From the IMG/VR virus record IMGVR_UViG_3300036845_000136, positions 1 through 56,056 of that record: a stretch of DNA of 56,056 nt; one strand, written 5' to 3'. A program made the translations under genes and the position numbers. The number at the start of each line of letters is the position of its first letter. Positions within the stretch are counted from its first letter, which is position 1. Source of the stretch: a virus. Positions 1 through 56,056 of the stretch are shown in pieces. The notes under the pieces were generated by a model. The model worked only from the letters and a program-made list of their open reading frames with translations, was not told where the DNA came from and did no database searches.

Positions 1-72
1 TGCGGGCTGGTTGCGTGGTATGCAGAATGCATTGTTAAGCGGATGAGCTTCACCGGAGAGGGGCCATGCTGA
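1..72 (+). CDS. 3' end of an unidentified gene (partial)
   Basis: Frame 1 is open from the first base and ends with TGA at 70-72, encoding 23 residues. The last codons contain a copy (43-59) of the sequence that begins the gene at 691. The next gene overlaps its end, as elsewhere in this operon. Too little is present to name a function, and the in-frame ATG at 43 could equally be a relic start codon. Confidence 0.35.
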   Translation, partial: CGLVAWYAECIVKRMSFTGEGPC

Positions 73-395
73 TGGCCAAAACCAACACGTTCGTCGTCAT
101 GCTTCAGATCACGACCGACGATCCACGGTTATCGGAAACACGCCTTATCGAGGCTTTGCACAGCGGCAAGGCGGAGGGCTTCGCCGCCGCCCGCACAGCG
201 GTGATGCAGCGATTACCCGAGGACGTCACGCGGCTGATCGCTGTCATGCCGGTCGAGCAAGCCCGGCTGCTGATGATGCTTCACGAGAGCGTTGGCTCGG
301 ACATAGCTGGATATCTTCGCAAAGCCGGTTTCGAGGTCGAAGACCCGGAGTTCCGCCGTCCGCCGCCGGACTACATCCCGCCCGGCGGCCGGTGA
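66..395 (+). CDS. Small phage protein, unknown function
   Basis: 109 residues. I do not recognise the family. The middle is predicted helical (many Ala, Glu, Leu) and the C-terminus is proline-rich (RRPPPDYIPPGGR). ATG at 66 follows a purine-rich GGAGAGGGG; an in-frame ATG at 72 overlaps the previous stop as TGATG, so the start is uncertain by two codons. It overlaps the next gene by four bases (GTGA), indicating translational coupling. Confidence 0.6.
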   Translation: MLMAKTNTFVVMLQITTDDPRLSETRLIEALHSGKAEGFAAARTAVMQRLPEDVTRLIAVMPVEQARLLMMLHESVGSDIAGYLRKAGFEVEDPEFRRPPPDYIPPGGR

Positions 396-694
396 GCGAG
401 GTATGGGTTATGGCGATGATCGAGGGCACTGACACGGTCGAGTTGATGCGCGTAGTCCTGGAGGGCCGTGATCCGTCCGGACTTTTCCTGCGCAGCTTCG
501 ACCCGGACGCCTATCGCGGGCGCGGCTCAATCGTCACCACGCGGCTGATCGAGGAGGCCCAGCGGTTCGACAGCTTCCTCGCCGTTATGGAGGAATGGAA
601 GCGCCAGAGCACCCGGAGACCGCTGCGACCGGACGGTGAGCCGAACCGGCCGTTGACGGCGTGGAGCATCGAGCCGCGGAAGATCCGCCCATGA
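392..694 (+). CDS. Small phage protein, unknown function
   Basis: 100 residues starting with GTG at 392, overlapping the previous stop by GTGA. No motif recognised; the C-terminal third is rich in Arg and Pro. The stop overlaps the ATG of the next gene (ATGA at 691-694). Together with the preceding gene it lies between two copies of a 17-bp repeat (43-59 and 691-707). Confidence 0.6.
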   Translation: MSEVWVMAMIEGTDTVELMRVVLEGRDPSGLFLRSFDPDAYRGRGSIVTTRLIEEAQRFDSFLAVMEEWKRQSTRRPLRPDGEPNRPLTAWSIEPRKIRP

Positions 695-909
695 GCTTCA
701 CCGGAGACGACCTGCAAGCCCTGCGCGGCCTGAACCTGCGCGAGCCGCGTGTGCAGCAAGCGCTGGCCGGTTTCACGCTCCGCTGGATGGGCGAGGTCAA
801 CGGTGGCGCGGTGTCCGCCCACGACGTGCGTGACATGCTTGAGCAGTTCGTCGTCGCGATCGACGAGAAGCTGGATGACGCCATCGGCGTGATAGGTCGG
901 AGACAGTAA
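691..909 (+). CDS. Small phage protein, unknown function
   Basis: 72 residues (begins MSFTGDDLQALRG). The ATG at 691 is chosen because it makes an ATGA overlap with the upstream gene; an in-frame GTG at 661 would overlap it by 34 bases. Leu/Arg-rich helical N-terminus and an acidic helix near the C-terminus. The stop TAA overlaps the next ATG (TAATG at 907-911). Function unknown. Confidence 0.6.
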   Translation: MSFTGDDLQALRGLNLREPRVQQALAGFTLRWMGEVNGGAVSAHDVRDMLEQFVVAIDEKLDDAIGVIGRRQ

Positions 910-998
910 TGGCGCTGCGGGGGATGATCGACGGAAAGCCGGTGGAGCACCTCTCGAACGACGAGGCCGAAGACGCCGACATCAATGGTGCCCGATGA
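909..998 (+). CDS. 29-residue micro-ORF
   Basis: Short ORF beginning MALRGMIDGKPVEH, coupled upstream by TAATG and downstream by ATGA (995-998). It is supported only by this unbroken chain of overlaps. Two further genes downstream also begin MAL with nearly the same nucleotide junction. Function unknown. Confidence 0.4.
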   Translation: MALRGMIDGKPVEHLSNDEAEDADINGAR

Positions 999-1042
999 AG
1001 CTCTGCATCCCGTGCGCCATGCAATACGTGAGGTCGAACTGA
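995..1042 (+). CDS. 15-residue micro-ORF with CxxC
   Basis: MKLCIPCAMQYVRSN, bridging the four-base overlap with the preceding micro-ORF and the gene that starts immediately after its TGA at 1043. It may be translated only to couple neighbouring genes. Very short, so low confidence. Confidence 0.25.
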   Translation: MKLCIPCAMQYVRSN

Positions 1043-1288
1043 ATGATCAAAGCCACCGGCATGTTCAAGGGCCGCAAGACGCTGTTCGTCGGGCTCTCTT
1101 TCGCCAACCTGGACAAGCTGCTCGAGGCGCCGCTGGACAGCTTCATCAAGATAGACGGGCCGGAGACCGGGCTGCCGTTCGACGTGCTGATCTTCAGCGG
1201 GAGGAGCGAGGGGCAGATGACTGAAATGCTGGCCGAAGGCATCGGCCCCGACACCAAGGTCCACATCACCGACAGGCTCAAGCAGTAA
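1043..1288 (+). CDS. Small phage protein, unknown function
   Basis: 81 residues, ATG directly after the preceding TGA. Alternating beta-type (TLFVGLSF, FDVLIFSG) and helical segments suggest a small alpha/beta domain, but I recognise no family. It ends with DRLKQ, and the TAATG junction that follows is repeated almost identically at 1557. Confidence 0.6.
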   Translation: MIKATGMFKGRKTLFVGLSFANLDKLLEAPLDSFIKIDGPETGLPFDVLIFSGRSEGQMTEMLAEGIGPDTKVHITDRLKQ

Positions 1289-1567
1289 TGGCACTAGGCG
1301 CTGTCACGCTTCGCATTTACGCCAGCGCGCAGGCGTCGTTCTCGGCCTGGTGCGAGGAGCGCAATATCGAATTTCCGGCGCCGTATGCTGATGTCGCGCG
1401 ATATCTGGGGACGGTCAAAAGCCGCAGTTCGGTGCCGGTTCATGTGGCCGCGATCGGGGCGCTTTATCGCCGGCATGACATTCCATTCGACATTAAATCC
1501 AAGGTGCTACAGCGGGTTATTGCGCAAGCGAGAGCTCGTGACAGGTTCAAGCAGTAATGGCGCTCGG
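1271..1567 (+). repeat. Direct repeats bracketing the integrase-like gene
   Basis: Copies at 1271-1298 and 1540-1567 match at 25 of 28 positions, with TCAAGCAGTAATGGC identical in both. Each copy covers the end of one gene, its stop codon and the ATG of the next. The unit between them is 269 bp, exactly one gene. Confidence 0.8.
1288..1557 (+). CDS. Lone core-binding (SAM-like) domain of a tyrosine recombinase
   Basis: 89 residues resembling the N-terminal core-binding domain of tyrosine integrases: a first helix with the FSAWCEERNI pattern, then YADVARYLGTV, VAAIGALYRRHDIPF and a final helix KVLQRVIAQARAR. The catalytic R-H-R-Y domain is absent and does not follow in any frame. It may be a truncated integrase, or a small DNA-binding protein derived from one, possibly an excisionase-like or dominant-negative factor (inference). 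A 28-bp imperfect direct repeat (1271-1298 and 1540-1567) flanks it, as if it were an inserted cassette. Confidence 0.55.
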   Translation: MALGAVTLRIYASAQASFSAWCEERNIEFPAPYADVARYLGTVKSRSSVPVHVAAIGALYRRHDIPFDIKSKVLQRVIAQARARDRFKQ

Positions 1568-1763
1568 TCCCGGCAAGTATGACCGCCTCGCCACTATCGT
1601 CCGGGAGGAGTCCGGGGCCGACGCGGTGATCGTGCTCGTGCTCGGCGGCAAAATGGGCTCTGGGTTCTCGGTGCAGAGCCGGGGAGTGGACCTAACCGCG
1701 ATGTTGCCGGGCATGCTGCGCAAGATCGCCGACGACATCGAGAAGGACACCAGCAAGGAATGA
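1557..1763 (+). CDS. Small phage protein, unknown function
   Basis: 68 residues beginning MALGPGKYDRLAT, starting at a TAATG overlap. It contains a central beta-hairpin-like stretch (AVIVLVLGGKMGSGFSV) and a charged helical end. I do not recognise it. Confidence 0.55.
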   Translation: MALGPGKYDRLATIVREESGADAVIVLVLGGKMGSGFSVQSRGVDLTAMLPGMLRKIADDIEKDTSKE

Positions 1764-1773
1764 AAGGGTAATC

Positions 1774-2916
1774 ATGAGCATCATCACGGTCGGTCCGACT
1801 GGCGATTTCCAGACCATCCACGACGCGGTCGCCGCCGCACAACCCGGCGACACGATCGACGTGCAGGCCGGGACGTATACCGATGATTTCACGACAATCC
1901 GCAATTCGCTGATCCTCCAGGCGGTCAACGGTGAGGTCGTCATGGTGGCGACGACGCAGCCGCCAGACGGCAAGGCGATGATCACCGAAGGCGCGCCCGG
2001 CATCAGCGTCGCCATAAACGGCTTCGATATCTCGGGCGTCACCGTGCCGGACAGCAACGGTGCCGCGATCCGCTATGAGGGCGGCGCGCTATCCCTCTCA
2101 AATGACTACATTCACGACAATCAGGACGGCCTGCTTGGCGCGCCCGATCCGAACGGCTCGATCGCGATCGACAACTCGGAGTTCGCCTTCAACGGCGATG
2201 GATCAGGCTCGACGCACAACCTGTACATCGGCGCGATCGCGGATTTCAGCATCACCAACAGCTACATCCACGACGCCATCGTCGGCCACGAGATCAAGAG
2301 CCGCGCCGAGAACAACACCATCACCGGCGACCGCATCTTCGACAACAACGGCAGCGCAAGCTACAGCATCGACCTGCCGAACGGCGGCAATGCCAACATC
2401 TCGAACGACCAGATCGAGCAAGGGGCGAACACCCAGAACCCGTTCATCATCGCGTATGGGGAGGAGGGCGCCAGCAACCCCGGCACGTCGGTCTCGATCG
2501 CCAGCAACACCATCGTCAACGACGATCCTCGCGGCGGTTTCGCGCTCGATCCGCCGGGGACGCCCTTGGGCCTCACCAACAACAGCGTGTTCGGCCTGAC
2601 CGCGTCGCAGCTACCGGCCGATGCCTCGGGCACTGTGCTACTGTCCTCCAGGCCGTCGCTCGACACCAGCCAGATGACGTTCGTCAACCCGACGACGACC
2701 GGCGATCCTCCACCGCCGCCCCCCCCTCCGCCGCCGCCTGTGCTGACGCTGGACGATTACCATGCTCAAGTTATCAACGACTTCGTGGCATATTACGGCA
2801 CGCACCCAGAAGTCGCGTCCGATATCAACGCGCTCAACGTGTTCTATGGGGAAGTACTCTCCGCGACGGTCCCGACAATGCCGGTTCCAGGCGATCTGTG
2901 GTCGCACACGCCGTGA
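1774..2916 (+). CDS. Right-handed beta-helix (pectate-lyase-like) protein
   Basis: 380 residues. The N-terminus (TVGPTGDFQTIHDAVAAA then GDTIDVQAGTY) is the usual opening of parallel beta-helix proteins. About 230 residues of short N/D/I-rich coils follow (for example SNDYIHDNQDG, ITNSYIHDAI, ISNDQIEQG). A run of eleven prolines near residue 320 separates a C-terminal helical segment. Phage proteins of this fold usually bind or cut surface polysaccharide, but position outside the tail module and absence of a recognisable catalytic site leave the role open. An AAAGGG ribosome-binding site precedes ATG 1774. No signal peptide. Confidence 0.7.
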   Translation: MSIITVGPTGDFQTIHDAVAAAQPGDTIDVQAGTYTDDFTTIRNSLILQAVNGEVVMVATTQPPDGKAMITEGAPGISVAINGFDISGVTVPDSNGAAIRYEGGALSLSNDYIHDNQDGLLGAPDPNGSIAIDNSEFAFNGDGSGSTHNLYIGAIADFSITNSYIHDAIVGHEIKSRAENNTITGDRIFDNNGSASYSIDLPNGGNANISNDQIEQGANTQNPFIIAYGEEGASNPGTSVSIASNTIVNDDPRGGFALDPPGTPLGLTNNSVFGLTASQLPADASGTVLLSSRPSLDTSQMTFVNPTTTGDPPPPPPPPPPPVLTLDDYHAQVINDFVAYYGTHPEVASDINALNVFYGEVLSATVPTMPVPGDLWSHTP

Positions 2917-3071
2917 GCCGCTACGTGTGTCCGCGCTGCGGCGCCGTCAGCCACCATCCGAAAGATGCGGAGTTTCGCTTCTGCGGGAGGTGCCACCGGT
3001 TTGAGGACGACCCGGAGCCGTTTGACGCCCAGGACGTGATTGACGGCAAGGGGCTGGATCGCTTTGGATAA
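2913..3071 (+). CDS. Small zinc-ribbon protein
   Basis: 52 residues, GTG start overlapping the preceding stop by GTGA. Two CxxC knuckles (C6-x2-C9 and C24-x2-C27) are 14 residues apart, the spacing of a zinc ribbon, followed by an acidic tail. Such proteins often bind nucleic acid or partner proteins; no specific role can be given. Confidence 0.55.
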   Translation: MSRYVCPRCGAVSHHPKDAEFRFCGRCHRFEDDPEPFDAQDVIDGKGLDRFG

Positions 3072-3336
3072 GCGTCTGCAAATGACGCCCGGCTACTGGA
3101 TGCACGAGACCTCGGGCGTGTTGCGGCCCGCCGTCGAGGCGTTCCTTACGGGCATGCCCATGACCGAGGAGCAGATCGCCGCGATGCGCGCCTACCTGCG
3201 ACAGTGGATCAACGCGCCAGCGTGGCGCGGTCCCGAGATTGAAAATCTGCGGTCAATGGTGCCCGGTATCACCAGTCGGGACCGGCTCGATTTCTGGCTG
3301 AACGAAGCGCTGGCCTGCGGGATCGATCCGCTATGA
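3064..3336 (+). CDS. Conserved-looking small phage protein
   Basis: About 90 residues. Possible starts are TTG 3040, TTG 3064 and ATG 3082; TTG 3064 is preceded by AAGGGG at suitable distance. The segment MRAYLRQWINAPAW followed by LRSMV and a C-terminal GIDPL resembles small proteins seen in other phages, without known function. The stop overlaps the next ATG (ATGA). Confidence 0.5.
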   Translation: MDKRLQMTPGYWMHETSGVLRPAVEAFLTGMPMTEEQIAAMRAYLRQWINAPAWRGPEIENLRSMVPGITSRDRLDFWLNEALACGIDPL

Positions 3337-3509
3337 CCAAAGCCGAACTCATCGAGCAGATGGAGGCGGCGGTCAAAGCGCTGGAGCCGCCGTTCCTGGC
3401 ACTCCCGGAGTTGGGTCAGACCGCAGAGCAGATGGCCTACCGCCGAGGCGTCAGGGACGCTTACCGCGCCGCGCTGGAGGCGATTGCGGAGCTACCCGAC
3501 GAGCGGTAA
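3333..3509 (+). CDS. 58-residue phage protein, unknown
   Basis: ATG at 3333 overlaps the previous stop as ATGA. It encodes an Ala/Glu/Leu-rich, probably helical protein (MTKAELIEQMEAAVKALEPP, later YRRGVRDAYRAAL). It is the last gene of the rightward block; the genes beyond run the other way. Confidence 0.5.
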   Translation: MTKAELIEQMEAAVKALEPPFLALPELGQTAEQMAYRRGVRDAYRAALEAIAELPDER

Positions 3510-3511
3510 AA

Positions 3512-3553
3512 CTGCGCCACATCGCCTCGCGTTCCTCCTTTCGAATGGCGCAG
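3512..3553. other. Inverted repeat between convergent gene blocks
   Basis: CTGCGCCA (3512-3519) and TGGCGCAG (3546-3553) can pair around a 26-base loop between two converging genes. There is no U-tract on either strand, so any terminator role is only a possibility. Confidence 0.25.
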
Positions 3554-3560
3554 AGCCGCA

Positions 3561-3788
3561 TTAGCGCGTAAGGATCGTCTCCACCGAGTATTCCGACATG
3601 TAGGGCACGATTGGCATATCGTCTGTGAAGGTCAGTTCGCCACGTCGCTCTATTTCGTTCAGCAGGATGTCCGTGGCGTGCTGCGTCAGCGTTATCAGAT
3701 GAAGCAATCTGTCGAGGTCAAAGACCGACACATCGCCGCCGAGCAGATCCGCTGTAGCGGTCTTCAGTACGTCCTCGGTCATCTGCAT
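3561..3788 (-). CDS. Small phage protein, unknown function
   Basis: 75 residues from ATG 3788, which has GAAAGG eight bases upstream; the frame extends to a GTG at 3821 with no ribosome-binding site. Mostly helical (LLHLITLTQHATDILLNEIE). It is the distal gene of the leftward block, and its upstream region contains a 14-bp inverted repeat. Function unknown. Confidence 0.5.
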   Translation of the reverse strand: MQMTEDVLKTATADLLGGDVSVFDLDRLLHLITLTQHATDILLNEIERRGELTFTDDMPIVPYMSEYSVETILTR

Positions 3789-3811
3789 CGCCATAGCCTT
3801 TCGTGACCTGA

Positions 3812-3929
3812 CAAAGTGCACGGTCGTGGGCGAAAATGCCGGTTATCGGACGGAACCACCTTGTAACTTTTCGCTGCCCGATTTGTGGCCAATACCGCTT
3901 ACCACGCCTTAATCAGACCGTGCACTTTG
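3812..3929. repeat. 14-bp inverted repeat with GTGCAC core
   Basis: CAAAGTGCACGGTC (3812-3825) is repeated perfectly in inverse orientation as GACCGTGCACTTTG (3916-3929). An 11-base match (AGTGCACGGTC) recurs at 5211-5221, again upstream of a leftward gene. The 181-bp gap between the genes at 3788 and 3980 otherwise holds no convincing gene, so these may be operators. Confidence 0.5.
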
Positions 3930-3979
3930 CACGCCACAATCAACGCATAGCGCCGGTCGACCATCAGCCATACCAACGC

Positions 3980-4198
3980 CTAGTGCCGCCGCCGCACGAT
4001 CGTGGCGCGCCAACCCAACCGTGCAAAGCCCTGGCGCAGCTTGTCAGACCGCTGGCCCATCAGATGGCGCAGGATCGGCGCGGCGAACACCACCCGGTCG
4101 GTCGCCCGATCGATCAGCAGCCCGGCACAGAACGGCCGCGGCCCGTCGCACACCACGCGCACCAGGATGCCGTCGCAGTATTGCTCGCCAGGTGTCAT
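3980..4198 (-). CDS. Small phage protein with Cys-containing core
   Basis: 72 residues from ATG 4198, chosen for its ATGA overlap with the upstream gene. A central segment (CAGLLIDRATDRVVFAAPIL) and the ending GWRATIVRR resemble small conserved proteins of other phages of unknown function. Confidence 0.55.
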   Translation of the reverse strand: MTPGEQYCDGILVRVVCDGPRPFCAGLLIDRATDRVVFAAPILRHLMGQRSDKLRQGFARLGWRATIVRRRH

Positions 4199-4320
4199 AC
4201 CCACACCTCCTCAATCTCAGGCACGTCGTTCGGGTCGCGCGCCAGCCGCACCACTCCAGGCGGCAGCAGCGCGCGCAGCTCCTCCTGCGTCGTCTGGGAT
4301 TTTCCGTCAGACACCTTCAC
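4195..4320 (-). CDS. 41-residue phage protein, unknown
   Basis: GTG at 4320 with a GAGGGGG-like sequence just upstream; it overlaps the upstream gene by 14 bases and the downstream gene by ATGA. It contains EELRALLPPGVVRLARDP and an acidic end. Supported mainly by context. Confidence 0.4.
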   Translation of the reverse strand: MKVSDGKSQTTQEELRALLPPGVVRLARDPNDVPEIEEVWV

Positions 4321-4504
4321 GCCCCCTCTCCCAAGCTTCGATCAAAGCCATATCAATGACGGTGGCTAACTCACACGGCTCTGCTATGTGATTATTCTCC
4401 CAATCCGCCACGATCTTTTGCCCTTCGGTCAGCGGTTCGGTTTGCGCGGTCTTGTCCCTAGCTAGGGTATAGGGGTTGGTCGTTCCGTCTTTTCCTTCAG
4501 CCAC
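4307..4504 (-). CDS. Small acidic phage protein, unknown
   Basis: 65 residues, GTG start at 4504 preceded by GGAGGG at six bases. Hydrophilic N-terminal half, helical C-terminal half (ELATVIDMALIEAWERG). Not recognised. Confidence 0.5.
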   Translation of the reverse strand: MAEGKDGTTNPYTLARDKTAQTEPLTEGQKIVADWENNHIAEPCELATVIDMALIEAWERGREGV

Positions 4505-4531
4505 GGCTTTCCCTCCGGTATCTCCAGGGCG

Positions 4532-4795
4532 TCACGGCTCCCACTCTTCCTTTGTGATGCCAGGGTACTCGCGCCGGAATCGCTCATGCAGCGCCAGCAC
4601 GTGGTCCTCGCGCACCGGCAGTTCTGGCAGCGCCCCGAGCAGCCGTGAGGTGCCGGGGATCGCGTGGGTGCAGATATCCAGCGCCTCGGCCAGCGAGTAA
4701 CGGCCGGCGTCGCCCAGGCTGCGGACATAACCGGAGCGCAGCGGGCCCCACCAAGCCCCGTGTTCGACACTAAATACGAGATACCACTCGCTCAT
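4532..4795 (-). CDS. Conserved small phage protein, unknown
   Basis: 87 residues from ATG 4795 (ATGA overlap with the upstream gene); an in-frame GTG lies two codons earlier. The start MSEWYLVFSVEHGAWWGP with the following SGYVRSLGDAGRYSLAEA is a pattern I associate with small uncharacterised phage proteins. Confidence 0.6.
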   Translation of the reverse strand: MSEWYLVFSVEHGAWWGPLRSGYVRSLGDAGRYSLAEALDICTHAIPGTSRLLGALPELPVREDHVLALHERFRREYPGITKEEWEP

Positions 4796-5130
4796 CGCCA
4801 CACCTTCTCGATTTCCGCCCGCGTCTCGCGGGCGATCTGGCGCAATGCCGGCCCCGGCCGCGACCAGTCAGGACGTTCTGGCGGCGGCGGGGGCGGCTTA
4901 AATTCAGGTGGTGATGGAGGCGGCACGATGAACGCCGGGCAGGCATTGTGTAGGATGTGCCGGATCGCCTGATGGACGAGGCCCTCGCGGGCGGCGATCG
5001 TGGCGATAGTGTCGCGCTTCTCGCCGATCAGCATGGCGTAGCGGATCGCACGTAGGCGCCGGGCGGCGCGCCTGCGCTCAATGTCCTGGCGCTCCGGTGT
5101 CATTCGATGCAGGTCTGTCGATCTTGCCAT
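4792..5130 (-). CDS. Putative helix-turn-helix protein
   Basis: 112 residues, ATG 5130. A basic N-terminal helix (RRRAARRLRAIRYAM) precedes a stretch compatible with a helix-turn-helix (TIATIAAREGLVHQAIRHIL, about residues 41-60), then a proline tract and a C-terminal helix. It could be a DNA-binding regulator; the proline-rich linker and length fit no family I can name. It is the first gene after a 148-bp gap, a likely place for a promoter. Confidence 0.5.
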   Translation of the reverse strand: MARSTDLHRMTPERQDIERRRAARRLRAIRYAMLIGEKRDTIATIAAREGLVHQAIRHILHNACPAFIVPPPSPPEFKPPPPPPERPDWSRPGPALRQIARETRAEIEKVWR

Positions 5131-5278
5131 TGACGGTCACCCCGATGTCGCCGATCTGCGTCTTTTGTGTCCGGCAGTCTATTTTAGACACAACCTGTTG
5201 ACGCTGGCATAGTGCACGGTCTAGCGTCCGCACTATTGTCGAAGGATTCCGCGCTTCAGGCGCAACATCCGAGTCAGG
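5131..5278 (-). promoter_or_regulatory. Leftward control region with nested palindromes
   Basis: Gene-free gap between two leftward genes. It holds TTGTGTC (5165-5171) with its inverse GACACAA (5187-5193), inside which GTCTA-TTT-TAGAC (5177-5189) also pairs, and a GTGCACGGTC copy at 5212-5221. No -35/-10 pair is convincing, so calling this an operator region is inference. Confidence 0.35.
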
Positions 5279-5593
5279 TCATTGGCGCGCGTTCTCCCAG
5301 CCATAAAGCCAACGGCGGTGCGGCACCCCTCCGTCGTAGGTCAACTCATACCGATTGGCACCCCTCGGAAGTCCGGTCTCAAAGTCAGCAGCGCCCTCCC
5401 GCATGTATCGATCTTCAAACCCGGGATAGTCGTGCTCGTAAACGAGATAGCGGACCGCCTCCATCTCCTCCGCCGTGACCTCGTGTCCAACGGGCACGCG
5501 CCACCAGTTCGCCAACAAACGCCGCCATCCAGCCGCTCGCAGATAGGCGCACGCGTCACCCTCGCTGAGCCACACCCGACTCGTCTCGCTCAT
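5279..5593 (-). CDS. Small phage protein, unknown function
   Basis: 104 residues, ATG 5593. Aromatic-rich (WRRLLANWWRVPVGHEV), with YLVYEHDYPGFEDRYM in the middle. Not recognised; last gene before the regulatory gap. Confidence 0.55.
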   Translation of the reverse strand: MSETSRVWLSEGDACAYLRAAGWRRLLANWWRVPVGHEVTAEEMEAVRYLVYEHDYPGFEDRYMREGAADFETGLPRGANRYELTYDGGVPHRRWLYGWENARQ

Positions 5594-5596
5594 CGC

Positions 5597-5803
5597 TCAG
5601 CCCTCCATCCGGGCGTGCCAATCGGCCAGCACAGCCTCCGCCAACGACTGCTTGATCTGCGTCAGTGTGTCGTCGTCCGCGCCCTCAGCACCGTCGGGCA
5701 GTTCGCTAACCGCAATCGCAAGCTTGTGGTAAAACATGGCGTTCAGCGCCGCGAGGTCGAAATCGCTGTAGCCGGCGGTGTTGTCGGGGGTGAATTGATC
5801 CAT
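5597..5803 (-). CDS. Small acidic phage protein, unknown
   Basis: 68 residues, ATG 5803 with GGAG upstream. Acidic, predicted helical; possibly a mimic or adaptor type protein but nothing identifies it. Separated by only three bases from the next gene. Confidence 0.5.
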   Translation of the reverse strand: MDQFTPDNTAGYSDFDLAALNAMFYHKLAIAVSELPDGAEGADDDTLTQIKQSLAEAVLADWHARMEG

Positions 5804-5808
5804 GGTCG

Positions 5809-6816
5809 TTACTCCGTTCCTTTCGTTGTGTAGTGCGAGCGCTGCGACTTGAACGAAGCGCGCTGATCGTCGGGCACTCCGACTAAAGTATCGCGGATAA
5901 AAATGCTTCGTCCTGTGGCGTAGACTCTAGGATGCCCGCGCCGTATGTGGGGCGTCGGGCTGGCATGATGGCCGCCGCGATCCTCGCCACCGCTACTACG
6001 CCGCGCCAGTAACGCTGTGACATACGGCTGTGTATTCACCCGATCGAACGGCGGGATCGGCCGTTTGCCCGACTTCAGCCGCGCCTTGGCCAGCTTCGGT
6101 GGGCAGGCGATGGTCTCCCGATCGACACCGCGCGTGTTCAAGATCAGCAGCGCCGTCATCAGCGGATCGCCGATGTTGCCGGCCGCGGCACTCTCTGGCG
6201 AACCGCCGTTGTTGAACTCTGCGCCGTAGGGCTCAAGCAGAAAGCGCAGCATCGAAGGCGCCACGATCGCCTTGTATTTGTGCGTCGGCATCGCGTCGCC
6301 CGGCTGCGGCCTACAGAAAATGCCTCGATCAGCGATCATTAGGATGCGCCTGCCACCGAGCAGGACCGGCTGTAGCTCGCAGACCTCGGCGTCACCGTTC
6401 GCCATCGGGTTGACCAGATAGATGGCCACCGCCTTTTCCCAGGTGTGATAGAGCACCCACGGATCTTGGAACGGCTGGCCCAGGGCACTCTGGTTGAACA
6501 GGGGGCCGCCGCGCGAGCCGCCGAGCTTCAATGCGTCATTCGGCAGATCGCCGAAGTCGATCATGCGCCCGGCGGTCACCGCCTCATGGCATAGTTCCGA
6601 CGTCACCTCGACCTCGCGTTGCGTCGGCGCAAATTCCTTGGCCAGGGGCTCGAGCGGCAAGCTCTCGCTGAAGTCAGGCCCGGTCACCAGGAAATCGAGG
6701 ATTACGTCGCGCACCTGCGACGGGGTGGGCCGCCATTCGCCGATCGCGGTGGCGTCCGCCTCGATCCCGTGCCGGCCGTCGGGGAGCGCACGCGGCGTTT
6801 CGGAGAAGGTGTTCAT
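5809..6816 (-). CDS. Conserved phage protein with RRGHPR motif
   Basis: 335 residues, ATG 6816 overlapping the upstream stop (ATGA). The C-terminal half carries LNTRGVDRE, then KLAKARLKSGKRPIPPFDR, then PTPHIRRGHPRVYATGRSI, an arrangement I associate with an uncharacterised family common in phages and prophages. The His/Arg-rich end suggests nucleic-acid or metal binding, which is inference. Unusually long for this operon of small genes. Confidence 0.65.
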   Translation of the reverse strand: MNTFSETPRALPDGRHGIEADATAIGEWRPTPSQVRDVILDFLVTGPDFSESLPLEPLAKEFAPTQREVEVTSELCHEAVTAGRMIDFGDLPNDALKLGGSRGGPLFNQSALGQPFQDPWVLYHTWEKAVAIYLVNPMANGDAEVCELQPVLLGGRRILMIADRGIFCRPQPGDAMPTHKYKAIVAPSMLRFLLEPYGAEFNNGGSPESAAAGNIGDPLMTALLILNTRGVDRETIACPPKLAKARLKSGKRPIPPFDRVNTQPYVTALLARRSSGGEDRGGHHASPTPHIRRGHPRVYATGRSIFIRDTLVGVPDDQRASFKSQRSHYTTKGTE

Positions 6817-7034
6817 GCCGCCTGCCTCCGCTGATCGAGCACCGCGATGTTGTGGCTGCGGATTTCCGCCAGCAGCCGGTCATAGAGCGCCTTGTAGGGG
6901 GAGGCGGCGAAGCCCTCGGCCTCGGCCTCGCCCTCGTCCTCGTCCTCGATGTCCATCATGTGCCGCCGCCGGTCCTCCAGCAGCCCGAACACAAGGCTGG
7001 CCTCGCGCAGGGTGAGGGTGAATCGCTCGGCCAT
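6813..7034 (-). CDS. Small phage protein with acidic insert
   Basis: 73 residues starting at a TGATG overlap. A helical N-terminus (FTLTLREASLVFGLLEDRRR) is followed by an alternating Asp/Glu/Ala stretch and a C-terminal helix. Function unknown. Confidence 0.5.
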   Translation of the reverse strand: MAERFTLTLREASLVFGLLEDRRRHMMDIEDEDEGEAEAEGFAASPYKALYDRLLAEIRSHNIAVLDQRRQAA

Positions 7035-7240
7035 CAGACCAGCCTCCCTTCGGCGGCTTGCTTGGCGCGATAGTCGACCAGCGCTTGCTTGGCTTTGGCC
7101 TCGGTCATCTCCACCGCTGATCCAAGCTCGATCAGGTCGCCGTAGAGATCAGTGCCTTTCCACGCCACGGTCTCGCCGTTCTGCATCCTGATCGGATAGA
7201 CCACGGCGAACTTGACGTCGTTCCAGTTGGCCTTTGCCAT
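7034..7240 (-). CDS. Small phage protein, unknown function
   Basis: 68 residues from ATG 7240, which overlaps the upstream stop as TGATG (a GTG one codon earlier is also possible). Beta-type start (VKFAVVYPIRMQNGETVAWK) and a helical end. Not recognised. Confidence 0.5.
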   Translation of the reverse strand: MAKANWNDVKFAVVYPIRMQNGETVAWKGTDLYGDLIELGSAVEMTEAKAKQALVDYRAKQAAEGRLV

Positions 7241-7458
7241 CACGCGGCCTCCGAGCAGATCAGCGCGATCTTGTACCTGTTATACGCCATGTTCGTCTTG
7301 ATCTGCTTGACGCTCTGCTTGCCGGTGCCCTTGCAGGAGAAGCAGGGGCCGGACTTCTCGCACTGGCCGTTGACCACGGCGCCCCAGCCATAGACGCCAC
7401 TGCCCGAGCACTTCTCGCATTGGCCGGGCTTCGCGTTAGGGACACTCAAATCAAACAT
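7240..7458 (-). CDS. DnaJ-type zinc-finger small protein
   Basis: 72 residues from ATG 7458, chosen because GAGGAA lies eight bases upstream. Two DnaJ-like knuckles are visible, CEKCSGSG (residues 14-21) and CFSCKGTG (39-46), as in the cysteine-rich domain of DnaJ; there is no J domain. Such stand-alone domains bind zinc and may bind unfolded protein or nucleic acid. It is the first gene behind the promoter at 7493-7522. Confidence 0.65.
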   Translation of the reverse strand: MFDLSVPNAKPGQCEKCSGSGVYGWGAVVNGQCEKSGPCFSCKGTGKQSVKQIKTNMAYNRYKIALICSEAA

Positions 7459-7473
7459 CGGTGGGGTTCCTCG

Positions 7474-7486
7474 GTGTGTGTGCAAC
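7474..7486 (-). promoter_or_regulatory. Shared 5' leader element GTTGCACACACAC
   Basis: On the minus strand this leader sequence precedes the ribosome-binding site of the zinc-finger gene. Nearly the same sequence occurs before the secreted-peptide gene (9504-9517) and the DUF932 gene (10770-10785). Confidence 0.5.
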
Positions 7487-7492
7487 ACCAGG

Positions 7493-7522
7493 AATATAGG
7501 AAAAAACCGGGACGTCAGTCAA
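7493..7522 (-). promoter_or_regulatory. Leftward sigma70-like promoter with operator in spacer
   Basis: On the minus strand TTGACT (7522-7517) and TATATT (7498-7493) are separated by 18 bases. That spacer (7499-7516) is a diverged copy of the 18-bp element found at 7533, 10798 and 10843. The downstream gene is the DnaJ-type zinc protein. Confidence 0.7.
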
Positions 7523-7532
7523 GCGATAAAAC

Positions 7533-7567
7533 GGAAAAAATAGGGACATCGTTCATTTTATCCCTAT
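7533..7567 (-). promoter_or_regulatory. Upstream operator copy overlapping a terminator-like hairpin
   Basis: 7533-7550 is an exact copy of GGAAAAAATAGGGACATC. On the minus strand ATAGGGA (7567-7561) can pair with TCCCTAT (7546-7540), followed by six T, so the same bases could end transcription of the HTH gene. Both readings are possible. Confidence 0.45.
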
Positions 7568-7818
7568 CGGCTTACGTTGCGGACTTTCCAGTCGATCGGC
7601 TTCGGAATGCGCTCGTGTGCCGTTGCCAGCCGGGTCAGCCATTTGACCACAAGCTTCGGCACCCCGACATCGCCTCTCGCCCAGCGGATCGGCAGGTTCT
7701 TGTCACAATCCAACTCCCGCGCGAGGCGATGCCGCGTCCAGCCGATCTGCTCGAGCACCTGATCGAGCCAGCCATCCGGTAGGTCGCTTACATGCAGTGG
7801 ACGTCCCGCTCTGGTCAT
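7564..7818 (-). CDS. Cro/XRE-like helix-turn-helix protein
   Basis: 84 residues, ATG 7818. The segment WTRHRLARELDCDKNLPIRW (about residues 27-46) followed by GVPKLVVKWLTRLATAHE fits an XRE-type helix-turn-helix with its supporting helices. It lies just before a promoter carrying two copies of an 18-bp element, making it the best candidate in the window for the factor that binds those copies (inference). Confidence 0.6.
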   Translation of the reverse strand: MTRAGRPLHVSDLPDGWLDQVLEQIGWTRHRLARELDCDKNLPIRWARGDVGVPKLVVKWLTRLATAHERIPKPIDWKVRNVSR

Positions 7819-8226
7819 TTACTTCGCCTCCAGCGCCAGCATCGCGTCGGGATCTGCGGCCGGATCAGTGGTGACCTCGCCAAGCCGATCGAACCATGAC
7901 TTATTGCGAAAGGCGCCGTGGCCCCAGCGCATCATGGTTGTCCACACCGACAGATAGGCGTCGTGGCGGTCGATCTCCTCCACAGAGTTTTTGAAGTTTG
8001 TATAGCTAATTCGCTCCACTTCATCGGCCATCGCACGCGACACGACACGGCGAGCAATGAACGCGCGATAGGCATAGTCTCGCTTCGGCGTATGCTCGAC
8101 CTTCACCGCGCCGAACACCCGCTCGATATCGCCCTCGCGTCGCGCGCGCACCAGCAAGTTGCGGGTCTTGCGCGTAGCGGTCGGTGCGACAATGCTCAGA
8201 AATGAGTCATTGCAAAACAACCACAT
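7819..8226 (-). CDS. Conserved phage protein, unknown function
   Basis: 135 residues from ATG 8226, which overlaps the endonuclease stop as TAATG; the frame extends 11 codons further. The start MWLFCNDSFLSIVAP, then LLVRARREGDIERVFGAVKV and TPKRDYAYRAFI, matches a widespread uncharacterised small phage family. Confidence 0.6.
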   Translation of the reverse strand: MWLFCNDSFLSIVAPTATRKTRNLLVRARREGDIERVFGAVKVEHTPKRDYAYRAFIARRVVSRAMADEVERISYTNFKNSVEEIDRHDAYLSVWTTMMRWGHGAFRNKSWFDRLGEVTTDPAADPDAMLALEAK

Positions 8227-9089
8227 TAGTTTGTCCTCCGTTTGTAATTCTGCCGCCAAGAATCACTGCGTTTGGCATGACCTGCCTTGGTTGCGGCGCT
8301 GCGTCGTGCCTTAGCATCGGGCGTGTCGTAGTCAGGTTTTGTACGGCGTTTGATCCAGGCAACTTTTCGGCCGGCGCAGACTCTGATCTTCACCTCAGGT
8401 CTAGCGTGAGCGGCTTTAATACCCTCGCTACGACTGGTCCTGACTTCGGGGTCTGCCCAAGTGGCCGTCTGCCCAGCTATCTGTCTCGCCTTCACTTCAG
8501 GATCAGCCAGCGCCGTTTTGATTGCTTTCTTGACCTCTGGTCTATTGTGAGAAATCTTCTGCCTAGCACTGATCGAAGCTCTAACCTCAGGACTGGCTAA
8601 CGCGGCCTTTAACCCGGCGCTCTTTCGTTGAAATGCTCCAGGCTGCGCAAACGCAGCCTTCAGTAAAACGCTTTGCCGAGCTTTGAACGCAGGATCGGCG
8701 AACGCAACCTTCAGCGAAGCGCTCTTCTTCGCTCTATAAGCAGGATCGGCGACTAATCGAAGCACGAACTTAGACGTAAATCCGCGCCCGCCACCCAGTA
8801 GGTTCATGCACAACGCGTCGTCCATCACCATCTGGTCAGTGACCAACTCGGCCTCAGCCGCATAGGCGGCTGTCTCATTGGGATAGAACGCTACCACCTC
8901 GAAGGTCAGTCGCTCCGGCGCAATGTGATCCGCAATCCAATGCCCCGAACCGATGTAGCCGTCCGCTAGATCGCTGGTGGTGTGCTTCCCGCCATACCAC
9001 TCGAAGGTGTCGGGATCGTACGTCACGTAGGTGAAGTGCCACTGGCCGTTGGCATCTGGCGGCGGCGCGTCGTTCAGCATTATCCACAT
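8226..9089 (-). CDS. GIY-YIG homing endonuclease with NUMOD3-like repeats
   Basis: 287 residues from ATG 9089 (TGATG overlap); the frame extends upstream to 9233 inside the neighbour. The N-terminal nuclease shows the GIY-YIG pattern: YVTYDPDTFEWYGGKHTT, then DGYIGSGHWI, the probable catalytic glutamate in AEAELVTD, and NLLGGGRG. The rest is about seven repeats of 16-18 residues (ADPAFKAR, ASPEVRAS, ADPEVKAR, ARPEVKIR), like the NUMOD3 DNA-binding motifs of phage homing endonucleases. It interrupts an operon of tightly coupled small genes. A 15-bp repeat at its start copies the start of the upstream gene. Confidence 0.8.
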   Translation of the reverse strand: MWIMLNDAPPPDANGQWHFTYVTYDPDTFEWYGGKHTTSDLADGYIGSGHWIADHIAPERLTFEVVAFYPNETAAYAAEAELVTDQMVMDDALCMNLLGGGRGFTSKFVLRLVADPAYRAKKSASLKVAFADPAFKARQSVLLKAAFAQPGAFQRKSAGLKAALASPEVRASISARQKISHNRPEVKKAIKTALADPEVKARQIAGQTATWADPEVRTSRSEGIKAAHARPEVKIRVCAGRKVAWIKRRTKPDYDTPDAKARRSAATKAGHAKRSDSWRQNYKRRTN

Positions 9090-9319
9090 CAGACAGACTC
9101 CCCATCCGTAGCGCCGGGCGGTATCTGTGATAGTGCGATCGCATAGGCCATCCACCATGCGCTGCGACGCTCGAGCGTTGTCGCGACGCCGGTCTCGCCG
9201 ATCTCCCGTAAATGGTTCGCCATGCCCTGGCACTCGCGGGCTAGGTTTCTCGCCTTGACCGCCGACATCAGCGGCACCGGTGGCGGCAGGATAGGTTCAT
9301 CGCTCATCAGACAGACTCC
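9087..9319 (-). repeat. 15-bp direct repeats spanning two start codons
   Basis: The bases at 9087-9101 and 9305-9319 are identical. On the minus strand each reads GGAGTCTGTCTGATG, a ribosome-binding site plus ATG. They bracket the 219-bp gene at 9089-9307. Confidence 0.85.
9089..9307 (-). CDS. Small phage protein, unknown function
   Basis: 72 residues, ATG 9307 with GGAG eight bases upstream. A proline-rich start is followed by helices (RNLARECQGMANHLREIG, SAWWMAYAIALSQI). Bracketed by 15-bp direct repeats. Not recognised. Confidence 0.55.
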   Translation of the reverse strand: MSDEPILPPPVPLMSAVKARNLARECQGMANHLREIGETGVATTLERRSAWWMAYAIALSQIPPGATDGESV

Positions 9320-9358
9320 TTCTCGCTGGAGGCGCGTCGCCGCGTCCCCGTTGGTTGG

Positions 9359-9490
9359 TCAGTAGCAGTCGGTGCGGCAGGCTTGAGAGCCGTTGACGCC
9401 CGAGTTGTTGCAGGTCGTGCGGCAGTGGGTCTCGGCCTGCGCGATGCCGATGGTGGCGAGCAGCAGTGCGATAGCGATGATCGACTTCAT
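9359..9490 (-). CDS. Secreted 43-residue peptide with twin CX3C motif
   Basis: The frame extends to 9562, but ATG 9490 follows AAAGGAAACC and gives a typical Sec signal (MKSIIAIALLLATIGIAQA, predicted cut after residue 19). The mature 24-residue part has only four cysteines, as C23-x3-C27 and C38-x3-C42. Two CX3C pairs suggest a helical hairpin closed by two disulfides, as in some small toxins and mitochondrial CX3C proteins; that comparison is structural analogy only. It would be exported to the periplasm by the infected cell. Function unknown. Confidence 0.65.
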   Translation of the reverse strand: MKSIIAIALLLATIGIAQAETHCRTTCNNSGVNGSQACRTDCY

Positions 9491-9503
9491 AGTTGCGGTT
9501 TCC

Positions 9504-9517
9504 TTTGTGTGTGCAAC
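9504..9517 (-). promoter_or_regulatory. Shared 5' leader element GTTGCACACACAAA
   Basis: On the minus strand this sequence runs into the AAAGGAAA ribosome-binding site of the secreted-peptide gene. Related copies precede the genes starting at 7458 and 10758. Confidence 0.5.
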
Positions 9518-9542
9518 AGTTCCCCTGGACAGGCCCAGGCAA

Positions 9543-9562
9543 ATGCAGCGCGGACGCTGCAT
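9543..9562 (-). terminator. Strong UNCG-loop hairpin between genes
   Basis: On the minus strand ATGCAGCG-TCCG-CGCTGCAT forms an 8-bp perfect stem with a UCCG tetraloop, 10 bases after the membrane-protein gene and upstream of the peptide gene. No U-tract follows, so it may be a processing or stability element rather than a full terminator. Confidence 0.45.
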
Positions 9563-9572
9563 CTGTCGCGGG

Positions 9573-9812
9573 TCAGACCGAGGGGTCGGCTTGTTGCTTC
9601 TTGATCGAGGCGATGATCCTCGGGCTCTGCAAACTGAGCGCGTTGAGCGCGAGCAGGACCCAGAACGTGGCGCCGATCAGCGTGGGGTAATCGGGGAAGT
9701 GGTAGGCAACCATGAAGGTGGCGACCAGCGGGAACCCGATGTAGCGGCCCACCGGGCCGGCGATCTTGATGATGACGTAGGCGATGATGATCGCCGCGAC
9801 GATGATGAACAT
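9573..9812 (-). CDS. Small membrane protein
   Basis: 79 residues, ATG 9812. Two to three hydrophobic segments: about 2-17 (FIIVAAIIIAYVIIKI), 25-37 and 45-61, then a charged tail with KKQQ. Size and topology are compatible with a holin, but no lysis gene is nearby and many early membrane proteins look alike. Confidence 0.55.
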   Translation of the reverse strand: MFIIVAAIIIAYVIIKIAGPVGRYIGFPLVATFMVAYHFPDYPTLIGATFWVLLALNALSLQSPRIIASIKKQQADPSV

Positions 9813-9848
9813 ATCTGTGATTCCTATGGGGATGCGCAGGGAAATGGA

Positions 9849-9864
9849 CCGGCATCGCTGCCGG
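9849..9864 (-). terminator. GNRA-loop hairpin after the DUF932 gene
   Basis: On the minus strand CCGGCA-GCGA-TGCCGG follows the gene ending at 9880 by 15 bases. The stem is 6 bp with a GCGA loop and no clear U-tract, so termination is only possible. Confidence 0.4.
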
Positions 9865-9879
9865 CCCTTCCGTCGGTGA

Positions 9880-10758
9880 TCAGGCGTCGGCCAACTCGGC
9901 CCAGACCTTGCCGCCGATCAGCCCGGCCACGCGCTTCTCGCGATCGAAGCGAGCCTGCCCACGGCCACCCTTGATGGTGGTGTCGCCGTGGCTGCTCCAA
10001 TAGGTAAGCGTATTGTAGAGAGTCCAGAGATTGGCGCCCGACTGCGCGGAGCCATCGTCGCGAGCCCGCAGATACGCATGGACGAGGTGATCCGTCAGCG
10101 TCTCAGTGGCCGCCGGCATAGACGCGCAGACCGCGATCGCCTGGGCATCCGACACCGGGATATGCGGCCACGCCTGCCAGCGCTTTGCCGTCAGGATGTG
10201 TTCCTCGGCCGCCTGGGTCAGCCCGGCAATCGCCTTGGGCACGTCAATAGTGCCGGTGTGGCGCATCGCGAACGAGGCGTAGTCGGTCCCCATAATCGAG
10301 GTATTGGCGCAGACGAAGTTATAGGCGCCGCACTGGCCGCGGAAGCGAAGCGAACCATCGTAGCTATTGAGCATCAGCAGCCGCAGCGCGACCTCGACCC
10401 CAGGCTTCACCTGGACGCGGTGCGCCGGCAGCAGATACTGGCGGAAGCAACGTGCGCCGAAATGCGCGTAGTCGGTGCCGATCCGCATGTCGGTCAGGTC
10501 GAGCGAGGACTTCGCCAGCGTCTCTTCGAAAGCGCCGAACGCTTCCTCGTTGGTCACCACTTGATATTTGTCGGTGGCGACGTGCAGCGTGTCGCCGGTG
10601 TCCTCGCGCACGATGCGCATCCAGCCCGGCAGTTCATGCCCCTGGTCGTCAAACAGCCGGCGCGCCTTGACCGGAAAGAACACCGGGGCGGCGTGATTCG
10701 CTGGAATGAAGCCATGCTTCTCGACCAGATCGGCGTAGGGAAGATTGTCAAACGGCAT
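9880..10758 (-). CDS. DUF932 phage/plasmid-type protein
   Basis: 292 residues from ATG 10758, which has AAAGGAAC upstream; the frame extends to 10821 but that part overlaps the promoter. The pattern YQVVTNEEAFGAFEE, a mid-protein GSLRFRGQCGAYNFVCANTS and WTLYNTLTYWSSH near the end match the DUF932 family of phages and plasmids, whose role is unknown. It is the first gene of the leftward operon, with a promoter at 10792-10821. Confidence 0.75.
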   Translation of the reverse strand: MPFDNLPYADLVEKHGFIPANHAAPVFFPVKARRLFDDQGHELPGWMRIVREDTGDTLHVATDKYQVVTNEEAFGAFEETLAKSSLDLTDMRIGTDYAHFGARCFRQYLLPAHRVQVKPGVEVALRLLMLNSYDGSLRFRGQCGAYNFVCANTSIMGTDYASFAMRHTGTIDVPKAIAGLTQAAEEHILTAKRWQAWPHIPVSDAQAIAVCASMPAATETLTDHLVHAYLRARDDGSAQSGANLWTLYNTLTYWSSHGDTTIKGGRGQARFDREKRVAGLIGGKVWAELADA

Positions 10759-10769
10759 CGGAAGGTTCC

Positions 10770-10785
10770 TTTGTGTGTGTGCAAC
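10770..10785 (-). promoter_or_regulatory. Shared 5' leader element before the DUF932 gene
   Basis: On the minus strand GTTGCACACACACAAA, seven bases downstream of the -10 box at 10792-10797 and directly before the ribosome-binding site. Copies at 7474 and 9504. Confidence 0.5.
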
Positions 10786-10791
10786 GGCGAC

Positions 10792-10821
10792 AAGATAGGA
10801 AAAAATAGGGACATCAGTCAA
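10792..10821 (-). promoter_or_regulatory. Leftward sigma70-like promoter with operator in spacer
   Basis: On the minus strand TTGACT (10821-10816) and TATCTT (10797-10792) are separated by an 18-base spacer that is exactly the element GGAAAAAATAGGGACATC (10798-10815, written on the plus strand). A protein bound there would cover both promoter boxes. Confidence 0.75.
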
Positions 10822-10831
10822 GAGGAATATC

Positions 10832-12130
10832 GTGGCAGCAGAGGAAAAAATAGGGACATCAGGCGCGTGGCCGGCAGATCACGTGGAACGCCGCCCGCTG
10901 GCAGAGTTGATCGCCTACGCCCGCAACGCCCGCACCCACAGCGAAGGTCAGGTCGCGCAGATCGCCAAATCGATCACCGAGTTCGGTTTCGCGACGCCGG
11001 TGCTGATCGACCCCGACGGGACCATCATCGCCGGCCACGGCCGCGTCCTCGCAGCAGGACGCCTCGGCCTCACCACAGTCCCCGTCATGGTCGCCGACGG
11101 TTGGAGCGCCGCGCAGATCAAAGCCTACCGCATCGCCGATAACCAGTTGGCGCTGAACGCCGGCTGGGACCTGTCGTTGCTGCGGGGCGAGTTCATGGAC
11201 CTGCAAGCCTCGGGCTTCGATCTGGAGTTCACCGGCTTCGCCGCCGCCGCGGCCGAGGCGATGATCGCCGACACCGGCGGCAGGACCGAGCCGGACGACG
11301 TGCCGGAGCCGCCAGAGGTCCCACGCACGCGCCCAGGCGACGTGTGGCAGCTTGGCCGGCATCGGCTGATCTGCGGTGATGCCACCGACCCCGAGGCCGT
11401 GCAGCGCGTCCTGGCGGGCGCCACGCCGCAGCTTCTCGTGACCGACCCGCCCTACGGCGTGGCCTATGATGGCAAGTGGCGCGACAAGGGACCGCGGCAG
11501 GCGCCCGGCAAGAGCAAAGTGGCCTACGTGCCGGGCGACGGGCAGAGCGACTGGTCAGCCGCCTGGGCACACTATCAGGGCGACGTCGCCTATATCTGGA
11601 GCAGCCCACTCAAGCTCGAGGTACCGCAACACCTGCTCGCCGCCGGCTTCGAGATCAGATCGCAGATCGTCTGGCGCAAGCATCAACCGATCTTCGGTCG
11701 CGGCCACTACCACTGGCAGCATGAATGTTGCTGGTACGCCGTGCGCAAGGGCAGCACAGGACACTGGCAGGGCGACCGCAAGCAGAGCACGGTGTGGGAC
11801 ATCACCACCGCCTCGGGCTTCCATGCCGGTGTGGTCGAGGCCGCCACCACGCACGGCACGCAGAAGCCGGTGGAGTGCATGCGCAAGCCGATGGAGAACA
11901 ACTCGGCCGTCGGCGATTGGGTGTATGATCCCTTCCTCGGATCGGGGACCAGCGTTATCGCCGCGCAGATGGCCGGCCGCTGCTGCGCCGCAATCGAGCT
12001 AAACCCGGCATATTGCGATCAGGCGATCACCCGCTGGCAGGAGTTCGTCGGCGCCGAGGCGGTCCTCGAGGCCACCGGCGAGAAGTTCGATGCCGTGCGC
12101 GTGGTGCCAGAACTGGCCTTGGGTAGGTGA
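10832..12130 (+). CDS. ParB-like domain fused to DNA methyltransferase
   Basis: 432 residues, GTG 10832 with AGAGGAA upstream. N-terminal ParB/sulfiredoxin-like domain (about 17-110) with IIAGHGRVLAAGRLGL and RIADNQLALNAGWD. C-terminal methyltransferase with DPPYGVAY (205-212, motif IV) before DPFLGSGT (366-373, the SAM-binding motif I), the motif order of beta-class N6-adenine or N4-cytosine enzymes. Such fusions are common in phages, where they modify phage DNA, possibly against restriction. Target sequence unknown. It precedes the terminase genes. Confidence 0.85.
   Translation: MAAEEKIGTSGAWPADHVERRPLAELIAYARNARTHSEGQVAQIAKSITEFGFATPVLIDPDGTIIAGHGRVLAAGRLGLTTVPVMVADGWSAAQIKAYRIADNQLALNAGWDLSLLRGEFMDLQASGFDLEFTGFAAAAAEAMIADTGGRTEPDDVPEPPEVPRTRPGDVWQLGRHRLICGDATDPEAVQRVLAGATPQLLVTDPPYGVAYDGKWRDKGPRQAPGKSKVAYVPGDGQSDWSAAWAHYQGDVAYIWSSPLKLEVPQHLLAAGFEIRSQIVWRKHQPIFGRGHYHWQHECCWYAVRKGSTGHWQGDRKQSTVWDITTASGFHAGVVEAATTHGTQKPVECMRKPMENNSAVGDWVYDPFLGSGTSVIAAQMAGRCCAAIELNPAYCDQAITRWQEFVGAEAVLEATGEKFDAVRVVPELALGR
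10843..10860 (+). promoter_or_regulatory. Second operator copy inside the start of the methyltransferase gene
   Basis: Exact copy of the 18-bp element, 45 bp from the copy in the leftward promoter. It encodes residues 5-10 of the ParB/methyltransferase protein. Occupancy here could affect both divergent transcription units (inference). Confidence 0.6.
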
Positions 12131-12133
12131 GTG

Positions 12134-12574
12134 ATGGGAGCCGTAGCGAAGCGATCGGTTGCACGCCGCTTGCAGTTCTGCCGCGTGATCGCCTCCGGCG
12201 GCAGCGTGCGGACAGCGTGTCGCGTCATCGATATGGCCCGCCAAGCGGTCTACGCGTGGCGGGATGCTGATCCCATCTTCGCCAAGATGTGGGACGAAGC
12301 CTACGAAGATCACACCGACCTCTATGAGGAGGTCATCAGCAAGGCCGCCGCTCGTGGCAGCCTGTACGCTGCCCTTGCCGCGCTGCGCGCCCGCCGGCCG
12401 GGAGTGTGGGCAAAATCAGCCTCGTCCACTGAGGGCGACGTCGTCGAGGCTCTGGCGATCGCGCATGCGAGCAGCAACGCCGAGGCGCCCAAGGTATTCC
12501 TGATGCCGACCGATGCCGTGTCCGATAACGAACCCGATGAGCCACTGACAATCGAGGGCGAGCAGGCCGCATGA
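12134..12574 (+). CDS. Terminase small subunit
   Basis: 146 residues from ATG 12134 (GTG 12131 is also possible). It binds phage DNA for packaging. An HTH-like segment (VRTACRVIDMARQAVYAWRD) is followed by FAKMWDEAYEDHTDLYEEVI, the layout of Terminase_1-type small subunits, and an acidic tail. The stop overlaps the large-subunit ATG (ATGATG). Confidence 0.75.
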   Translation: MGAVAKRSVARRLQFCRVIASGGSVRTACRVIDMARQAVYAWRDADPIFAKMWDEAYEDHTDLYEEVISKAAARGSLYAALAALRARRPGVWAKSASSTEGDVVEALAIAHASSNAEAPKVFLMPTDAVSDNEPDEPLTIEGEQAA

Positions 12575-14019
12575 TGCAGGTCGGCCGGCCGCGCGAAGGC
12601 GTCGACATCTATCCGCAAGCCGGGCCGCAGCAGACCTTCGGACGTACCGGGGCCGAGATCGCCGTGTTCGGCGGCAGTGCCGGGAGCGGCAAGACCTACG
12701 CCTTGTTGCTGGAGGCAATGCGCCATCCGCCGCACGTTACCGGCTTCGACGCGGTGATGTTCCGCCGCACCACGGTCGATATCCGCAAGCCCGGCGGTCT
12801 CTGGCCGGAATCACTCCGCGTCTTCCCCCACGCCGGCGGTGTGCCGATCAGCCACACGCTGGAATGGCGCTGGCCCGGCAAGGGCTCGATCAAGATGGCG
12901 CATCTCGAGCACGAGAACACAGTGTATGACTGGCATGGTAGTCAGGTTCCGTTGATTTGTTGGGATGAACTCCAAACTTTTACTAAGTCTCAGTTTTTCT
13001 ACATGCTGAGCCGCAATAGAAGTTCCACCGGCATACAGTCATGGATGCGCGCTACCTGCAACGCCGATGCGTCCTCATGGCTCGCTGAGTTCCTGTCCTG
13101 GTACTGGGACCCGCTGACTGGCTATCCGATTCCTGAACGCTCCGGCGTGATCCGCTATTTCACTCGCGGACAGGACGACAGCTTCCTGTGGTTCAACAGC
13201 AAGCGCGAAGCGGTGCGGGCCACCGGTCAGCCGCCCGAGACGGTCAAGAGTTTCACCTTCGTTGCCGCCAAGCTCGCCGACAACCCGGCACTGATGCGTT
13301 CAGACCCATCGTATTTGGGTAATTTGATGCTCCTGCCGCAGGTCGAGCGGGAACGACTGCTGAACGGCAACTGGAAGATCATTCCTTCCGCCGGGCTCTA
13401 CTTCAATCGCTCGTGGTGTCAGGTGATCGACATTGCGCCGATGTGCACCAAGATCGTGCGCGGCTGGGATCTGGCCTCGTCGGAGCCGAAAGACAGTTCC
13501 GATCCCGACTGGACGGCGTGCACCAAGATCGGTGTGATGCAGGACGGCCGCTGGATTGTGCTGCACCACGATGCCTTCCGTGGCAGCCCTGCCGAGGTCG
13601 AGCGCCGGGTGGTGAACTACTCTGCGATGGATGGCTACGATTGCATCGTCAGCCTGCCACAGGACCCTGGACAGGCCGGCAAATACCAAGTGGCGGCAAT
13701 GACCAGGGCGCTCGCCGGCTATCGCGTGGAGAGTTCACCGGAGAGTGGCGACAAGGTGACGCGGTTCGGACCGTTCAGCGCGCAGGCCGAGGTCGGCAAC
13801 GTGCTGGTCCTACGCGGCCAGTGGAACGAACGGTTCGTGTCGCAGCTTGAGAACTTTCCCGAGGGCGCGCACGACGACGATGCCGACAGCGTCAGCCGCG
13901 CCTATAACGCGATCGCGCAGAATCCGCCGATGCGCTTCGATCCGGATGAATTGCGCAAGCTCGGCATCCACATGCCGGGCGATATGACGGGGATGCTGCT
14001 GCCGCCAATGCGTCGCTGA
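12571..14019 (+). CDS. terL: Terminase large subunit (ATPase/nuclease)
   Basis: 482 residues. DNA-packaging motor. Walker A GGSAGSGKT (34-42), arginine-finger region MFRRTTVDIRK, Walker B LICWDELQ (128-135), then an RNase-H-type nuclease with RGWDLASS (D300), D313 in DPDWT and DDDADS near the C-terminus. Codon use in 12930-13030, around Walker B, is visibly richer in A and T than the rest. Confidence 0.9.
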   Translation: MMQVGRPREGVDIYPQAGPQQTFGRTGAEIAVFGGSAGSGKTYALLLEAMRHPPHVTGFDAVMFRRTTVDIRKPGGLWPESLRVFPHAGGVPISHTLEWRWPGKGSIKMAHLEHENTVYDWHGSQVPLICWDELQTFTKSQFFYMLSRNRSSTGIQSWMRATCNADASSWLAEFLSWYWDPLTGYPIPERSGVIRYFTRGQDDSFLWFNSKREAVRATGQPPETVKSFTFVAAKLADNPALMRSDPSYLGNLMLLPQVERERLLNGNWKIIPSAGLYFNRSWCQVIDIAPMCTKIVRGWDLASSEPKDSSDPDWTACTKIGVMQDGRWIVLHHDAFRGSPAEVERRVVNYSAMDGYDCIVSLPQDPGQAGKYQVAAMTRALAGYRVESSPESGDKVTRFGPFSAQAEVGNVLVLRGQWNERFVSQLENFPEGAHDDDADSVSRAYNAIAQNPPMRFDPDELRKLGIHMPGDMTGMLLPPMRR

Positions 14020-14030
14020 AGGGAGGGGTC

Positions 14031-17000
14031 ATGTCGCTGCTGACCGCTCTCGCCGGCTTCGCCGGGCTCCTGGCGCGCGACGCGGCGCCTGAGCCGCCAC
14101 CGCCTCCACCGCCTGCCCCGCCGCAGATCGACGCCCAGGCGCTCTACAACGCGCTGCTGAGCACCGGCATGGTCGGCCAGCAGACCACGCCGTTCCAACT
14201 CTACTCGACCCGCCCCGTGGACGCTGGTGACATGGCGCGCATCTTCGCGCCGGCCAAGCCGATGCGTGGCGTCGTGCCTGATGGCGTCATCCCGATGGCG
14301 ATGGACGACCTCAACAACCCCATGTCGCTCTACGGTGGCTATCAGGGCATCACCGAGGGCATGGCGTGGCTCGGCTATCCCTATCTGGCCGAGCTGGCGC
14401 AGCGCACCGAATACCGGCGCATGTCAGAGACCATCGCCAAGGAAATGACGCGACGGTGGTTCAAGCTGATCGCGACCGGCGATGACGACAAGACCGACAA
14501 GATCACCGCGCTCGAAGCCTGTATGCGCGAGCATAAGCTGCAAGAGAAATTCGCGCTGCTCGCCCTGCTCGACGGCTTCTTCGGCCGCGCGCACCTCTAC
14601 ATCGATACCGGTGTCGGCGATGATCTGGATCAGATGAAGTTACCGCTGCTGATCGATCCGAGGGTGATCGGCAAGAACGGGCTAAAGGCACTGCGGGTCA
14701 TCGAGCCGATGTGGTGCTACGCTAACCGCTACAACGCCAACGATCCGCTGCGCAGCGACTTCTACCTGCCGCAGTCGTGGTATGTGATGGGCAAGGAAAT
14801 CCATCGCACCCGCATCCTGCCGTTCATCTCGCGCGAAATGCCCGACATGCTGAAGCCGGCATACAGCTTCGGCGGCCTTTCGCTGAGCCAGATGGCCAAG
14901 CCCTACGTCGACAACTGGCTGCGCACTCGCCAATCGGTGTCCGATCTGGTGCACAGCTTCTCGACGCCCGTGCTGATGACCAACATGGGCAGCGTCATGA
15001 ATGCCGGCGCCAGTCAGGCACTGCAAATGCGTGCCGCGCTGTTCAACTACCTACGCGACAACAACAATATGATGGTGGTCGATAAGACCACCGAGGACTT
15101 CAAGAACGTCGCGGCACCGCTCGGCTCGCTCGATCATCTGCAAGCGCAGAGCCAGGAGCACATATCGTCGGCAGTCGGGATACCCCTGGTGGTGCTGACC
15201 GGCATTTCGCCGTCAGGGCTTAATTCAAGCAGCGAATTTGAACTCCAGGTTTGGGCGCAGTGGATACACGCCAACCAGACCAGCTTCTTCGATGCGAATC
15301 TGAAGCTGATCTTGGACGTGATGCAGCTCGACCAGTTCGGCGAAATTGACCCCGACATCTCGCACGCGTGGGAGCCCCTCGAGGAGCTATCGGAGGCGGA
15401 GAAGGCGACCGCCGACAAGACCAAGGCGGACACCGACGTTGCCTACATCAACGCCGGCGTGTTGTCCCCCGACGAGGTGCGACAGAACCTGTCCGGCGAG
15501 GCGGAGAGCCCCTATCCCGGCCTCGACCTGGAGGGCCCCGCGCCACCGCCGCCGCAGCAGGAGCAGGACCCGCTCGCTGGCGCCCCTGGCGGCGATCCAG
15601 AAGGCGGCGGCGCACCTCCCGGCCCGGGTGGCCCTGGCGGTCCTCCCGGCACCGCAGGCGGCCCCGCAGGCGGCCGGCCGAACCCGATCAAGCCCACACC
15701 GCCGCGGGAGGTCGAGGCCGGTGGCTCGCCCGCCGCGACCAAGCCGAATGCCAGCCGTGATGAGGGTGGCAGCCGCGAGGTCGAGCACACCGCGATCAAG
15801 ATCGGCGAGAACGACAACGCCCAGGTGCACCTGAAGCCGCACGATGAACTGCACATCAAGATGGCGGCCGACGGCAGCCTGATCCTGTCAGGGGCTCGGC
15901 GTGACGCCCCTTTCGGCCAGGACGCTGAGTTCGAGGAGAGCAACGTCAAGCGGGACCAGAGCGGCAAGTTCGCCAAGAGCCGCACTTACAGCAAGACCAA
16001 CCCGCCGCAATCGAGCCATCTGCATGACGTCGAGTTCAAGTCATGGGACGCGCCAAAGGATAGTGCTGGGTGGAAGAAAGAAGCCGAGACCACACCGCAT
16101 TTCGAAGAGCCCGAGATGCCAGCCACGGGCGGCAAGAAACAGGGCGCCGGCGTGATCGTCCAGGAGCCCGACGGCCGGGTGTGGGTGATCCATCCGACCA
16201 ACCAATACGGCGGCTACTCCGGCACTTTCCCCAAGGGCGGCGTCGATAAGGGCGACAGCCTCCATGCCACCGCGATCAAGGAAGCCTACGAGGAGTCTGG
16301 CCTGCATGTGCAGTTGACCGGCTATGCCGGCGACGCCAATCGAGGCACATCGGTCGCCCGCTACTACTACGCCAAGCGGATCGGCGGTACGCCGGCAGAT
16401 CACGGCTGGGAGTCGGAAGGCGTCACGCTCTCGCCCCCCGATGAACTGCATCATCACCTGAACACGCCGCTCGATCGCCGCATGGCGGTCGCGATGATCC
16501 CTGGCGCGCACAAGGAAAGCCCGATCGACACCGCCAAGATGGAGAAGACCGGCGGCAAGCTGGGTAGCAATCCGGGCGGCAAATACAAGGACAGCGACGG
16601 CAAGGAATACTACGTCAAGGACAGCAAATCAGACAGCCACGCCAAGAACGAGATACTGGCATCGCGGCTGTATGACGCGGCCGGGGCACCGGCGCTGCAT
16701 GTCATGCCGGCGACCACACCAGACGGAAAGCTCGGCACCGCCACCGAGTGGCAGAAGACCGAGAAGATCAATCCGAAGAGCGAGGCCGATCGCACCGCAG
16801 CGCAGAAACATTTCGCGGCCCATGCGTGGCTAGCGAACTGGGATGCACCCGGCCTGACGCATGACAATCAGGCGCGGATCGACGGCAAGATGACGACGCT
16901 CGATAGCGGTGGCGCGCTGCTGTATCGCGCGCAGGGCGGCGAAAAGGGCGACAAGTTCGGCGACGACGTCGGCGAATGGGACACGCTGCGCAGCCCGAGC

Positions 17001-19433
17001 AACAAGCAGGCGCATGACCTGTTCGGCAGCATGACGCCCGCACAGTTGCAGGAATCGGCCTCGCGCGTGGTGCGCATCCCGTCCTCGCATATCCGCAACG
17101 CGGTGAACCGCCTCGGCCCCGGCAGCAAGGAAGAGCGCGCGGCCCTGGCAGAGCGGCTGATCAAGCGGCGCAACGACATCGCGCAGCGTGCCGGCGGCGG
17201 TCTCCAGGCGGCCGACAGCGCCCTCGCCTGGGCGTTCGACGCGATGATCGGCGAGTGGGAAGAGGAAGCTCACCCGCGTGATGAGGGCGGCAAGTTCACC
17301 GCCGGCAGCGGCGCCGGGGAGAAGGCCGAGGCGCCAGCGCCACCGCCGCACCAGTTGCACGTCAAGGTGCCCGGCAACAAGATCAAGTCGCTCGCCGACT
17401 CGCTGCCGTTGTCGGCCGAGAAAGATCAGATCACCGAGGTCGCGGGTCAGATCAAAGACATCGCCGGCCAGTACAAGCACAGTGCGATTTCCACCTATGC
17501 CAATTCAGTCCTGGCACACCTGGAAAGCCAGCACGGGCTGAGCAGCGGCAACCTCGGCAAGGCCAAGAAGATGCCGACGGTGAAGGGCGAGAAGGCAGCG
17601 CCAGAGCCCGCAGCCGAGCCGAACCCGCTGGAAGGGTTCAAGCTGAATGAAGCCGAGCCCGCGTCAAAGCAACCCGACCACATCCCAGATCCCAATCCGA
17701 ACTCGCCGACTCAGTTGACCATCCATCAGGTCGGCACGGGTGAGAACACCGTCGAGAAGAAGATCGGCCTGATCACTGACATTGCCTCCGGACAAAGCGA
17801 TAAGGACCAGCAATATGCTTTAGCGTGGCTCTATCACCTGGAGCAGCTTCCGAAAGAGGAGGAGGAGCCGAGCGCGACCCACGGTCAGATCGATGACGTC
17901 GTCGCCAGCAACGATCCGCTCGATCAGAAGATCAAGGCCATCATCGATCTCGGTCTGACGGGCTCGCAACAAGATGCTGATTACGCCGATGAGCAGTTGG
18001 CGAACCTCAAGAAGTGGAACGCCACCGAATACGCCGAGATGGAGAAGGCTGCCAAGTCCCAGTCCTCCCCGGACCCCGGCAAGGAGATGGAGAACATCGG
18101 CTTTGCCGCGATGGAGGCCGCCAAGCTCGACCCGGTGGCACTGAAAGCGGCGATCGCCGATATCGAGGCGATGCCGTCCGCCAATGCCGAGGTGGACAAG
18201 TTTAAGGCCGGATGGCTGACGACGCTGCAACAGACCTGGACCGCCAAGAATCAGTCGCCGCCCGCCGCGCCCAAGATGCTCGACCCTGAAGAACAAATGC
18301 ACGCGGTCGCCGAAAGCGCGATGCCGCACGAGCAGAAGATCGCGCTGCTAGAGAAGGTTCTGGACAGCAAGACCGTCAGCAAGGAGCACAAGCAGATCGC
18401 GGAGACGCTGATCAAGGTGCTCGATAAGAAGCAGACCGCAGCCGCACCACCGCCCGCGCCGAAGCCGGTCCCGCCGCCGATCATGGAGAGCAGCGCGACC
18501 CAGACCTCTATGCACGAGATCGCCACCGGGACGGAAACCGACGCGCAGAAGGTCGCTTATCTCAAGGCCAGCACGAAGCTACAGGACCAGCTTGCCAAGA
18601 GCCCGACTGGCACCACGGCGCAGTACTATAACCAGCTTATGGAGGCGCTCGGCGGCGAGCCGTTGCCAGGGGTAGTGGCGCCGCAACCGAAGCCCCCACC
18701 GCCTCCACCGAAGCCCAGCGCCGCCCAGAAGGCCGCTGCCGAGGCACCCAAGACCGCCAAGCACGGCTCGCTGACCGCCCCGGCCAATGCCCAGGTGACC
18801 CAGGCCCGCAAGGGCGCGGCACTGAGCCATGCGCTGAAGCAAGAGGCCGACGCGGTCAGCCCAGCCAGCACCGACACCGCGGCCGCGCGTGAGGCGGTCC
18901 CGTCACTGCGGCCGGACTTCTGGGCCGAAGTCGGCAACAAGCACGATAATGAGGCCGTCGAATCCTACGGCGGCGGCGGCTACAGCAAGATCAACGGCGT
19001 GCTGCGCGGCAACAGTCCGATCACGGAAGACGCGCTGAAAAAGATCGACAGCATGGATGGTCTGATGAACGAGCCAGGGACCAGAACCGTCGGCGACAAG
19101 CCGGTCCGGCTGATCCGTGGCGAGGACATGGAGCCGGAGCAGATCAAGAAGATCAAGGATAACCTGGAGAAGGGCATCGGCACGGTGGCCTACCAGCGCA
19201 TGGGATACACCAGTGCCTCGATTGGCGAGAAGCCCGGCTACAAAGCGAGCGCCAACACCTACTGGCAGTTCACCGCCATGCCGGGTGCCAGGATGCTCGG
19301 TATTGCTGCCAGCCCGGCGCACGGCATCGGCCACGGCGAGCGCGAGGTGGTGCTGCCGAATGGCATCACGGTCGAGGTCTATGAGATGTATCACGACGGA
19401 AAACGCCACATAATCAAGGCGCTATACCGCTGA
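14031..19433 (+). CDS. Portal polyprotein: portal, NUDIX, kinase-like and ADP-ribosyltransferase
   Basis: 1800 residues, about three times a normal portal. Residues about 30-500 match DUF1073-type portals (WLGYPYLAELAQRTEYRR; VVLTGISPSGLNSSSEFEL). A Pro/Gly linker follows (500-565). A NUDIX domain (about 700-825) has its box at 736-758, G-x5-D-x7-KEAYEESGL: the first Glu is Asp, the Arg is Lys, the metal-binding EE is kept. A kinase-like HipA/PI-kinase-type segment (about 839-1055) shows YYVK (K863), E874, D938, THDNQ (943-947) and LDSGG (D958). Helical repeats and Pro linkers (1085-1570) lead to a C-terminal ADP-ribosyltransferase with R1696 (LIRG), S1728 (YTSAS) and E1770-R-E1772, the R-S-ExE signature. 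Linkers carry RDQSGKF and RDEGGKF motifs. ATG after GGGAGGGGTC. Whether it is cleaved is unknown; Mu gpF-type head proteins often carry an ADP-ribosyltransferase, portals rarely. Confidence 0.85.
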   Translation: MSLLTALAGFAGLLARDAAPEPPPPPPPAPPQIDAQALYNALLSTGMVGQQTTPFQLYSTRPVDAGDMARIFAPAKPMRGVVPDGVIPMAMDDLNNPMSLYGGYQGITEGMAWLGYPYLAELAQRTEYRRMSETIAKEMTRRWFKLIATGDDDKTDKITALEACMREHKLQEKFALLALLDGFFGRAHLYIDTGVGDDLDQMKLPLLIDPRVIGKNGLKALRVIEPMWCYANRYNANDPLRSDFYLPQSWYVMGKEIHRTRILPFISREMPDMLKPAYSFGGLSLSQMAKPYVDNWLRTRQSVSDLVHSFSTPVLMTNMGSVMNAGASQALQMRAALFNYLRDNNNMMVVDKTTEDFKNVAAPLGSLDHLQAQSQEHISSAVGIPLVVLTGISPSGLNSSSEFELQVWAQWIHANQTSFFDANLKLILDVMQLDQFGEIDPDISHAWEPLEELSEAEKATADKTKADTDVAYINAGVLSPDEVRQNLSGEAESPYPGLDLEGPAPPPPQQEQDPLAGAPGGDPEGGGAPPGPGGPGGPPGTAGGPAGGRPNPIKPTPPREVEAGGSPAATKPNASRDEGGSREVEHTAIKIGENDNAQVHLKPHDELHIKMAADGSLILSGARRDAPFGQDAEFEESNVKRDQSGKFAKSRTYSKTNPPQSSHLHDVEFKSWDAPKDSAGWKKEAETTPHFEEPEMPATGGKKQGAGVIVQEPDGRVWVIHPTNQYGGYSGTFPKGGVDKGDSLHATAIKEAYEESGLHVQLTGYAGDANRGTSVARYYYAKRIGGTPADHGWESEGVTLSPPDELHHHLNTPLDRRMAVAMIPGAHKESPIDTAKMEKTGGKLGSNPGGKYKDSDGKEYYVKDSKSDSHAKNEILASRLYDAAGAPALHVMPATTPDGKLGTATEWQKTEKINPKSEADRTAAQKHFAAHAWLANWDAPGLTHDNQARIDGKMTTLDSGGALLYRAQGGEKGDKFGDDVGEWDTLRSPSNKQAHDLFGSMTPAQLQESASRVVRIPSSHIRNAVNRLGPGSKEERAALAERLIKRRNDIAQRAGGGLQAADSALAWAFDAMIGEWEEEAHPRDEGGKFTAGSGAGEKAEAPAPPPHQLHVKVPGNKIKSLADSLPLSAEKDQITEVAGQIKDIAGQYKHSAISTYANSVLAHLESQHGLSSGNLGKAKKMPTVKGEKAAPEPAAEPNPLEGFKLNEAEPASKQPDHIPDPNPNSPTQLTIHQVGTGENTVEKKIGLITDIASGQSDKDQQYALAWLYHLEQLPKEEEEPSATHGQIDDVVASNDPLDQKIKAIIDLGLTGSQQDADYADEQLANLKKWNATEYAEMEKAAKSQSSPDPGKEMENIGFAAMEAAKLDPVALKAAIADIEAMPSANAEVDKFKAGWLTTLQQTWTAKNQSPPAAPKMLDPEEQMHAVAESAMPHEQKIALLEKVLDSKTVSKEHKQIAETLIKVLDKKQTAAAPPPAPKPVPPPIMESSATQTSMHEIATGTETDAQKVAYLKASTKLQDQLAKSPTGTTAQYYNQLMEALGGEPLPGVVAPQPKPPPPPPKPSAAQKAAAEAPKTAKHGSLTAPANAQVTQARKGAALSHALKQEADAVSPASTDTAAAREAVPSLRPDFWAEVGNKHDNEAVESYGGGGYSKINGVLRGNSPITEDALKKIDSMDGLMNEPGTRTVGDKPVRLIRGEDMEPEQIKKIKDNLEKGIGTVAYQRMGYTSASIGEKPGYKASANTYWQFTAMPGARMLGIAASPAHGIGHGEREVVLPNGITVEVYEMYHDGKRHIIKALYR

Positions 19434-19494
19434 GGTTGTATCATCGTGCAAATTGCATCCGATGCGCCTATATGTCCGGCATAGGAGCAAACTC

Positions 19495-19698
19495 ATGGCA
19501 ATGACACCGGAAGAGCAGGCCGCCTGGGACGACGAGCGAGCGAAGCCCGACGGCCTGATGTTTGACGGCGACGGCAAAGTGATCTTCGACGCAGGGAATA
19601 CAGGCTTCAAGACGAAGGCCGATGTCGAGGCCCATCAGGCCGAGTTGGCGGAGAAGCTCGCCGAGTATCGCGCCAACAAGGCGAAGGCCGCCGAGTAA
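19495..19698 (+). CDS. Small acidic phage protein
   Basis: 67 residues from ATG 19495 (AGGAG ten bases upstream). Begins MAMTPEEQAAWDDER and ends in a Lys/Ala/Glu helix (ELAEKLAEYRANKAKAAE). It sits between portal and head-morphogenesis genes. Function unknown. Confidence 0.6.
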   Translation: MAMTPEEQAAWDDERAKPDGLMFDGDGKVIFDAGNTGFKTKADVEAHQAELAEKLAEYRANKAKAAE

Positions 19699-19750
19699 GA
19701 CCTAGACGCTGCCGCCCAGGTCTCCCTGGACGGCAAACGCCTACCGGGAC

Positions 19751-19834
19751 ATGATGCGGACGTGGACTTTCACCACGATCCGCACCAGTATCCGCGGTAG
19801 GAGCTTGTGCGACTGCATCGCATTGCACTCCTAA
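19751..19834 (+). CDS. 27-residue Arg/Thr-rich micro-ORF
   Basis: ATG 19751 to TAA 19834, encoding a peptide rich in Thr, Ile and Arg (WTFTTIRTSIRGR) with two cysteines. No clear ribosome-binding site. It may be spurious and part of the untranslated region before the endonuclease leader. Confidence 0.2.
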   Translation: MMRTWTFTTIRTSIRGRSLCDCIALHS

Positions 19835-19843
19835 GAAATAAGC

Positions 19844-19910
19844 GAGCCGTGACGGCGCTTTGAACACCGTCACGGCTCTGACCACCGGCTCTTTGTAGAG
19901 GAAGAACCAG
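19844..19910 (+). promoter_or_regulatory. Structured endonuclease leader, copy 1
   Basis: Hairpin 1 is a perfect 12-bp stem (19844-19855 with 19867-19878), followed at once by TGACCAC (19879-19885). A small second hairpin (CTCT 19889-19892 with AGAG 19897-19900) overlaps the GAGGA ribosome-binding site; ATGGCT follows at 19911. The same order occurs at 40201 and 45260. Confidence 0.65.
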
Positions 19911-20423
19911 ATGGCTTATCGACTTATGCCAGACGCGGCATATCTGCGCGAATGCTTCAATTATGACCCAGAGACAGGCGCCTTGCGGTGGCTAATCCGG
20001 CCTGTGTCGCACTTCGAGAGTGAATATATAGCTGCGCGCATAAACACTCGTTATACCGGACAGCCGATCACCTCGACTGCCAAGGGCTATTTACGGGTGG
20101 CGGTGCAGGGGAAACGCTATCAGGTGCATCGCATCATCTGGAAGCTGATGACTGGCGACGAGCCGCCTGTGGTAATCGACCACATTGACAGGAACCGCAC
20201 AAACAACCGCTGGGGCAACTTGCGACCTGCGACCCTCAGGGAAAACCAGATGAACCGCGCACGTGTCCAAGGGGCGCGGGTGGGCGTATACTTTCGAAGG
20301 GGGAAGCCGTCGCCATGGGTCGCCACCATCCTGGTTGGCTGTTACTCGACAGCCGCTGAGGCTTCAGCAGCAAGGGCATTGGCGGTAGACTGTCTGCGAG
20401 CCGCCTCCCTTTGGAGGGACTAA
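19911..20423 (+). CDS. HNH homing endonuclease
   Basis: 170 residues. HNH core VHRIIWKLMTGDEPPVVIDH followed by IDRNRTNNRWGNLRPATLREN, as in HNH_3-type phage endonucleases, with a short C-terminal AP2-like remnant (WVATILVGCYSTAAEASAA). It probably nicks or cuts DNA lacking the insertion near this site. It lies between the portal and head-morphogenesis genes behind its own leader. Confidence 0.85.
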   Translation: MAYRLMPDAAYLRECFNYDPETGALRWLIRPVSHFESEYIAARINTRYTGQPITSTAKGYLRVAVQGKRYQVHRIIWKLMTGDEPPVVIDHIDRNRTNNRWGNLRPATLRENQMNRARVQGARVGVYFRRGKPSPWVATILVGCYSTAAEASAARALAVDCLRAASLWRD

Positions 20424-20468
20424 CGGCCGCCACTGCCGTTTCTGGCATCGAACGGTGGGACATGAAAC

Positions 20469-21299
20469 ATGCCGCCACCCGAGGGCATCAACTACATCGG
20501 CCGGGGCAGGGACAGGGTGCTGCCACCGGTCCACCCCAACGCCGGCATCGGCGTGGTCTACCGCACCCGCCTGCAACGCGCCGTCGCCGCGATGAACGCC
20601 AGCCTCGATTACTGGCTGTCCGCCCGCTGGGGCGAGGACAACCGAAGCGCCAACCGCATCATCGCCACCATGAAGGAACTCGGTCGGCGCTGGCAGTCCA
20701 ACTTCGACGAACTCGCCCCCGACGTCGCCGGCCAGTTCGGTGCCCGCTCGGTGCAATACACTACCAACCGGATGGAACAGCTTCTCGACGACGCCGGCTG
20801 GTCCGTCGAGTTCAAGGTCAGCCCGGCGATCAATGTCATCATGCGCTCGGCCGTGACGGAGAACGTCGGGCTGATCCGCTCGATCGCCAGCCAGCACCTC
20901 CAGAAGGTCGAGGGGATCGTGATGCGCGGCGTGCAGGCCGGCAACGACCTGAAGACCATGACCAAGGCGCTGCATGAAGAGTTCGACGTGCCGAAGAAAC
21001 GTGCCGCTTTCATCGCGCTGGATCAAACTAAAAAGCTGAACTCGGTCATCACCAAGGCCCGACAGGATCAGGCCGGAATCAAGCGCGCCGTTTGGATGCA
21101 CGCGAATATTACGACCCCGGGACATTTTCGGCCGGAGCATCTGGCGTTCTCTCGCGGCACGCACGCCGACGGCCCGAGCGGCAAGGGGCCGGTCTACGAG
21201 GTGGCGCAGGGGGCGTATCTTGAGGGCAAGTGGACGTACCCCGGCTTCGAGATCAATTGCCGATGCAGCAGTCGTCCGGTGATTGAGGGCTTTGAATAA
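20469..21299 (+). CDS. Head morphogenesis protein (Mu gpF-like)
   Basis: 276 residues from ATG 20469. The C-terminal part has the Mu F-like hallmark DQTKKLNSVITKARQDQAGI, then HAD-type spacing to SGKGPVYEV and the ending YPGFEINCRCSSRPVI. These minor head proteins sit with the portal and help procapsid assembly. No ADP-ribosyltransferase extension is present here; that module is on the portal instead. Confidence 0.8.
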   Translation: MPPPEGINYIGRGRDRVLPPVHPNAGIGVVYRTRLQRAVAAMNASLDYWLSARWGEDNRSANRIIATMKELGRRWQSNFDELAPDVAGQFGARSVQYTTNRMEQLLDDAGWSVEFKVSPAINVIMRSAVTENVGLIRSIASQHLQKVEGIVMRGVQAGNDLKTMTKALHEEFDVPKKRAAFIALDQTKKLNSVITKARQDQAGIKRAVWMHANITTPGHFRPEHLAFSRGTHADGPSGKGPVYEVAQGAYLEGKWTYPGFEINCRCSSRPVIEGFE

Positions 21300-21563
21300 A
21301 TGTTCGACCTGAACGCGCTTGCAATCTGCTGTCCCTCTGTGTTCGGCACCATCCCAAACAAATTACCGGCGCAGACCTGTTGCAGCAGTTCGCCTATCTC
21401 AAGGCCGCAGCGCCACATGACACTGAACCCGAGCGGCATTGTGATCGACACGGAGACCGGCGAGGTGACGATTCCCGAGGGTCTGGCGTTAACAGATGCA
21501 GCGAAAGCCTTCTGGGCGGCTGTGCAGCACGTCTCCGGCTTTCGTCAGCCAGGGTTCTGGTGA
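21300..21563 (+). CDS. Small phage protein, unknown (start uncertain)
   Basis: 87 residues if ATG 21300 directly after the previous TAA is used. The first 39 residues are unusual (four Cys in two CC pairs). The second half from ATG 21417 (MTLNPSGIVIDTETGEVTIP and a short helix) looks more protein-like, so a 48-residue product is an alternative. Confidence 0.45.
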   Translation: MFDLNALAICCPSVFGTIPNKLPAQTCCSSSPISRPQRHMTLNPSGIVIDTETGEVTIPEGLALTDAAKAFWAAVQHVSGFRQPGFW

Positions 21564-21580
21564 TCAAACAGGAGGACGTA

Positions 21581-21754
21581 ATGTCAGACAAACCAAGTCC
21601 AAATCCCAATCCGCAGCCAACGCAGACGCCACAGGACCCGAAGCCGCCGGGGCAGAGCGATCCGAACCAGCCGCAGCAACCAACTGACCCACCACAGCAG
21701 CCGCAGCGAGAAGCCGCGCCGTTGCTCGATCGTGGCGTGCTGCGCCGAGGCTAA
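21581..21754 (+). CDS. 57-residue Pro/Gln-rich protein
   Basis: ATG 21581 is preceded by AGGAGGACGTA, a strong ribosome-binding site. About half of the residues are Pro, Gln or Asn (NPNPQPTQTPQDPKPP), followed by LLDRGVLRRG. Low complexity; function unknown. The open frame upstream of 21581 is out-of-frame sequence of the preceding gene. Confidence 0.5.
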   Translation: MSDKPSPNPNPQPTQTPQDPKPPGQSDPNQPQQPTDPPQQPQREAAPLLDRGVLRRG

Positions 21755-21760
21755 ACCCGA

Positions 21761-21946
21761 GTGGGCGTGCTTTTGGTATGCGATAGCACCACGGCGGATT
21801 GCTATCGCACCACGCAGGCGGCGGTCACCAATGGCCGCCCGTCTGCGCCGGAAGGCTGGTACATGGTCGCAGATAAGCAGGGCGCGCTCATCGTCGCCTG
21901 CTGCGAGCGGCACTTCGATCTGATCCGCCAGCAGAGGGGGATCTGA
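21761..21946 (+). CDS. Small phage protein, unknown function
   Basis: 61 residues, GTG start. Contains APEGWYMVADKQGALIVACC, suggesting a small beta-rich domain with three Cys in its second half. It overlaps the next gene as TGATG. Confidence 0.5.
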   Translation: MGVLLVCDSTTADCYRTTQAAVTNGRPSAPEGWYMVADKQGALIVACCERHFDLIRQQRGI

Positions 21947-22122
21947 TGCCGAGCGAGGAACACGACGACGGCTTGCCTTGGGGCCACATAACGGATGACG
22001 GCGTTTGGCACGAGTTGCCAAAGACACCGCTGGTGCTCGCCAATCTTGGTCCGCCACCATTCAAGATCGAACTGCCCTGGGGCGAGACGCGCGAGGTCGT
22101 GCATCGCCCATCGCTGATCTGA
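21946..22122 (+). CDS. 58-residue phage protein, unknown
   Basis: ATG 21946 in a TGATG overlap. Acidic N-terminus (MPSEEHDDGLPWGHITDDGV) and a proline-containing second half. Supported by coupling and codon use. Confidence 0.45.
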   Translation: MPSEEHDDGLPWGHITDDGVWHELPKTPLVLANLGPPPFKIELPWGETREVVHRPSLI

Positions 22123-22271
22123 TCGCCGGGAGGTTCAGGTTCCCGGAGATGCCTGCCACGGGCGACGCGTGGCGTTGTGGTCTTATTGCTTTTCCTTCCT
22201 TGGGTGGCGCGCGTCGGCCGCAACAGCCAGACTGTACGGGCGCGCGCCGTTCCAAAATGGGGGATGTAGCG

Positions 22272-22478
22272 ATGACAGAGCAACGCAAGCTGCCGGGCCG
22301 CGCCGGGTATCCGCTGCTATCCAAAGTCGCGGTCGGTCTGGTCGAGGGCGTGGTCATCGCGCGCAGTTTCACTGATCCGATGCGCTACGACGTGCGCCAC
22401 GCTGAAGGCGTTCTGCGCGATCAGACCGACGTGCGGCTGATCGAGCGCTACAGCGGTCCGCCAATTCAGCGCGTGTGA
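22272..22478 (+). CDS. Small phage protein, unknown function
   Basis: 68 residues from ATG 22272, with GGGGGA nine bases upstream. Begins MTEQRKLPGRAGYPLL and contains a beta-type stretch VGLVEGVVIARSF. Stop overlaps the next ATG (TGATG). The 149 bases before it hold no convincing gene. Confidence 0.5.
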   Translation: MTEQRKLPGRAGYPLLSKVAVGLVEGVVIARSFTDPMRYDVRHAEGVLRDQTDVRLIERYSGPPIQRV

Positions 22479-22549
22479 TGAGCCACGGGGCGATGTTCTT
22501 CGGCGCGCTGGCGATCCTGTTCGTGATCGTGTTCGCTGGATTGGAGTGA
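22478..22549 (+). CDS. 23-residue single-span membrane micro-protein
   Basis: ATG 22478 in a TGATG overlap. After MSHGAMF almost all residues to 22 are hydrophobic (FGALAILFVIVFAGL), enough for one membrane span. It belongs to a cluster of small genes, one of which (22787) also encodes a membrane protein. Confidence 0.4.
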   Translation: MSHGAMFFGALAILFVIVFAGLE

Positions 22550-22553
22550 TGGG

Positions 22554-22742
22554 TTGATCGAGTTCGAGATTGCCAACGGCCACCTGATTGTCGATCCCGG
22601 TCAAGCTGGCATCGGCGCCGCTACATTCCTGTCAGCGATGCTCGGTATTCCGATGTTGCAGCCGACTGCGCCCGGGACGCGCGGCGTGCGCTGCATGATC
22701 GAGGACGCCGAATACTTCCGGCATCTGGAAGGCTCGCGATAA
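22554..22742 (+). CDS. Small phage protein, unknown function
   Basis: 62 residues, TTG start with GGAG seven bases upstream. Contains FEIANGHLIVDPGQAGIG and a hydrophobic middle (ATFLSAMLGIPML). Not recognised. Confidence 0.5.
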   Translation: MIEFEIANGHLIVDPGQAGIGAATFLSAMLGIPMLQPTAPGTRGVRCMIEDAEYFRHLEGSR

Positions 22743-22786
22743 CCACGCTCAATGACTGGCGCCGCGCGCTGAACGGAGATCCCGTC

Positions 22787-22963
22787 ATGTCACCATTGCT
22801 GCTCGTGCTGATCATCCTGCTGGTCGTGGTGCTGTTCGGAGGCGGCTACGGATATCGCTATGGCGGATGGCACGGGTCGCCCTACTACGGTCCCGGCTTC
22901 GGGCTGGTCGGCCTGATCGTGCTGATCCTGATCATCCTGCTGTTGTTCGGCTATCTCCGCTAG
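22787..22963 (+). CDS. Small membrane protein with Gly/Tyr loop
   Basis: 58 residues, ATG 22787 with GGAGA upstream. Two hydrophobic spans (LLLVLIILLVVVLF and LVGLIVLILIILLLF) are joined by GGGYGYRYGGWHGSPYYG. Small proteins of this make-up occur in proteobacteria and their phages; function unknown. Confidence 0.6.
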   Translation: MSPLLLVLIILLVVVLFGGGYGYRYGGWHGSPYYGPGFGLVGLIVLILIILLLFGYLR

Positions 22964-22970
22964 CCCGCCT

Positions 22971-23378
22971 CTATCGATCGCGACGCTTCTTGACTGGCGT
23001 CTTGGGCTTCTTGGACACCGACGCCTTCTTGGTTTTCTTTGTCGGCTTGGGCGCCGCTTCAGCGAAGACCTTCGCCAGATCATATAGCTCCTTCCAGTCA
23101 TTCTGCATGGCGGCATAATACGAAGCTGTCGCGTTGAGTTTTGTGATGAACGATTGAACGCTGGCATCTACCGACAGTATCGCTGACTCCAGCTTAGATA
23201 GATGCGCGTGCAGCACGGCTTGCTGCGATCCTACAACTCCTTGCTGGGCTTCTGTCTGCGTCATCCGCGCTTGCAGTATGGCGACCACCTCCATCCAGAA
23301 ATGCGACCGGATCGATGAGGCCCGCTGTTCGAGTCTGTCGAGCGTGCTGAGCGTCATGTCGTCTGGGTAATCGTTCAT
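22971..23378 (-). CDS. Antisense-oriented coiled-coil protein with H1-like tail
   Basis: 135 residues, ATG 23378 with AAAGGAAG upstream. It is the only leftward gene inside the rightward head module. The N-terminal 90 residues are helical; the last 30 are Lys/Pro/Ala-rich (PKPTKKTKKASVSKKPKTPV) like histone H1 or phasin-type DNA-binding tails. It may bind DNA or phage proteins (inference). Any promoter must lie inside or near the start of the DUF2213 gene on the other side. Confidence 0.65.
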   Translation of the reverse strand: MNDYPDDMTLSTLDRLEQRASSIRSHFWMEVVAILQARMTQTEAQQGVVGSQQAVLHAHLSKLESAILSVDASVQSFITKLNATASYYAAMQNDWKELYDLAKVFAEAAPKPTKKTKKASVSKKPKTPVKKRRDR

Positions 23379-23410
23379 TCCGTGCTTCCTTTCCTTGGGC
23401 GAGGTGCGTC

Positions 23411-24871
23411 ATGCCATTCGATACGCTTTGGCTGGCGCTGGACAAGTCCGTGCGCCGTTACGATGAGGACGGCCGTCTGCACGTCGCAGTCAGCCACCTG
23501 ACAAAAGCAGCGGTCAACCCTTATAGGGGCTCCGAGATACCCGGATGGCAAGAACTCGGGCTTGATCCGGATCGTATCTACAACCTGCTCCGCGATCCGG
23601 GCGAACTCGAGAAAGCTGTTCCCACCTTCAACAACATCCAGCTTCTCGATCAGCACATCCCGGTCACGGCCGCCGATGCGCAGCAACCGCGCGTGGTCGG
23701 ATCGACCGGAACCAACGCCACGTGGAACCCGCCGTACATCGACAATAGCTTGGTTTTCTGGACCGACGCCGCCAAGGCGATGATCGAGACCGGAGCGCAA
23801 CGCGAACTGAGCGCGGCCTATCGCTACGACCCGGTGATGACGCCCGGCACCTATCTCGGGAAATCTTACGATGGGGTGATGAAAAACATCAGAGCGAACC
23901 ACGTCGCTCTGGTCGAGGCCGGGCGCGCCGGCAGCGATGTCGTGGTGATGGATAGCAAATTAGAGGAGATGCCGATGCCGACGCTGGCTCTGTCACGGCG
24001 CGCCACCTACACGGCTGGCTCGCTGGCAGCTTACATCAAGCCGCTCCTGGCGAAAGACCAGAAGCTGCCTGATCTGCCCGCATTGCTGGCGGGTCTGACC
24101 GCGAAGAACTGGGACAAGCAGAAGCCAGTCATCGCCGCGAAGATCACCGACCTGCTCAAGGGCAAGCTCGCCACCGATGCGGAGATACACATCCACGAAC
24201 ACATGGATGGCGCGGGCGCCGAGGCCCCTGGTGATGACACGCCGCTGGCCGTAGAGGGCGCCGCCTCAGAGGGCAGCGAGGTCGATCCCGCAGAAGGCGC
24301 CGACCCCGACGCTGGCGCTGGCGATGATGATCTCGCCAACAAGGTGCAGCAGTTGCTGCAAGGCAAGATCGACGACAACGACCTCGCCATCATCCTGCAA
24401 GCTATCGCTGCGACGAAAAAGCCCGCCGAGGAAGATCCCGCAGCGGCAGCGGCGGCGGCCGGCCCGCCGAACGGCGAGGCCACCGACAACGCAGCAGATC
24501 TCCCCAAACCAGGATTGGCGAAAGGCCCAGCCATGGATGCGAAAATGGTCGACGCGCGTATCAAGAAGGCGATCGCCGAGACCCGCGAGAGCGAGCGCAG
24601 GGTCCGCGACGCCGAGAAGTTCGTCTTCAAATACGTGGGCAACGTGGTCGCTATGGACAGCGCCGAGGCTGTCTACAAGTTCGCCCTAGAAGCGATGGGC
24701 GAACAGAACATCGCCGACCTGCATCCGTCGGCCTATCGCGCGGTGCTGTCACGCATTCCGGTGCCGGGCAGCGAGCAAGCGCGGCCATCGCATCTCGCGA
24801 TGGATGCATCAGGCAACAAGTCATACCTGGAACGATTTCCTAATGCCAATCGCTTGCAGGCTAGGCACTGA
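23411..24871 (+). CDS. DUF2213 protease/scaffold-type capsid protein
   Basis: 486 residues. The first 190 match DUF2213: VSHLTKAAVNPYRGSEIPGW, ELSAAYRYDPVMTPGTYLG and IRANHVALVEAGRAGSDVVV. This is regarded as a prohead protease-like domain. The acidic Ala/Asp/Glu-rich middle and helical C-terminus (AMDAKMVDARIKKAIAET) fit an internal scaffold. It lies directly upstream of cement and major capsid genes. Confidence 0.8.
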   Translation: MPFDTLWLALDKSVRRYDEDGRLHVAVSHLTKAAVNPYRGSEIPGWQELGLDPDRIYNLLRDPGELEKAVPTFNNIQLLDQHIPVTAADAQQPRVVGSTGTNATWNPPYIDNSLVFWTDAAKAMIETGAQRELSAAYRYDPVMTPGTYLGKSYDGVMKNIRANHVALVEAGRAGSDVVVMDSKLEEMPMPTLALSRRATYTAGSLAAYIKPLLAKDQKLPDLPALLAGLTAKNWDKQKPVIAAKITDLLKGKLATDAEIHIHEHMDGAGAEAPGDDTPLAVEGAASEGSEVDPAEGADPDAGAGDDDLANKVQQLLQGKIDDNDLAIILQAIAATKKPAEEDPAAAAAAAGPPNGEATDNAADLPKPGLAKGPAMDAKMVDARIKKAIAETRESERRVRDAEKFVFKYVGNVVAMDSAEAVYKFALEAMGEQNIADLHPSAYRAVLSRIPVPGSEQARPSHLAMDASGNKSYLERFPNANRLQARH

Positions 24872-24885
24872 AGGGAGCAACGCAC

Positions 24886-25395
24886 ATGCCATTCCAGACC
24901 TCTGTTTCAGTTACGCAAGCGCCTGCCGTGGAGGGCGACTTCGCTTCGGAAAATCCGCGTTGGGCCGTGCCCTCGGTCGAGGGTGGCTTCAAAGCCGGTG
25001 CTGGCGGTGTGACGGTCGCGCGCTTCGCCTGGGCTGATGTCGCGACCAACACGCTGTTGCTGAACGCAGGCAGCGGCGCTCCGACCGGCTTCGTGCATCG
25101 CAACATGATGGGGCTGAACTTCAACTACTTCAGCAGCCCCGACTCAACGACGTTCGTCATCCCGCAGGGCTTCGGCTGTGGCGAGATATTCAGCGGCGGT
25201 GACTTCTGGGTGCGCAACACCGGCGCGGGCGCGGCAGCAGTCGGTATGAAAGCGTTCGCCAGCCTGACCACTGGTCAGGTGCAGTTCGCTGCGGCTGGCG
25301 CGACCGTCTCTGGCTATGTCGAGACCAAGTGGTGGTGCGAAGCACCCTGTCTCGCTGGCGAATTGACGAAGATGTCCAGCCAGCCGCTGGGCTGA
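24886..25395 (+). CDS. Capsid cement/decoration protein
   Basis: 169 residues, ATG 24886. N-terminal SVSVTQAPAVEGDFASENPR and a C-terminal beta-rich GATVSGYVETKWW match the structural cement family found immediately upstream of DUF2184-type capsid genes. It probably binds between hexamers on the outer shell. Confidence 0.75.
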   Translation: MPFQTSVSVTQAPAVEGDFASENPRWAVPSVEGGFKAGAGGVTVARFAWADVATNTLLLNAGSGAPTGFVHRNMMGLNFNYFSSPDSTTFVIPQGFGCGEIFSGGDFWVRNTGAGAAAVGMKAFASLTTGQVQFAAAGATVSGYVETKWWCEAPCLAGELTKMSSQPLG

Positions 25396-25463
25396 TCCAA
25401 CCCCTCAAACCACGAATATCCCCGAGCCGTCCAGCAACCCCTTGGGGCCGAGACAGGAGAACT
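25396..25463 (+). other. Gap before the capsid gene with CCCC/GGGG pairing
   Basis: 68-base gap containing CCCCTTGGGG and a second CCCC run that can pair with the same GGGG, then AGGAGAACT as ribosome-binding site for the capsid gene. It might be a processing or stability element; no U-tract. Confidence 0.3.
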
Positions 25464-26522
25464 ATGATGCACCGCACTCCCGAATTTGCGCGTGATGCCG
25501 CTCGCCTGGAGAGGGAGTGGGGCATCGTTATGCCGTATGCCATGGACTACATGCCGGCAGACTTGCAGATGCCACCCGGCATGGCAGCCGATGCGCAGCC
25601 GCCATTGCTGACCACGCCGAACGCCGGCATTCCCGGGTTCTTCACCCAGCTTGTTGACAGCGAGGTGGTGCGCATCCTGCAAGCCCCGAACAAGGGCAGC
25701 GAAATCCTCGGCGAGCAGAAGAAGGGCTCGTGGGTCGATCAGACCATCTTCATCCCGGTGATCGAGAACACCGGCGAGGTCTCCACCTACGGAGACTACA
25801 ACACGCTCGGTCGCTCGGACGTCAACGAGATGTGGGAACAGCGGCAATCCTACCTGTTCCAGACCATCACCGAATACGGCGACCTTGAGGTCGAACGCGC
25901 TGGCGCTGCAAAGCTGCAATTGGTCAGCGAGAAGCAGCAGGCGGCTGCCAAGACGCTCGATAAGTTCCTCGACCTGACCTACCACTTCGGTATCTCGGGC
26001 CTGATGAACTACGGCCTGCTGAACGATCCGTCACTACCAGCGGCACTGACGCCGTCGACCAAGGCGGCGGGCGGCGTGAAGTGGGTCAATGCCGGCGTGG
26101 TGAATGCGACGGCGGCTGAAATCTACATGGACTTCCAGTCGATGTACAATCAGCTTGCCACGGTCTCGAACGGCTACATCACGCAGGATACCTCGTTCAA
26201 GATGGTGTATCCGAACACGGTGGCCGGGGCGCTGACCGCGATCAACAGCTTCGGCATCACCATCAAGGCGTTCATCAAGGAGAGCTTCCCGAACGTCGAG
26301 TTTGTCTCCGATCCGCGTTACGCGACCACCGGCGGCAACGTGGTGCAACTGATCGCCAAGGAGTTCGATGGCAACAACACCGGCTATTGCGGCTTCAATG
26401 AGAAGAGCCGCGATCATGCCATTGTTCGCAGCCTGTCGAGCTACGCGCAGAAGCGCACGGGCGGTACTTGGGGATGCGTGATCCGATACCCCTTAGCTTT
26501 CTCACAACTACTTGGTGTATAA
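25464..26522 (+). CDS. Major capsid protein (DUF2184-like)
   Basis: 352 residues from ATG 25464 (ACAGGAGAACT upstream); the frame extends upstream without a ribosome-binding site. Features of the DUF2184 capsid family: QPPLLTTPNAGIPGFFTQLV (45-64), SWVDQTIFIPVIENTGEVS, GDYNTLGRSDVN and a C-terminal RTGGTWGCVIRYPLAFSQL. The 3' 50 bases have unusually AT-rich codons and abut the endonuclease insertion. The motif at 45-64 recurs in the small protein at 30786. Confidence 0.85.
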   Translation: MMHRTPEFARDAARLEREWGIVMPYAMDYMPADLQMPPGMAADAQPPLLTTPNAGIPGFFTQLVDSEVVRILQAPNKGSEILGEQKKGSWVDQTIFIPVIENTGEVSTYGDYNTLGRSDVNEMWEQRQSYLFQTITEYGDLEVERAGAAKLQLVSEKQQAAAKTLDKFLDLTYHFGISGLMNYGLLNDPSLPAALTPSTKAAGGVKWVNAGVVNATAAEIYMDFQSMYNQLATVSNGYITQDTSFKMVYPNTVAGALTAINSFGITIKAFIKESFPNVEFVSDPRYATTGGNVVQLIAKEFDGNNTGYCGFNEKSRDHAIVRSLSSYAQKRTGGTWGCVIRYPLAFSQLLGV

Positions 26523-26545
26523 CACTTTTCTCAGCTTTTGCGATA

Positions 26546-26560
26546 TAATCGGAGTGCGTG
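26546..26560 (+). promoter_or_regulatory. Possible -10 box before the zinc-finger endonuclease
   Basis: TATAAT lies in the 49-base gap between the capsid gene and the endonuclease ATG at 26572. No good -35 at the right distance was seen, so an independent promoter is only possible. Confidence 0.3.
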
Positions 26561-26571
26561 TATGTTGATGC

Positions 26572-27501
26572 ATGAACGCAAAAACTGGCACCGAGAAAGT
26601 ATGCGAAGTCTGCGGCAAGGCATTCTATGCCCAAGCGCATCGAGCAGCAGAGGCAAGGTTCTGTTCGCGTCAGTGTCTGGGGAAAGGGCGAACTAAGCGC
26701 CCCAGGAATGAAGCAGAGGTAACGTGCCGTCGATGCGGCAAGGTCTTTATCGTTCCCAAGCACCGAGCGGCGGTCGCTGTCTACTGTTCGATGGCCTGTT
26801 CGGCGCGTCAGTTGCTTCCAGAGGAAGCGGGTGGAAAGAAGCGATGTCCTGACTGTCAGGAGATCAAGCCGCTCGACGCGTTCTATCCGAGCAAAAATGG
26901 GTTCCAGGGCGTCTCGGGATATTGCATTCCGTGCGACAAGGCGCGCCGGAATGCACGGTCCGCGCTTGACCGCGATACACCCCGAGCAAGAGCAAAGGCT
27001 TGGAGTGCAGCCCACCCGGAACGCAAGAAGGACAACGATGCCCGCTGGTATTCCGACAACAAGGATTACGCCAACGAACGTGGCACAGCCTACTACGTCG
27101 CCAACAAGCCTAAGCTACGGGCCAAGAACAAAGAGTGGCGAGTCGCGAACTCCGCCCAAATAACAGAACAAAACCGTCAAAAGCGCATCATCAACGGCGA
27201 CGGTATTCGCGCCAAACGACGCCAGCACTATGCCGACAACAAGGCCGCCTATATCGCCAATGCGCGCAGGCGCGAGGCCGACAAGCTGCGGGCGACACCG
27301 GCATGGGCAGATCACAAGCTGATGCTCGCGTTCTACGAACGCGCCGAGGAGATGACTCGCGCCACCGGCATCGCGCATCACGTCGATCACATAATCCCGC
27401 TGCGCAGTCCCCGCGTGTGCGGACTTCACGTTCATTACAATCTGCAAATCCTGACTGCGGAAGAAAACCTGCGGAAAGGAAACAACTTCACCGGAGGGTG
27501 A
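26572..27501 (+). CDS. HNH homing endonuclease with zinc knuckles
   Basis: 309 residues. Three Cys4 knuckles at the N-terminus: CEVCGKAF...CSRQC, CRRCGKVF...CSMAC, and CPDCQEIKPLDAFYPSKNG...CIPC. A long basic linker with YADNKAAYIANARRREADK-type repeats precedes an HNH-like core HHVDHIIPLRSPRVCGLHV then NLQILTAEENLRKGNN. It is inserted between major capsid and the next head gene. Low similarity to the other endonucleases here. Confidence 0.8.
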   Translation: MNAKTGTEKVCEVCGKAFYAQAHRAAEARFCSRQCLGKGRTKRPRNEAEVTCRRCGKVFIVPKHRAAVAVYCSMACSARQLLPEEAGGKKRCPDCQEIKPLDAFYPSKNGFQGVSGYCIPCDKARRNARSALDRDTPRARAKAWSAAHPERKKDNDARWYSDNKDYANERGTAYYVANKPKLRAKNKEWRVANSAQITEQNRQKRIINGDGIRAKRRQHYADNKAAYIANARRREADKLRATPAWADHKLMLAFYERAEEMTRATGIAHHVDHIIPLRSPRVCGLHVHYNLQILTAEENLRKGNNFTGG

Positions 27502-27503
27502 GA

Positions 27504-27932
27504 ATGCCAGGAACCGTCACCGTTGCGTGCAAGATCCCCAACGGGCTGATGATTCGCACGTTCGTCAACGAGACGTATGACGAGCCGGTGATGGCGGGTG
27601 GCACCAAGGTGGTGACGCGCTCGCGACCGGAGGGATGGAGCCACAAGCTGAACGGTCCGGCGCGCGCGATCGGCAAGGACGTGAATTATCAAATCGTCCA
27701 CGGCGCCGGCATTACGCACGGGGTTGACGCTGACAAGTTCGCGCTCTGGCTGGAACAGAACAAAGACGCTGATTACGTGGTCAAGGGCCTCGTGTTCGCC
27801 CAGGTGAAGGCCGATGCGGTGATCACGCAGGCGTATGAGCATCGCAACGAGAAGTCCGGTGGCGAGGCGGTCGATCCGCAGAACCTGCCGCCTGAGTTCA
27901 AACGAACCATTACGACCGCAAACGCTGCCTGA
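27504..27932 (+). CDS. Head-module protein, unknown function
   Basis: 142 residues from ATG 27504 (GGAGGGTGAGA upstream). Beta-rich start (TVTVACKIPNGLMIRTFVNE), then ITHGVDADKFALWLEQNKDA. The frame is open upstream only as a shadow of the endonuclease gene. Position after the capsid gene suggests a virion or assembly role. Confidence 0.6.
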   Translation: MPGTVTVACKIPNGLMIRTFVNETYDEPVMAGGTKVVTRSRPEGWSHKLNGPARAIGKDVNYQIVHGAGITHGVDADKFALWLEQNKDADYVVKGLVFAQVKADAVITQAYEHRNEKSGGEAVDPQNLPPEFKRTITTANAA

Positions 27933-27944
27933 AAGGAACCCATC

Positions 27945-28436
27945 ATGGCCCTGGTCATCATCGCGTCACAGCACCCGATGTCGGTGCGTATTCACATGGT
28001 CGATCCGGACGCTCCGGAGGGCACTGAGCCGGTCTACGACGAGATCCTGGGCAATCGCGAGCCGGGCGCGGTCGAGGGCTATGGCCTGACCTATGACGTC
28101 GACGACGCCATCTTCAATAGCTGGGCCGCAGCGTATCCGGACGTTGCCGCTGGCATGAAGATCACCGACGAGGCGGAGATCGACACGTGGCGCGATGCCG
28201 CGAATCACTACGGCTACGAGCTTGGTCTGGAGGACGCCGAGAAGGCGAACGCCGAAGATCCCAAGGTGCCGATGCTCGAGGAAGCCATGGCCAATCTCGA
28301 TGAGGCCAGGGCGAAGCTGGCAGACGATCAGCACGCCGTTACGGTAGCCGAGGCGCGTCTGGTGCGCGTGACGGCGATGCCGCCGCCAGCGCCCGTCCAG
28401 CCAGCTCCTGCGGCCCCAGCGCCAGCGCCGGCCTGA
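27945..28436 (+). CDS. Head-module protein, duplicate A, with coiled-coil end
   Basis: 163 residues. The first 95 residues (MALVIIASQHPMSVRIH ... HYGYELGLE) are paralogous to the next gene. The rest is a helix with heptad character (EEAMANLDEARAKLADDQ) and a Pro/Ala tail. Possibly a decoration or neck protein; unproven. Confidence 0.6.
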   Translation: MALVIIASQHPMSVRIHMVDPDAPEGTEPVYDEILGNREPGAVEGYGLTYDVDDAIFNSWAAAYPDVAAGMKITDEAEIDTWRDAANHYGYELGLEDAEKANAEDPKVPMLEEAMANLDEARAKLADDQHAVTVAEARLVRVTAMPPPAPVQPAPAAPAPAPA

Positions 28437-28440
28437 TCCG

Positions 28441-29016
28441 ATGGCCCTGGTGATCATCGCCTCGGAGCATTCGATGGCGATCCGCATCCATGATGTGGAC
28501 GCCCCGGAGAATGCGACGCCAGCCCAGTTCGATATCGCTGGCAATCGTTCGCCCGGGGCGGTAGCGGGAAAGGGTCTGACCCGCGATGTGGATCAGGCCG
28601 TGTTCGAGGGCTGGGCGGCGGCAAATCCTGATGTTGCCGCTGATATGCAGATCACCACCGAGGAAGAGATCGCGTACTGGATCAGGCCCAAGAACGCATA
28701 CGGCTACGAACTCGGGCTTGATGAAGAGGGCACCGCTCCCCCGCCTGTGCTGCCTCCCGAGAACGTCGATGTGCCTCACGTCACGCAGAGCGGCGCCGTG
28801 CTGAACTGCACGATGGGCAACTGGAACGGCGAGCCAACTTCGTACGCCTATCAGTGGCAGTTAAACGGCGTGAATGTCGGCACTAATGCCGCCAACTACA
28901 CGATCCACGCCGATGAGGTCGGTCAAACCGCGACCTGCACCGTGACCGCGACCAATGCTGCGGGTTCGACGACGGCGCCACCGTCGAACCCCTTGACGGT
29001 CGTTTCAATCGAATGA
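28441..29016 (+). CDS. Head-module protein, duplicate B, with Ig-like domain
   Basis: 191 residues. N-terminal 95 residues are homologous to the preceding gene (MALVIIASEHSMAIRIHDVD ... NAYGYELGLD). The C-terminal 90 residues form an Ig-like domain with VLNCTMGNWNGEPTSYAYQW, then LNGVNVGTNAANYTI and ATCTVTATNAAGSTT. Ig-like domains on phage capsids and tails often bind cell-surface sugars weakly. The pair looks like a tandem duplication with exchange of the second domain. Confidence 0.7.
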   Translation: MALVIIASEHSMAIRIHDVDAPENATPAQFDIAGNRSPGAVAGKGLTRDVDQAVFEGWAAANPDVAADMQITTEEEIAYWIRPKNAYGYELGLDEEGTAPPPVLPPENVDVPHVTQSGAVLNCTMGNWNGEPTSYAYQWQLNGVNVGTNAANYTIHADEVGQTATCTVTATNAAGSTTAPPSNPLTVVSIE

Positions 29017-29522
29017 GCGGCGTTACCGTTCCCCCGATCGTCTTCGACTATGCCGCGTGGCTGCTGATGTTCCCCGAGTTCGCCGCGGTCACCGAGCCGC
29101 GTGCGCAGTTGTTCTGGAATGCGGCGGGCGGCATTTGCGACAACACCGCCACCTCGCCGTTCGATGTGACGCTACTGCCGAGCTACCTCAACGTGCTGAC
29201 CGCCCATATCGCGGCGCTGAACGGGGGCCTGACCGCGACCGGCTCGATTGCCCCTGGCAGCGGCCCGCAGCCGGTGGGGCGGCTTGCGAGCGCCAGCGAG
29301 GGCTCGGTCTCGGCGAGCTATGAATACGGCGGCGGCGAAGGCGGCGGTCCGTCAGAGGCTTGGTATACCCAGACCAGCTACGGCGCGCTCTACTGGGCTA
29401 TGACGGCGCAATATCGCACATGGAAATACTTTGTGGGCCCAGAGCGGTTTCCTGAATATCCGTATTACGGGATGTTCGGCCAACCGCCGGTGTTCGGTCC
29501 GTGGGGTCGTCGATCCGGGTAG
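29013..29522 (+). CDS. Head-tail adaptor (DUF4054-like)
   Basis: 169 residues, ATG overlapping the previous stop. FDYAAWLLMFPEFAAVTEPR at the start and SYGALYWAMTAQYRTWKYFV near the end match the DUF4054 family, a connector between portal and tail in myoviruses. Confidence 0.75.
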   Translation: MSGVTVPPIVFDYAAWLLMFPEFAAVTEPRAQLFWNAAGGICDNTATSPFDVTLLPSYLNVLTAHIAALNGGLTATGSIAPGSGPQPVGRLASASEGSVSASYEYGGGEGGGPSEAWYTQTSYGALYWAMTAQYRTWKYFVGPERFPEYPYYGMFGQPPVFGPWGRRSG

Positions 29523-29525
29523 GCG

Positions 29526-29669
29526 ATGCCGACGCGAGGCCCACTCAATCACGAGCCGCCATTGCAGCCCCGGACGCCCTCGGTGCCCTGGCCGCCCACG
29601 GCGCCCCGGACGCCGCTACGACCGCTCAGTTGGTGGCGACGCTTCCTGATCTGGCTGCGAGGATCGTGA
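29526..29669 (+). CDS. 47-residue Pro/Arg-rich protein
   Basis: ATG 29526 to TGA 29669, overlapping the next ATG as TGATG. Proline-rich, ending in an amphipathic basic segment (LSWWRRFLIWLRGS). Possibly membrane-active or merely a linking ORF; no homology recognised. Confidence 0.4.
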   Translation: MPTRGPLNHEPPLQPRTPSVPWPPTAPRTPLRPLSWWRRFLIWLRGS

Positions 29670-30220
29670 TGGCGACAGTAACAGGCGGCGCGAAGCTGCG
29701 GGCGACGCTCGAACAATACAAACGCATGGCGACAGGTCCTGATCGGGTCAAGGTGGGCTTCCTTGAGGGCTCTTATCCGGAAGGCCCGCCGATCGCCACC
29801 GTCGCGGCATGGAATGAGTTCGGACGCGGCCCGGGGACAGCGGTGCGCGGCAAGAGAGAAACGCATCAGGACTTTGCCCGTCGGTCGCATCATTTTGTCG
29901 ATGTGGAGTTCGGGCTACCTGCGCACGGCCAGCCGCCGAGACCCTTCTTCCGCAACATGATCGCCGAGCAAAGTCCGACCTGGGGCCGGAAGGCCGCCTC
30001 GATCATGAGGGGCAACGGCAACGATATCGCCGCGACGCTCGAGGTGATGGGGCAGGAAATCGCCGGGAGGCTCAAGGAGTCGATCAACGCGCTGACCGAT
30101 CCGCCGCTGGCGCCAAGCACCATCGCGCGGAAGGGCTTCGACAAGCCCCTGATTCATACCTCGCTGATGGTGAACAGCGTCAGTCATGTCGTGGAGGGAG
30201 GCGATGCCGGTGGGACCTGA
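29669..30220 (+). CDS. Neck/tail-completion protein
   Basis: 183 residues from ATG 29669 (TGATG overlap). VKVGFLEGSYPEGPPIATVA, AAWNEFGRGP, PPRPFFRNMI and the ending DPPLAPSTIARKGFDKPLIH are the usual landmarks of gp10-like/virion-morphogenesis neck proteins found between adaptor and terminator genes. Confidence 0.7.
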   Translation: MATVTGGAKLRATLEQYKRMATGPDRVKVGFLEGSYPEGPPIATVAAWNEFGRGPGTAVRGKRETHQDFARRSHHFVDVEFGLPAHGQPPRPFFRNMIAEQSPTWGRKAASIMRGNGNDIAATLEVMGQEIAGRLKESINALTDPPLAPSTIARKGFDKPLIHTSLMVNSVSHVVEGGDAGGT

Positions 30221-30410
30221 CCAAGAGCCGCTGTTGCAGTTCTTCGCCACCGAGCATCTGCGCGACGATCTCAAGATGATCGTGCAGCCGTTTCGTGATC
30301 TGGCGGTGCAGATGGTCGCCATGCTGCCGCGCAACCCAGAGCGCACGACCATGGTGCGGAACCTGATGACGGCGAAGGACAATGCCGTTCGCGCGAAGCT
30401 CTGGAAGTGA
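30204..30410 (+). CDS. Acb2/Tad1-hairpin-like protein (putative anti-CBASS sponge)
   Basis: 68 residues from ATG 30204 (GGAGGGAGGCG upstream). FFATEHLRDDLKMIVQPF, then DLAVQMVAMLPRNPERTT and LMTAKDNAVRAKL match the pattern I know from small phage proteins with the Acb2/Tad1 hairpin fold. Acb2 sequesters cyclic nucleotides made by CBASS and related defences. The match is by eye; key ligand residues cannot be confirmed. It overlaps both neighbours inside the neck module. Confidence 0.55.
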   Translation: MPVGPDQEPLLQFFATEHLRDDLKMIVQPFRDLAVQMVAMLPRNPERTTMVRNLMTAKDNAVRAKLWK

Positions 30411-30772
30411 ATCTCCACCAGTTAGTTTCAGGTGTCGTGGGCTCGATCAACCCGTTCCAGACGGTGAGCATCCGACGCAACACCGGATACACCATCACGC
30501 CAGACGGCATGCGCATCGCGGTCTACGTCACGCTGAGTGGCATCGCGCAGGTCCAGGACCTGTCCTCCGATGATCTCAAGCTGGTCGAGGGGCTCAACAT
30601 CCAAGGCGCCCGCAAGACGGTCTATCTCAATGGCACCTGGGCCGGCGTTGTGCGCGCCGCGGGCAAGGGCGGCGATGTATTTACATTCGATGGTTACGAT
30701 TGGCTGGTGACACTTGTCGCGGAAGCGTGGCCCGATTGGACAAAAGTAATTGTAACTCTCCAGTCCCCTTAA
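30407..30772 (+). CDS. Neck/head-tail joining protein, unknown family
   Basis: 121 residues, GTG 30407 overlapping the previous stop. Beta-rich: TVSIRRNTGYTITPDGMRIA, a middle with DLKLVEGLNIQGARKTVYLN and an ending FTFDGYDWLVTLVAEAWPDW. Similar proteins lie between neck and terminator genes in other myoviruses. Confidence 0.6.
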   Translation: MNLHQLVSGVVGSINPFQTVSIRRNTGYTITPDGMRIAVYVTLSGIAQVQDLSSDDLKLVEGLNIQGARKTVYLNGTWAGVVRAAGKGGDVFTFDGYDWLVTLVAEAWPDWTKVIVTLQSP

Positions 30773-30785
30773 CGGGAGAACGGAC

Positions 30786-31019
30786 ATGCCTCTCACTGAC
30801 AAAGGAACCGCTATCAAGTCGGCTCTTACCAAGGAATACGGCGAGAAGAAAGGCGAACAAGTTCTGTACGCCGGGAAGAACAAGGGGACGTTCACCGGCA
30901 TCGATCGCGCTTTCACCTCGACTTATCGCGGAATGAACGGCGATCAGCAACCGCCGTTGGTAACGACGCCGAACGCGGGGCTGCCGGGCTTCATGACCAC
31001 CGTAGACGACGACGACTGA
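30786..31019 (+). CDS. 77-residue protein carrying a capsid N-terminal motif
   Basis: Residues 1-40 are a small domain known as a stand-alone or C-terminal module in phage proteins (LTDKGTAIKSALTKEYGEKK, YAGKNKGTFTGID). Residues 55-73 contain QPPLVTTPNAGLPGFMT, identical at 14 of 17 positions to residues 45-61 of the major capsid protein. The nucleotide sequences differ, so the copy is old or convergent. A role in capsid-neck contact is inference. Confidence 0.65.
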   Translation: MPLTDKGTAIKSALTKEYGEKKGEQVLYAGKNKGTFTGIDRAFTSTYRGMNGDQQPPLVTTPNAGLPGFMTTVDDDD

Positions 31020-31022
31020 TGC

Positions 31023-31733
31023 ATGGCGACGCTGATCGACCTGACAGAAGTCGCCGTCCTGACCGGGGTTCGGGCGATGCTGCTCGCAGTGCTGCCTTCC
31101 GGTATTGAGGTAATTAGAGCGCAATCGAACCGAGTTCCCGAGCCGCTTGGCCCTGATTTTGTCGTTATGACGCCCCTCCGGCGCACACGCCTTTCGACCA
31201 ACATCGATAACGACGCCGACATTCAGATCGCTGGCGGCATCGCGTTCAGCGAGATGACGGTCTCCGCTGTTGCCAACGGCACGCTGTCCCCTGGCCAGGA
31301 ACTGACCGGCCCTGGCGTCGTGATCGGCAGCATCATCATCGAGCAACTGAGCGGCACGCCCGGTCTCGACGGCATCTACACCATCGCGCCTTCGCAGAAC
31401 GTCGCAACCGGCACGATCTACGCGGGGCTGCACGGCATGATGCAGCCGACCAACTTCACATATCAGCTTGATATCCACGGCCCATCGAGCGCGGAGAACG
31501 CGCAGATCATCAGCACCATCGGACGCGACTGGTGGGCCTGCCAGTTTCTGGCGCCCTACGGCATCCAGCCGCTCTACGCGGACGATCCGCGACAACTGGC
31601 ATTCGTCAATGCTGAGAACCAGTACGAGGACCGCTTCATTGTCGAGATGTGCCTACAGGGCAATCCGACTGTCTCCGTGCTTCAGCAATACGCCGATCAG
31701 GTGAACGTCGATCTGATCAACGCCGCGCAATAA
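31023..31733 (+). CDS. Tail terminator (gp12-like neck terminator) with inserted beta domain
   Basis: 236 residues. N- and C-terminal parts (LTGVRAMLLAVLPSGIEVIR; GRDWWACQFLAPYGIQPLY; EDRFIVEMCLQGN) match the phage neck terminator family. Between about residues 70 and 135 lies an inserted domain (MTVSAVANGTLSPGQELTGP ... GLDGIYTIAPSQNVATG) that recurs in the sheath and the baseplate J protein. Confidence 0.75.
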   Translation: MATLIDLTEVAVLTGVRAMLLAVLPSGIEVIRAQSNRVPEPLGPDFVVMTPLRRTRLSTNIDNDADIQIAGGIAFSEMTVSAVANGTLSPGQELTGPGVVIGSIIIEQLSGTPGLDGIYTIAPSQNVATGTIYAGLHGMMQPTNFTYQLDIHGPSSAENAQIISTIGRDWWACQFLAPYGIQPLYADDPRQLAFVNAENQYEDRFIVEMCLQGNPTVSVLQQYADQVNVDLINAAQ

Positions 31734-31741
31734 GCGCGAAG

Positions 31742-31758
31742 GGCGCCCGCTTGGCGCC
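31742..31758 (+). other. GGCGCC hairpin before the sheath gene
   Basis: GGCGCC-CGCTT-GGCGCC can fold into a 6-bp GC stem in the 63-base gap between terminator and sheath genes. No U-tract; possibly an mRNA processing or attenuation point. Confidence 0.3.
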
Positions 31759-31796
31759 GCCAATTCCCCACGCCGTCTAAAAGAGAGGTTAACGCA

Positions 31797-33542
31797 ATGA
31801 GCGGTTCCACGTTCGCGATCCCGGCATCGCAGATCGTCTCCGTCGTACCGTCAGTGCTGTCCGCTGGCGGTGCTGGATTGGATCTGGTCGGCGTCGCTTT
31901 GACCACGAGCAACCGCCTGCCACTTGGGCAAGTGCAGCCGTTCCCCGATCGAACATCGGTTGCCAACCTGTTCGGCGCGACCAGCCCCGAGGCTGCTTTC
32001 GCTGCCACGTATTTCAATGGCTACGACGGCGCGTTCATGAGACCGGGCAGCTTGTGGATGGCTCAGTATCCGCTGGCAGCGGTGTTCGCCTGGACGCGCG
32101 GCGCGCCGTTAACCGGAATGACGCTGGCGCAGTTGACCGCGATACCGACCGGCAATCTGTCGGTGACGATCGACGGGGTGGCCAAGACTGCCGCTGCGGT
32201 GAACCTCTCGACCGCCACCAGCTTCTCCAACGCCGCGCAGATCATGGAAACCGCGCTGGCGATCTCCGGGCCGCAGACCGCGTCGTTCACCGGCGTGATC
32301 ACTGCGGCTGGCGTGCTGACGGTGACCGCGATGGTCGCTGGCGGCGCCATCGCGGTCGGCAACGAGGTCAAGGGCGCCTTGGTTCTGACCCCAACGATGA
32401 TCACACAACAGCTTACCGGAACGCCGGGCGGCAACGGCACCTATCAGGTCGACAAGCTGACAGCCGTGGCGTCTGGCGCTCTGACGTCAAACGAGCCGGG
32501 CGTGGCGTTCGCCAGTCAGACCAACGCCTTCAGGATCAATTCGGGGTCCAAGGGCGCGACGTCCACTATTACTTTCCCGACTGGCACGATCGCCACGGCG
32601 CTGAGCATGACGCAAGTGCAAGGCGGGGTGATCAGTCAGGGCGCTGCGCCGACGACCCCGACCGCGTTCATGAACAGCCTGATCGCGATCACCCAGAACT
32701 GGGCGTCGTTCACCACGCTGTTCGATCCGGATGCGGGTGCGGGCAATGCGCTGAAGCTCGAGTTCGCCCAGTGGACCAACAACTCCGACACCAACTTCGT
32801 GTACGTCGCCTGGGATACCGACGTGACGCCGACGCTATCGGCGCAGGCGTCGAACAGTCTCGGGGCGCTTCTCGCCGCCAGCGATTATAGCGGCACAGTC
32901 GCGTTCTGGTCGCCAGCCGATGGACCGGCAAAGGCGGCGTTCGTGATGGGTGCGATCGCCTCGATCGACTACTCGCAGACCAACGGCCGCACAACGCTGA
33001 AGTTCCGCAGTCAGTCAGGGCTTGTCCCTGATGTGGTGACCGGCATCGTCGCCACCAATCTCGAGGCGAACAATTACAACTACTACGGGACGTGGAGTAC
33101 GGCGGCGTCCAACTTCACCTTTATGTCGGACGGCTCGCTCTCCGGCCCGTTCTCGTGGATCGACAGCTACATCAACAGCATCTGGCTGGCGAACCGCTTC
33201 CAAGTCGCGCTGATGACGCTGCTCACCAATATGGGCGCGGTGCCGTACAACCCCGCCGGCTACGGGCTGATCATGGCGGCCTGCCAGGACCCGATCAACA
33301 TCGCCGCCAACTTCGGCATCTTCTACACCGGCGTCGTTCTCAGTGCTGCACAGGCCGCCGAGGTGAACTCGCTGGCGGGCGTGCGCATCGACCTGATCCT
33401 GAATACTCAGGGCTATTACCTGTCTATTCGCGACCCCGGTCCTGAAGTGCGAGCGGTGCGCGGTAGTCCCGTTTGCAACTTCTTCTTCTGCGACGGCGGC
33501 AGCGTCCAACGCATCAACCTCTCATCGATGTTGATCCAATAA
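31797..33542 (+). CDS. Tail sheath protein (DUF3383)
   Basis: 581 residues, ATG 31797 after AGAGAGG. DUF3383 landmarks: IPASQIVSVVPSVLSAGGAG, LDLVGVALTTSNRLPLG, VANLFGATSPEAAFAATYFN and a C-terminal NFFFCDGGSVQRINLSSMLI. The contractile sheath shows myovirus morphology. Residues about 160-236 are the inserted beta domain also seen at 31023 and 41099. Confidence 0.85.
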   Translation: MSGSTFAIPASQIVSVVPSVLSAGGAGLDLVGVALTTSNRLPLGQVQPFPDRTSVANLFGATSPEAAFAATYFNGYDGAFMRPGSLWMAQYPLAAVFAWTRGAPLTGMTLAQLTAIPTGNLSVTIDGVAKTAAAVNLSTATSFSNAAQIMETALAISGPQTASFTGVITAAGVLTVTAMVAGGAIAVGNEVKGALVLTPTMITQQLTGTPGGNGTYQVDKLTAVASGALTSNEPGVAFASQTNAFRINSGSKGATSTITFPTGTIATALSMTQVQGGVISQGAAPTTPTAFMNSLIAITQNWASFTTLFDPDAGAGNALKLEFAQWTNNSDTNFVYVAWDTDVTPTLSAQASNSLGALLAASDYSGTVAFWSPADGPAKAAFVMGAIASIDYSQTNGRTTLKFRSQSGLVPDVVTGIVATNLEANNYNYYGTWSTAASNFTFMSDGSLSGPFSWIDSYINSIWLANRFQVALMTLLTNMGAVPYNPAGYGLIMAACQDPINIAANFGIFYTGVVLSAAQAAEVNSLAGVRIDLILNTQGYYLSIRDPGPEVRAVRGSPVCNFFFCDGGSVQRINLSSMLIQ

Positions 33543-33567
33543 CTCAAGCACAAGGGGTCATCCCGCT

Positions 33568-34014
33568 ATGGCTACGCTGACCGCAGCAAATGCAAAGTTC
33601 TCTTTGACAATCGCGACCTTGTTTCCGGCACCGCAGTGGTTGGCCGGGTATGCCGCTGACGACGTGTTCACGACTGATGTCGTGGCACCGGTCGAGACGC
33701 TGATGGGCGTTGACGGCATACTGTCAGGCGGCTGGACCGCGGTGCCTAAGGTCCAACACATCAGCCTGCAAGCCGACAGCGACAGCAATCTGATCTTCGA
33801 GCAATGGATGAACAAGATGAACCAATTGCGCGAGACCCTGATTGCCACCGGCAACGTGCAGATCGCGGCAATCAATCAAGTGTATATTCTGAATCAGGGA
33901 TTTCTGACCGGCTATCCGCCGATGGCGGACGCGCGGAAGATATTGCAGCCGCGACGCTATCAGATCACCTGGGGCGAAGTGATCGGCAACCCGATGTCGC
34001 CGCCGGTGGCATAA
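33568..34014 (+). CDS. Tail tube protein (DUF3277-like)
   Basis: 148 residues. FSLTIATLFPAPQWLAGYAA, VETLMGVDGILSGGW and a C-terminal RRYQITWGEVIGNPM fit the inner tube protein that follows DUF3383 sheaths. Exposed copies are annotated variously as tail fibre or tube; the tube role follows from position and size. Confidence 0.75.
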   Translation: MATLTAANAKFSLTIATLFPAPQWLAGYAADDVFTTDVVAPVETLMGVDGILSGGWTAVPKVQHISLQADSDSNLIFEQWMNKMNQLRETLIATGNVQIAAINQVYILNQGFLTGYPPMADARKILQPRRYQITWGEVIGNPMSPPVA

Positions 34015-34018
34015 TCGC

Positions 34019-34510
34019 ATGGCGCGTAGGACTGCCAATTACCACGTGACAACGCCGGGCCGTGACTACGGCAAGGTCTATCTGCTGACCGAGATGCCCG
34101 CGATGCAGGCCGAGGAATGGGCGGGGCGGTTCGCCTTTCATGTCGCGGGTGACTTCGACCTGGAAGTTCTGAACCAGGGCGGCATGGCGGTGATGACGGA
34201 GTTGGTGCACGCCTGGGCCAAGGTGCCATGGCCGGAGCAGAAGGAACTACTCAGGGAGATGATGACGCAGATCACCATCTGTCCTGACCCAAACAATCCA
34301 AGCTATTCGCGGCCTTTGGTGACGGACGATATCGAGGAGGTGGCGACGCGGCTGCAACTGCGCGATGCGATGATAGAATTACATACGGGTTTTTCCGTAC
34401 GCGGCTTCCTATCGAGACGGACCGAGGAGTCGCGGGACCAACCACCCCAGACTGGTCCGAATACCGCAATCTACCCCGTACCGTCGGAGCTGTTGTCTCG
34501 TCGAGGCTAG
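34019..34510 (+). CDS. Tail assembly chaperone (G)
   Basis: 163 residues in the zero frame. ATG 34019. Mostly helical (ELVHAWAKVPWPEQKELLRE; IEEVATRLQLRDAMIELHTG). It sits between tube and tape measure, where G/GT chaperones are encoded in contractile and non-contractile tails. A slippery heptamer lies in the gene. Confidence 0.75.
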   Translation: MARRTANYHVTTPGRDYGKVYLLTEMPAMQAEEWAGRFAFHVAGDFDLEVLNQGGMAVMTELVHAWAKVPWPEQKELLREMMTQITICPDPNNPSYSRPLVTDDIEEVATRLQLRDAMIELHTGFSVRGFLSRRTEESRDQPPQTGPNTAIYPVPSELLSRRG

Positions 34511-34626
34511 CCTCGCTGCACGAATTACAGACGGTCTACGGCACCCGGGACCTCTATGACATGCTGGAGGTGATTATGGTGGATAATCATAATCAGTGGC
34601 TCGCCAGCAAGTGGACTAATCCCTGA
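34019..34626 (+). CDS. Tail assembly chaperone fusion (GT) by -1 frameshift
   Basis: About 202 residues: 125 in the zero frame to the slip site, then 77 in the -1 frame ending at 34626. The -1 extension continues DWSEYRNLPRTVGAVVSSRL, then HELQTVYGTRDLYDML and NQWLASKWTNP. Its stop overlaps the tape-measure ATG (TGATG), the usual arrangement. The coding quality of the -1 frame past 34510 is the main support. Confidence 0.75.
34387..34393 (+). other. Slippery heptamer GGGTTTT for -1 frameshift
   Basis: In the zero frame the bases read G-GGT-TTT, the canonical X-XXY-YYZ form. Slipping back one base continues into the open -1 frame. Confidence 0.75.
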
Positions 34627-37600
34627 TGGCGACGACCGTCATTGACGAAATTGTCACGATCTTCCGGATCAACGCGAAGCCAGCGGAAGAGGGCGCCAAC
34701 GATGTCGATCGCGCGGCTAGGCGCGCTGCTGAGGATGTAGCGAAGCACGCTGGCAATATCGAGCGCACCGCTAAGAGCGCGGCGGAGGGAATTTCCGGCA
34801 TGGGCCGGGCGTTCCTGGGCTTCCTTGGGATCACGGCATCGGCGGTCGGCCTAGAGCGGCTGATCGAGAATATCAGCAAGATTGACGCGGCGACCGGGCG
34901 GGCGGCGCAGCGGTTCGGCGTTTCGGTGCAGGACCTCAAGAGCTTCCAGGGCGCCGCCGAGGCATTAGGGGCATCTGCCGAGGATGTAGCGTCCGGCCTC
35001 GCTGGTATGCAGCAGAGCCTGTTCGCGTACCGGCAGAATGGCACGATGGATCAAACGATCCAGACAATTGCGCGGCTCGGACTGCACACAGAGGACGCGG
35101 CTGGCAAAGCCAAGAACGCGACCGAGATCTGGCAGGAGTTCGACGAGCAAGCCGCCAAGACGCATATGAGCATGACGGAGCGGATCGAGTGGAGCCGTCA
35201 GCTTGGTCGTTCGCCAGCGTTGACTATGGCGATGGAAGATCCGCGCTTCAAAGAGATACAGACGCGGCGGGCGCAGCTTAATCCGATCACTGATGCCGAT
35301 ACCGAGACAGCGCGGAAATGGCAAATCGCGCTGAGCGACATGCAGGCGGCCAGCGAGGGGCTCGGCCGCTCGATCGAAACCAAGCTGCTGCCGGTGTTCG
35401 GGCCGATCATCGACAAGCTGAACGACTGGATCGCGGCCAACAAGGAGTGGCTCGCCAACGATATCGCAAAGTTCCTTGATGATCTGATCAAGGACCTGAC
35501 GCCAATCGCCAAGCTTCTGAACGGCATCGCGCAAGCGATGGGCGGTTGGGAGACGGTGATCAAGCTGTTGGTCGAGGCGTGGGCCGGGATGAAGCTCCTG
35601 GCCTGGGGTGAAGCCCTGATCGGCTTTGCCCTCTCGATCGGACGGGTGACGGCGGCATTCATCGGCCTGGGAACGGCGGCGGCAGAGGCGGCGACGGCAG
35701 AGGAAGCGGCTCTCACGGCAGGGGCTGGCGCTGGCGTCAAGGGGGCTGCGGGCGCCGCTGCGGGCGCCGCTGCGGCGACGGGCGGCAAGGCCGCTGGCGC
35801 TGTAGGCGCTGCGGAGGCCGGAGCGGCAGAAGGGGCGAGCGTCGGGCTGCTGGCGAAGATCGGCGGCGCGTTCGCAATGCTTGGGACGGTGGTCAGTAAC
35901 ATCATCCCGGTGGCGCGCGCGGCGCTGATCACGCATCTCGTGCTTGAGGCGGCGGAGACGCAGTTCGACTTCTCCTCCTGGATCGATAAGCACATTCCGG
36001 GCGCGGCCAAGTTTGACGACTTCATGGCGCGCAAGACCGGCGCTGGCCGCACCTACAAGGAACAGCGCGAGGCGGCAGGCGAGCCGGAGACAGCCCCCGG
36101 CGCCTCCGCGCCAACCGCTGCAACGCCAGCCGCGCCCAGACACAGGATGCGCGGCGACCCGGAACCAGCCCCTGCGGCCGCGGCGCCGAGCGCACAGCCG
36201 GCACCGGCGTCTCCCGCTGGGCCGGAACGTCGCTCGATCTTGGACCGGGTGATGGGATGGCATCACACCTCCGCCACGGCCCCTGTGGCATCCACTGCGC
36301 CGTCCGGTCTCCTGGCAGGACCGGGAGCGCCCCCGGAGACCGCGCCAGCGCCACCGATGCCAGAGACGCGCGGCGACGTTGCGGCGATGATGCAAGGGGT
36401 GCAGGGCGCCAGCGGTGCGGCTCCTGCGCCGTCGTTGTGGCATCGGCTCGTCAGTGCGTTCACCGGCGCAACGCCAGAGGCCTCGCCAGAGGCAGCAGCG
36501 GCGTCGGCGGCGCGGGGCGAGGCCCCAAGTTCGCAGCAAGGTCCGCTCTCAGGGTCCACTGACACGACGACGGCAGGCACGCTCGCGCCAGCCCTGAAAG
36601 ACGCCCCATCGGATGATGCGGGAGGTGGCGATGCTGGCGGTGGCGGTGGCGGCACCGGGGGCGGCTTCTCGATATTGCACCCATCGACGTGGCTCGGCGG
36701 TGGGAGCGGCGGCGCGGGGGCCGGCACGCCGGCAGCTCCCCTCGGCCTAGCGCCGGTCCCGGCGGGACAACCGCCGCCGGTGATAGCGCAGCTTCCTGGT
36801 GACACGTCCTCGGGCGACTACGGCACGCGTGCGAACAATCCGGGCAACATGAATTATGCGTCGTGGCAAAAAGCGTCCGGCAGGTTTCAATATACCGACC
36901 CGCATACCGGCGGCGCGCACACCATGGCCGTCTACAACACGATGGAAGAAGGCGTTTCGGACACCTACAAACTGTTAGAGCGAAATCAGGCCCGACACGG
37001 GAAAACGCTCGCTGGTGCGCTGCAAGGCTGGGCTGAAAACTCATACACCGGCTCCCTTGCCAAGTCTCTCGGGATAGATCCAAACGCGCCGTTCGACATC
37101 GCTTCCGCTGATCCGAAAATTGTCGCGCAAATGCTGCAAGGCCAATTCAAGCGCGAAGGGCGACGCGGCTCCCGTACTGCAACAGAAGGCCAGATCCTCG
37201 AAGGCATCTCGTTAGCGCGTGGCAATGCCCAACGACCCGGCGGCGGGCTGGTGGCATCCGTCACACCGCCTCGGCCAACCGCGACAACGCCCGCCACGCC
37301 TCCAACGGCGCCGCCAGCGCCGCCAGTGCCCCCGGCTCAGACGGACGGCAGGCAGGCAAACGTCAATGCCGTCCTGCAAGGGATGCGGTCAGGCTCGTGG
37401 ACGCCCCCAGGCGTGCCCGCAATCACCGCGCCACCGATCGGCGCCGCGATGTCGGCCGATCGCCAACAGCAGGCGATGAACACGTCGAGCAGCATCAGCA
37501 ATGACAACTCGTCCGAAACCCATGTCGGGCAGATCCATGTGCACTCGGGCGCCACCGATGCCGCCGCCGTCGCCAAGGACATCAAGCTGCAAATGCAGAA

Positions 37601-37640
37601 GACCGCCTTCGTCAGCCATCACAACACGGGCCTCGCATGA
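34626..37640 (+). CDS. Tape measure protein with lysozyme-like domain
   Basis: 1004 residues. Helical N-terminal two fifths (ISGMGRAFLGFLGITASAVG; SVQDLKSFQGAAEALGASAE) with hydrophobic stretches around 300-430, then a long Pro/Ala-rich section. Residues about 725-850 form a muramidase-like domain with RANNPGNMNYASWQ, YNTMEEGVSDTYKLLERN and GWAENSYTGSLAKSLGI. This would open the peptidoglycan during DNA entry. It follows the chaperone genes. Confidence 0.85.
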   Translation: MATTVIDEIVTIFRINAKPAEEGANDVDRAARRAAEDVAKHAGNIERTAKSAAEGISGMGRAFLGFLGITASAVGLERLIENISKIDAATGRAAQRFGVSVQDLKSFQGAAEALGASAEDVASGLAGMQQSLFAYRQNGTMDQTIQTIARLGLHTEDAAGKAKNATEIWQEFDEQAAKTHMSMTERIEWSRQLGRSPALTMAMEDPRFKEIQTRRAQLNPITDADTETARKWQIALSDMQAASEGLGRSIETKLLPVFGPIIDKLNDWIAANKEWLANDIAKFLDDLIKDLTPIAKLLNGIAQAMGGWETVIKLLVEAWAGMKLLAWGEALIGFALSIGRVTAAFIGLGTAAAEAATAEEAALTAGAGAGVKGAAGAAAGAAAATGGKAAGAVGAAEAGAAEGASVGLLAKIGGAFAMLGTVVSNIIPVARAALITHLVLEAAETQFDFSSWIDKHIPGAAKFDDFMARKTGAGRTYKEQREAAGEPETAPGASAPTAATPAAPRHRMRGDPEPAPAAAAPSAQPAPASPAGPERRSILDRVMGWHHTSATAPVASTAPSGLLAGPGAPPETAPAPPMPETRGDVAAMMQGVQGASGAAPAPSLWHRLVSAFTGATPEASPEAAAASAARGEAPSSQQGPLSGSTDTTTAGTLAPALKDAPSDDAGGGDAGGGGGGTGGGFSILHPSTWLGGGSGGAGAGTPAAPLGLAPVPAGQPPPVIAQLPGDTSSGDYGTRANNPGNMNYASWQKASGRFQYTDPHTGGAHTMAVYNTMEEGVSDTYKLLERNQARHGKTLAGALQGWAENSYTGSLAKSLGIDPNAPFDIASADPKIVAQMLQGQFKREGRRGSRTATEGQILEGISLARGNAQRPGGGLVASVTPPRPTATTPATPPTAPPAPPVPPAQTDGRQANVNAVLQGMRSGSWTPPGVPAITAPPIGAAMSADRQQQAMNTSSSISNDNSSETHVGQIHVHSGATDAAAVAKDIKLQMQKTAFVSHHNTGLA

Positions 37641-38389
37641 CGCCGATCAGCGTTCCCTCGTATCCGCGGGTGCCGCGCTATCCTGGCGTCCCGGCATTGC
37701 GCGCGCCCATCGACGACGCGCTTAGCTCTATCTCTTCGTTCGCGTTGCTGTCAGGCGACATCGTGGGCTTCCTGGGGGCCAATCTGTTCGCCGGACCACA
37801 ATGGGGCATCTTCGCCATGGATGGCTCGCCGGTCGCGGTGGCTGACTCGGTGGTCGCGGTGGACTTCCGCCATGAGACCCGGATCAGCGACTACCCGACT
37901 GAACAGGGCGGATTCGCCAGCTACAACAAGGTTCAGGTGCCCTACGATGCGCGGGTTCGCTTTGCCATCGGCAGCGGCACACTGACGGACACAGCGAAGT
38001 TCCGCCGCACCGCGTTCTTGCAGAACATCGAACGCGCGGTGCTGTCGCTCGATCTCTACGTGGTGGCGACACCAGAGCAAAGCTACGGCAACGCCAATCT
38101 GGTGCACTACGATTATCGCCGCGAGGCAAAGGCGGGGATCAACCTGCTTTTGGTCGAAGTGTGGCTGCAAGAGGTGCGGATCACCGCGAATGCTTCCTTT
38201 GCCAACACTGCGGCTGCGAGCAGTCAGGCGGCCGTATCGGGCGGTGCGGTTCAGCCGGTCACAACATCACCAACGCCAGTGACGGCGCCGCCTTTGATGC
38301 CGACACTGGCCACGTCGTCGCCGCCGCCCTTGGTAGCGTCAGCCGTGCCGCCGAACATGCCGTTCTTTGGCGACGGCTCGTTGCTCTGA
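37637..38389 (+). CDS. Tail/baseplate junction protein, family uncertain
   Basis: 250 residues, ATG overlapping the tape-measure stop. N-terminal VPSYPRVPRYPGVPALRAPI, central TRISDYPTEQGGFASYNKVQ (a pattern seen in distal-tail or tube-initiator type proteins), and a Pro/Thr-rich end. The position between tape measure and hub supports a tube-initiator role; I cannot name the family. Confidence 0.6.
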   Translation: MTPISVPSYPRVPRYPGVPALRAPIDDALSSISSFALLSGDIVGFLGANLFAGPQWGIFAMDGSPVAVADSVVAVDFRHETRISDYPTEQGGFASYNKVQVPYDARVRFAIGSGTLTDTAKFRRTAFLQNIERAVLSLDLYVVATPEQSYGNANLVHYDYRREAKAGINLLLVEVWLQEVRITANASFANTAAASSQAAVSGGAVQPVTTSPTPVTAPPLMPTLATSSPPPLVASAVPPNMPFFGDGSLL

Positions 38390-38682
38390 TGCTGCGCCAG
38401 ATCATCCCTGTTCAGACGGTGCCGGCGCAGACCTTCAACATCGTGCTGAACGACCAGCACTGCCGGATCAACATCTACACGCGCACCACGGGTCTCTACG
38501 TCGATATCGGCCGAGACAATGTGCTGATAATCGGCGGCGTGCTGGCGCACGACCGCAACTGGATCGTGCGCGAGGCGTATTTCGGCTTCCTTGGTGATAT
38601 CGCGTTCTGGGATACCCAAGGCATCAATGATCCTGAGTGGCAGGGACTTAATACCCGCTACTACCTTGGTTACTGGGCTTGA
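38389..38682 (+). CDS. Baseplate plug protein (DUF6983-like)
   Basis: 97 residues from ATG 38389 (TGATG overlap). IIPVQTVPAQTFNIVLNDQH, CRINIYTRTTGLYVDIGRDN and the ending NTRYYLGYWA match the small plug-type baseplate proteins located between distal tail and hub genes. Confidence 0.7.
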   Translation: MLRQIIPVQTVPAQTFNIVLNDQHCRINIYTRTTGLYVDIGRDNVLIIGGVLAHDRNWIVREAYFGFLGDIAFWDTQGINDPEWQGLNTRYYLGYWA

Positions 38683-39599
38683 GCGACTTCGACGCGGCTG
38701 GGCTGCCGCTCGGCACCGCGCTGGCGGCGCCCTCGGCAGTCTATGTCAAACGGCGCATCGATGTCTCATTCATCCTGAACGCTGCCAGCGGCACATTCGG
38801 TGGCAGCGACTCCCTGACGCTCTCGGGCTTTCGCTGTTCGCTGACGATGGTCAAGGCGATCGGCGCGATGACCGAACTCCATTTGCGCATCTGGGGCATG
38901 ACGCTGGCGCAGATGGATCAACTCGCCACGCTGAACACATTACCGGATGCGCAGAACGCCAACTTCATCATCGTGCAGGCAGGGGACAACGTGAATGGCA
39001 TCACGACGGTCTTCCAGGGCAACGTGAAAAGCGCGGTGTTCGACGGCAAGGCACAGCCGCAGGTCGCCTACCAGATCCTTGCCATCGGGGCGCTGGTCTC
39101 TGCCATGAAGCCGGTGCCGCCAATCAGCCTGCGCGGCCCGGTGGATGTCGGACAGGCGATGCAGACCTGCGCCGGCGCTATGGGATGCTCGCTGGAGAAC
39201 AATGGGGTCAACGTGCAATTGCCGACCAGCTACTGGCCGGGCACGACATGGATGCAAACCCGGGCGATAGCGCGGTCTGCCGGTATCGAGTTTATCCAGG
39301 ACGACGCCACCCAGACGCTGGCCATCTGGCCGCGCGGGCAGGGCCGCGCTGGCGCCGAGCCGGTGATCACGCCGGCCCCGGGCGGAACGGTCGCTTATCC
39401 AACATTTGCGGCACCTAATTTGAATGTCACGACACTGTTCAACCCGGCAATCATTGCGGGCGGCTTTGTGCGTGTGGTGTCGCAGATCAAACTCGGCCCA
39501 GAGCGCTGGAGGATCTTCAAGATCACTTACGTCCTTGAGTCTGAACTGCCCGGCGGTAGCTGGTTCCAGTTCCTCGAAATGAACACGATCCTCCACTAG
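38679..39599 (+). CDS. Baseplate hub protein
   Basis: 306 residues, TTG 38679 overlapping the previous stop. VYVKRRIDVSFILNAASGTF, TELHLRIWGMTLAQMDQLAT, and a C-terminal WRIFKITYVLESELPGGSWF fit the gp27-like hub of simple contractile tails. Upstream of the spike gene. Confidence 0.7.
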   Translation: MSDFDAAGLPLGTALAAPSAVYVKRRIDVSFILNAASGTFGGSDSLTLSGFRCSLTMVKAIGAMTELHLRIWGMTLAQMDQLATLNTLPDAQNANFIIVQAGDNVNGITTVFQGNVKSAVFDGKAQPQVAYQILAIGALVSAMKPVPPISLRGPVDVGQAMQTCAGAMGCSLENNGVNVQLPTSYWPGTTWMQTRAIARSAGIEFIQDDATQTLAIWPRGQGRAGAEPVITPAPGGTVAYPTFAAPNLNVTTLFNPAIIAGGFVRVVSQIKLGPERWRIFKITYVLESELPGGSWFQFLEMNTILH

Positions 39600-39600
39600 C

Positions 39601-40182
39601 ATGTCGGGAACGGTTTATAAGGGCTTTGCCTCGGTCACCGCGACGACCAACGAGGCGGAGGGGCTCGAGTTCGTCGCCGATCAGGCGATCAGCCGCATGG
39701 CGACGGCGACGGTGGTCAAGATCGTCGGCATCGACGGCGGCAAGGGCGCGGTCGCGGCTCCCGGCCGGGTGCATGTCCAGCCGATGGTCAAACAGGTCGA
39801 TGGCGACGGCAAGAACCCGATGGATCACGGCACGATCTGGGATCTACCCTATCATCGCCAGGGCGGCGGGACGGATGCGATCATAGCCGATCCCAAGGTC
39901 GGCGATATCGGTATCGTGGTGCATTCATCGCGCGATATCTCTGGCGTGAAAGCGAACCGCGACGCCTCGGTTCCGGGCTCGATGCGGCGCTACGATCATG
40001 CCGACGGCATCTATGTCGGCCAATGTCTGAACCTGACGCCGGAGGCTTACCTGCGGTTTTCAGATACCGGGATCGAGTTGGTATCGCCAATCGAGGTCAG
40101 GATTACGTCTCCGAAGATCACCCTTACTGCCACTGAAAACGTGTCCATTAACGCGCCGGAAATCGACCTTAACAAATCGTAA
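39601..40182 (+). CDS. Baseplate spike (Gp138-type OB domain)
   Basis: 193 residues. An OB-fold core (ATATVVKIVGIDGGKG, GRVHVQPMVKQVDGDG, DIGIVVHSSRDIS) is followed by a repetitive beta-strand end (VRITSPKITLTATENVSINA) typical of spike beta-helices. It carries the PAAR tip encoded after the endonuclease insertion. Confidence 0.75.
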   Translation: MSGTVYKGFASVTATTNEAEGLEFVADQAISRMATATVVKIVGIDGGKGAVAAPGRVHVQPMVKQVDGDGKNPMDHGTIWDLPYHRQGGGTDAIIADPKVGDIGIVVHSSRDISGVKANRDASVPGSMRRYDHADGIYVGQCLNLTPEAYLRFSDTGIELVSPIEVRITSPKITLTATENVSINAPEIDLNKS

Positions 40183-40197
40183 AGGTCAGTGTAAAAA
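40169..40197 (+). promoter_or_regulatory. Probable promoter for the endonuclease VII-like gene
   Basis: TTAACA (40169-40174) and TAAAAA (40192-40197) are 17 bases apart, inside the last codons of the spike gene. The predicted start lies at the first bases of the hairpin leader at 40201. Confidence 0.5.
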
Positions 40198-40200
40198 TAC

Positions 40201-40264
40201 GGGATCAGTAGGCGCTGCAAACGCCGACTGATCCCTGACCACTCGAAGCCTGATAGGGGCTGGA
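40201..40264 (+). promoter_or_regulatory. Structured endonuclease leader, copy 2
   Basis: Hairpin 1: GGGATCAGT (40201-40209) with ACTGATCCC (40227-40235), inner GGCG/CGCC (40211-40214, 40222-40225). TGACCAC follows at once (40236-40242). Hairpin 2: AGCC (40247-40250) with GGCT (40258-40261), holding the AGGGG ribosome-binding site. ATGGCT at 40265. Confidence 0.7.
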
Positions 40265-40813
40265 ATGGCTGATCATATGATAATCCGCACCCGCGCGGAG
40301 GCGAAGTCCGCTGGTCTGAAGCGGTTCTTTACTGGCATCCCGTGCAACCACGGTCACGTCTGTGAACGCTGGGTTAGCACGAAGGGTTGTCTGGAGTGTT
40401 TGAGTAACCGAAACGCATCACCCAGCGGGAGGGCTTGGTATCGCGCGCATTATCGAACACCAGCGCAGATCGCTAAGCGACAGACAGATGATCATAAGGC
40501 CAAGCGCAGGAAGCTGGAGTCCGGTCGGTGGCCGTTGCGGAAAGGGCCAGCGAGAGAGCGGCTTCTGAGGAACAAGTATGGCCTGACGGTCGATCAACTG
40601 GACCAGATGAGGCTTCAACAAAATAACTGCTGCAAAATCTGTTCGGTGCAATTCCCTTCTGATCGTTGGCACAAAAGCTCTATGCACGTCGATCATTGTC
40701 ATTCAACAGGAAAAGTTCGTGGTTTGTTGTGCCGTGAATGCAACCAGGGCATCGGAAAATTCCGCGATAGTCCTGACTTACTTCGCTTGGCGATTCTCTA
40801 TCTGGAGGGCTGA
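40265..40813 (+). CDS. Recombination endonuclease VII-like HNH endonuclease
   Basis: 182 residues. Zn-binding HNH of the endonuclease VII type: CKICSVQFPSDRWHKSS, MHVDHCHSTGKVRGLLCREC, NQGIGKFRDS. The N-terminal half has a CxxH/CxxC-like pattern (CNHGHVCERWVSTKGCLECL). As a free-standing gene between spike and PAAR genes with its own promoter and leader, it is more likely a mobile homing endonuclease than a housekeeping resolvase. Confidence 0.8.
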   Translation: MADHMIIRTRAEAKSAGLKRFFTGIPCNHGHVCERWVSTKGCLECLSNRNASPSGRAWYRAHYRTPAQIAKRQTDDHKAKRRKLESGRWPLRKGPARERLLRNKYGLTVDQLDQMRLQQNNCCKICSVQFPSDRWHKSSMHVDHCHSTGKVRGLLCRECNQGIGKFRDSPDLLRLAILYLEG

Positions 40814-40817
40814 ACGC

Positions 40818-41093
40818 ATGGCAGGTCTCTCTGTGGCGCGGCTTGGCGATCCTTCCGACCATGGCGGCAACATCGTCAGCGCTTCCTCTGATGTGACCGC
40901 CAACGGCATTGGCGTAGCCCGCCAGGGCGATATGCATTTCTGCCCGATCCCCGGTCACGGCACCACGCCACTGCACAAAGCCACCGGGACCACCAACTGG
41001 ACGGTCGACGGACGCGCCGGGATGAATGTCGGCGATCAGGCGGCATGCGGCGCCTCGATCAGTGCCGGCTCGCCCAACGTGTTCGCGAACTAA
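40818..41093 (+). CDS. PAAR-motif spike tip protein
   Basis: 91 residues from ATG 40818. ARLGDPSDHGGNIVSASSDV and ARQGDMHFCPIPGHGTTPL are PAAR-type repeats with the metal-binding His/Cys; ends SAGSPNVFAN. It sharpens the spike. Confidence 0.8.
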   Translation: MAGLSVARLGDPSDHGGNIVSASSDVTANGIGVARQGDMHFCPIPGHGTTPLHKATGTTNWTVDGRAGMNVGDQAACGASISAGSPNVFAN

Positions 41094-41098
41094 ACCCC

Positions 41099-42535
41099 AT
41101 GTCAGGCACGACAGCAGTACCCGCCCCTACGCTGGGGCCGAACGGCTTTATCATCCCCACGGACTCGCAAGTTCTTGCCGGCGTACAGAGCGACATCAAT
41201 AACTGTTTTGGGGGTAATCTTAACCCGGCGCTGGAAACCCCGCAGGGGCAGCTTGCGACGACCGAAACGGCAATCATCACCGACAAGAACGACCAGTTCC
41301 TGTTCCTGTCTCAGATGTGCGATCCGGCTTATGCGCAAGGCCGCTATCAGGATGCGCTGGCACGGATCTACTTCATCACCCGAAACCCCGCCGAGCCGAC
41401 GGTGGTCGATTGCCTATGCACCGGACTTGGTAATGTGGTGATCCCGGCTGGCACGCAGGCGACGGACGGCCAGGGCAACTTCTACATTGCGCGCAACACG
41501 GGAACGATAAGCCCGGCGACCGGCAATGTGCTGATTGAATTTGCCAACACGACGTATGGCCCGATCGCATGTCCGGCCAATTCGGTGACGACGGTCTATC
41601 AGGTCATCCCTGGATGGGACTCGATCACCAACCCGCTTGACGGGATAGTCGGCAGCGACGTTGAAAGCCGCACGGCATTCGAGCTTCGCCGTCAGCAGAG
41701 TGTGGCGAACAACAGCATCGGCCAACTGCCGTCGATCATTGGCGCCGTGCTGGCGGTTCCTGGCGTATTGGATGCCTACGTGACGGAGAACTGGACTGCG
41801 GCCCCCTTGACGGTCGGCGGCGTCACTCTGGTGCCGCACAGCATTTATGTCGCGGTGGCGGGCGGCACCAACATCGATATCGCGACCGCGATCTGGGCGA
41901 AGAAAAGCACCGGCAGCAACTACAACGGCAACACCACGGTGACGGTGCAGGACACCAGCGCGTGGTATTCCACGCCGTATCCGAGCTACCCGGTGACGTT
42001 CCAACGCCCGGCGCAGATCGAGATCGCTTTCAGCGTGGTGATCCAGCAGAACCAGAACATCCCGTTCGACGCATTGACGCAAATCCAGAATGCGATCCTG
42101 GCGGCATTCGCCGGCACTGACGGCGGCCCGCGCGCGCGTATCGGCCAGCCAGTGCTGGCGTCGCGCTATTACTGCGCGGTGACCGGCCTCGGACAATGGG
42201 CGCAATTGTTGACCCTGACGGTCGGCGCGACGGGCAGCGATGCCACCAGCTTCACCGGCACGATCGGCGGGCTGACATTGACAGTGAGCGCGATCCCGGC
42301 GGGCGGGCATATCAAGGTGGATGATCTGATCGAGGGTCCTGGCGTGCAGCCGGCCACCTTCGTGACCGGGCTGGGCACGGGAACCGGCGGGGTGGGAACC
42401 TACAGCATCGGAGTATCGCAACTCGTGAGCATCACGACGATGAGCGCCACCAGCTTCGACATCGAAGTGCCGATGACGCTTGCCCAAATTCCGGTCTGCT
42501 CTGCCAACGATATTAACCTGACGATCACGCCCTGA
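41099..42535 (+). CDS. Baseplate J-like protein with inserted beta domain
   Basis: 478 residues from ATG 41099. Baseplate J landmarks: RIYFITRNPAEPTVVDCLCT, GSDVESRTAFELRRQQSVAN, NSIGQLPSIIGAVLAVPGV and DAYVTENW. Residues about 383-452 are the inserted domain (LTVSAIPAGGHIKVDDLIEG ... GGVGTYSIGVSQLVS) also present in the terminator and sheath. It forms the baseplate wedge. Confidence 0.85.
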   Translation: MSGTTAVPAPTLGPNGFIIPTDSQVLAGVQSDINNCFGGNLNPALETPQGQLATTETAIITDKNDQFLFLSQMCDPAYAQGRYQDALARIYFITRNPAEPTVVDCLCTGLGNVVIPAGTQATDGQGNFYIARNTGTISPATGNVLIEFANTTYGPIACPANSVTTVYQVIPGWDSITNPLDGIVGSDVESRTAFELRRQQSVANNSIGQLPSIIGAVLAVPGVLDAYVTENWTAAPLTVGGVTLVPHSIYVAVAGGTNIDIATAIWAKKSTGSNYNGNTTVTVQDTSAWYSTPYPSYPVTFQRPAQIEIAFSVVIQQNQNIPFDALTQIQNAILAAFAGTDGGPRARIGQPVLASRYYCAVTGLGQWAQLLTLTVGATGSDATSFTGTIGGLTLTVSAIPAGGHIKVDDLIEGPGVQPATFVTGLGTGTGGVGTYSIGVSQLVSITTMSATSFDIEVPMTLAQIPVCSANDINLTITP

Positions 42536-43107
42536 TGGACGACTACCTCAAGACGGTCATATCGCAGTATTTCGATAGCACAACTATACGGGCATTATTG
42601 GAAGCATTCAACCAGTGGAAGTCGCCGCAGCCCAGCATCGAGTTGCTTTACAACGGCGTGCTGAACCTCGACACCGCGCGCGGCTATGGCCTCGATCGCT
42701 GGGGCCGCATCGTCGGCGTCGGTCGCGTGTTCAACGTGGCGGCGGGAACGTTCTTTGGCTTCGCCGAGGCTCAGGACATCGCGGAGAGCCCGTTCAACAA
42801 CGACGGCTGCTTCTGGTCCGGCGGCCCGACGACGGTGCCAACGCTGCTGTCCGACAACGGGTTCCTGACCCTGATACTGGCGAAGGCGATGGCGAACATC
42901 ACCGACGGCTCCACCGCGAGCTACAATCAAATCCTGATGGCGCTGTTTGGTGATCTCGGCCCGTGCTTCGTGGTCGATGGTCTCGACATGACGGGGCAGT
43001 ATCGCTTTCTCGGCTTTTTCCTGCCGCCGCTGGAGAGCGCGGTGTTTTACCAGAGCGGCGTGATTCCTCATCCAGCGGGCGTGCAGATGACCGTTGTGGA
43101 GGGCTAA
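42535..43107 (+). CDS. Baseplate protein (DUF2612)
   Basis: 190 residues, ATG overlapping the J stop. LLYNGVLNLDTARGYGLDRW, GRIVGVGRV and VFYQSGVIPHPAGVQM match DUF2612, which follows J in contractile tails and connects fibres to the baseplate. Confidence 0.8.
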   Translation: MDDYLKTVISQYFDSTTIRALLEAFNQWKSPQPSIELLYNGVLNLDTARGYGLDRWGRIVGVGRVFNVAAGTFFGFAEAQDIAESPFNNDGCFWSGGPTTVPTLLSDNGFLTLILAKAMANITDGSTASYNQILMALFGDLGPCFVVDGLDMTGQYRFLGFFLPPLESAVFYQSGVIPHPAGVQMTVVEG

Positions 43108-43137
43108 CGGCGGCGACGTGGCAAACCGGAGGTCTGT

Positions 43138-43581
43138 ATGCAAACCAGCAATATACCGCAGAAGTACGACATGCCATTTGGTGCGAACGCCGGAGTTGGG
43201 CAGATCAGACCAATACCGACAGCATCACAGATAGGTTTGCAACTCGGCGCAGCCTCGCTGAACGACGGCTACCCGCCAGCTTGTTTCGTCCCAATAGCGG
43301 CCGGAGGTTCGTGGCCGTTCGGGCAAGACACGCAACGCATGTTCAACTGGGAAAGTCAGTGGTCGCAGTGGTTCAGCGCGGGCGGTCCAGCAATCTATGA
43401 CGCGGCGTGGCAAGTGACGATCGGCGGCTATCCGCGCCACGCAATCGTCCGCGATGTGTCGGGTGACCCGCAGTGGCGTAGCACCACTGAGAACAATATG
43501 ACGGCGCCGAGCTTTACCGCGGCGACATGGCAGAAGTATCCGATCCAAGATGCAATGATTTTGTTCGCCGCGTGTTGCTAG
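43138..43581 (+). CDS. Tail appendage protein, unknown
   Basis: 147 residues, ATG 43138 after GGAGG. Begins SNIPQKYDMPFGANAGVGQI, then QIGLQLGAASLNDGYPPACF, as in short fibre or baseplate-linked proteins downstream of DUF2612. Two Cys at the C-terminus. Confidence 0.6.
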   Translation: MQTSNIPQKYDMPFGANAGVGQIRPIPTASQIGLQLGAASLNDGYPPACFVPIAAGGSWPFGQDTQRMFNWESQWSQWFSAGGPAIYDAAWQVTIGGYPRHAIVRDVSGDPQWRSTTENNMTAPSFTAATWQKYPIQDAMILFAACC

Positions 43582-43596
43582 ATGGGGGAAGAATGA

Positions 43597-43920
43597 ATGG
43601 CCTTCACGGCAGCAAAATACAGCGCGGCGCTCGCGTCGGGCGCGCTGACCGACATAACGGGCGGCGGCGTCGCGATCGGCGGCACCTATTTGCTGACGGT
43701 TTCCAATGGCACCGGGACCAATAATACCATCTCGATTGCGATAACGACCGGAGCGGCGCCGGTGCCGGCGGATTACGTTGAACAGAACACCACGGTCGAC
43801 GGGATGGGAACCGGCGGCATTCTTTCGCGCTGGCCGATACCGCTCAATCAGGGATGGCGGGTTTACGCCCAGGCTGGTTCGGCCGGCCTGAGCATCACCC
43901 TCTTGGGAGCCACGTCATAA
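43597..43920 (+). CDS. Small tail appendage protein, unknown
   Basis: 107 residues rich in Gly, Thr and Ala. IGGTYLLTVSNGTGTNNTIS suggests beta strands. The stop overlaps the next ATG (TAATG). Probably part of the receptor-binding module. Confidence 0.55.
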   Translation: MAFTAAKYSAALASGALTDITGGGVAIGGTYLLTVSNGTGTNNTISIAITTGAAPVPADYVEQNTTVDGMGTGGILSRWPIPLNQGWRVYAQAGSAGLSITLLGATS

Positions 43921-44912
43921 TGGTGCAGCGGATTAGCACCGCGAGCGATGCGGCGCACGGCGGGAGCGGTGGCGGCAATACGCCGTCTGGCGGTTATGGC
44001 AACGGGCAAACGGCGGTGTTCGGCAACGGACAGTTTCAATCGTTCCTGTCGTCGTCGAGCTTTACGGTGCCGCCGGGTATCACAACGATCAGGGCGCGCG
44101 TCGTGGGGGCGGGCGGACCGACGGCGAACAGTACATCTGGCTATGGTCTGGCCGGCGGTGGTGGCGGTGAGTTCGCCATGGGCATCTTTACGGTCACGCC
44201 AGCGCAGGTGATCCCGGTCACCGTTGGCGCCGGGACCAGCAGCGTAGGAGCATTGATCTCGGCGCTTCCTGGCCTGGGTGGTGTGGTGCCGTCGAACAAC
44301 GTTGCGCCGGGTGGCGCTGGCGGAACGGGTGGGACCGGCGGCTCAATGCGTTACCCCGGCGGCGCGGGGGGGTCTGCGTCCGGAACGACCAACGGCGGAC
44401 AGAATGCAGGTGGAGGCGGCGCCGCCAGTCAGTTGGGAACTGGCGGAAGAGGCGGTGCAGGCAGTCCCAACGGTGCCGGCGGCGGTGGCGCCGGGTATGC
44501 TGGTGGCACTGCTGGCGGCGGCGGAGGATCACCGTTTGGTCCTGGGAATGATACCGGTGCCGGTGGTCCTGATGGTCTTGGCGTAAGAGCGGCCGGTGGC
44601 ACCGCTGCGAATGGCGCCCCTGGCACGCTGCGAACTGGACCCACCCCGAGATTTACCGGCGATACGTTGTCCGGTGGCGGCGGGGGCGGATGCACCGCGA
44701 ACTCCGGGTCACCGACCGGCGGTAATGGCGGTGATGGCAGTGGCGGCGGTGGCGGTGGCGGCAGCGGCACGGTCAACGGCGCTGGCGGCAATGGCGGTAT
44801 CTTCGGCGGCGGTGGTGGCGGCTACGGCGGCAACGCCAATGGCGGCATCGGTGGCGGCGCCTCGGGTATTGGCGGCTCCGCTGGCGCGGGGATGGCAGTA
44901 ATCGAATGGTGA
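43920..44912 (+). CDS. Glycine-rich tail adhesin
   Basis: 330 residues from ATG 43920. After a short head domain with SFTVPPGITTIRARVVGAGG, almost half of the residues are glycine (GGTAGGGGGSPFGPGNDTGA). This is the composition of polyglycine-II adhesins such as the gp38 tip of phage S16. It is probably a host-range determinant. The next gene resembles a fibre assembly factor. Confidence 0.65.
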   Translation: MVQRISTASDAAHGGSGGGNTPSGGYGNGQTAVFGNGQFQSFLSSSSFTVPPGITTIRARVVGAGGPTANSTSGYGLAGGGGGEFAMGIFTVTPAQVIPVTVGAGTSSVGALISALPGLGGVVPSNNVAPGGAGGTGGTGGSMRYPGGAGGSASGTTNGGQNAGGGGAASQLGTGGRGGAGSPNGAGGGGAGYAGGTAGGGGGSPFGPGNDTGAGGPDGLGVRAAGGTAANGAPGTLRTGPTPRFTGDTLSGGGGGGCTANSGSPTGGNGGDGSGGGGGGGSGTVNGAGGNGGIFGGGGGGYGGNANGGIGGGASGIGGSAGAGMAVIEW

Positions 44913-44916
44913 AATC

Positions 44917-45195
44917 ATGACGATCCATGCACGGCTGGACGCGGATGGCTTCGTGATCGAGGTGCAGCCACCGCATCCGCACGGTCATGAGTTCGAGGAG
45001 TGCTTTCCGCCTGAGACCTGCGCGCTGTTCGTCGATGCGCCGGACGAGGTCGAGATTGGCTGGAAGTTCGATGGCACCGACTGGCTTGAACCTGACGCCA
45101 GGAGCTTCTCCGAGATAGCATGGATCAGGAACCAGGAGCCGTGGTCGGCACCGCTGACCTTCCATGTGTATAAAGCCCCGCATCGCGAGGCGTAG
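44917..45195 (+). CDS. Tail fibre assembly-like protein
   Basis: 92 residues. VEIGWKFDGTDWLEPDARSF contains the V-x2-GW-x3-G-x2-W pattern of small fibre-assembly proteins encoded behind fibre genes. It may act on the glycine-rich adhesin. Confidence 0.6.
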   Translation: MTIHARLDADGFVIEVQPPHPHGHEFEECFPPETCALFVDAPDEVEIGWKFDGTDWLEPDARSFSEIAWIRNQEPWSAPLTFHVYKAPHREA

Positions 45196-45226
45196 CGCGT
45201 GGATACGCTGTTACTCGACATCGACT

Positions 45227-45256
45227 TTGATACGATGGCAGCGAGTATGATATAAA
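45227..45256 (+). promoter_or_regulatory. Probable promoter for the HNH gene at 45324
   Basis: TTGATA (45227-45232) and TATAAA (45251-45256) are 18 bases apart. The predicted start is at the base of the hairpin leader (45260). Confidence 0.65.
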
Positions 45257-45259
45257 AGC

Positions 45260-45323
45260 GGGGCCGGACGGTGGTTGCACACCGCATCGGCCCCTGACCA
45301 CAACCGAACACGTGAGGTTCGCT
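45260..45323 (+). promoter_or_regulatory. Structured endonuclease leader, copy 3
   Basis: Hairpin 1: GGGGCCG (45260-45266) with CGGCCCC (45288-45294), inner CGGTG/CACCG (45269-45273, 45280-45284). TGACCAC follows directly (45295-45301). Hairpin 2: CGAAC (45305-45309) with GTTCG (45317-45321), with the GTGAGG ribosome-binding site in its loop. ATGGCT at 45324. Confidence 0.7.
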
Positions 45324-45875
45324 ATGGCTGATACAGAGCTTACCGCCGATGAGGCGCGCCGTCTCCTGCGCTACGATCCGGAGACAGGTGAGTTCCGGTG
45401 GCGCGTTCGTAGGGGCAGCACGGCGCCGGTAGGCGGTCTTGCCGGAAGTCCGCACATCAAGGGCTATTGGACGATCAGGATCAATTACAAACTCTATCTG
45501 GCGCACCGCATTGCGTGGCTGATGATGACCGGATCATGGCCTGCGATACAGATAGATCACGAGAACTTGGATAAGTCAGACAATCGATGGGGGAATCTGC
45601 GCGAAGCCACAAGACATCAGCAGCGAGGCAATGTGCCAAAGGCGGCTCGCAACACCAGTGGTTTTAAGGGTGTTGCGTTCATTCAGTCTCGCGCCAATCC
45701 AAACAGAACCGAGCGTCGCGGTAACCGACCCGGCGCAGGATGCTGGGTCGCCTATATTGTAAAAGGCAGAAAGAAAGTAAACCTTGGCAGGTTTGAGACG
45801 GCGGAGGAAGCGCACGCGGCTTATCTTCGAGCAGCCAAAGATCACTTCGGAGCAGAATTTGCCAGGGGAGAATAG
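45324..45875 (+). CDS. HNH homing endonuclease with AP2-like end
   Basis: 183 residues from ATG 45324, preferred over GTG 45312 because spacing from TGACCAC then matches the other two leader copies. HNH core AHRIAWLMMTGSWPAIQIDH, ENLDKSDNRWGNLREATRHQ; C-terminal AP2-type part NTSGFKGVAF ... VNLGRFETAEEAHAAYLRAA. A close paralogue lies at 46284; together they flank the gp25-like gene. Confidence 0.85.
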   Translation: MADTELTADEARRLLRYDPETGEFRWRVRRGSTAPVGGLAGSPHIKGYWTIRINYKLYLAHRIAWLMMTGSWPAIQIDHENLDKSDNRWGNLREATRHQQRGNVPKAARNTSGFKGVAFIQSRANPNRTERRGNRPGAGCWVAYIVKGRKKVNLGRFETAEEAHAAYLRAAKDHFGAEFARGE

Positions 45876-45877
45876 TC

Positions 45878-46291
45878 GTGCAGACACTTTTGTTGGACAC
45901 GGCTACATGGGATTTGACCAAGGATGCCTCTCGGAACATAGCGATAGCAAGTGAGCCATATAGTCAGGCACAAGACATTGCGAGTGCCTGTAGGCTGTTT
46001 CGTTCTGAGGCATGGTTCGACACCACGCGCGGCATTCCCTACTGGGAGCGCATCCTCGGCCACGCACCGCCGATCGGCGTCATCAAGTCGGCGCTGAACA
46101 CAGCGGCATTGACGGTCCCCGGCATTAACGCCGCGCAGAGCTTCATCGTGGTCAATCGGGATCGCACAGTGACGGGTCAGGTGCAAGCTAGCGCGTCCGG
46201 GTTTACAATCGCTGTGAATATATCGGTGCTGCCCTCTGGAAGTCCTTTCATTGTGGCAGTCAGTGCGATTGGAGGTAAGGATTTTGTCTAA
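45878..46291 (+). CDS. Baseplate wedge protein (gp25-like)
   Basis: 137 residues, GTG 45878. TLLLDTATWDLTKDASRNIA, AQDIASACRLFRSEAWFDTT and GIPYWERILG match the gp25/GPW-like baseplate family. The first about 110 and last about 120 bases use A/T-ending codons, unlike its middle. It is separated from the baseplate genes by the adhesin and flanked by two HNH genes. Confidence 0.75.
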   Translation: MQTLLLDTATWDLTKDASRNIAIASEPYSQAQDIASACRLFRSEAWFDTTRGIPYWERILGHAPPIGVIKSALNTAALTVPGINAAQSFIVVNRDRTVTGQVQASASGFTIAVNISVLPSGSPFIVAVSAIGGKDFV

Positions 46292-46811
46292 ACTTCTGGC
46301 GGCGCGCCGGACGAATGAGTCGAAGGTCTCAGCGGAATTTGCGAAGGAACTACTGGAATATCAGCCGGAGAGTGGAGTCTTCTATTGGCGTGTAGATCGT
46401 GCCGCCGAAAGGCAAGGACAGATAGCAGGGTTCAGCAATGGGCGTTATTGGAATATCTGTATCAACTACGTGCATTATGCGGCTCACCGCCTTGCGTGGC
46501 TTATTGTGACCGGTGTGTGGCCAAAGGACGAGATCGATCACCGCAATCTGGATAAGCTGGACAATCGGTGGATCAATCTACGCGAAGCTACGCATTCCCA
46601 AAACGCACATAACGCGCGGAAGCGAAGCGACAACACCTCAGGCTTCAAAGGTGTGTCCTATGACAAGAGTCGTGGACGGTGGCGAGCTACCATCGAAAAG
46701 GATGGCGGGGGTCAGCGGTTTGTTGGCAGATTTCATACCGCTCAAGAGGCACATGCTGCGTATTTGCGTGCTGCGATAGAGCAGTTCGGGGAGTTCGCCC
46801 GAGGGGAGTAA
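46284..46811 (+). CDS. HNH homing endonuclease, paralogue
   Basis: 175 residues from TTG 46284, with GGAGG eight bases upstream; it overlaps the gp25-like gene by 8 bases. HNH core AHRLAWLIVTGVWPKDEIDH, RNLDKLDNRWINLREATHSQ; AP2-type end NTSGFKGVSYDKSRGRWRAT and GRFHTAQEAHAAYLRAAIEQ. Similar to the gene at 45324 but lacking the hairpin leader. Confidence 0.85.
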   Translation: MSKLLAARRTNESKVSAEFAKELLEYQPESGVFYWRVDRAAERQGQIAGFSNGRYWNICINYVHYAAHRLAWLIVTGVWPKDEIDHRNLDKLDNRWINLREATHSQNAHNARKRSDNTSGFKGVSYDKSRGRWRATIEKDGGGQRFVGRFHTAQEAHAAYLRAAIEQFGEFARGE

Positions 46812-46814
46812 TGT

Positions 46815-47201
46815 ATGTCCAACTCGCTGGCGATCTCAGGCGTCAACACGTCGCCGGGGTGGACGACGGGCAAGATTCCCTCGACCGATGAATGGAACTC
46901 GACCTACGTGGGCAAGGTCGATGCGCAATTCGGCTACGCGACCGAGCTTACGCTGACCGATGCGCAGGTGATCGGCACGCTGCTTCTGGCGCAGGACCCA
47001 GGCAGCCCGCTCGAGGCTGCAACCCGTCAGTACGTCGATGCGAAGGCCGCCGGTGGCGGCACTGTCACAGACCTCACTGTGACCGGCACCCTGACAGTCA
47101 CCGGCAAACTGGTGTTGGCCAATCTTCCGACCGACGCCTCGAAACTTACCCCTGGCAGTGGTGTGGTCTGGAACAACGGAGGTTTCCTGTGCGTCGCATA
47201 G
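46815..47201 (+). CDS. Short tail fibre with virion anchor domain
   Basis: 128 residues. The N-terminal part (LAISGVNTSPGWTTGKIPST; DEWNSTYVGKVDAQFGYATE) is shared with the SGNH fibre at 49857, so it is probably the anchor domain. The protein ends like a fibre tip (VVWNNGGFLCVA). The downstream tailspike gene lacks this anchor. Confidence 0.65.
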   Translation: MSNSLAISGVNTSPGWTTGKIPSTDEWNSTYVGKVDAQFGYATELTLTDAQVIGTLLLAQDPGSPLEAATRQYVDAKAAGGGTVTDLTVTGTLTVTGKLVLANLPTDASKLTPGSGVVWNNGGFLCVA

Positions 47202-49843
47202 TCGCCGCTCTGGGTTTGCTTGCGCTGGTGTCCTCTCCAAGTGCTGCGCAGCTTCCGCCGCCAGCCCCGATTGGTGATGCCTCCAAGATGACGACCACGG
47301 CGACCGGCGGCAGTGCCGCGCGCGCCCTGTCTGCACGGGCCGCTGACTGGCTCAATCCAGCCGACTATGGCGCCATCATGGATGGCACCAGCCACCCGCT
47401 ATCGAGCGTCTACAACACGCTGGCAGCCGCACAGGCGGTGTGTCCCGAAGCGACTGCGCTGTCGCAAGAAACCGATTGGTGCGCCATGCAGGCCATCATC
47501 GACAAGGTGCAGGCGATGCCCGCCTTGGTGCCGACGTATAGCAACATATCCGGGGCGTCTGGCGCCAAGATACGCGTACCGAATCACGCGATGCTCTACA
47601 CTGGCGCCGACGCGCTCAATGCCAACAATATCTCGCTGACCGTCGCGGGAGATGATGGGCTTAGCAGCGGCGCAGTGGTCAAAGCCACGCCGTGGCTCAA
47701 CTACGGCCTGAACAATAAGATGGGTGTCGGTTCGGCAGTTGTGAGCGCCACCGGACTAGGCTACTCGGCTGCGGATCAGCTTACGCTGACCGGCCTCGGG
47801 GGCACCTGCGAAATATCACCGGTGATCAACGTGCTGACCGTCGGAAGCTCGGGCGAGATACTGTCCACCAACATCGCCACGCCAGGGTCGTGTTCGGTGC
47901 CGCCGCCGAACCCGCAGGCTTACACGACGTTAAGTCCCGGCTTTGGTGCGACCATCAACGCCACGTTCACCGCAGGCGTGCTGACGGCGTCATCGTTCGC
48001 TGGAACCGGCTCTGGATGCGTCGTCGGCGAGACGCTGACCGCGACCGGCGGCAGTACACCGGGCGGCAGTCCAACGTCAGCAACGCTGACTGTCACCAAG
48101 GTCACTGGCGGGGCCGTGCAGAGCGGTGGCGTGACAATCGCCACTGGCGGTTCCTACGGCACGCCACCCATCAATCCGGTATCTTTCACCGGGTCCGCTG
48201 CGTGCAGTGGGGCAACGTTCAACCTCGGCAAATTCAGCAACAATGGCGGCCGGTTGACGATGGACAACCTCCACTTCGTCGCTGGGGCGCCGCACGTCGC
48301 GATCGCCAAGGCGCAGTTCAATCTCACGTCCAATTCCACGATGATCAATAACGTAACATACAATTACGTCCAGGGGGTGGGCTATTGGGGTTGGCTGTTC
48401 GATCTCATGTCGGTGAGCAACGGCATCTTCAATAACGTCGACGGCAACAACGACCTTGCTCACATCAATGACGGCACGACCGGGGCGATGTTTACCATCC
48501 GTGAACAGAACAACCTGTTCGGTCACTACGAGCATCGGTGGACACGAATCAACGCGACTGCATTCTATCTCGGCGCGATCGATTATCTGGCGACCGATGA
48601 AGCGTTCTATCAAGGGCTGTATTTCGATCGAATCGGCTGCGGCCTCGGCGCCATGTGCCTGAATATGGAAAATGCAGGACACCACGCTTACGGCAACATT
48701 ATGATCCAGAACTTCTATTCGACACAAACCGCGCAACAGCTAGCGATCAACATCGGGCTTTCAGTCTACATTAGCCATAGCGCCTTTGGCACCGGCACCA
48801 ATCGTCTAGCGACTCAGCCACCGAGCGCCGATGGCGTGCTGCTCAACAATGTAAATCAGGCAATCATCACTGATAACGTCTGTGGCGCTGGATTGGCGGT
48901 GATTCCGACATTCAACTGTTTTCATATCGCTGGAACGTCTGCGTTCAATGTGTTGCAAAATAATACCATCACGAACGCGGCCAGGGTGCCAAACTTCACC
49001 GGCTATCTGTTCGACGCAGGTACAAGCAACAACACGCAGCAGGATGCCTTCCGCACCGCCCCCGCCAGGGTGACCTACGCAACCGATAACGGTGTGAATA
49101 ATTACACGCAAAACAATCCGACGATGAATGCGACCGGGTCTGGTTCGGTGACGCTGGGAAACTCTAACGGCCCTGGCTTGCAGGTGACGAACAATCCGGC
49201 TGTGCCGCGTTATTTACCAAGCACGAGGTCCGGAGGTGCTGGGCAGGGAGCGTTTTACTCCGCTGTGGGTCTCGACAATTTCACACAGCCCACCAGCGCG
49301 GACGCGATTGCCGGATCGACCACAATCAGCATGGTCAACACGATCGGACTGATTAACGGTCTGCTGGTGACTGGCAGTCCGTTCTTGCCGACGCCGACCT
49401 TGATCGCGTCGACCACATCGAACTCGATCACGATCAACACAGCCACGAGTGGCGGCACAATCCCGTCGGGAACCGTCCTAACGTTCTCCGATTATTCCAC
49501 CGACATTAACCTGCAAGCTGGCGGCACGGGCGCGGTGATCACCAACGGCGCCAAGGGCGCTACGTGCGTGAACCACGCGCTCGTCGCGGCCGAGGTGTAT
49601 ACTATTCCAGATGGCACTGGTTGCGTGTTTCTGAATAACGTCTTGGTCGCCTCTGCCACTATCATCATGCCGCTAAACGCGCGTCCGAACCAGGACATCG
49701 AGATGACTTTTTTCGGCGGCGTCACCACGCTTACCGTGCAAGCCAATACCGGCCAAACGATGGGGGGCGGTGTGCCGACGACCGCGACATCGGCCACGCC
49801 GTTCCGCTGGCGCCTGCTCAGTGGTCGCTGGCAGCGGATGTAA
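47189..49843 (+). CDS. Tailspike with beta-helix and N-terminal Sec-type signal
   Basis: 884 residues from GTG 47189, preceded by GGAGG at six bases. The N-terminus (MRRIVAALGLLALVSSPSAA-QLPPP) is a good signal peptide, unusual for a virion protein. Then ALSARAADWLNPADYGAIMD, the usual head of pectate-lyase-type tailspikes, and a long N/T/G-rich beta-helix (VSNGIFNNVDGNNDLAHIND). A C-terminal beta domain includes TIPDGTGCVFLNN. The catalytic site is not identifiable. Confidence 0.75.
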   Translation: MRRIVAALGLLALVSSPSAAQLPPPAPIGDASKMTTTATGGSAARALSARAADWLNPADYGAIMDGTSHPLSSVYNTLAAAQAVCPEATALSQETDWCAMQAIIDKVQAMPALVPTYSNISGASGAKIRVPNHAMLYTGADALNANNISLTVAGDDGLSSGAVVKATPWLNYGLNNKMGVGSAVVSATGLGYSAADQLTLTGLGGTCEISPVINVLTVGSSGEILSTNIATPGSCSVPPPNPQAYTTLSPGFGATINATFTAGVLTASSFAGTGSGCVVGETLTATGGSTPGGSPTSATLTVTKVTGGAVQSGGVTIATGGSYGTPPINPVSFTGSAACSGATFNLGKFSNNGGRLTMDNLHFVAGAPHVAIAKAQFNLTSNSTMINNVTYNYVQGVGYWGWLFDLMSVSNGIFNNVDGNNDLAHINDGTTGAMFTIREQNNLFGHYEHRWTRINATAFYLGAIDYLATDEAFYQGLYFDRIGCGLGAMCLNMENAGHHAYGNIMIQNFYSTQTAQQLAINIGLSVYISHSAFGTGTNRLATQPPSADGVLLNNVNQAIITDNVCGAGLAVIPTFNCFHIAGTSAFNVLQNNTITNAARVPNFTGYLFDAGTSNNTQQDAFRTAPARVTYATDNGVNNYTQNNPTMNATGSGSVTLGNSNGPGLQVTNNPAVPRYLPSTRSGGAGQGAFYSAVGLDNFTQPTSADAIAGSTTISMVNTIGLINGLLVTGSPFLPTPTLIASTTSNSITINTATSGGTIPSGTVLTFSDYSTDINLQAGGTGAVITNGAKGATCVNHALVAAEVYTIPDGTGCVFLNNVLVASATIIMPLNARPNQDIEMTFFGGVTTLTVQANTGQTMGGGVPTTATSATPFRWRLLSGRWQRM

Positions 49844-49856
49844 GGGAGACCGCGCG

Positions 49857-52802
49857 ATGTCGATGGAGGAGATCGCGAAGGCTCGCATGGCGCCACCGAG
49901 GCCGCGCCGACCGCCGCCGCGGACAACGCTGACCAAAATGCTGCGCAACACCGAGGTGCCGACCTTCACCGATGCGCCGCCACCGCCGCCGCAGCTTCGC
50001 ATATCCGGCGTCAATACATCCCCGGGCTGGGTCACGGGCTATGTGCCGACGACGGACCAGTGGAACGCCGCGTACGTCGATAAGGTCGATGCGCAGAACG
50101 GCTTCGCGACTGATCTGACACTGACCGACTCTGTCGTTATCGGCAGCCTGACACTGGCGCGCGACCCGGCTCAACCGCTTGAAGCCACGAGCAAGCAATA
50201 TGTCGATGCGGCGACCGCGCTCAACCTGCCCAAGACTGGCGGCACGATGAGCGGGCCGCTCGTACTGGCCGCAGACCCAACTGCCGCACTGCAACCCACG
50301 AGTAAGCAATATGTCGATGCGGCGATCAGTACGCTGGTGAGCGGCCTCACGTACAAAGGATCGTGGAATGCGGCGACCAACACCCCGACACTGACCTCCG
50401 GCGTCGGCACGCAGGGAGATGTGTGGATTGTCGGAACCGCCGGCACCACAACGCTCGACGGCAATTCGGTGTGGTCCGTTGCTGATGAGGCTCTGTTCTC
50501 CGGTGGCGTCTGGAAGCGCATACCGCTGTCGAGCGCCTACGGCACGATGGCGGTGCAGAACGCGAGTGCAGTTGCCATCACTGGCGGCACGGCAACATTG
50601 TCAACGGTCGGCATTGTCGGCGGAGCAACCATCTTTGCGCCGGTCGGTACGACCGATGATGCTTATTTTTCTGATGTTGATGGTGGTGTGTGGGCAAAGT
50701 TCCTCACCTCGACGGCGGGTTGGCAGCTTAAAGTGCCGCTCACTGCGCCAACCGGCACTTTCACGACGCTGAATGCGAGTGCGATCACTGGTGGCGGCAC
50801 GGCATTGTCAACGGTCGGCATTGTCGGCGGAGCGACCATCGTTGCGCCGGTCGGTCCCGATGATGCTTATTTTTCTGATGTTGATGGTGGTGTGTGGGCA
50901 AAGTTCCTCACCTCGACGGCGGGTTGGCAGCTTAATTTGCCGCTCACTGCGCCAACCGGCACATTCACGACGCTGAATGTCGCTTCGTTTTCGCCGGTGA
51001 CGTTGCCGCTCAAGATCGGCTCGACCCTTGATACGACGATATACGCGACTTCGACGCCGTACAGCACACAGCCGTTGGTGGTTTTTCTAGATCCTGACGG
51101 CGCTGTCATGAACAGAGTCGATCCGACGACGGGGGAATGGGCGCATCAAAAAGCGACTGGCATTCCCGCTGCGCTGATCAACGCTGGCCGCTACCGCACG
51201 CGATTGACTGCCAAGCCGATCACATGGTTCACCACCGTGGTCAACTCCACCGCGAATACGACTTATGCTGCGATTTTCACCACCGAAGGCCAGCCATCGT
51301 CAGTTCGGTTCATCGTGCCATCAGCCCAATCGGCGGCGACCATCCAGATGGCATATGCCTTTGCTGACACGGTAGGCGATGGGATCAACCCGACGATAGG
51401 CGGAAAGGCTGCGCAGTGGACGACTGTTACATGGCTCAACGCCGGGCTGGATGTTGACTATATTTCACAGTTGGCAGCTTTCAATTTGGCCAACTTGGTG
51501 GCGCCCACCACCTTCGCGCTGCCCACGGCCGATCCCATCAACTATGGCACCTTCAATCCTCGCCAGATATTCCACCACTATCTCTCGGATTGGATGCCAG
51601 GAGTGGCGCCGCTGCGCGTGGATGGCGGCAGCGGCGCATCGCTCGTTTTCGTGCGGCTATATGTGACGACCGGCACACTTCAATTGGCAGTTAACACCGG
51701 CGATGTATCAGGGGCCTACGACTCGTTTCTGTTCGGCCGCACGCTGCAATCTTTCAGTCAGGTCACTGATGGTGTCACAACGCCGGCCAATTTCACCAGC
51801 ACGACCCGAGTTGGAAATTGGGCCTGTCACGGCCTGCAATATGAAAGCCTGAACCGAGGCATCGCTATCATGGACGGTGGTGACAGCACTTCGGCAGGCA
51901 CCGGGTCTGACTACGGGATATGGGGCGTGTGGCGCAAAGTTGCTATGGCGCTGTCCACGCCCGCCAATCCAGTCGAACTGGCAATCTTCGCACAGCCGGC
52001 ATCCGATTTTTACACGTATGTGGTCCAGTATGGACAGTCAGTCGATTGGGTGAAGCCCACGGTGGCCTACTTACAGGCTTGGTCGCGCAATAGCTGGAAA
52101 TTGACAACGCTTGTAACGGGAGTGCCCGCCAGCAATGGACACTCCGATGTGCTACAGATTTTGATCGGTGGCACGATCACTCCAGGTAACATTGTTTCTA
52201 CCACCATCACGGATACCAACGTCGCCGGCTCGCCTCTCACCGTGAGCTATACAGTTCAAGCCGGCGACACTCTGTCATCCGTGGCGACCAATTTTGCCGC
52301 TGCCATTCAAGCCACCACCGTACTGTTTAATGCAGGATATCGTGCTTTCAGCAACGGTTTGTGGACAAACGTGGCGTTCCCATCGGTGCTGCCGTCGGGC
52401 GGCACTGCGACGGCCAACGGTACGCTGACTGCGACCGGGTATTTCGATTATCTTTACATCACGCAGCAAATCGCCGATATGTCGCTGTCAGCAGCAATGT
52501 CCATCTTTGGCAGAGTGGAGTCGTATGGCGGCGTGTCGTTCATCGCAACGCTCTACGGCGATATCGGTATGACGCTGCAAACTGATGCGACGCGGCAGAA
52601 GGTCAACGCGGCGATCCGCGCGATGAGCCGTGCAGTTGTCATAGATTATGACTCGGTGTTGAGCGGGGCAACAGGGCCGGCGGGCGCGCCACAAATCCCC
52701 TCACCGTCGCTGAGTGCTGATGGTGTCCACCCCAATAATGCAGGTTACGTGATTGAGGCGAACTTGTTGAGCCCGCTGTTGAAGCAGGTCTACGGGCTGT
52801 AA
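49857..52802 (+). CDS. Tail fibre with SGNH-hydrolase domain
   Basis: 981 residues from ATG 49857 (AAGGGAG upstream). A Pro/Arg-rich head precedes the anchor domain (ISGVNTSPGWVTGYVPTTDQ) shared with the gene at 46815, then SKQYVDA trimer repeats and a 69-residue tandem repeat. The C-terminal third is SGNH/GDSL: block I IAIMDGGDSTSAGTG and block V LSADGVHPNNAGY give the Ser and Asp-x2-His. It probably deacetylates surface polysaccharide. Confidence 0.85.
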   Translation: MSMEEIAKARMAPPRPRRPPPRTTLTKMLRNTEVPTFTDAPPPPPQLRISGVNTSPGWVTGYVPTTDQWNAAYVDKVDAQNGFATDLTLTDSVVIGSLTLARDPAQPLEATSKQYVDAATALNLPKTGGTMSGPLVLAADPTAALQPTSKQYVDAAISTLVSGLTYKGSWNAATNTPTLTSGVGTQGDVWIVGTAGTTTLDGNSVWSVADEALFSGGVWKRIPLSSAYGTMAVQNASAVAITGGTATLSTVGIVGGATIFAPVGTTDDAYFSDVDGGVWAKFLTSTAGWQLKVPLTAPTGTFTTLNASAITGGGTALSTVGIVGGATIVAPVGPDDAYFSDVDGGVWAKFLTSTAGWQLNLPLTAPTGTFTTLNVASFSPVTLPLKIGSTLDTTIYATSTPYSTQPLVVFLDPDGAVMNRVDPTTGEWAHQKATGIPAALINAGRYRTRLTAKPITWFTTVVNSTANTTYAAIFTTEGQPSSVRFIVPSAQSAATIQMAYAFADTVGDGINPTIGGKAAQWTTVTWLNAGLDVDYISQLAAFNLANLVAPTTFALPTADPINYGTFNPRQIFHHYLSDWMPGVAPLRVDGGSGASLVFVRLYVTTGTLQLAVNTGDVSGAYDSFLFGRTLQSFSQVTDGVTTPANFTSTTRVGNWACHGLQYESLNRGIAIMDGGDSTSAGTGSDYGIWGVWRKVAMALSTPANPVELAIFAQPASDFYTYVVQYGQSVDWVKPTVAYLQAWSRNSWKLTTLVTGVPASNGHSDVLQILIGGTITPGNIVSTTITDTNVAGSPLTVSYTVQAGDTLSSVATNFAAAIQATTVLFNAGYRAFSNGLWTNVAFPSVLPSGGTATANGTLTATGYFDYLYITQQIADMSLSAAMSIFGRVESYGGVSFIATLYGDIGMTLQTDATRQKVNAAIRAMSRAVVIDYDSVLSGATGPAGAPQIPSPSLSADGVHPNNAGYVIEANLLSPLLKQVYGL
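50592..50987 (+). repeat. 207-bp tandem repeat in the SGNH fibre gene
   Basis: Two nearly identical units with period 207 bp (69 residues), about 50592-50780 and 50799-50987. Between the copies, long stretches such as the run encoding DDAYFSDVDGGVWAKFLTST are identical at base level, so the duplication is recent. Confidence 0.85.
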
Positions 52803-52817
52803 TAAAGGGATCAAAAG

Positions 52818-53603
52818 ATGCCCACAGCTTTCCTATTCAATAACGCTGACGCCACTGCGTACGCTGACGAATACATATTGCCGGGCACCCTTCCGACAGG
52901 GCTCGTTGCGCTATATTTATTCGATCGCGGCGCTACCCGGAGCGCGACTAACCTTGCGACGGGCGGTCTGCAAGGCGCCGCGTTCGTCGGCACGCCGACG
53001 ATAAACTCTGACGGTACCATGACATTCTCTGGCGGCACCACGTACCTCCAGACGCCGATCATGCAAACCGTCGAGTTAACGGTCATGTTGGTGGCGTATT
53101 CGCTGGCGCCGCTGGCCGGCGAGGCAACCCAACTATTTGCTTGCACCGGAGGCGATCCAAACCGAATTCCGCCCAACACATCGGCCGGCATTCAGTTCAC
53201 CAACAACACCGCGTCCACGGCGCCTGATGGAAAGCTGACAGCTTCAACCTATTGGGGACCGACTGGCGGACCATCCTCACTGGTTGTCACCCTTCCGTTG
53301 GATATTCCACAGTGGCGCACACCAAGTTTGCTGTGGGTCACGGCCGGTTCGACCGAGGAACGAACGGTGGCGGGCAGTCAGACGCTCGGCACGTCTGCGG
53401 TGTCCGCGCTGCAAAGCCAGCCTCTATATGTGAACACGACGTTGTCATTCCGCGTGGGTGCGTCGTGGACTGGATCATCGGCTGGCCAGAGTAACCAGGC
53501 ATGTTGGGCCTACTGGAACCGCGTGCTTACATCCGCCGAACGGGCAGCTTTCCAGGCGTGGATCAGCGCGCGGCTGCTGCGCCGGCATGGCTACGTCGTC
53601 TAA
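52818..53603 (+). CDS. Tail appendage with lectin-like (LamG) domain
   Basis: 261 residues, ATG 52818. LPTGLVALYLFDRGATRSAT, INSDGTMTFSGGTTYLQTPI, QACWAYWNRVLTSAERAAFQ are typical of concanavalin/LamG-like domains (jelly roll with final helix). Probably a sugar-binding tail accessory. Confidence 0.65.
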   Translation: MPTAFLFNNADATAYADEYILPGTLPTGLVALYLFDRGATRSATNLATGGLQGAAFVGTPTINSDGTMTFSGGTTYLQTPIMQTVELTVMLVAYSLAPLAGEATQLFACTGGDPNRIPPNTSAGIQFTNNTASTAPDGKLTASTYWGPTGGPSSLVVTLPLDIPQWRTPSLLWVTAGSTEERTVAGSQTLGTSAVSALQSQPLYVNTTLSFRVGASWTGSSAGQSNQACWAYWNRVLTSAERAAFQAWISARLLRRHGYVV

Positions 53604-53633
53604 AGGCTGATGCGCGGGAAGAAAGGATGAGGC

Positions 53634-53879
53634 ATGTCAGAGAGCCGACAACAAACGATTGATCCCAATCTGACGGTGCCGCTCACGCTCGCTGCGGCCG
53701 AGTGGGACGTGATCCTACGCGCGCTCGATGAGATACCGATGCCGAAGCGCATTTCAGCCCCGCTCGCCGCTAAGATTTTCGCCGCAGTGACCGAGGCGTC
53801 GCAAGCGGTTGAAACGGTTGTCGAGCACCTGCGCGGACGCGATCTGCCGTCATCGCTGCGCGGTGACGTCGGCAGGTGA
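53634..53879 (+). CDS. Small helical phage protein
   Basis: 81 residues, ATG 53634 after GAAAGGATGAGG. LTLAAAEWDVILRALDEIPM and a helical C-terminus resemble small proteins of unknown role in phages. Overlaps or abuts the membrane-protein gene. Confidence 0.55.
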   Translation: MSESRQQTIDPNLTVPLTLAAAEWDVILRALDEIPMPKRISAPLAAKIFAAVTEASQAVETVVEHLRGRDLPSSLRGDVGR

Positions 53880-53883
53880 TTAT

Positions 53884-54102
53884 GTGGCCGATGATCCAAA
53901 GCCGCCGTTTGATCCAGTGTGGGGCGCATGGATTCTAATCCTCGCCATGATCTTCGTCGTCGTGCTGGGTCAGGTGTTGATATTCATCGGATGCATCGCT
54001 GGTGCTCAGACCATGTGCGAGCGCAACACCGGCAACCTCAGCCAGATCGCGATGGAGATATTAACCGCCGTGGCGATCCTGATCTCGGTCAAGAGACCCT
54101 GA
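53884..54102 (+). CDS. Two-span membrane protein, holin candidate
   Basis: 72 residues from GTG 53884; GTG 53863 is an alternative. Hydrophobic spans WILILAMIFVVVLGQVLIFI and EILTAVAILISV with Cys residues between. It lies after the tail genes, where lysis genes often are, but no endolysin is adjacent in the window. Confidence 0.5.
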   Translation: MADDPKPPFDPVWGAWILILAMIFVVVLGQVLIFIGCIAGAQTMCERNTGNLSQIAMEILTAVAILISVKRP

Positions 54103-54188
54103 TCGTCACACAACCTCGCTAGCCGTGCCTGAAGGTGTGCTGTATGCACGCATCATCGAAGCCACCATTCAATGGAGGAACGCCCATC

Positions 54189-54983
54189 ATGCCAAGAACT
54201 ATCCCAGCGCTTATCGTTATCGGCGGAGGTCCCAACAACGAACTTCCTGGTGTGCCGGGTTATCCGGATCAGGGGCTGCCGCCCTATGTCGACAACTCGC
54301 TGCCATCGGTCCCAGGCCCTATCGACCCCGGCTGGGGTTTCCCTTTGCCGCCGGTTATCTCGCACCCGATCGCGCCGACGCCTGGGCATCCGATCGCGCC
54401 CGGCGGGCGGCCGCCTCATCCGGCGCACCCGATCCAGCCGACCTATCCGGTTGATCCTGACTACGGCATTCCTGCGCCGCCGACCGTCTGGCCCAATCCG
54501 CCGATCCCGGTGTATCCGGCGCACCCGATCCCGCCGCGACCCGACCAGGGCCTGCCAGGGCAGCCGCCGGCTCCCGATCAGGGGCTTCCTGGAAACCAGC
54601 CTGGGATAGACAACACCCTGCCGCGCCCGCCCGGCCGGCCTGACAATAGCCTGCCGCCGATCCCGGTGTTCCCGAACAACGACCTGCCGATCTTCCAAGG
54701 CGGTCCGAACAACGACCTGCCGATCCCGCCGGGCGCCGTCTGGCCGCCATTGCCGCCCTACGTCGACAACAGCCTTCCTGGCTCTAAGCAGGTGATGGTT
54801 CTGGTTTGGATTCCGGGTTTTGGCTATCGCTGGACCACGCTCGATCTGTCGCTGAAGCCTTCGCATCCGATGGTGCCGCCATCGACGGTGCCGGGTTATC
54901 CCGATCAGGGTCTGCCAGATACCGGCAACCGGCCGATGAACCCAATTGATCCGGGCGGCACGCCGACGCCGACGAAGAAGTAG
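54189..54983 (+). CDS. Proline-rich repeat protein
   Basis: 264 residues from ATG 54189. About a third is proline, with a recurring P-[DN]-[QNS]-x-LP unit: PDQGLP, VDNSLP, PNNDLP, IDNTLP, occurring at least ten times. A single folded-looking segment (VMVLVWIPGFGYRWTTLDLS) lies near residue 205. No signal peptide. It may be an extended spacer or a binding scaffold; unknown. Confidence 0.6.
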   Translation: MPRTIPALIVIGGGPNNELPGVPGYPDQGLPPYVDNSLPSVPGPIDPGWGFPLPPVISHPIAPTPGHPIAPGGRPPHPAHPIQPTYPVDPDYGIPAPPTVWPNPPIPVYPAHPIPPRPDQGLPGQPPAPDQGLPGNQPGIDNTLPRPPGRPDNSLPPIPVFPNNDLPIFQGGPNNDLPIPPGAVWPPLPPYVDNSLPGSKQVMVLVWIPGFGYRWTTLDLSLKPSHPMVPPSTVPGYPDQGLPDTGNRPMNPIDPGGTPTPTKK

Positions 54984-55018
54984 GTCTCTCTCGACCGGAC
55001 TATTCTTCCCCTCACCTG

Positions 55019-55046
55019 GGGCGTCCTTCGGGGCGCCCTTTTTTTT
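55019..55046 (+). terminator. Intrinsic terminator with UUCG loop
   Basis: GGGCGTCC-TTCG-GGGCGCCC followed by eight T. An 8-bp GC stem with one G-T pair and a UUCG tetraloop. It ends the long rightward structural transcript. Confidence 0.9.
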
Positions 55047-55059
55047 GGAGAACTCCCAA

Positions 55060-55182
55060 ATGGAACAACTGATCCGCAAGTGGTGTTCGTGACAGTGACG
55101 CTGCAACTGGTGTCGTCGTCGCGACGCTGATTTCTTTGTTGTTCTGGGCCATTGTTGCATTCAGCGTTTATTTGGCGCAACG
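55060..55182 (+). other. Short region with a possible membrane-protein remnant
   Basis: A 10-residue ORF (MEQLIRKWCS, ATG 55060) is followed in another frame by an open stretch ending at TGA near 55182 that encodes a typical membrane span (VVVATLISLLFWAIVAFSVYL) without a usable start. It may be a frameshifted small membrane gene or coincidence. Confidence 0.25.
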
Positions 55183-55209
55183 ATGACTGGTTACCGAGAA
55201 CTAGCACTT

Positions 55210-55246
55210 GCCCCGCTTGGCTCCCGCCCGGCGGGGCTTTTCTTTT
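55210..55246 (+). terminator. Second intrinsic terminator
   Basis: GCCCCGC (55210-55216) pairs with GCGGGGC (55231-55237), followed by TTTTCTTTT. A 14-base loop makes it weaker than the one at 55019. It overlaps the open frame upstream of the coiled-coil gene, arguing for that gene starting at 55273. Confidence 0.7.
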
Positions 55247-55272
55247 GTCCGCTCTCCGGCGATGCTGCGGGG

Positions 55273-55500
55273 ATGACAGACACACACGACGACACCCTGG
55301 CGGAACTGCACCGACGCATCGCCCTGATGGAAGTGCACGTTGCCGGGCTGGAAGCCGAGAACGCCGCTCTGAAACGGCACAACCACGAACTGCGCGAGGC
55401 GGTCGCTGAACTGTTGGCACCCGACAAGCCGTCTCAGGTGTCACAAAACCCGGGACTGTCCACTACCGTAACGCCAAACCTACTGATAAGGCCCAACTAA
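55273..55500 (+). CDS. Small coiled-coil protein
   Basis: 75 residues from ATG 55273 (an upstream ATG at 55183 lies before the terminator). LHRRIALMEVHVAGLEAENA with heptad leucines continues to KRHNHELREAVAELL, a parallel coiled coil similar in look to SlyX-like proteins. Role unknown. Confidence 0.5.
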   Translation: MTDTHDDTLAELHRRIALMEVHVAGLEAENAALKRHNHELREAVAELLAPDKPSQVSQNPGLSTTVTPNLLIRPN

Positions 55501-55680
55501 GTTTATTTTGGTTTGTCGGCGGATTTTACAGACGTATCGCATCCGAACCAGCTAGCCTTTGCGATGGCGGTCGCAGGATCGCTGCGGTTCGACCGGGATG
55601 TTTTTGGTCCTATGGGTAGGCACCTTGCAAGGAATAGCTCGGCGTTCCGCTTCTCCTCCTTTTGCAAAGGGAAACCTCAC
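55501..55680 (+). promoter_or_regulatory. Gene-free gap with two palindromes
   Basis: 180 bases without a gene. CCTTGCAAGG (55623-55632) is a perfect palindrome, and CCTTT-TGC-AAAGG (55658-55670) is a related inverted repeat next to the ribosome-binding site of the following gene. No clear -35/-10 pair was found. Operator function is a guess. Confidence 0.3.
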
Positions 55681-56056
55681 ATGAAGCGCCTACTCCTCTC
55701 CACAGCGGCACTGCTCGGGGGCCTCGCGGTCGTCGGCACCGCCCACGCCACCGTCATGAGCATTGGCCTCCAGACCACCGGGGCGATCACCACCGAAGCG
55801 ACCAATTCCGGCGTCGGCGCGATCAACTTCACCGGCAACTTCGGCGCCTGGGTAGTCAATCTCGTCCAGGCGGCCGACCAGACGACGCTGTTGGCGCCGG
55901 GGATACTCAATTCCAGCTCGCTGGACATTAAGGGTATCCTGACCGCCGCTGGCACGCTGAAAGTTTACGTCACCAGCCAGGGCCTGACCGGTGAGGCCGC
56001 GCTCGAAGACTTCACGTCGAGCTTCACCAGCAATGTCATCAGCGGCTCGGTCGCGT
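55681..56056 (+). CDS. Secreted protein (partial at window end)
   Basis: Open from ATG 55681 to the end of the window (125 codons). A clear Sec signal (KRLLLSTAALLGGLAVVGTA, predicted cut after AHA at 23) precedes a Thr/Ser/Gly-rich, probably beta-sheet domain (IGLQTTGAITTEATNSGVGA; LKVYVTSQGLTGEAAL). AAAGGGAAA lies upstream. It sits after two terminators, like an independently expressed moron. C-terminus not seen. Confidence 0.6.
   Translation, partial: MKRLLLSTAALLGGLAVVGTAHATVMSIGLQTTGAITTEATNSGVGAINFTGNFGAWVVNLVQAADQTTLLAPGILNSSSLDIKGILTAAGTLKVYVTSQGLTGEAALEDFTSSFTSNVISGSVA

Follow-up and report, generated by a model that had tools for sequence, protein, structure and literature searches.

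Phage T4 Alt is injected into the host, where it ADP-ribosylates host proteins using NAD+. For effectors that include ADP-ribosyltransferase (ART) and NUDIX domains, fusion to portal or MuF proteins has been described and injection proposed (Iyer et al., 2017, PMC5512222; PMC9503650), and the same papers treat polyvalent proteins and virion-packaged ART/Nudix proteins as multi-enzyme polypeptides encoded in head gene blocks. A polyvalent kinase group is described there as lacking the C-terminal subdomain and as being found mostly in elements of the Verrucomicrobia-Chlamydia and Bacteroidetes (PMC5512222; PMC9503650). The locus described here lies in a window of 56,056 nucleotides (the whole stretch of DNA that was analysed, IMG/VR virus record IMGVR_UViG_3300036845_000136) and likewise places a multi-enzyme polypeptide in a head gene block. 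As with Alt, its ART is of the R-S-E class and is encoded with head genes, but Alt is a free packaged protein, whereas here the ART, linked to a NUDIX and a kinase domain, forms the C-terminus of a portal. ART and NUDIX effectors on portals are already known; what is noteworthy is the recurring trio of NUDIX, kinase and ART, together with its kinase, and the trio was found neither by literature search nor in the accessible passages of PMC5512222 and PMC9503650.

The open reading frame begins at an ATG with a GGAGG site directly 5' of it and runs for 1800 codons on the forward strand, uninterrupted as the first-pass annotation had reported, and every residue named in that annotation lies at its given position in the protein (Table 1). 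Expression from an internal start, or otherwise in parts, was rejected because none of the in-frame starts in the linker 3' of the portal is preceded by a Shine-Dalgarno-like site. With at least two distinct effector domains on one chain and a virion gene context, the product falls within the phage polyvalent proteins, and it is probably a portal-tethered polyvalent effector. The genes 3' of the fusion follow the order HNH endonuclease, MuF, DUF2213 protease, major capsid, DUF3383, tape measure and baseplate J; the presence of baseplate J and DUF3383 suggests that the phage has a contractile tail. Positions 10832-12130 of the window, which immediately precede the terminase genes, encode a ParB-like domain fused to a DNA methyltransferase.

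Table 1. Features of the portal fusion and its neighbourhood, in window coordinates.
Feature	Residues and landmarks	Position	Strand	Basis or remark
Terminase small subunit		12131..12574	+	immediately upstream of portal fusion
Terminase large subunit		12571..14019	+	immediately upstream of portal fusion
Whole ORF, portal-NUDIX-kinase-ART polyvalent protein	1800 aa	14031..19433	+	layout also in L021/L022
Portal domain	60-500	14208..15530	+	Phage_portal_3, PHROG 146, E217 portal matches
Pro/Gly-rich linker	500-612	15528..15866	+	sequence; G+C 71.5%
Motif RDQSGKF	641-647	15951..15971	+	sequence
NUDIX domain	703-816; box 736-758; E751, E754, E755	16137..16478	+	Pfam 5.4e-11
HipA/CtkA-like kinase	830-1061; K863, E874, D938, N946, D958	16518..17213	+	AF2 pLDDT 96.6
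Long linker region	1062-1571	17214..18743	+	helix-rich by eye; without Pfam match
Motif RDEGGKF	1083-1089	17277..17297	+	sequence
C3/VIP2-class ART	1572-1800; R1696, S1728, E1770, E1772	18744..19430	+	Pfam 3.1e-4; AF2; C3bot
HNH endonuclease		19911..20423		between portal fusion and MuF gene
MuF-type head morphogenesis protein	276 aa, without effector domain	20469..21299	+	PF04233 1e-8
Head maturation protease, DUF2213		23411..24871	+	
Major capsid protein		25329..26522	+	

The first 500 residues are shown by sequence comparison to make up a complete portal, which bears out the DUF1073-type portal proposed for the N-terminus. Phage_portal_3 (DUF1073) matches residues 117-469 at 6.7e-79 (265.6 bits against a cut-off of 33.8) and is covered from position 2 to 355 of its 357, PHROG 146 matches the region at 3e-107, and the E217 portal (8fvh), solved as 12 chains, aligns over almost its whole length (residues 12-395 of 433) to residues 112-501 of the fusion. 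Portals that are 47-55% identical and 519-550 aa long (L098-L104, L107, L108) carry no extension and no fused NUDIX, kinase or ART. The nearest portals, at 72-75% identity (L095:7791-13175, L096:6385-10779, L097:558-5942), have C-terminal extensions of ~950-1280 aa that contain no NUDIX, kinase or ART, DUF7178 in L096 being the one domain recognised, and a related portal in L105:7917-10031 and L106:2498-4612 bears a C-terminal histidine phosphatase domain instead (PF00300, 7.9e-29).

The NUDIX box expected at residues 736-758 lies in a domain that scores 43.1 bits against a Pfam cut-off of 21.1, with E751, E754 and E755 100% conserved in 45 sequences; the first Glu of the box is Asp742 in this protein. 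The best match among solved structures is an Ap4A hydrolase (0.0018), and an FPKGG stretch is conserved, within which PKG is invariant. Judged from these resemblances, the stretch and the hydrolase match point as much to dinucleoside polyphosphates as to NAD or ADP-ribose.

In the Pfam scan of the full-length protein the kinase segment had no match of its own, and Pfam HipA_C, absent from the window kinase, matches 19 of 69 relatives weakly (best 8.6e-5). AlphaFold2, supplied with an alignment of the window segment and 68 IMG/VR relatives, returned a model with a pLDDT of 96.6 that best matches Helicobacter pylori CtkA among solved structures (Z 15.3 over 213 residues), followed by CotH (13.2), LepB (11.5) and HipA/HipT (~10.9). 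K863, E874, D938, N946 and D958 are conserved in 69 of 69 sequences and D945 in 92%, so that the HipA/PI-kinase-like segment, for which K863, E874, D938, D945 and D958 had been singled out, is upheld by both fold and residue conservation, and the domain has the fold and the Lys/Glu/Asp/Asn/Asp set of HipA/CtkA/CotH-class kinases. The likeness to CtkA, HipA and CotH extends across the whole domain, but the window kinase is at most 15% identical to them, is without a HipA_C match and has an eight-residue spacing from D938 to N946. The model is also complete in its C-terminal helical lobe, the CtkA alignment reaching residue 230 of 232, in contrast to the published polyvalent kinase group as characterised in passages of PMC5512222 and PMC9503650. 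Neither PHROGs nor NCBIfam contains the family, and a literature search that included CtkA-type phage kinases found no description of it. A scan of IMG/VR with the kinase alignment returned 462 relatives; viral contigs scanned with the whole 1800-residue protein gave no match. A protein from Streptomyces, 2232 aa or longer (L007:1-6696), carries the kinase at its extreme C-terminus, the place where the toxin domain sits in polymorphic toxins.

At the C-terminus, Pfam ADPrib_exo_Tox matches residues 1631-1788 at 3.1e-4 and 20.6 bits, slightly below its 23.4-bit cut-off, which relatives with the same layout pass, and the Alt-like PHROG 802 matches at 1.3e-5. The AlphaFold2 model, built from an alignment of the window segment and 44 relatives (pLDDT 87.4), matches C3bot at 5e-12 and then iota Ia, CDTa and VIP2. 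Fold and residues alike are those of the R-S-E class of C3, VIP2 and Alt, with R1696 (conserved in 91% of 45 sequences), S1728 within TSAS, and an ExE motif of E1770 (97%) and E1772 (100%), and the proposed R-S-ExE transferase is in place. Searching the phage collection by tblastn with the ART region alone gave nothing at 0.01, since ART sequences have diverged beyond its reach; with profile searches they were recovered. Two ART domains per chain occur in some ORFs (L048:3852-9293, L063:3-2594, L065:2-3388).

The three enzymatic identifications of the first-pass annotation therefore hold, by Pfam for the NUDIX domain, by fold models for the kinase and the ART, and by catalytic residues, and the objection that fold prediction might show no such folds falls away, the expected folds having been found for the kinase and ART segments. 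Because their catalytic residues are invariant or near-invariant, all three domains look catalytically competent. The helical repeats placed between kinase and ART were not confirmed, self-BLAST of residues 1061-1620 having revealed no internal repeats.

The linkers contain two copies of a motif, RDxxGKF, whose full form is roughly E(F/W)xExxHPRDxxGKFxxGGG. Related ORFs hold 34 distinct copies; 14.4 would be expected to fall inside mapped domains and none does, and the copies are nearer to domain edges than positions drawn at random from linkers are (median 53 versus 111 residues, p 0.001); the motif may mark processing or docking. A role as a general protease site of capsid proteins is unsupported, the motif being absent from the MCP, MuF and DUF2213 protease proteins of the window.

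The occurrence of the trio was followed in the best 80 of the 462 IMG/VR relatives of the kinase, which merge at 90% identity into 65 distinct loci; these were picked by similarity to the window kinase and are not a random sample, so the rates of co-occurrence are descriptive. An ART is present in the same ORF as the kinase at 36 of the 65 loci and a NUDIX domain at 31, and of the 35 loci that measure 14 kb or more an ART is found at 32, a NUDIX domain at 26 and both at 24, either fused or adjacent and in variable order. The kinase is fused to a portal of the window's family at 13 of the 65 loci, and portal fusions of ART and NUDIX are described in passages of PMC9503650 and PMC5512222, so that an ART on a portal is not the exception for which it had been taken. 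Fused orders include portal-NUDIX-kinase-ART, portal-kinase-NUDIX-ART, portal-kinase-ART and NUDIX-kinase-ART, and a kinase-ART protein with a separate NUDIX also occurs. The ~90-kb phages Dolphis, Mecenats66, fHe-Yen8-01, ST4 and phiT5282EW have this last arrangement, the NUDIX lying close by, and in fHe-Yen8-01 both proteins are annotated by the depositors as particle-associated. In a Pseudomonas juntendi phage-plasmid (L006) a single NUDIX-kinase-ART protein directly follows MuF, and the Gordonia phages Forza and Sixama encode portal, kinase and ART in separate nearby genes, in that order. The proteins of the phage-plasmid and of Dolphis, Mecenats66 and fHe-Yen8-01 are homologous to the window's (46-56% identity in the NUDIX, 39-46% in the kinase) and also have an ART, but they are without a portal fusion, and the 90-kb phages encode their NUDIX in a gene of its own close by. 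Attachment to the portal must have changed six times or more across the kinase tree, and well-supported branches impose every one of these changes. That the trio is kept while order and carrier change argues for a shared function, and the many phages with all three enzymes among their head genes suggest that these form a standard set of tools carried into the host along with the viral DNA.

The kinase has relatives in cells as well. Scanning genome contigs with an alignment that had the Rhodobacter copy as its first row returned 161 relatives, the best 80 of which all adjoin or are fused to a PTP-type phosphatase; such PTP/DSP phosphatases fused or adjacent to the kinase were seen in nitrogen-fixing bacteria (L005:7260-8657, L110-L189). 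DraT, the nitrogenase ADP-ribosyltransferase, occurs in nitrogen fixers, and its family (PF07357) was detected in 30 of 30 tested PTP-kinase genomes (nifH above cut-off in 29 of the 30) and in 0 of 14 control genomes. Within the Rhodobacter capsulatus family, DraT is present in one of 120 genomes, the R. capsulatus centre genome itself; in the Methylomonas family it is present in 29 of 121 genomes, and the eight with the PTP-kinase all fall within these 29 (p 5e-6, uncorrected for kinship). Among the best 80 of the 161 cellular loci, draG and draT are nearby at 12 and draT alone at one; adjacency as a general rule is rejected on these 13 of 80, and the link to DraT therefore rests on co-occurrence in genomes. 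An alternative is that the cellular kinase is tied to nitrogen fixation in general, because DraT itself is found in nitrogen fixers. Host systems couple PTP-like phosphatases with ADP-ribosyl glycohydrolases, according to passages of PMC9503650, which makes it plausible that the kinase is tied to ADP-ribosylation in viruses and cells alike. More tentatively, the kinase could be a dedicated partner of ADP-ribosylation, accompanied in phages by ART and NUDIX and in diazotrophs by a PTP-type phosphatase and DraT/DraG, with ADP-ribose adducts, or the ART system itself, as possible targets of its phosphorylation. Such phosphorylation may, for example, shield viral ADP-ribosylation from removal by the host.

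The reading that we favour, and hold to be reasonably probable, is a virion-packaged set of three enzymes that revolves around ADP-ribosylation and is delivered as a whole at entry. Delivery in the virion has indirect support from the annotation of the fHe-Yen8-01 proteins as particle-associated and from the position of homologues in head gene blocks. At the vertex through which the DNA enters, the portal would hold ~12 copies, their extensions lying within the capsid. The linkers marked by (HP)RDxxGKF would allow these extensions to unfold or to be cleaved, possibly by the DUF2213 protease, whereupon the enzymes could exit with the DNA. After entry, the ART would modify proteins of the new host with NAD+, as T4 Alt does, the kinase would phosphorylate proteins or ADP-ribosylated products, the NUDIX domain would cleave nucleoside-diphosphate products, and takeover would be favoured or nucleotide-based defence blunted. 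The enzymes might instead form a counter-defence set, also co-delivered with the DNA, that destroys or diverts NAD-, ADP-ribose- or dinucleotide-type signals and for which modification of host proteins is secondary. The invariant PKG and the Ap4A hydrolase match would suit such a role, and phage Nudix domains have been argued to counter mainly ADPr-derived signals (passages of PMC9503650), but the ART has the fold of the protein-modifying C3, iota and VIP2 enzymes and also an ExE motif, and no NADase or cyclase signature was found, which leaves this a rather unlikely account.

That the extension acts in late infection or assembly of the producing cell and remains in the capsid would agree with the position of the ORF among late head genes, but the related portals of 519-550 aa argue that the extension is dispensable for portal function and the same kind of enzyme in T4 (Alt) is injected, so a purely internal role appears improbable. 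The chance that the ORF is an assembly artefact of joined genes, or a degenerate passenger with decayed domains, is negligible: its unusual length, and nothing else, speaks for this, whereas the frame is single and open, the catalytic residues are invariant and the fold models confident. The same portal-NUDIX-kinase-ART fusion is carried by independent contigs (L021/L022, L038/L039, and L027, which begins within the portal), and for that reason an assembly error, or the sequencing error joining separate genes that the first-pass annotation had allowed for, is excluded.

The analysis brings out a kinase family that is widespread in phages, so far unmodelled, and accompanies ART and NUDIX enzymes, and a portal that has itself repeatedly been used as an effector carrier. 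If the extension is delivered, about 12 copies of three signalling enzymes would enter per virion at once. Should the kinase prove to be a partner of ADP-ribosylation, the trio would represent a new kind of ADP-ribosylation machinery common to viruses and cells, and the link between kinase and DraT in diazotrophs offers a testable route to the substrate of the kinase through a well-studied regulatory system.
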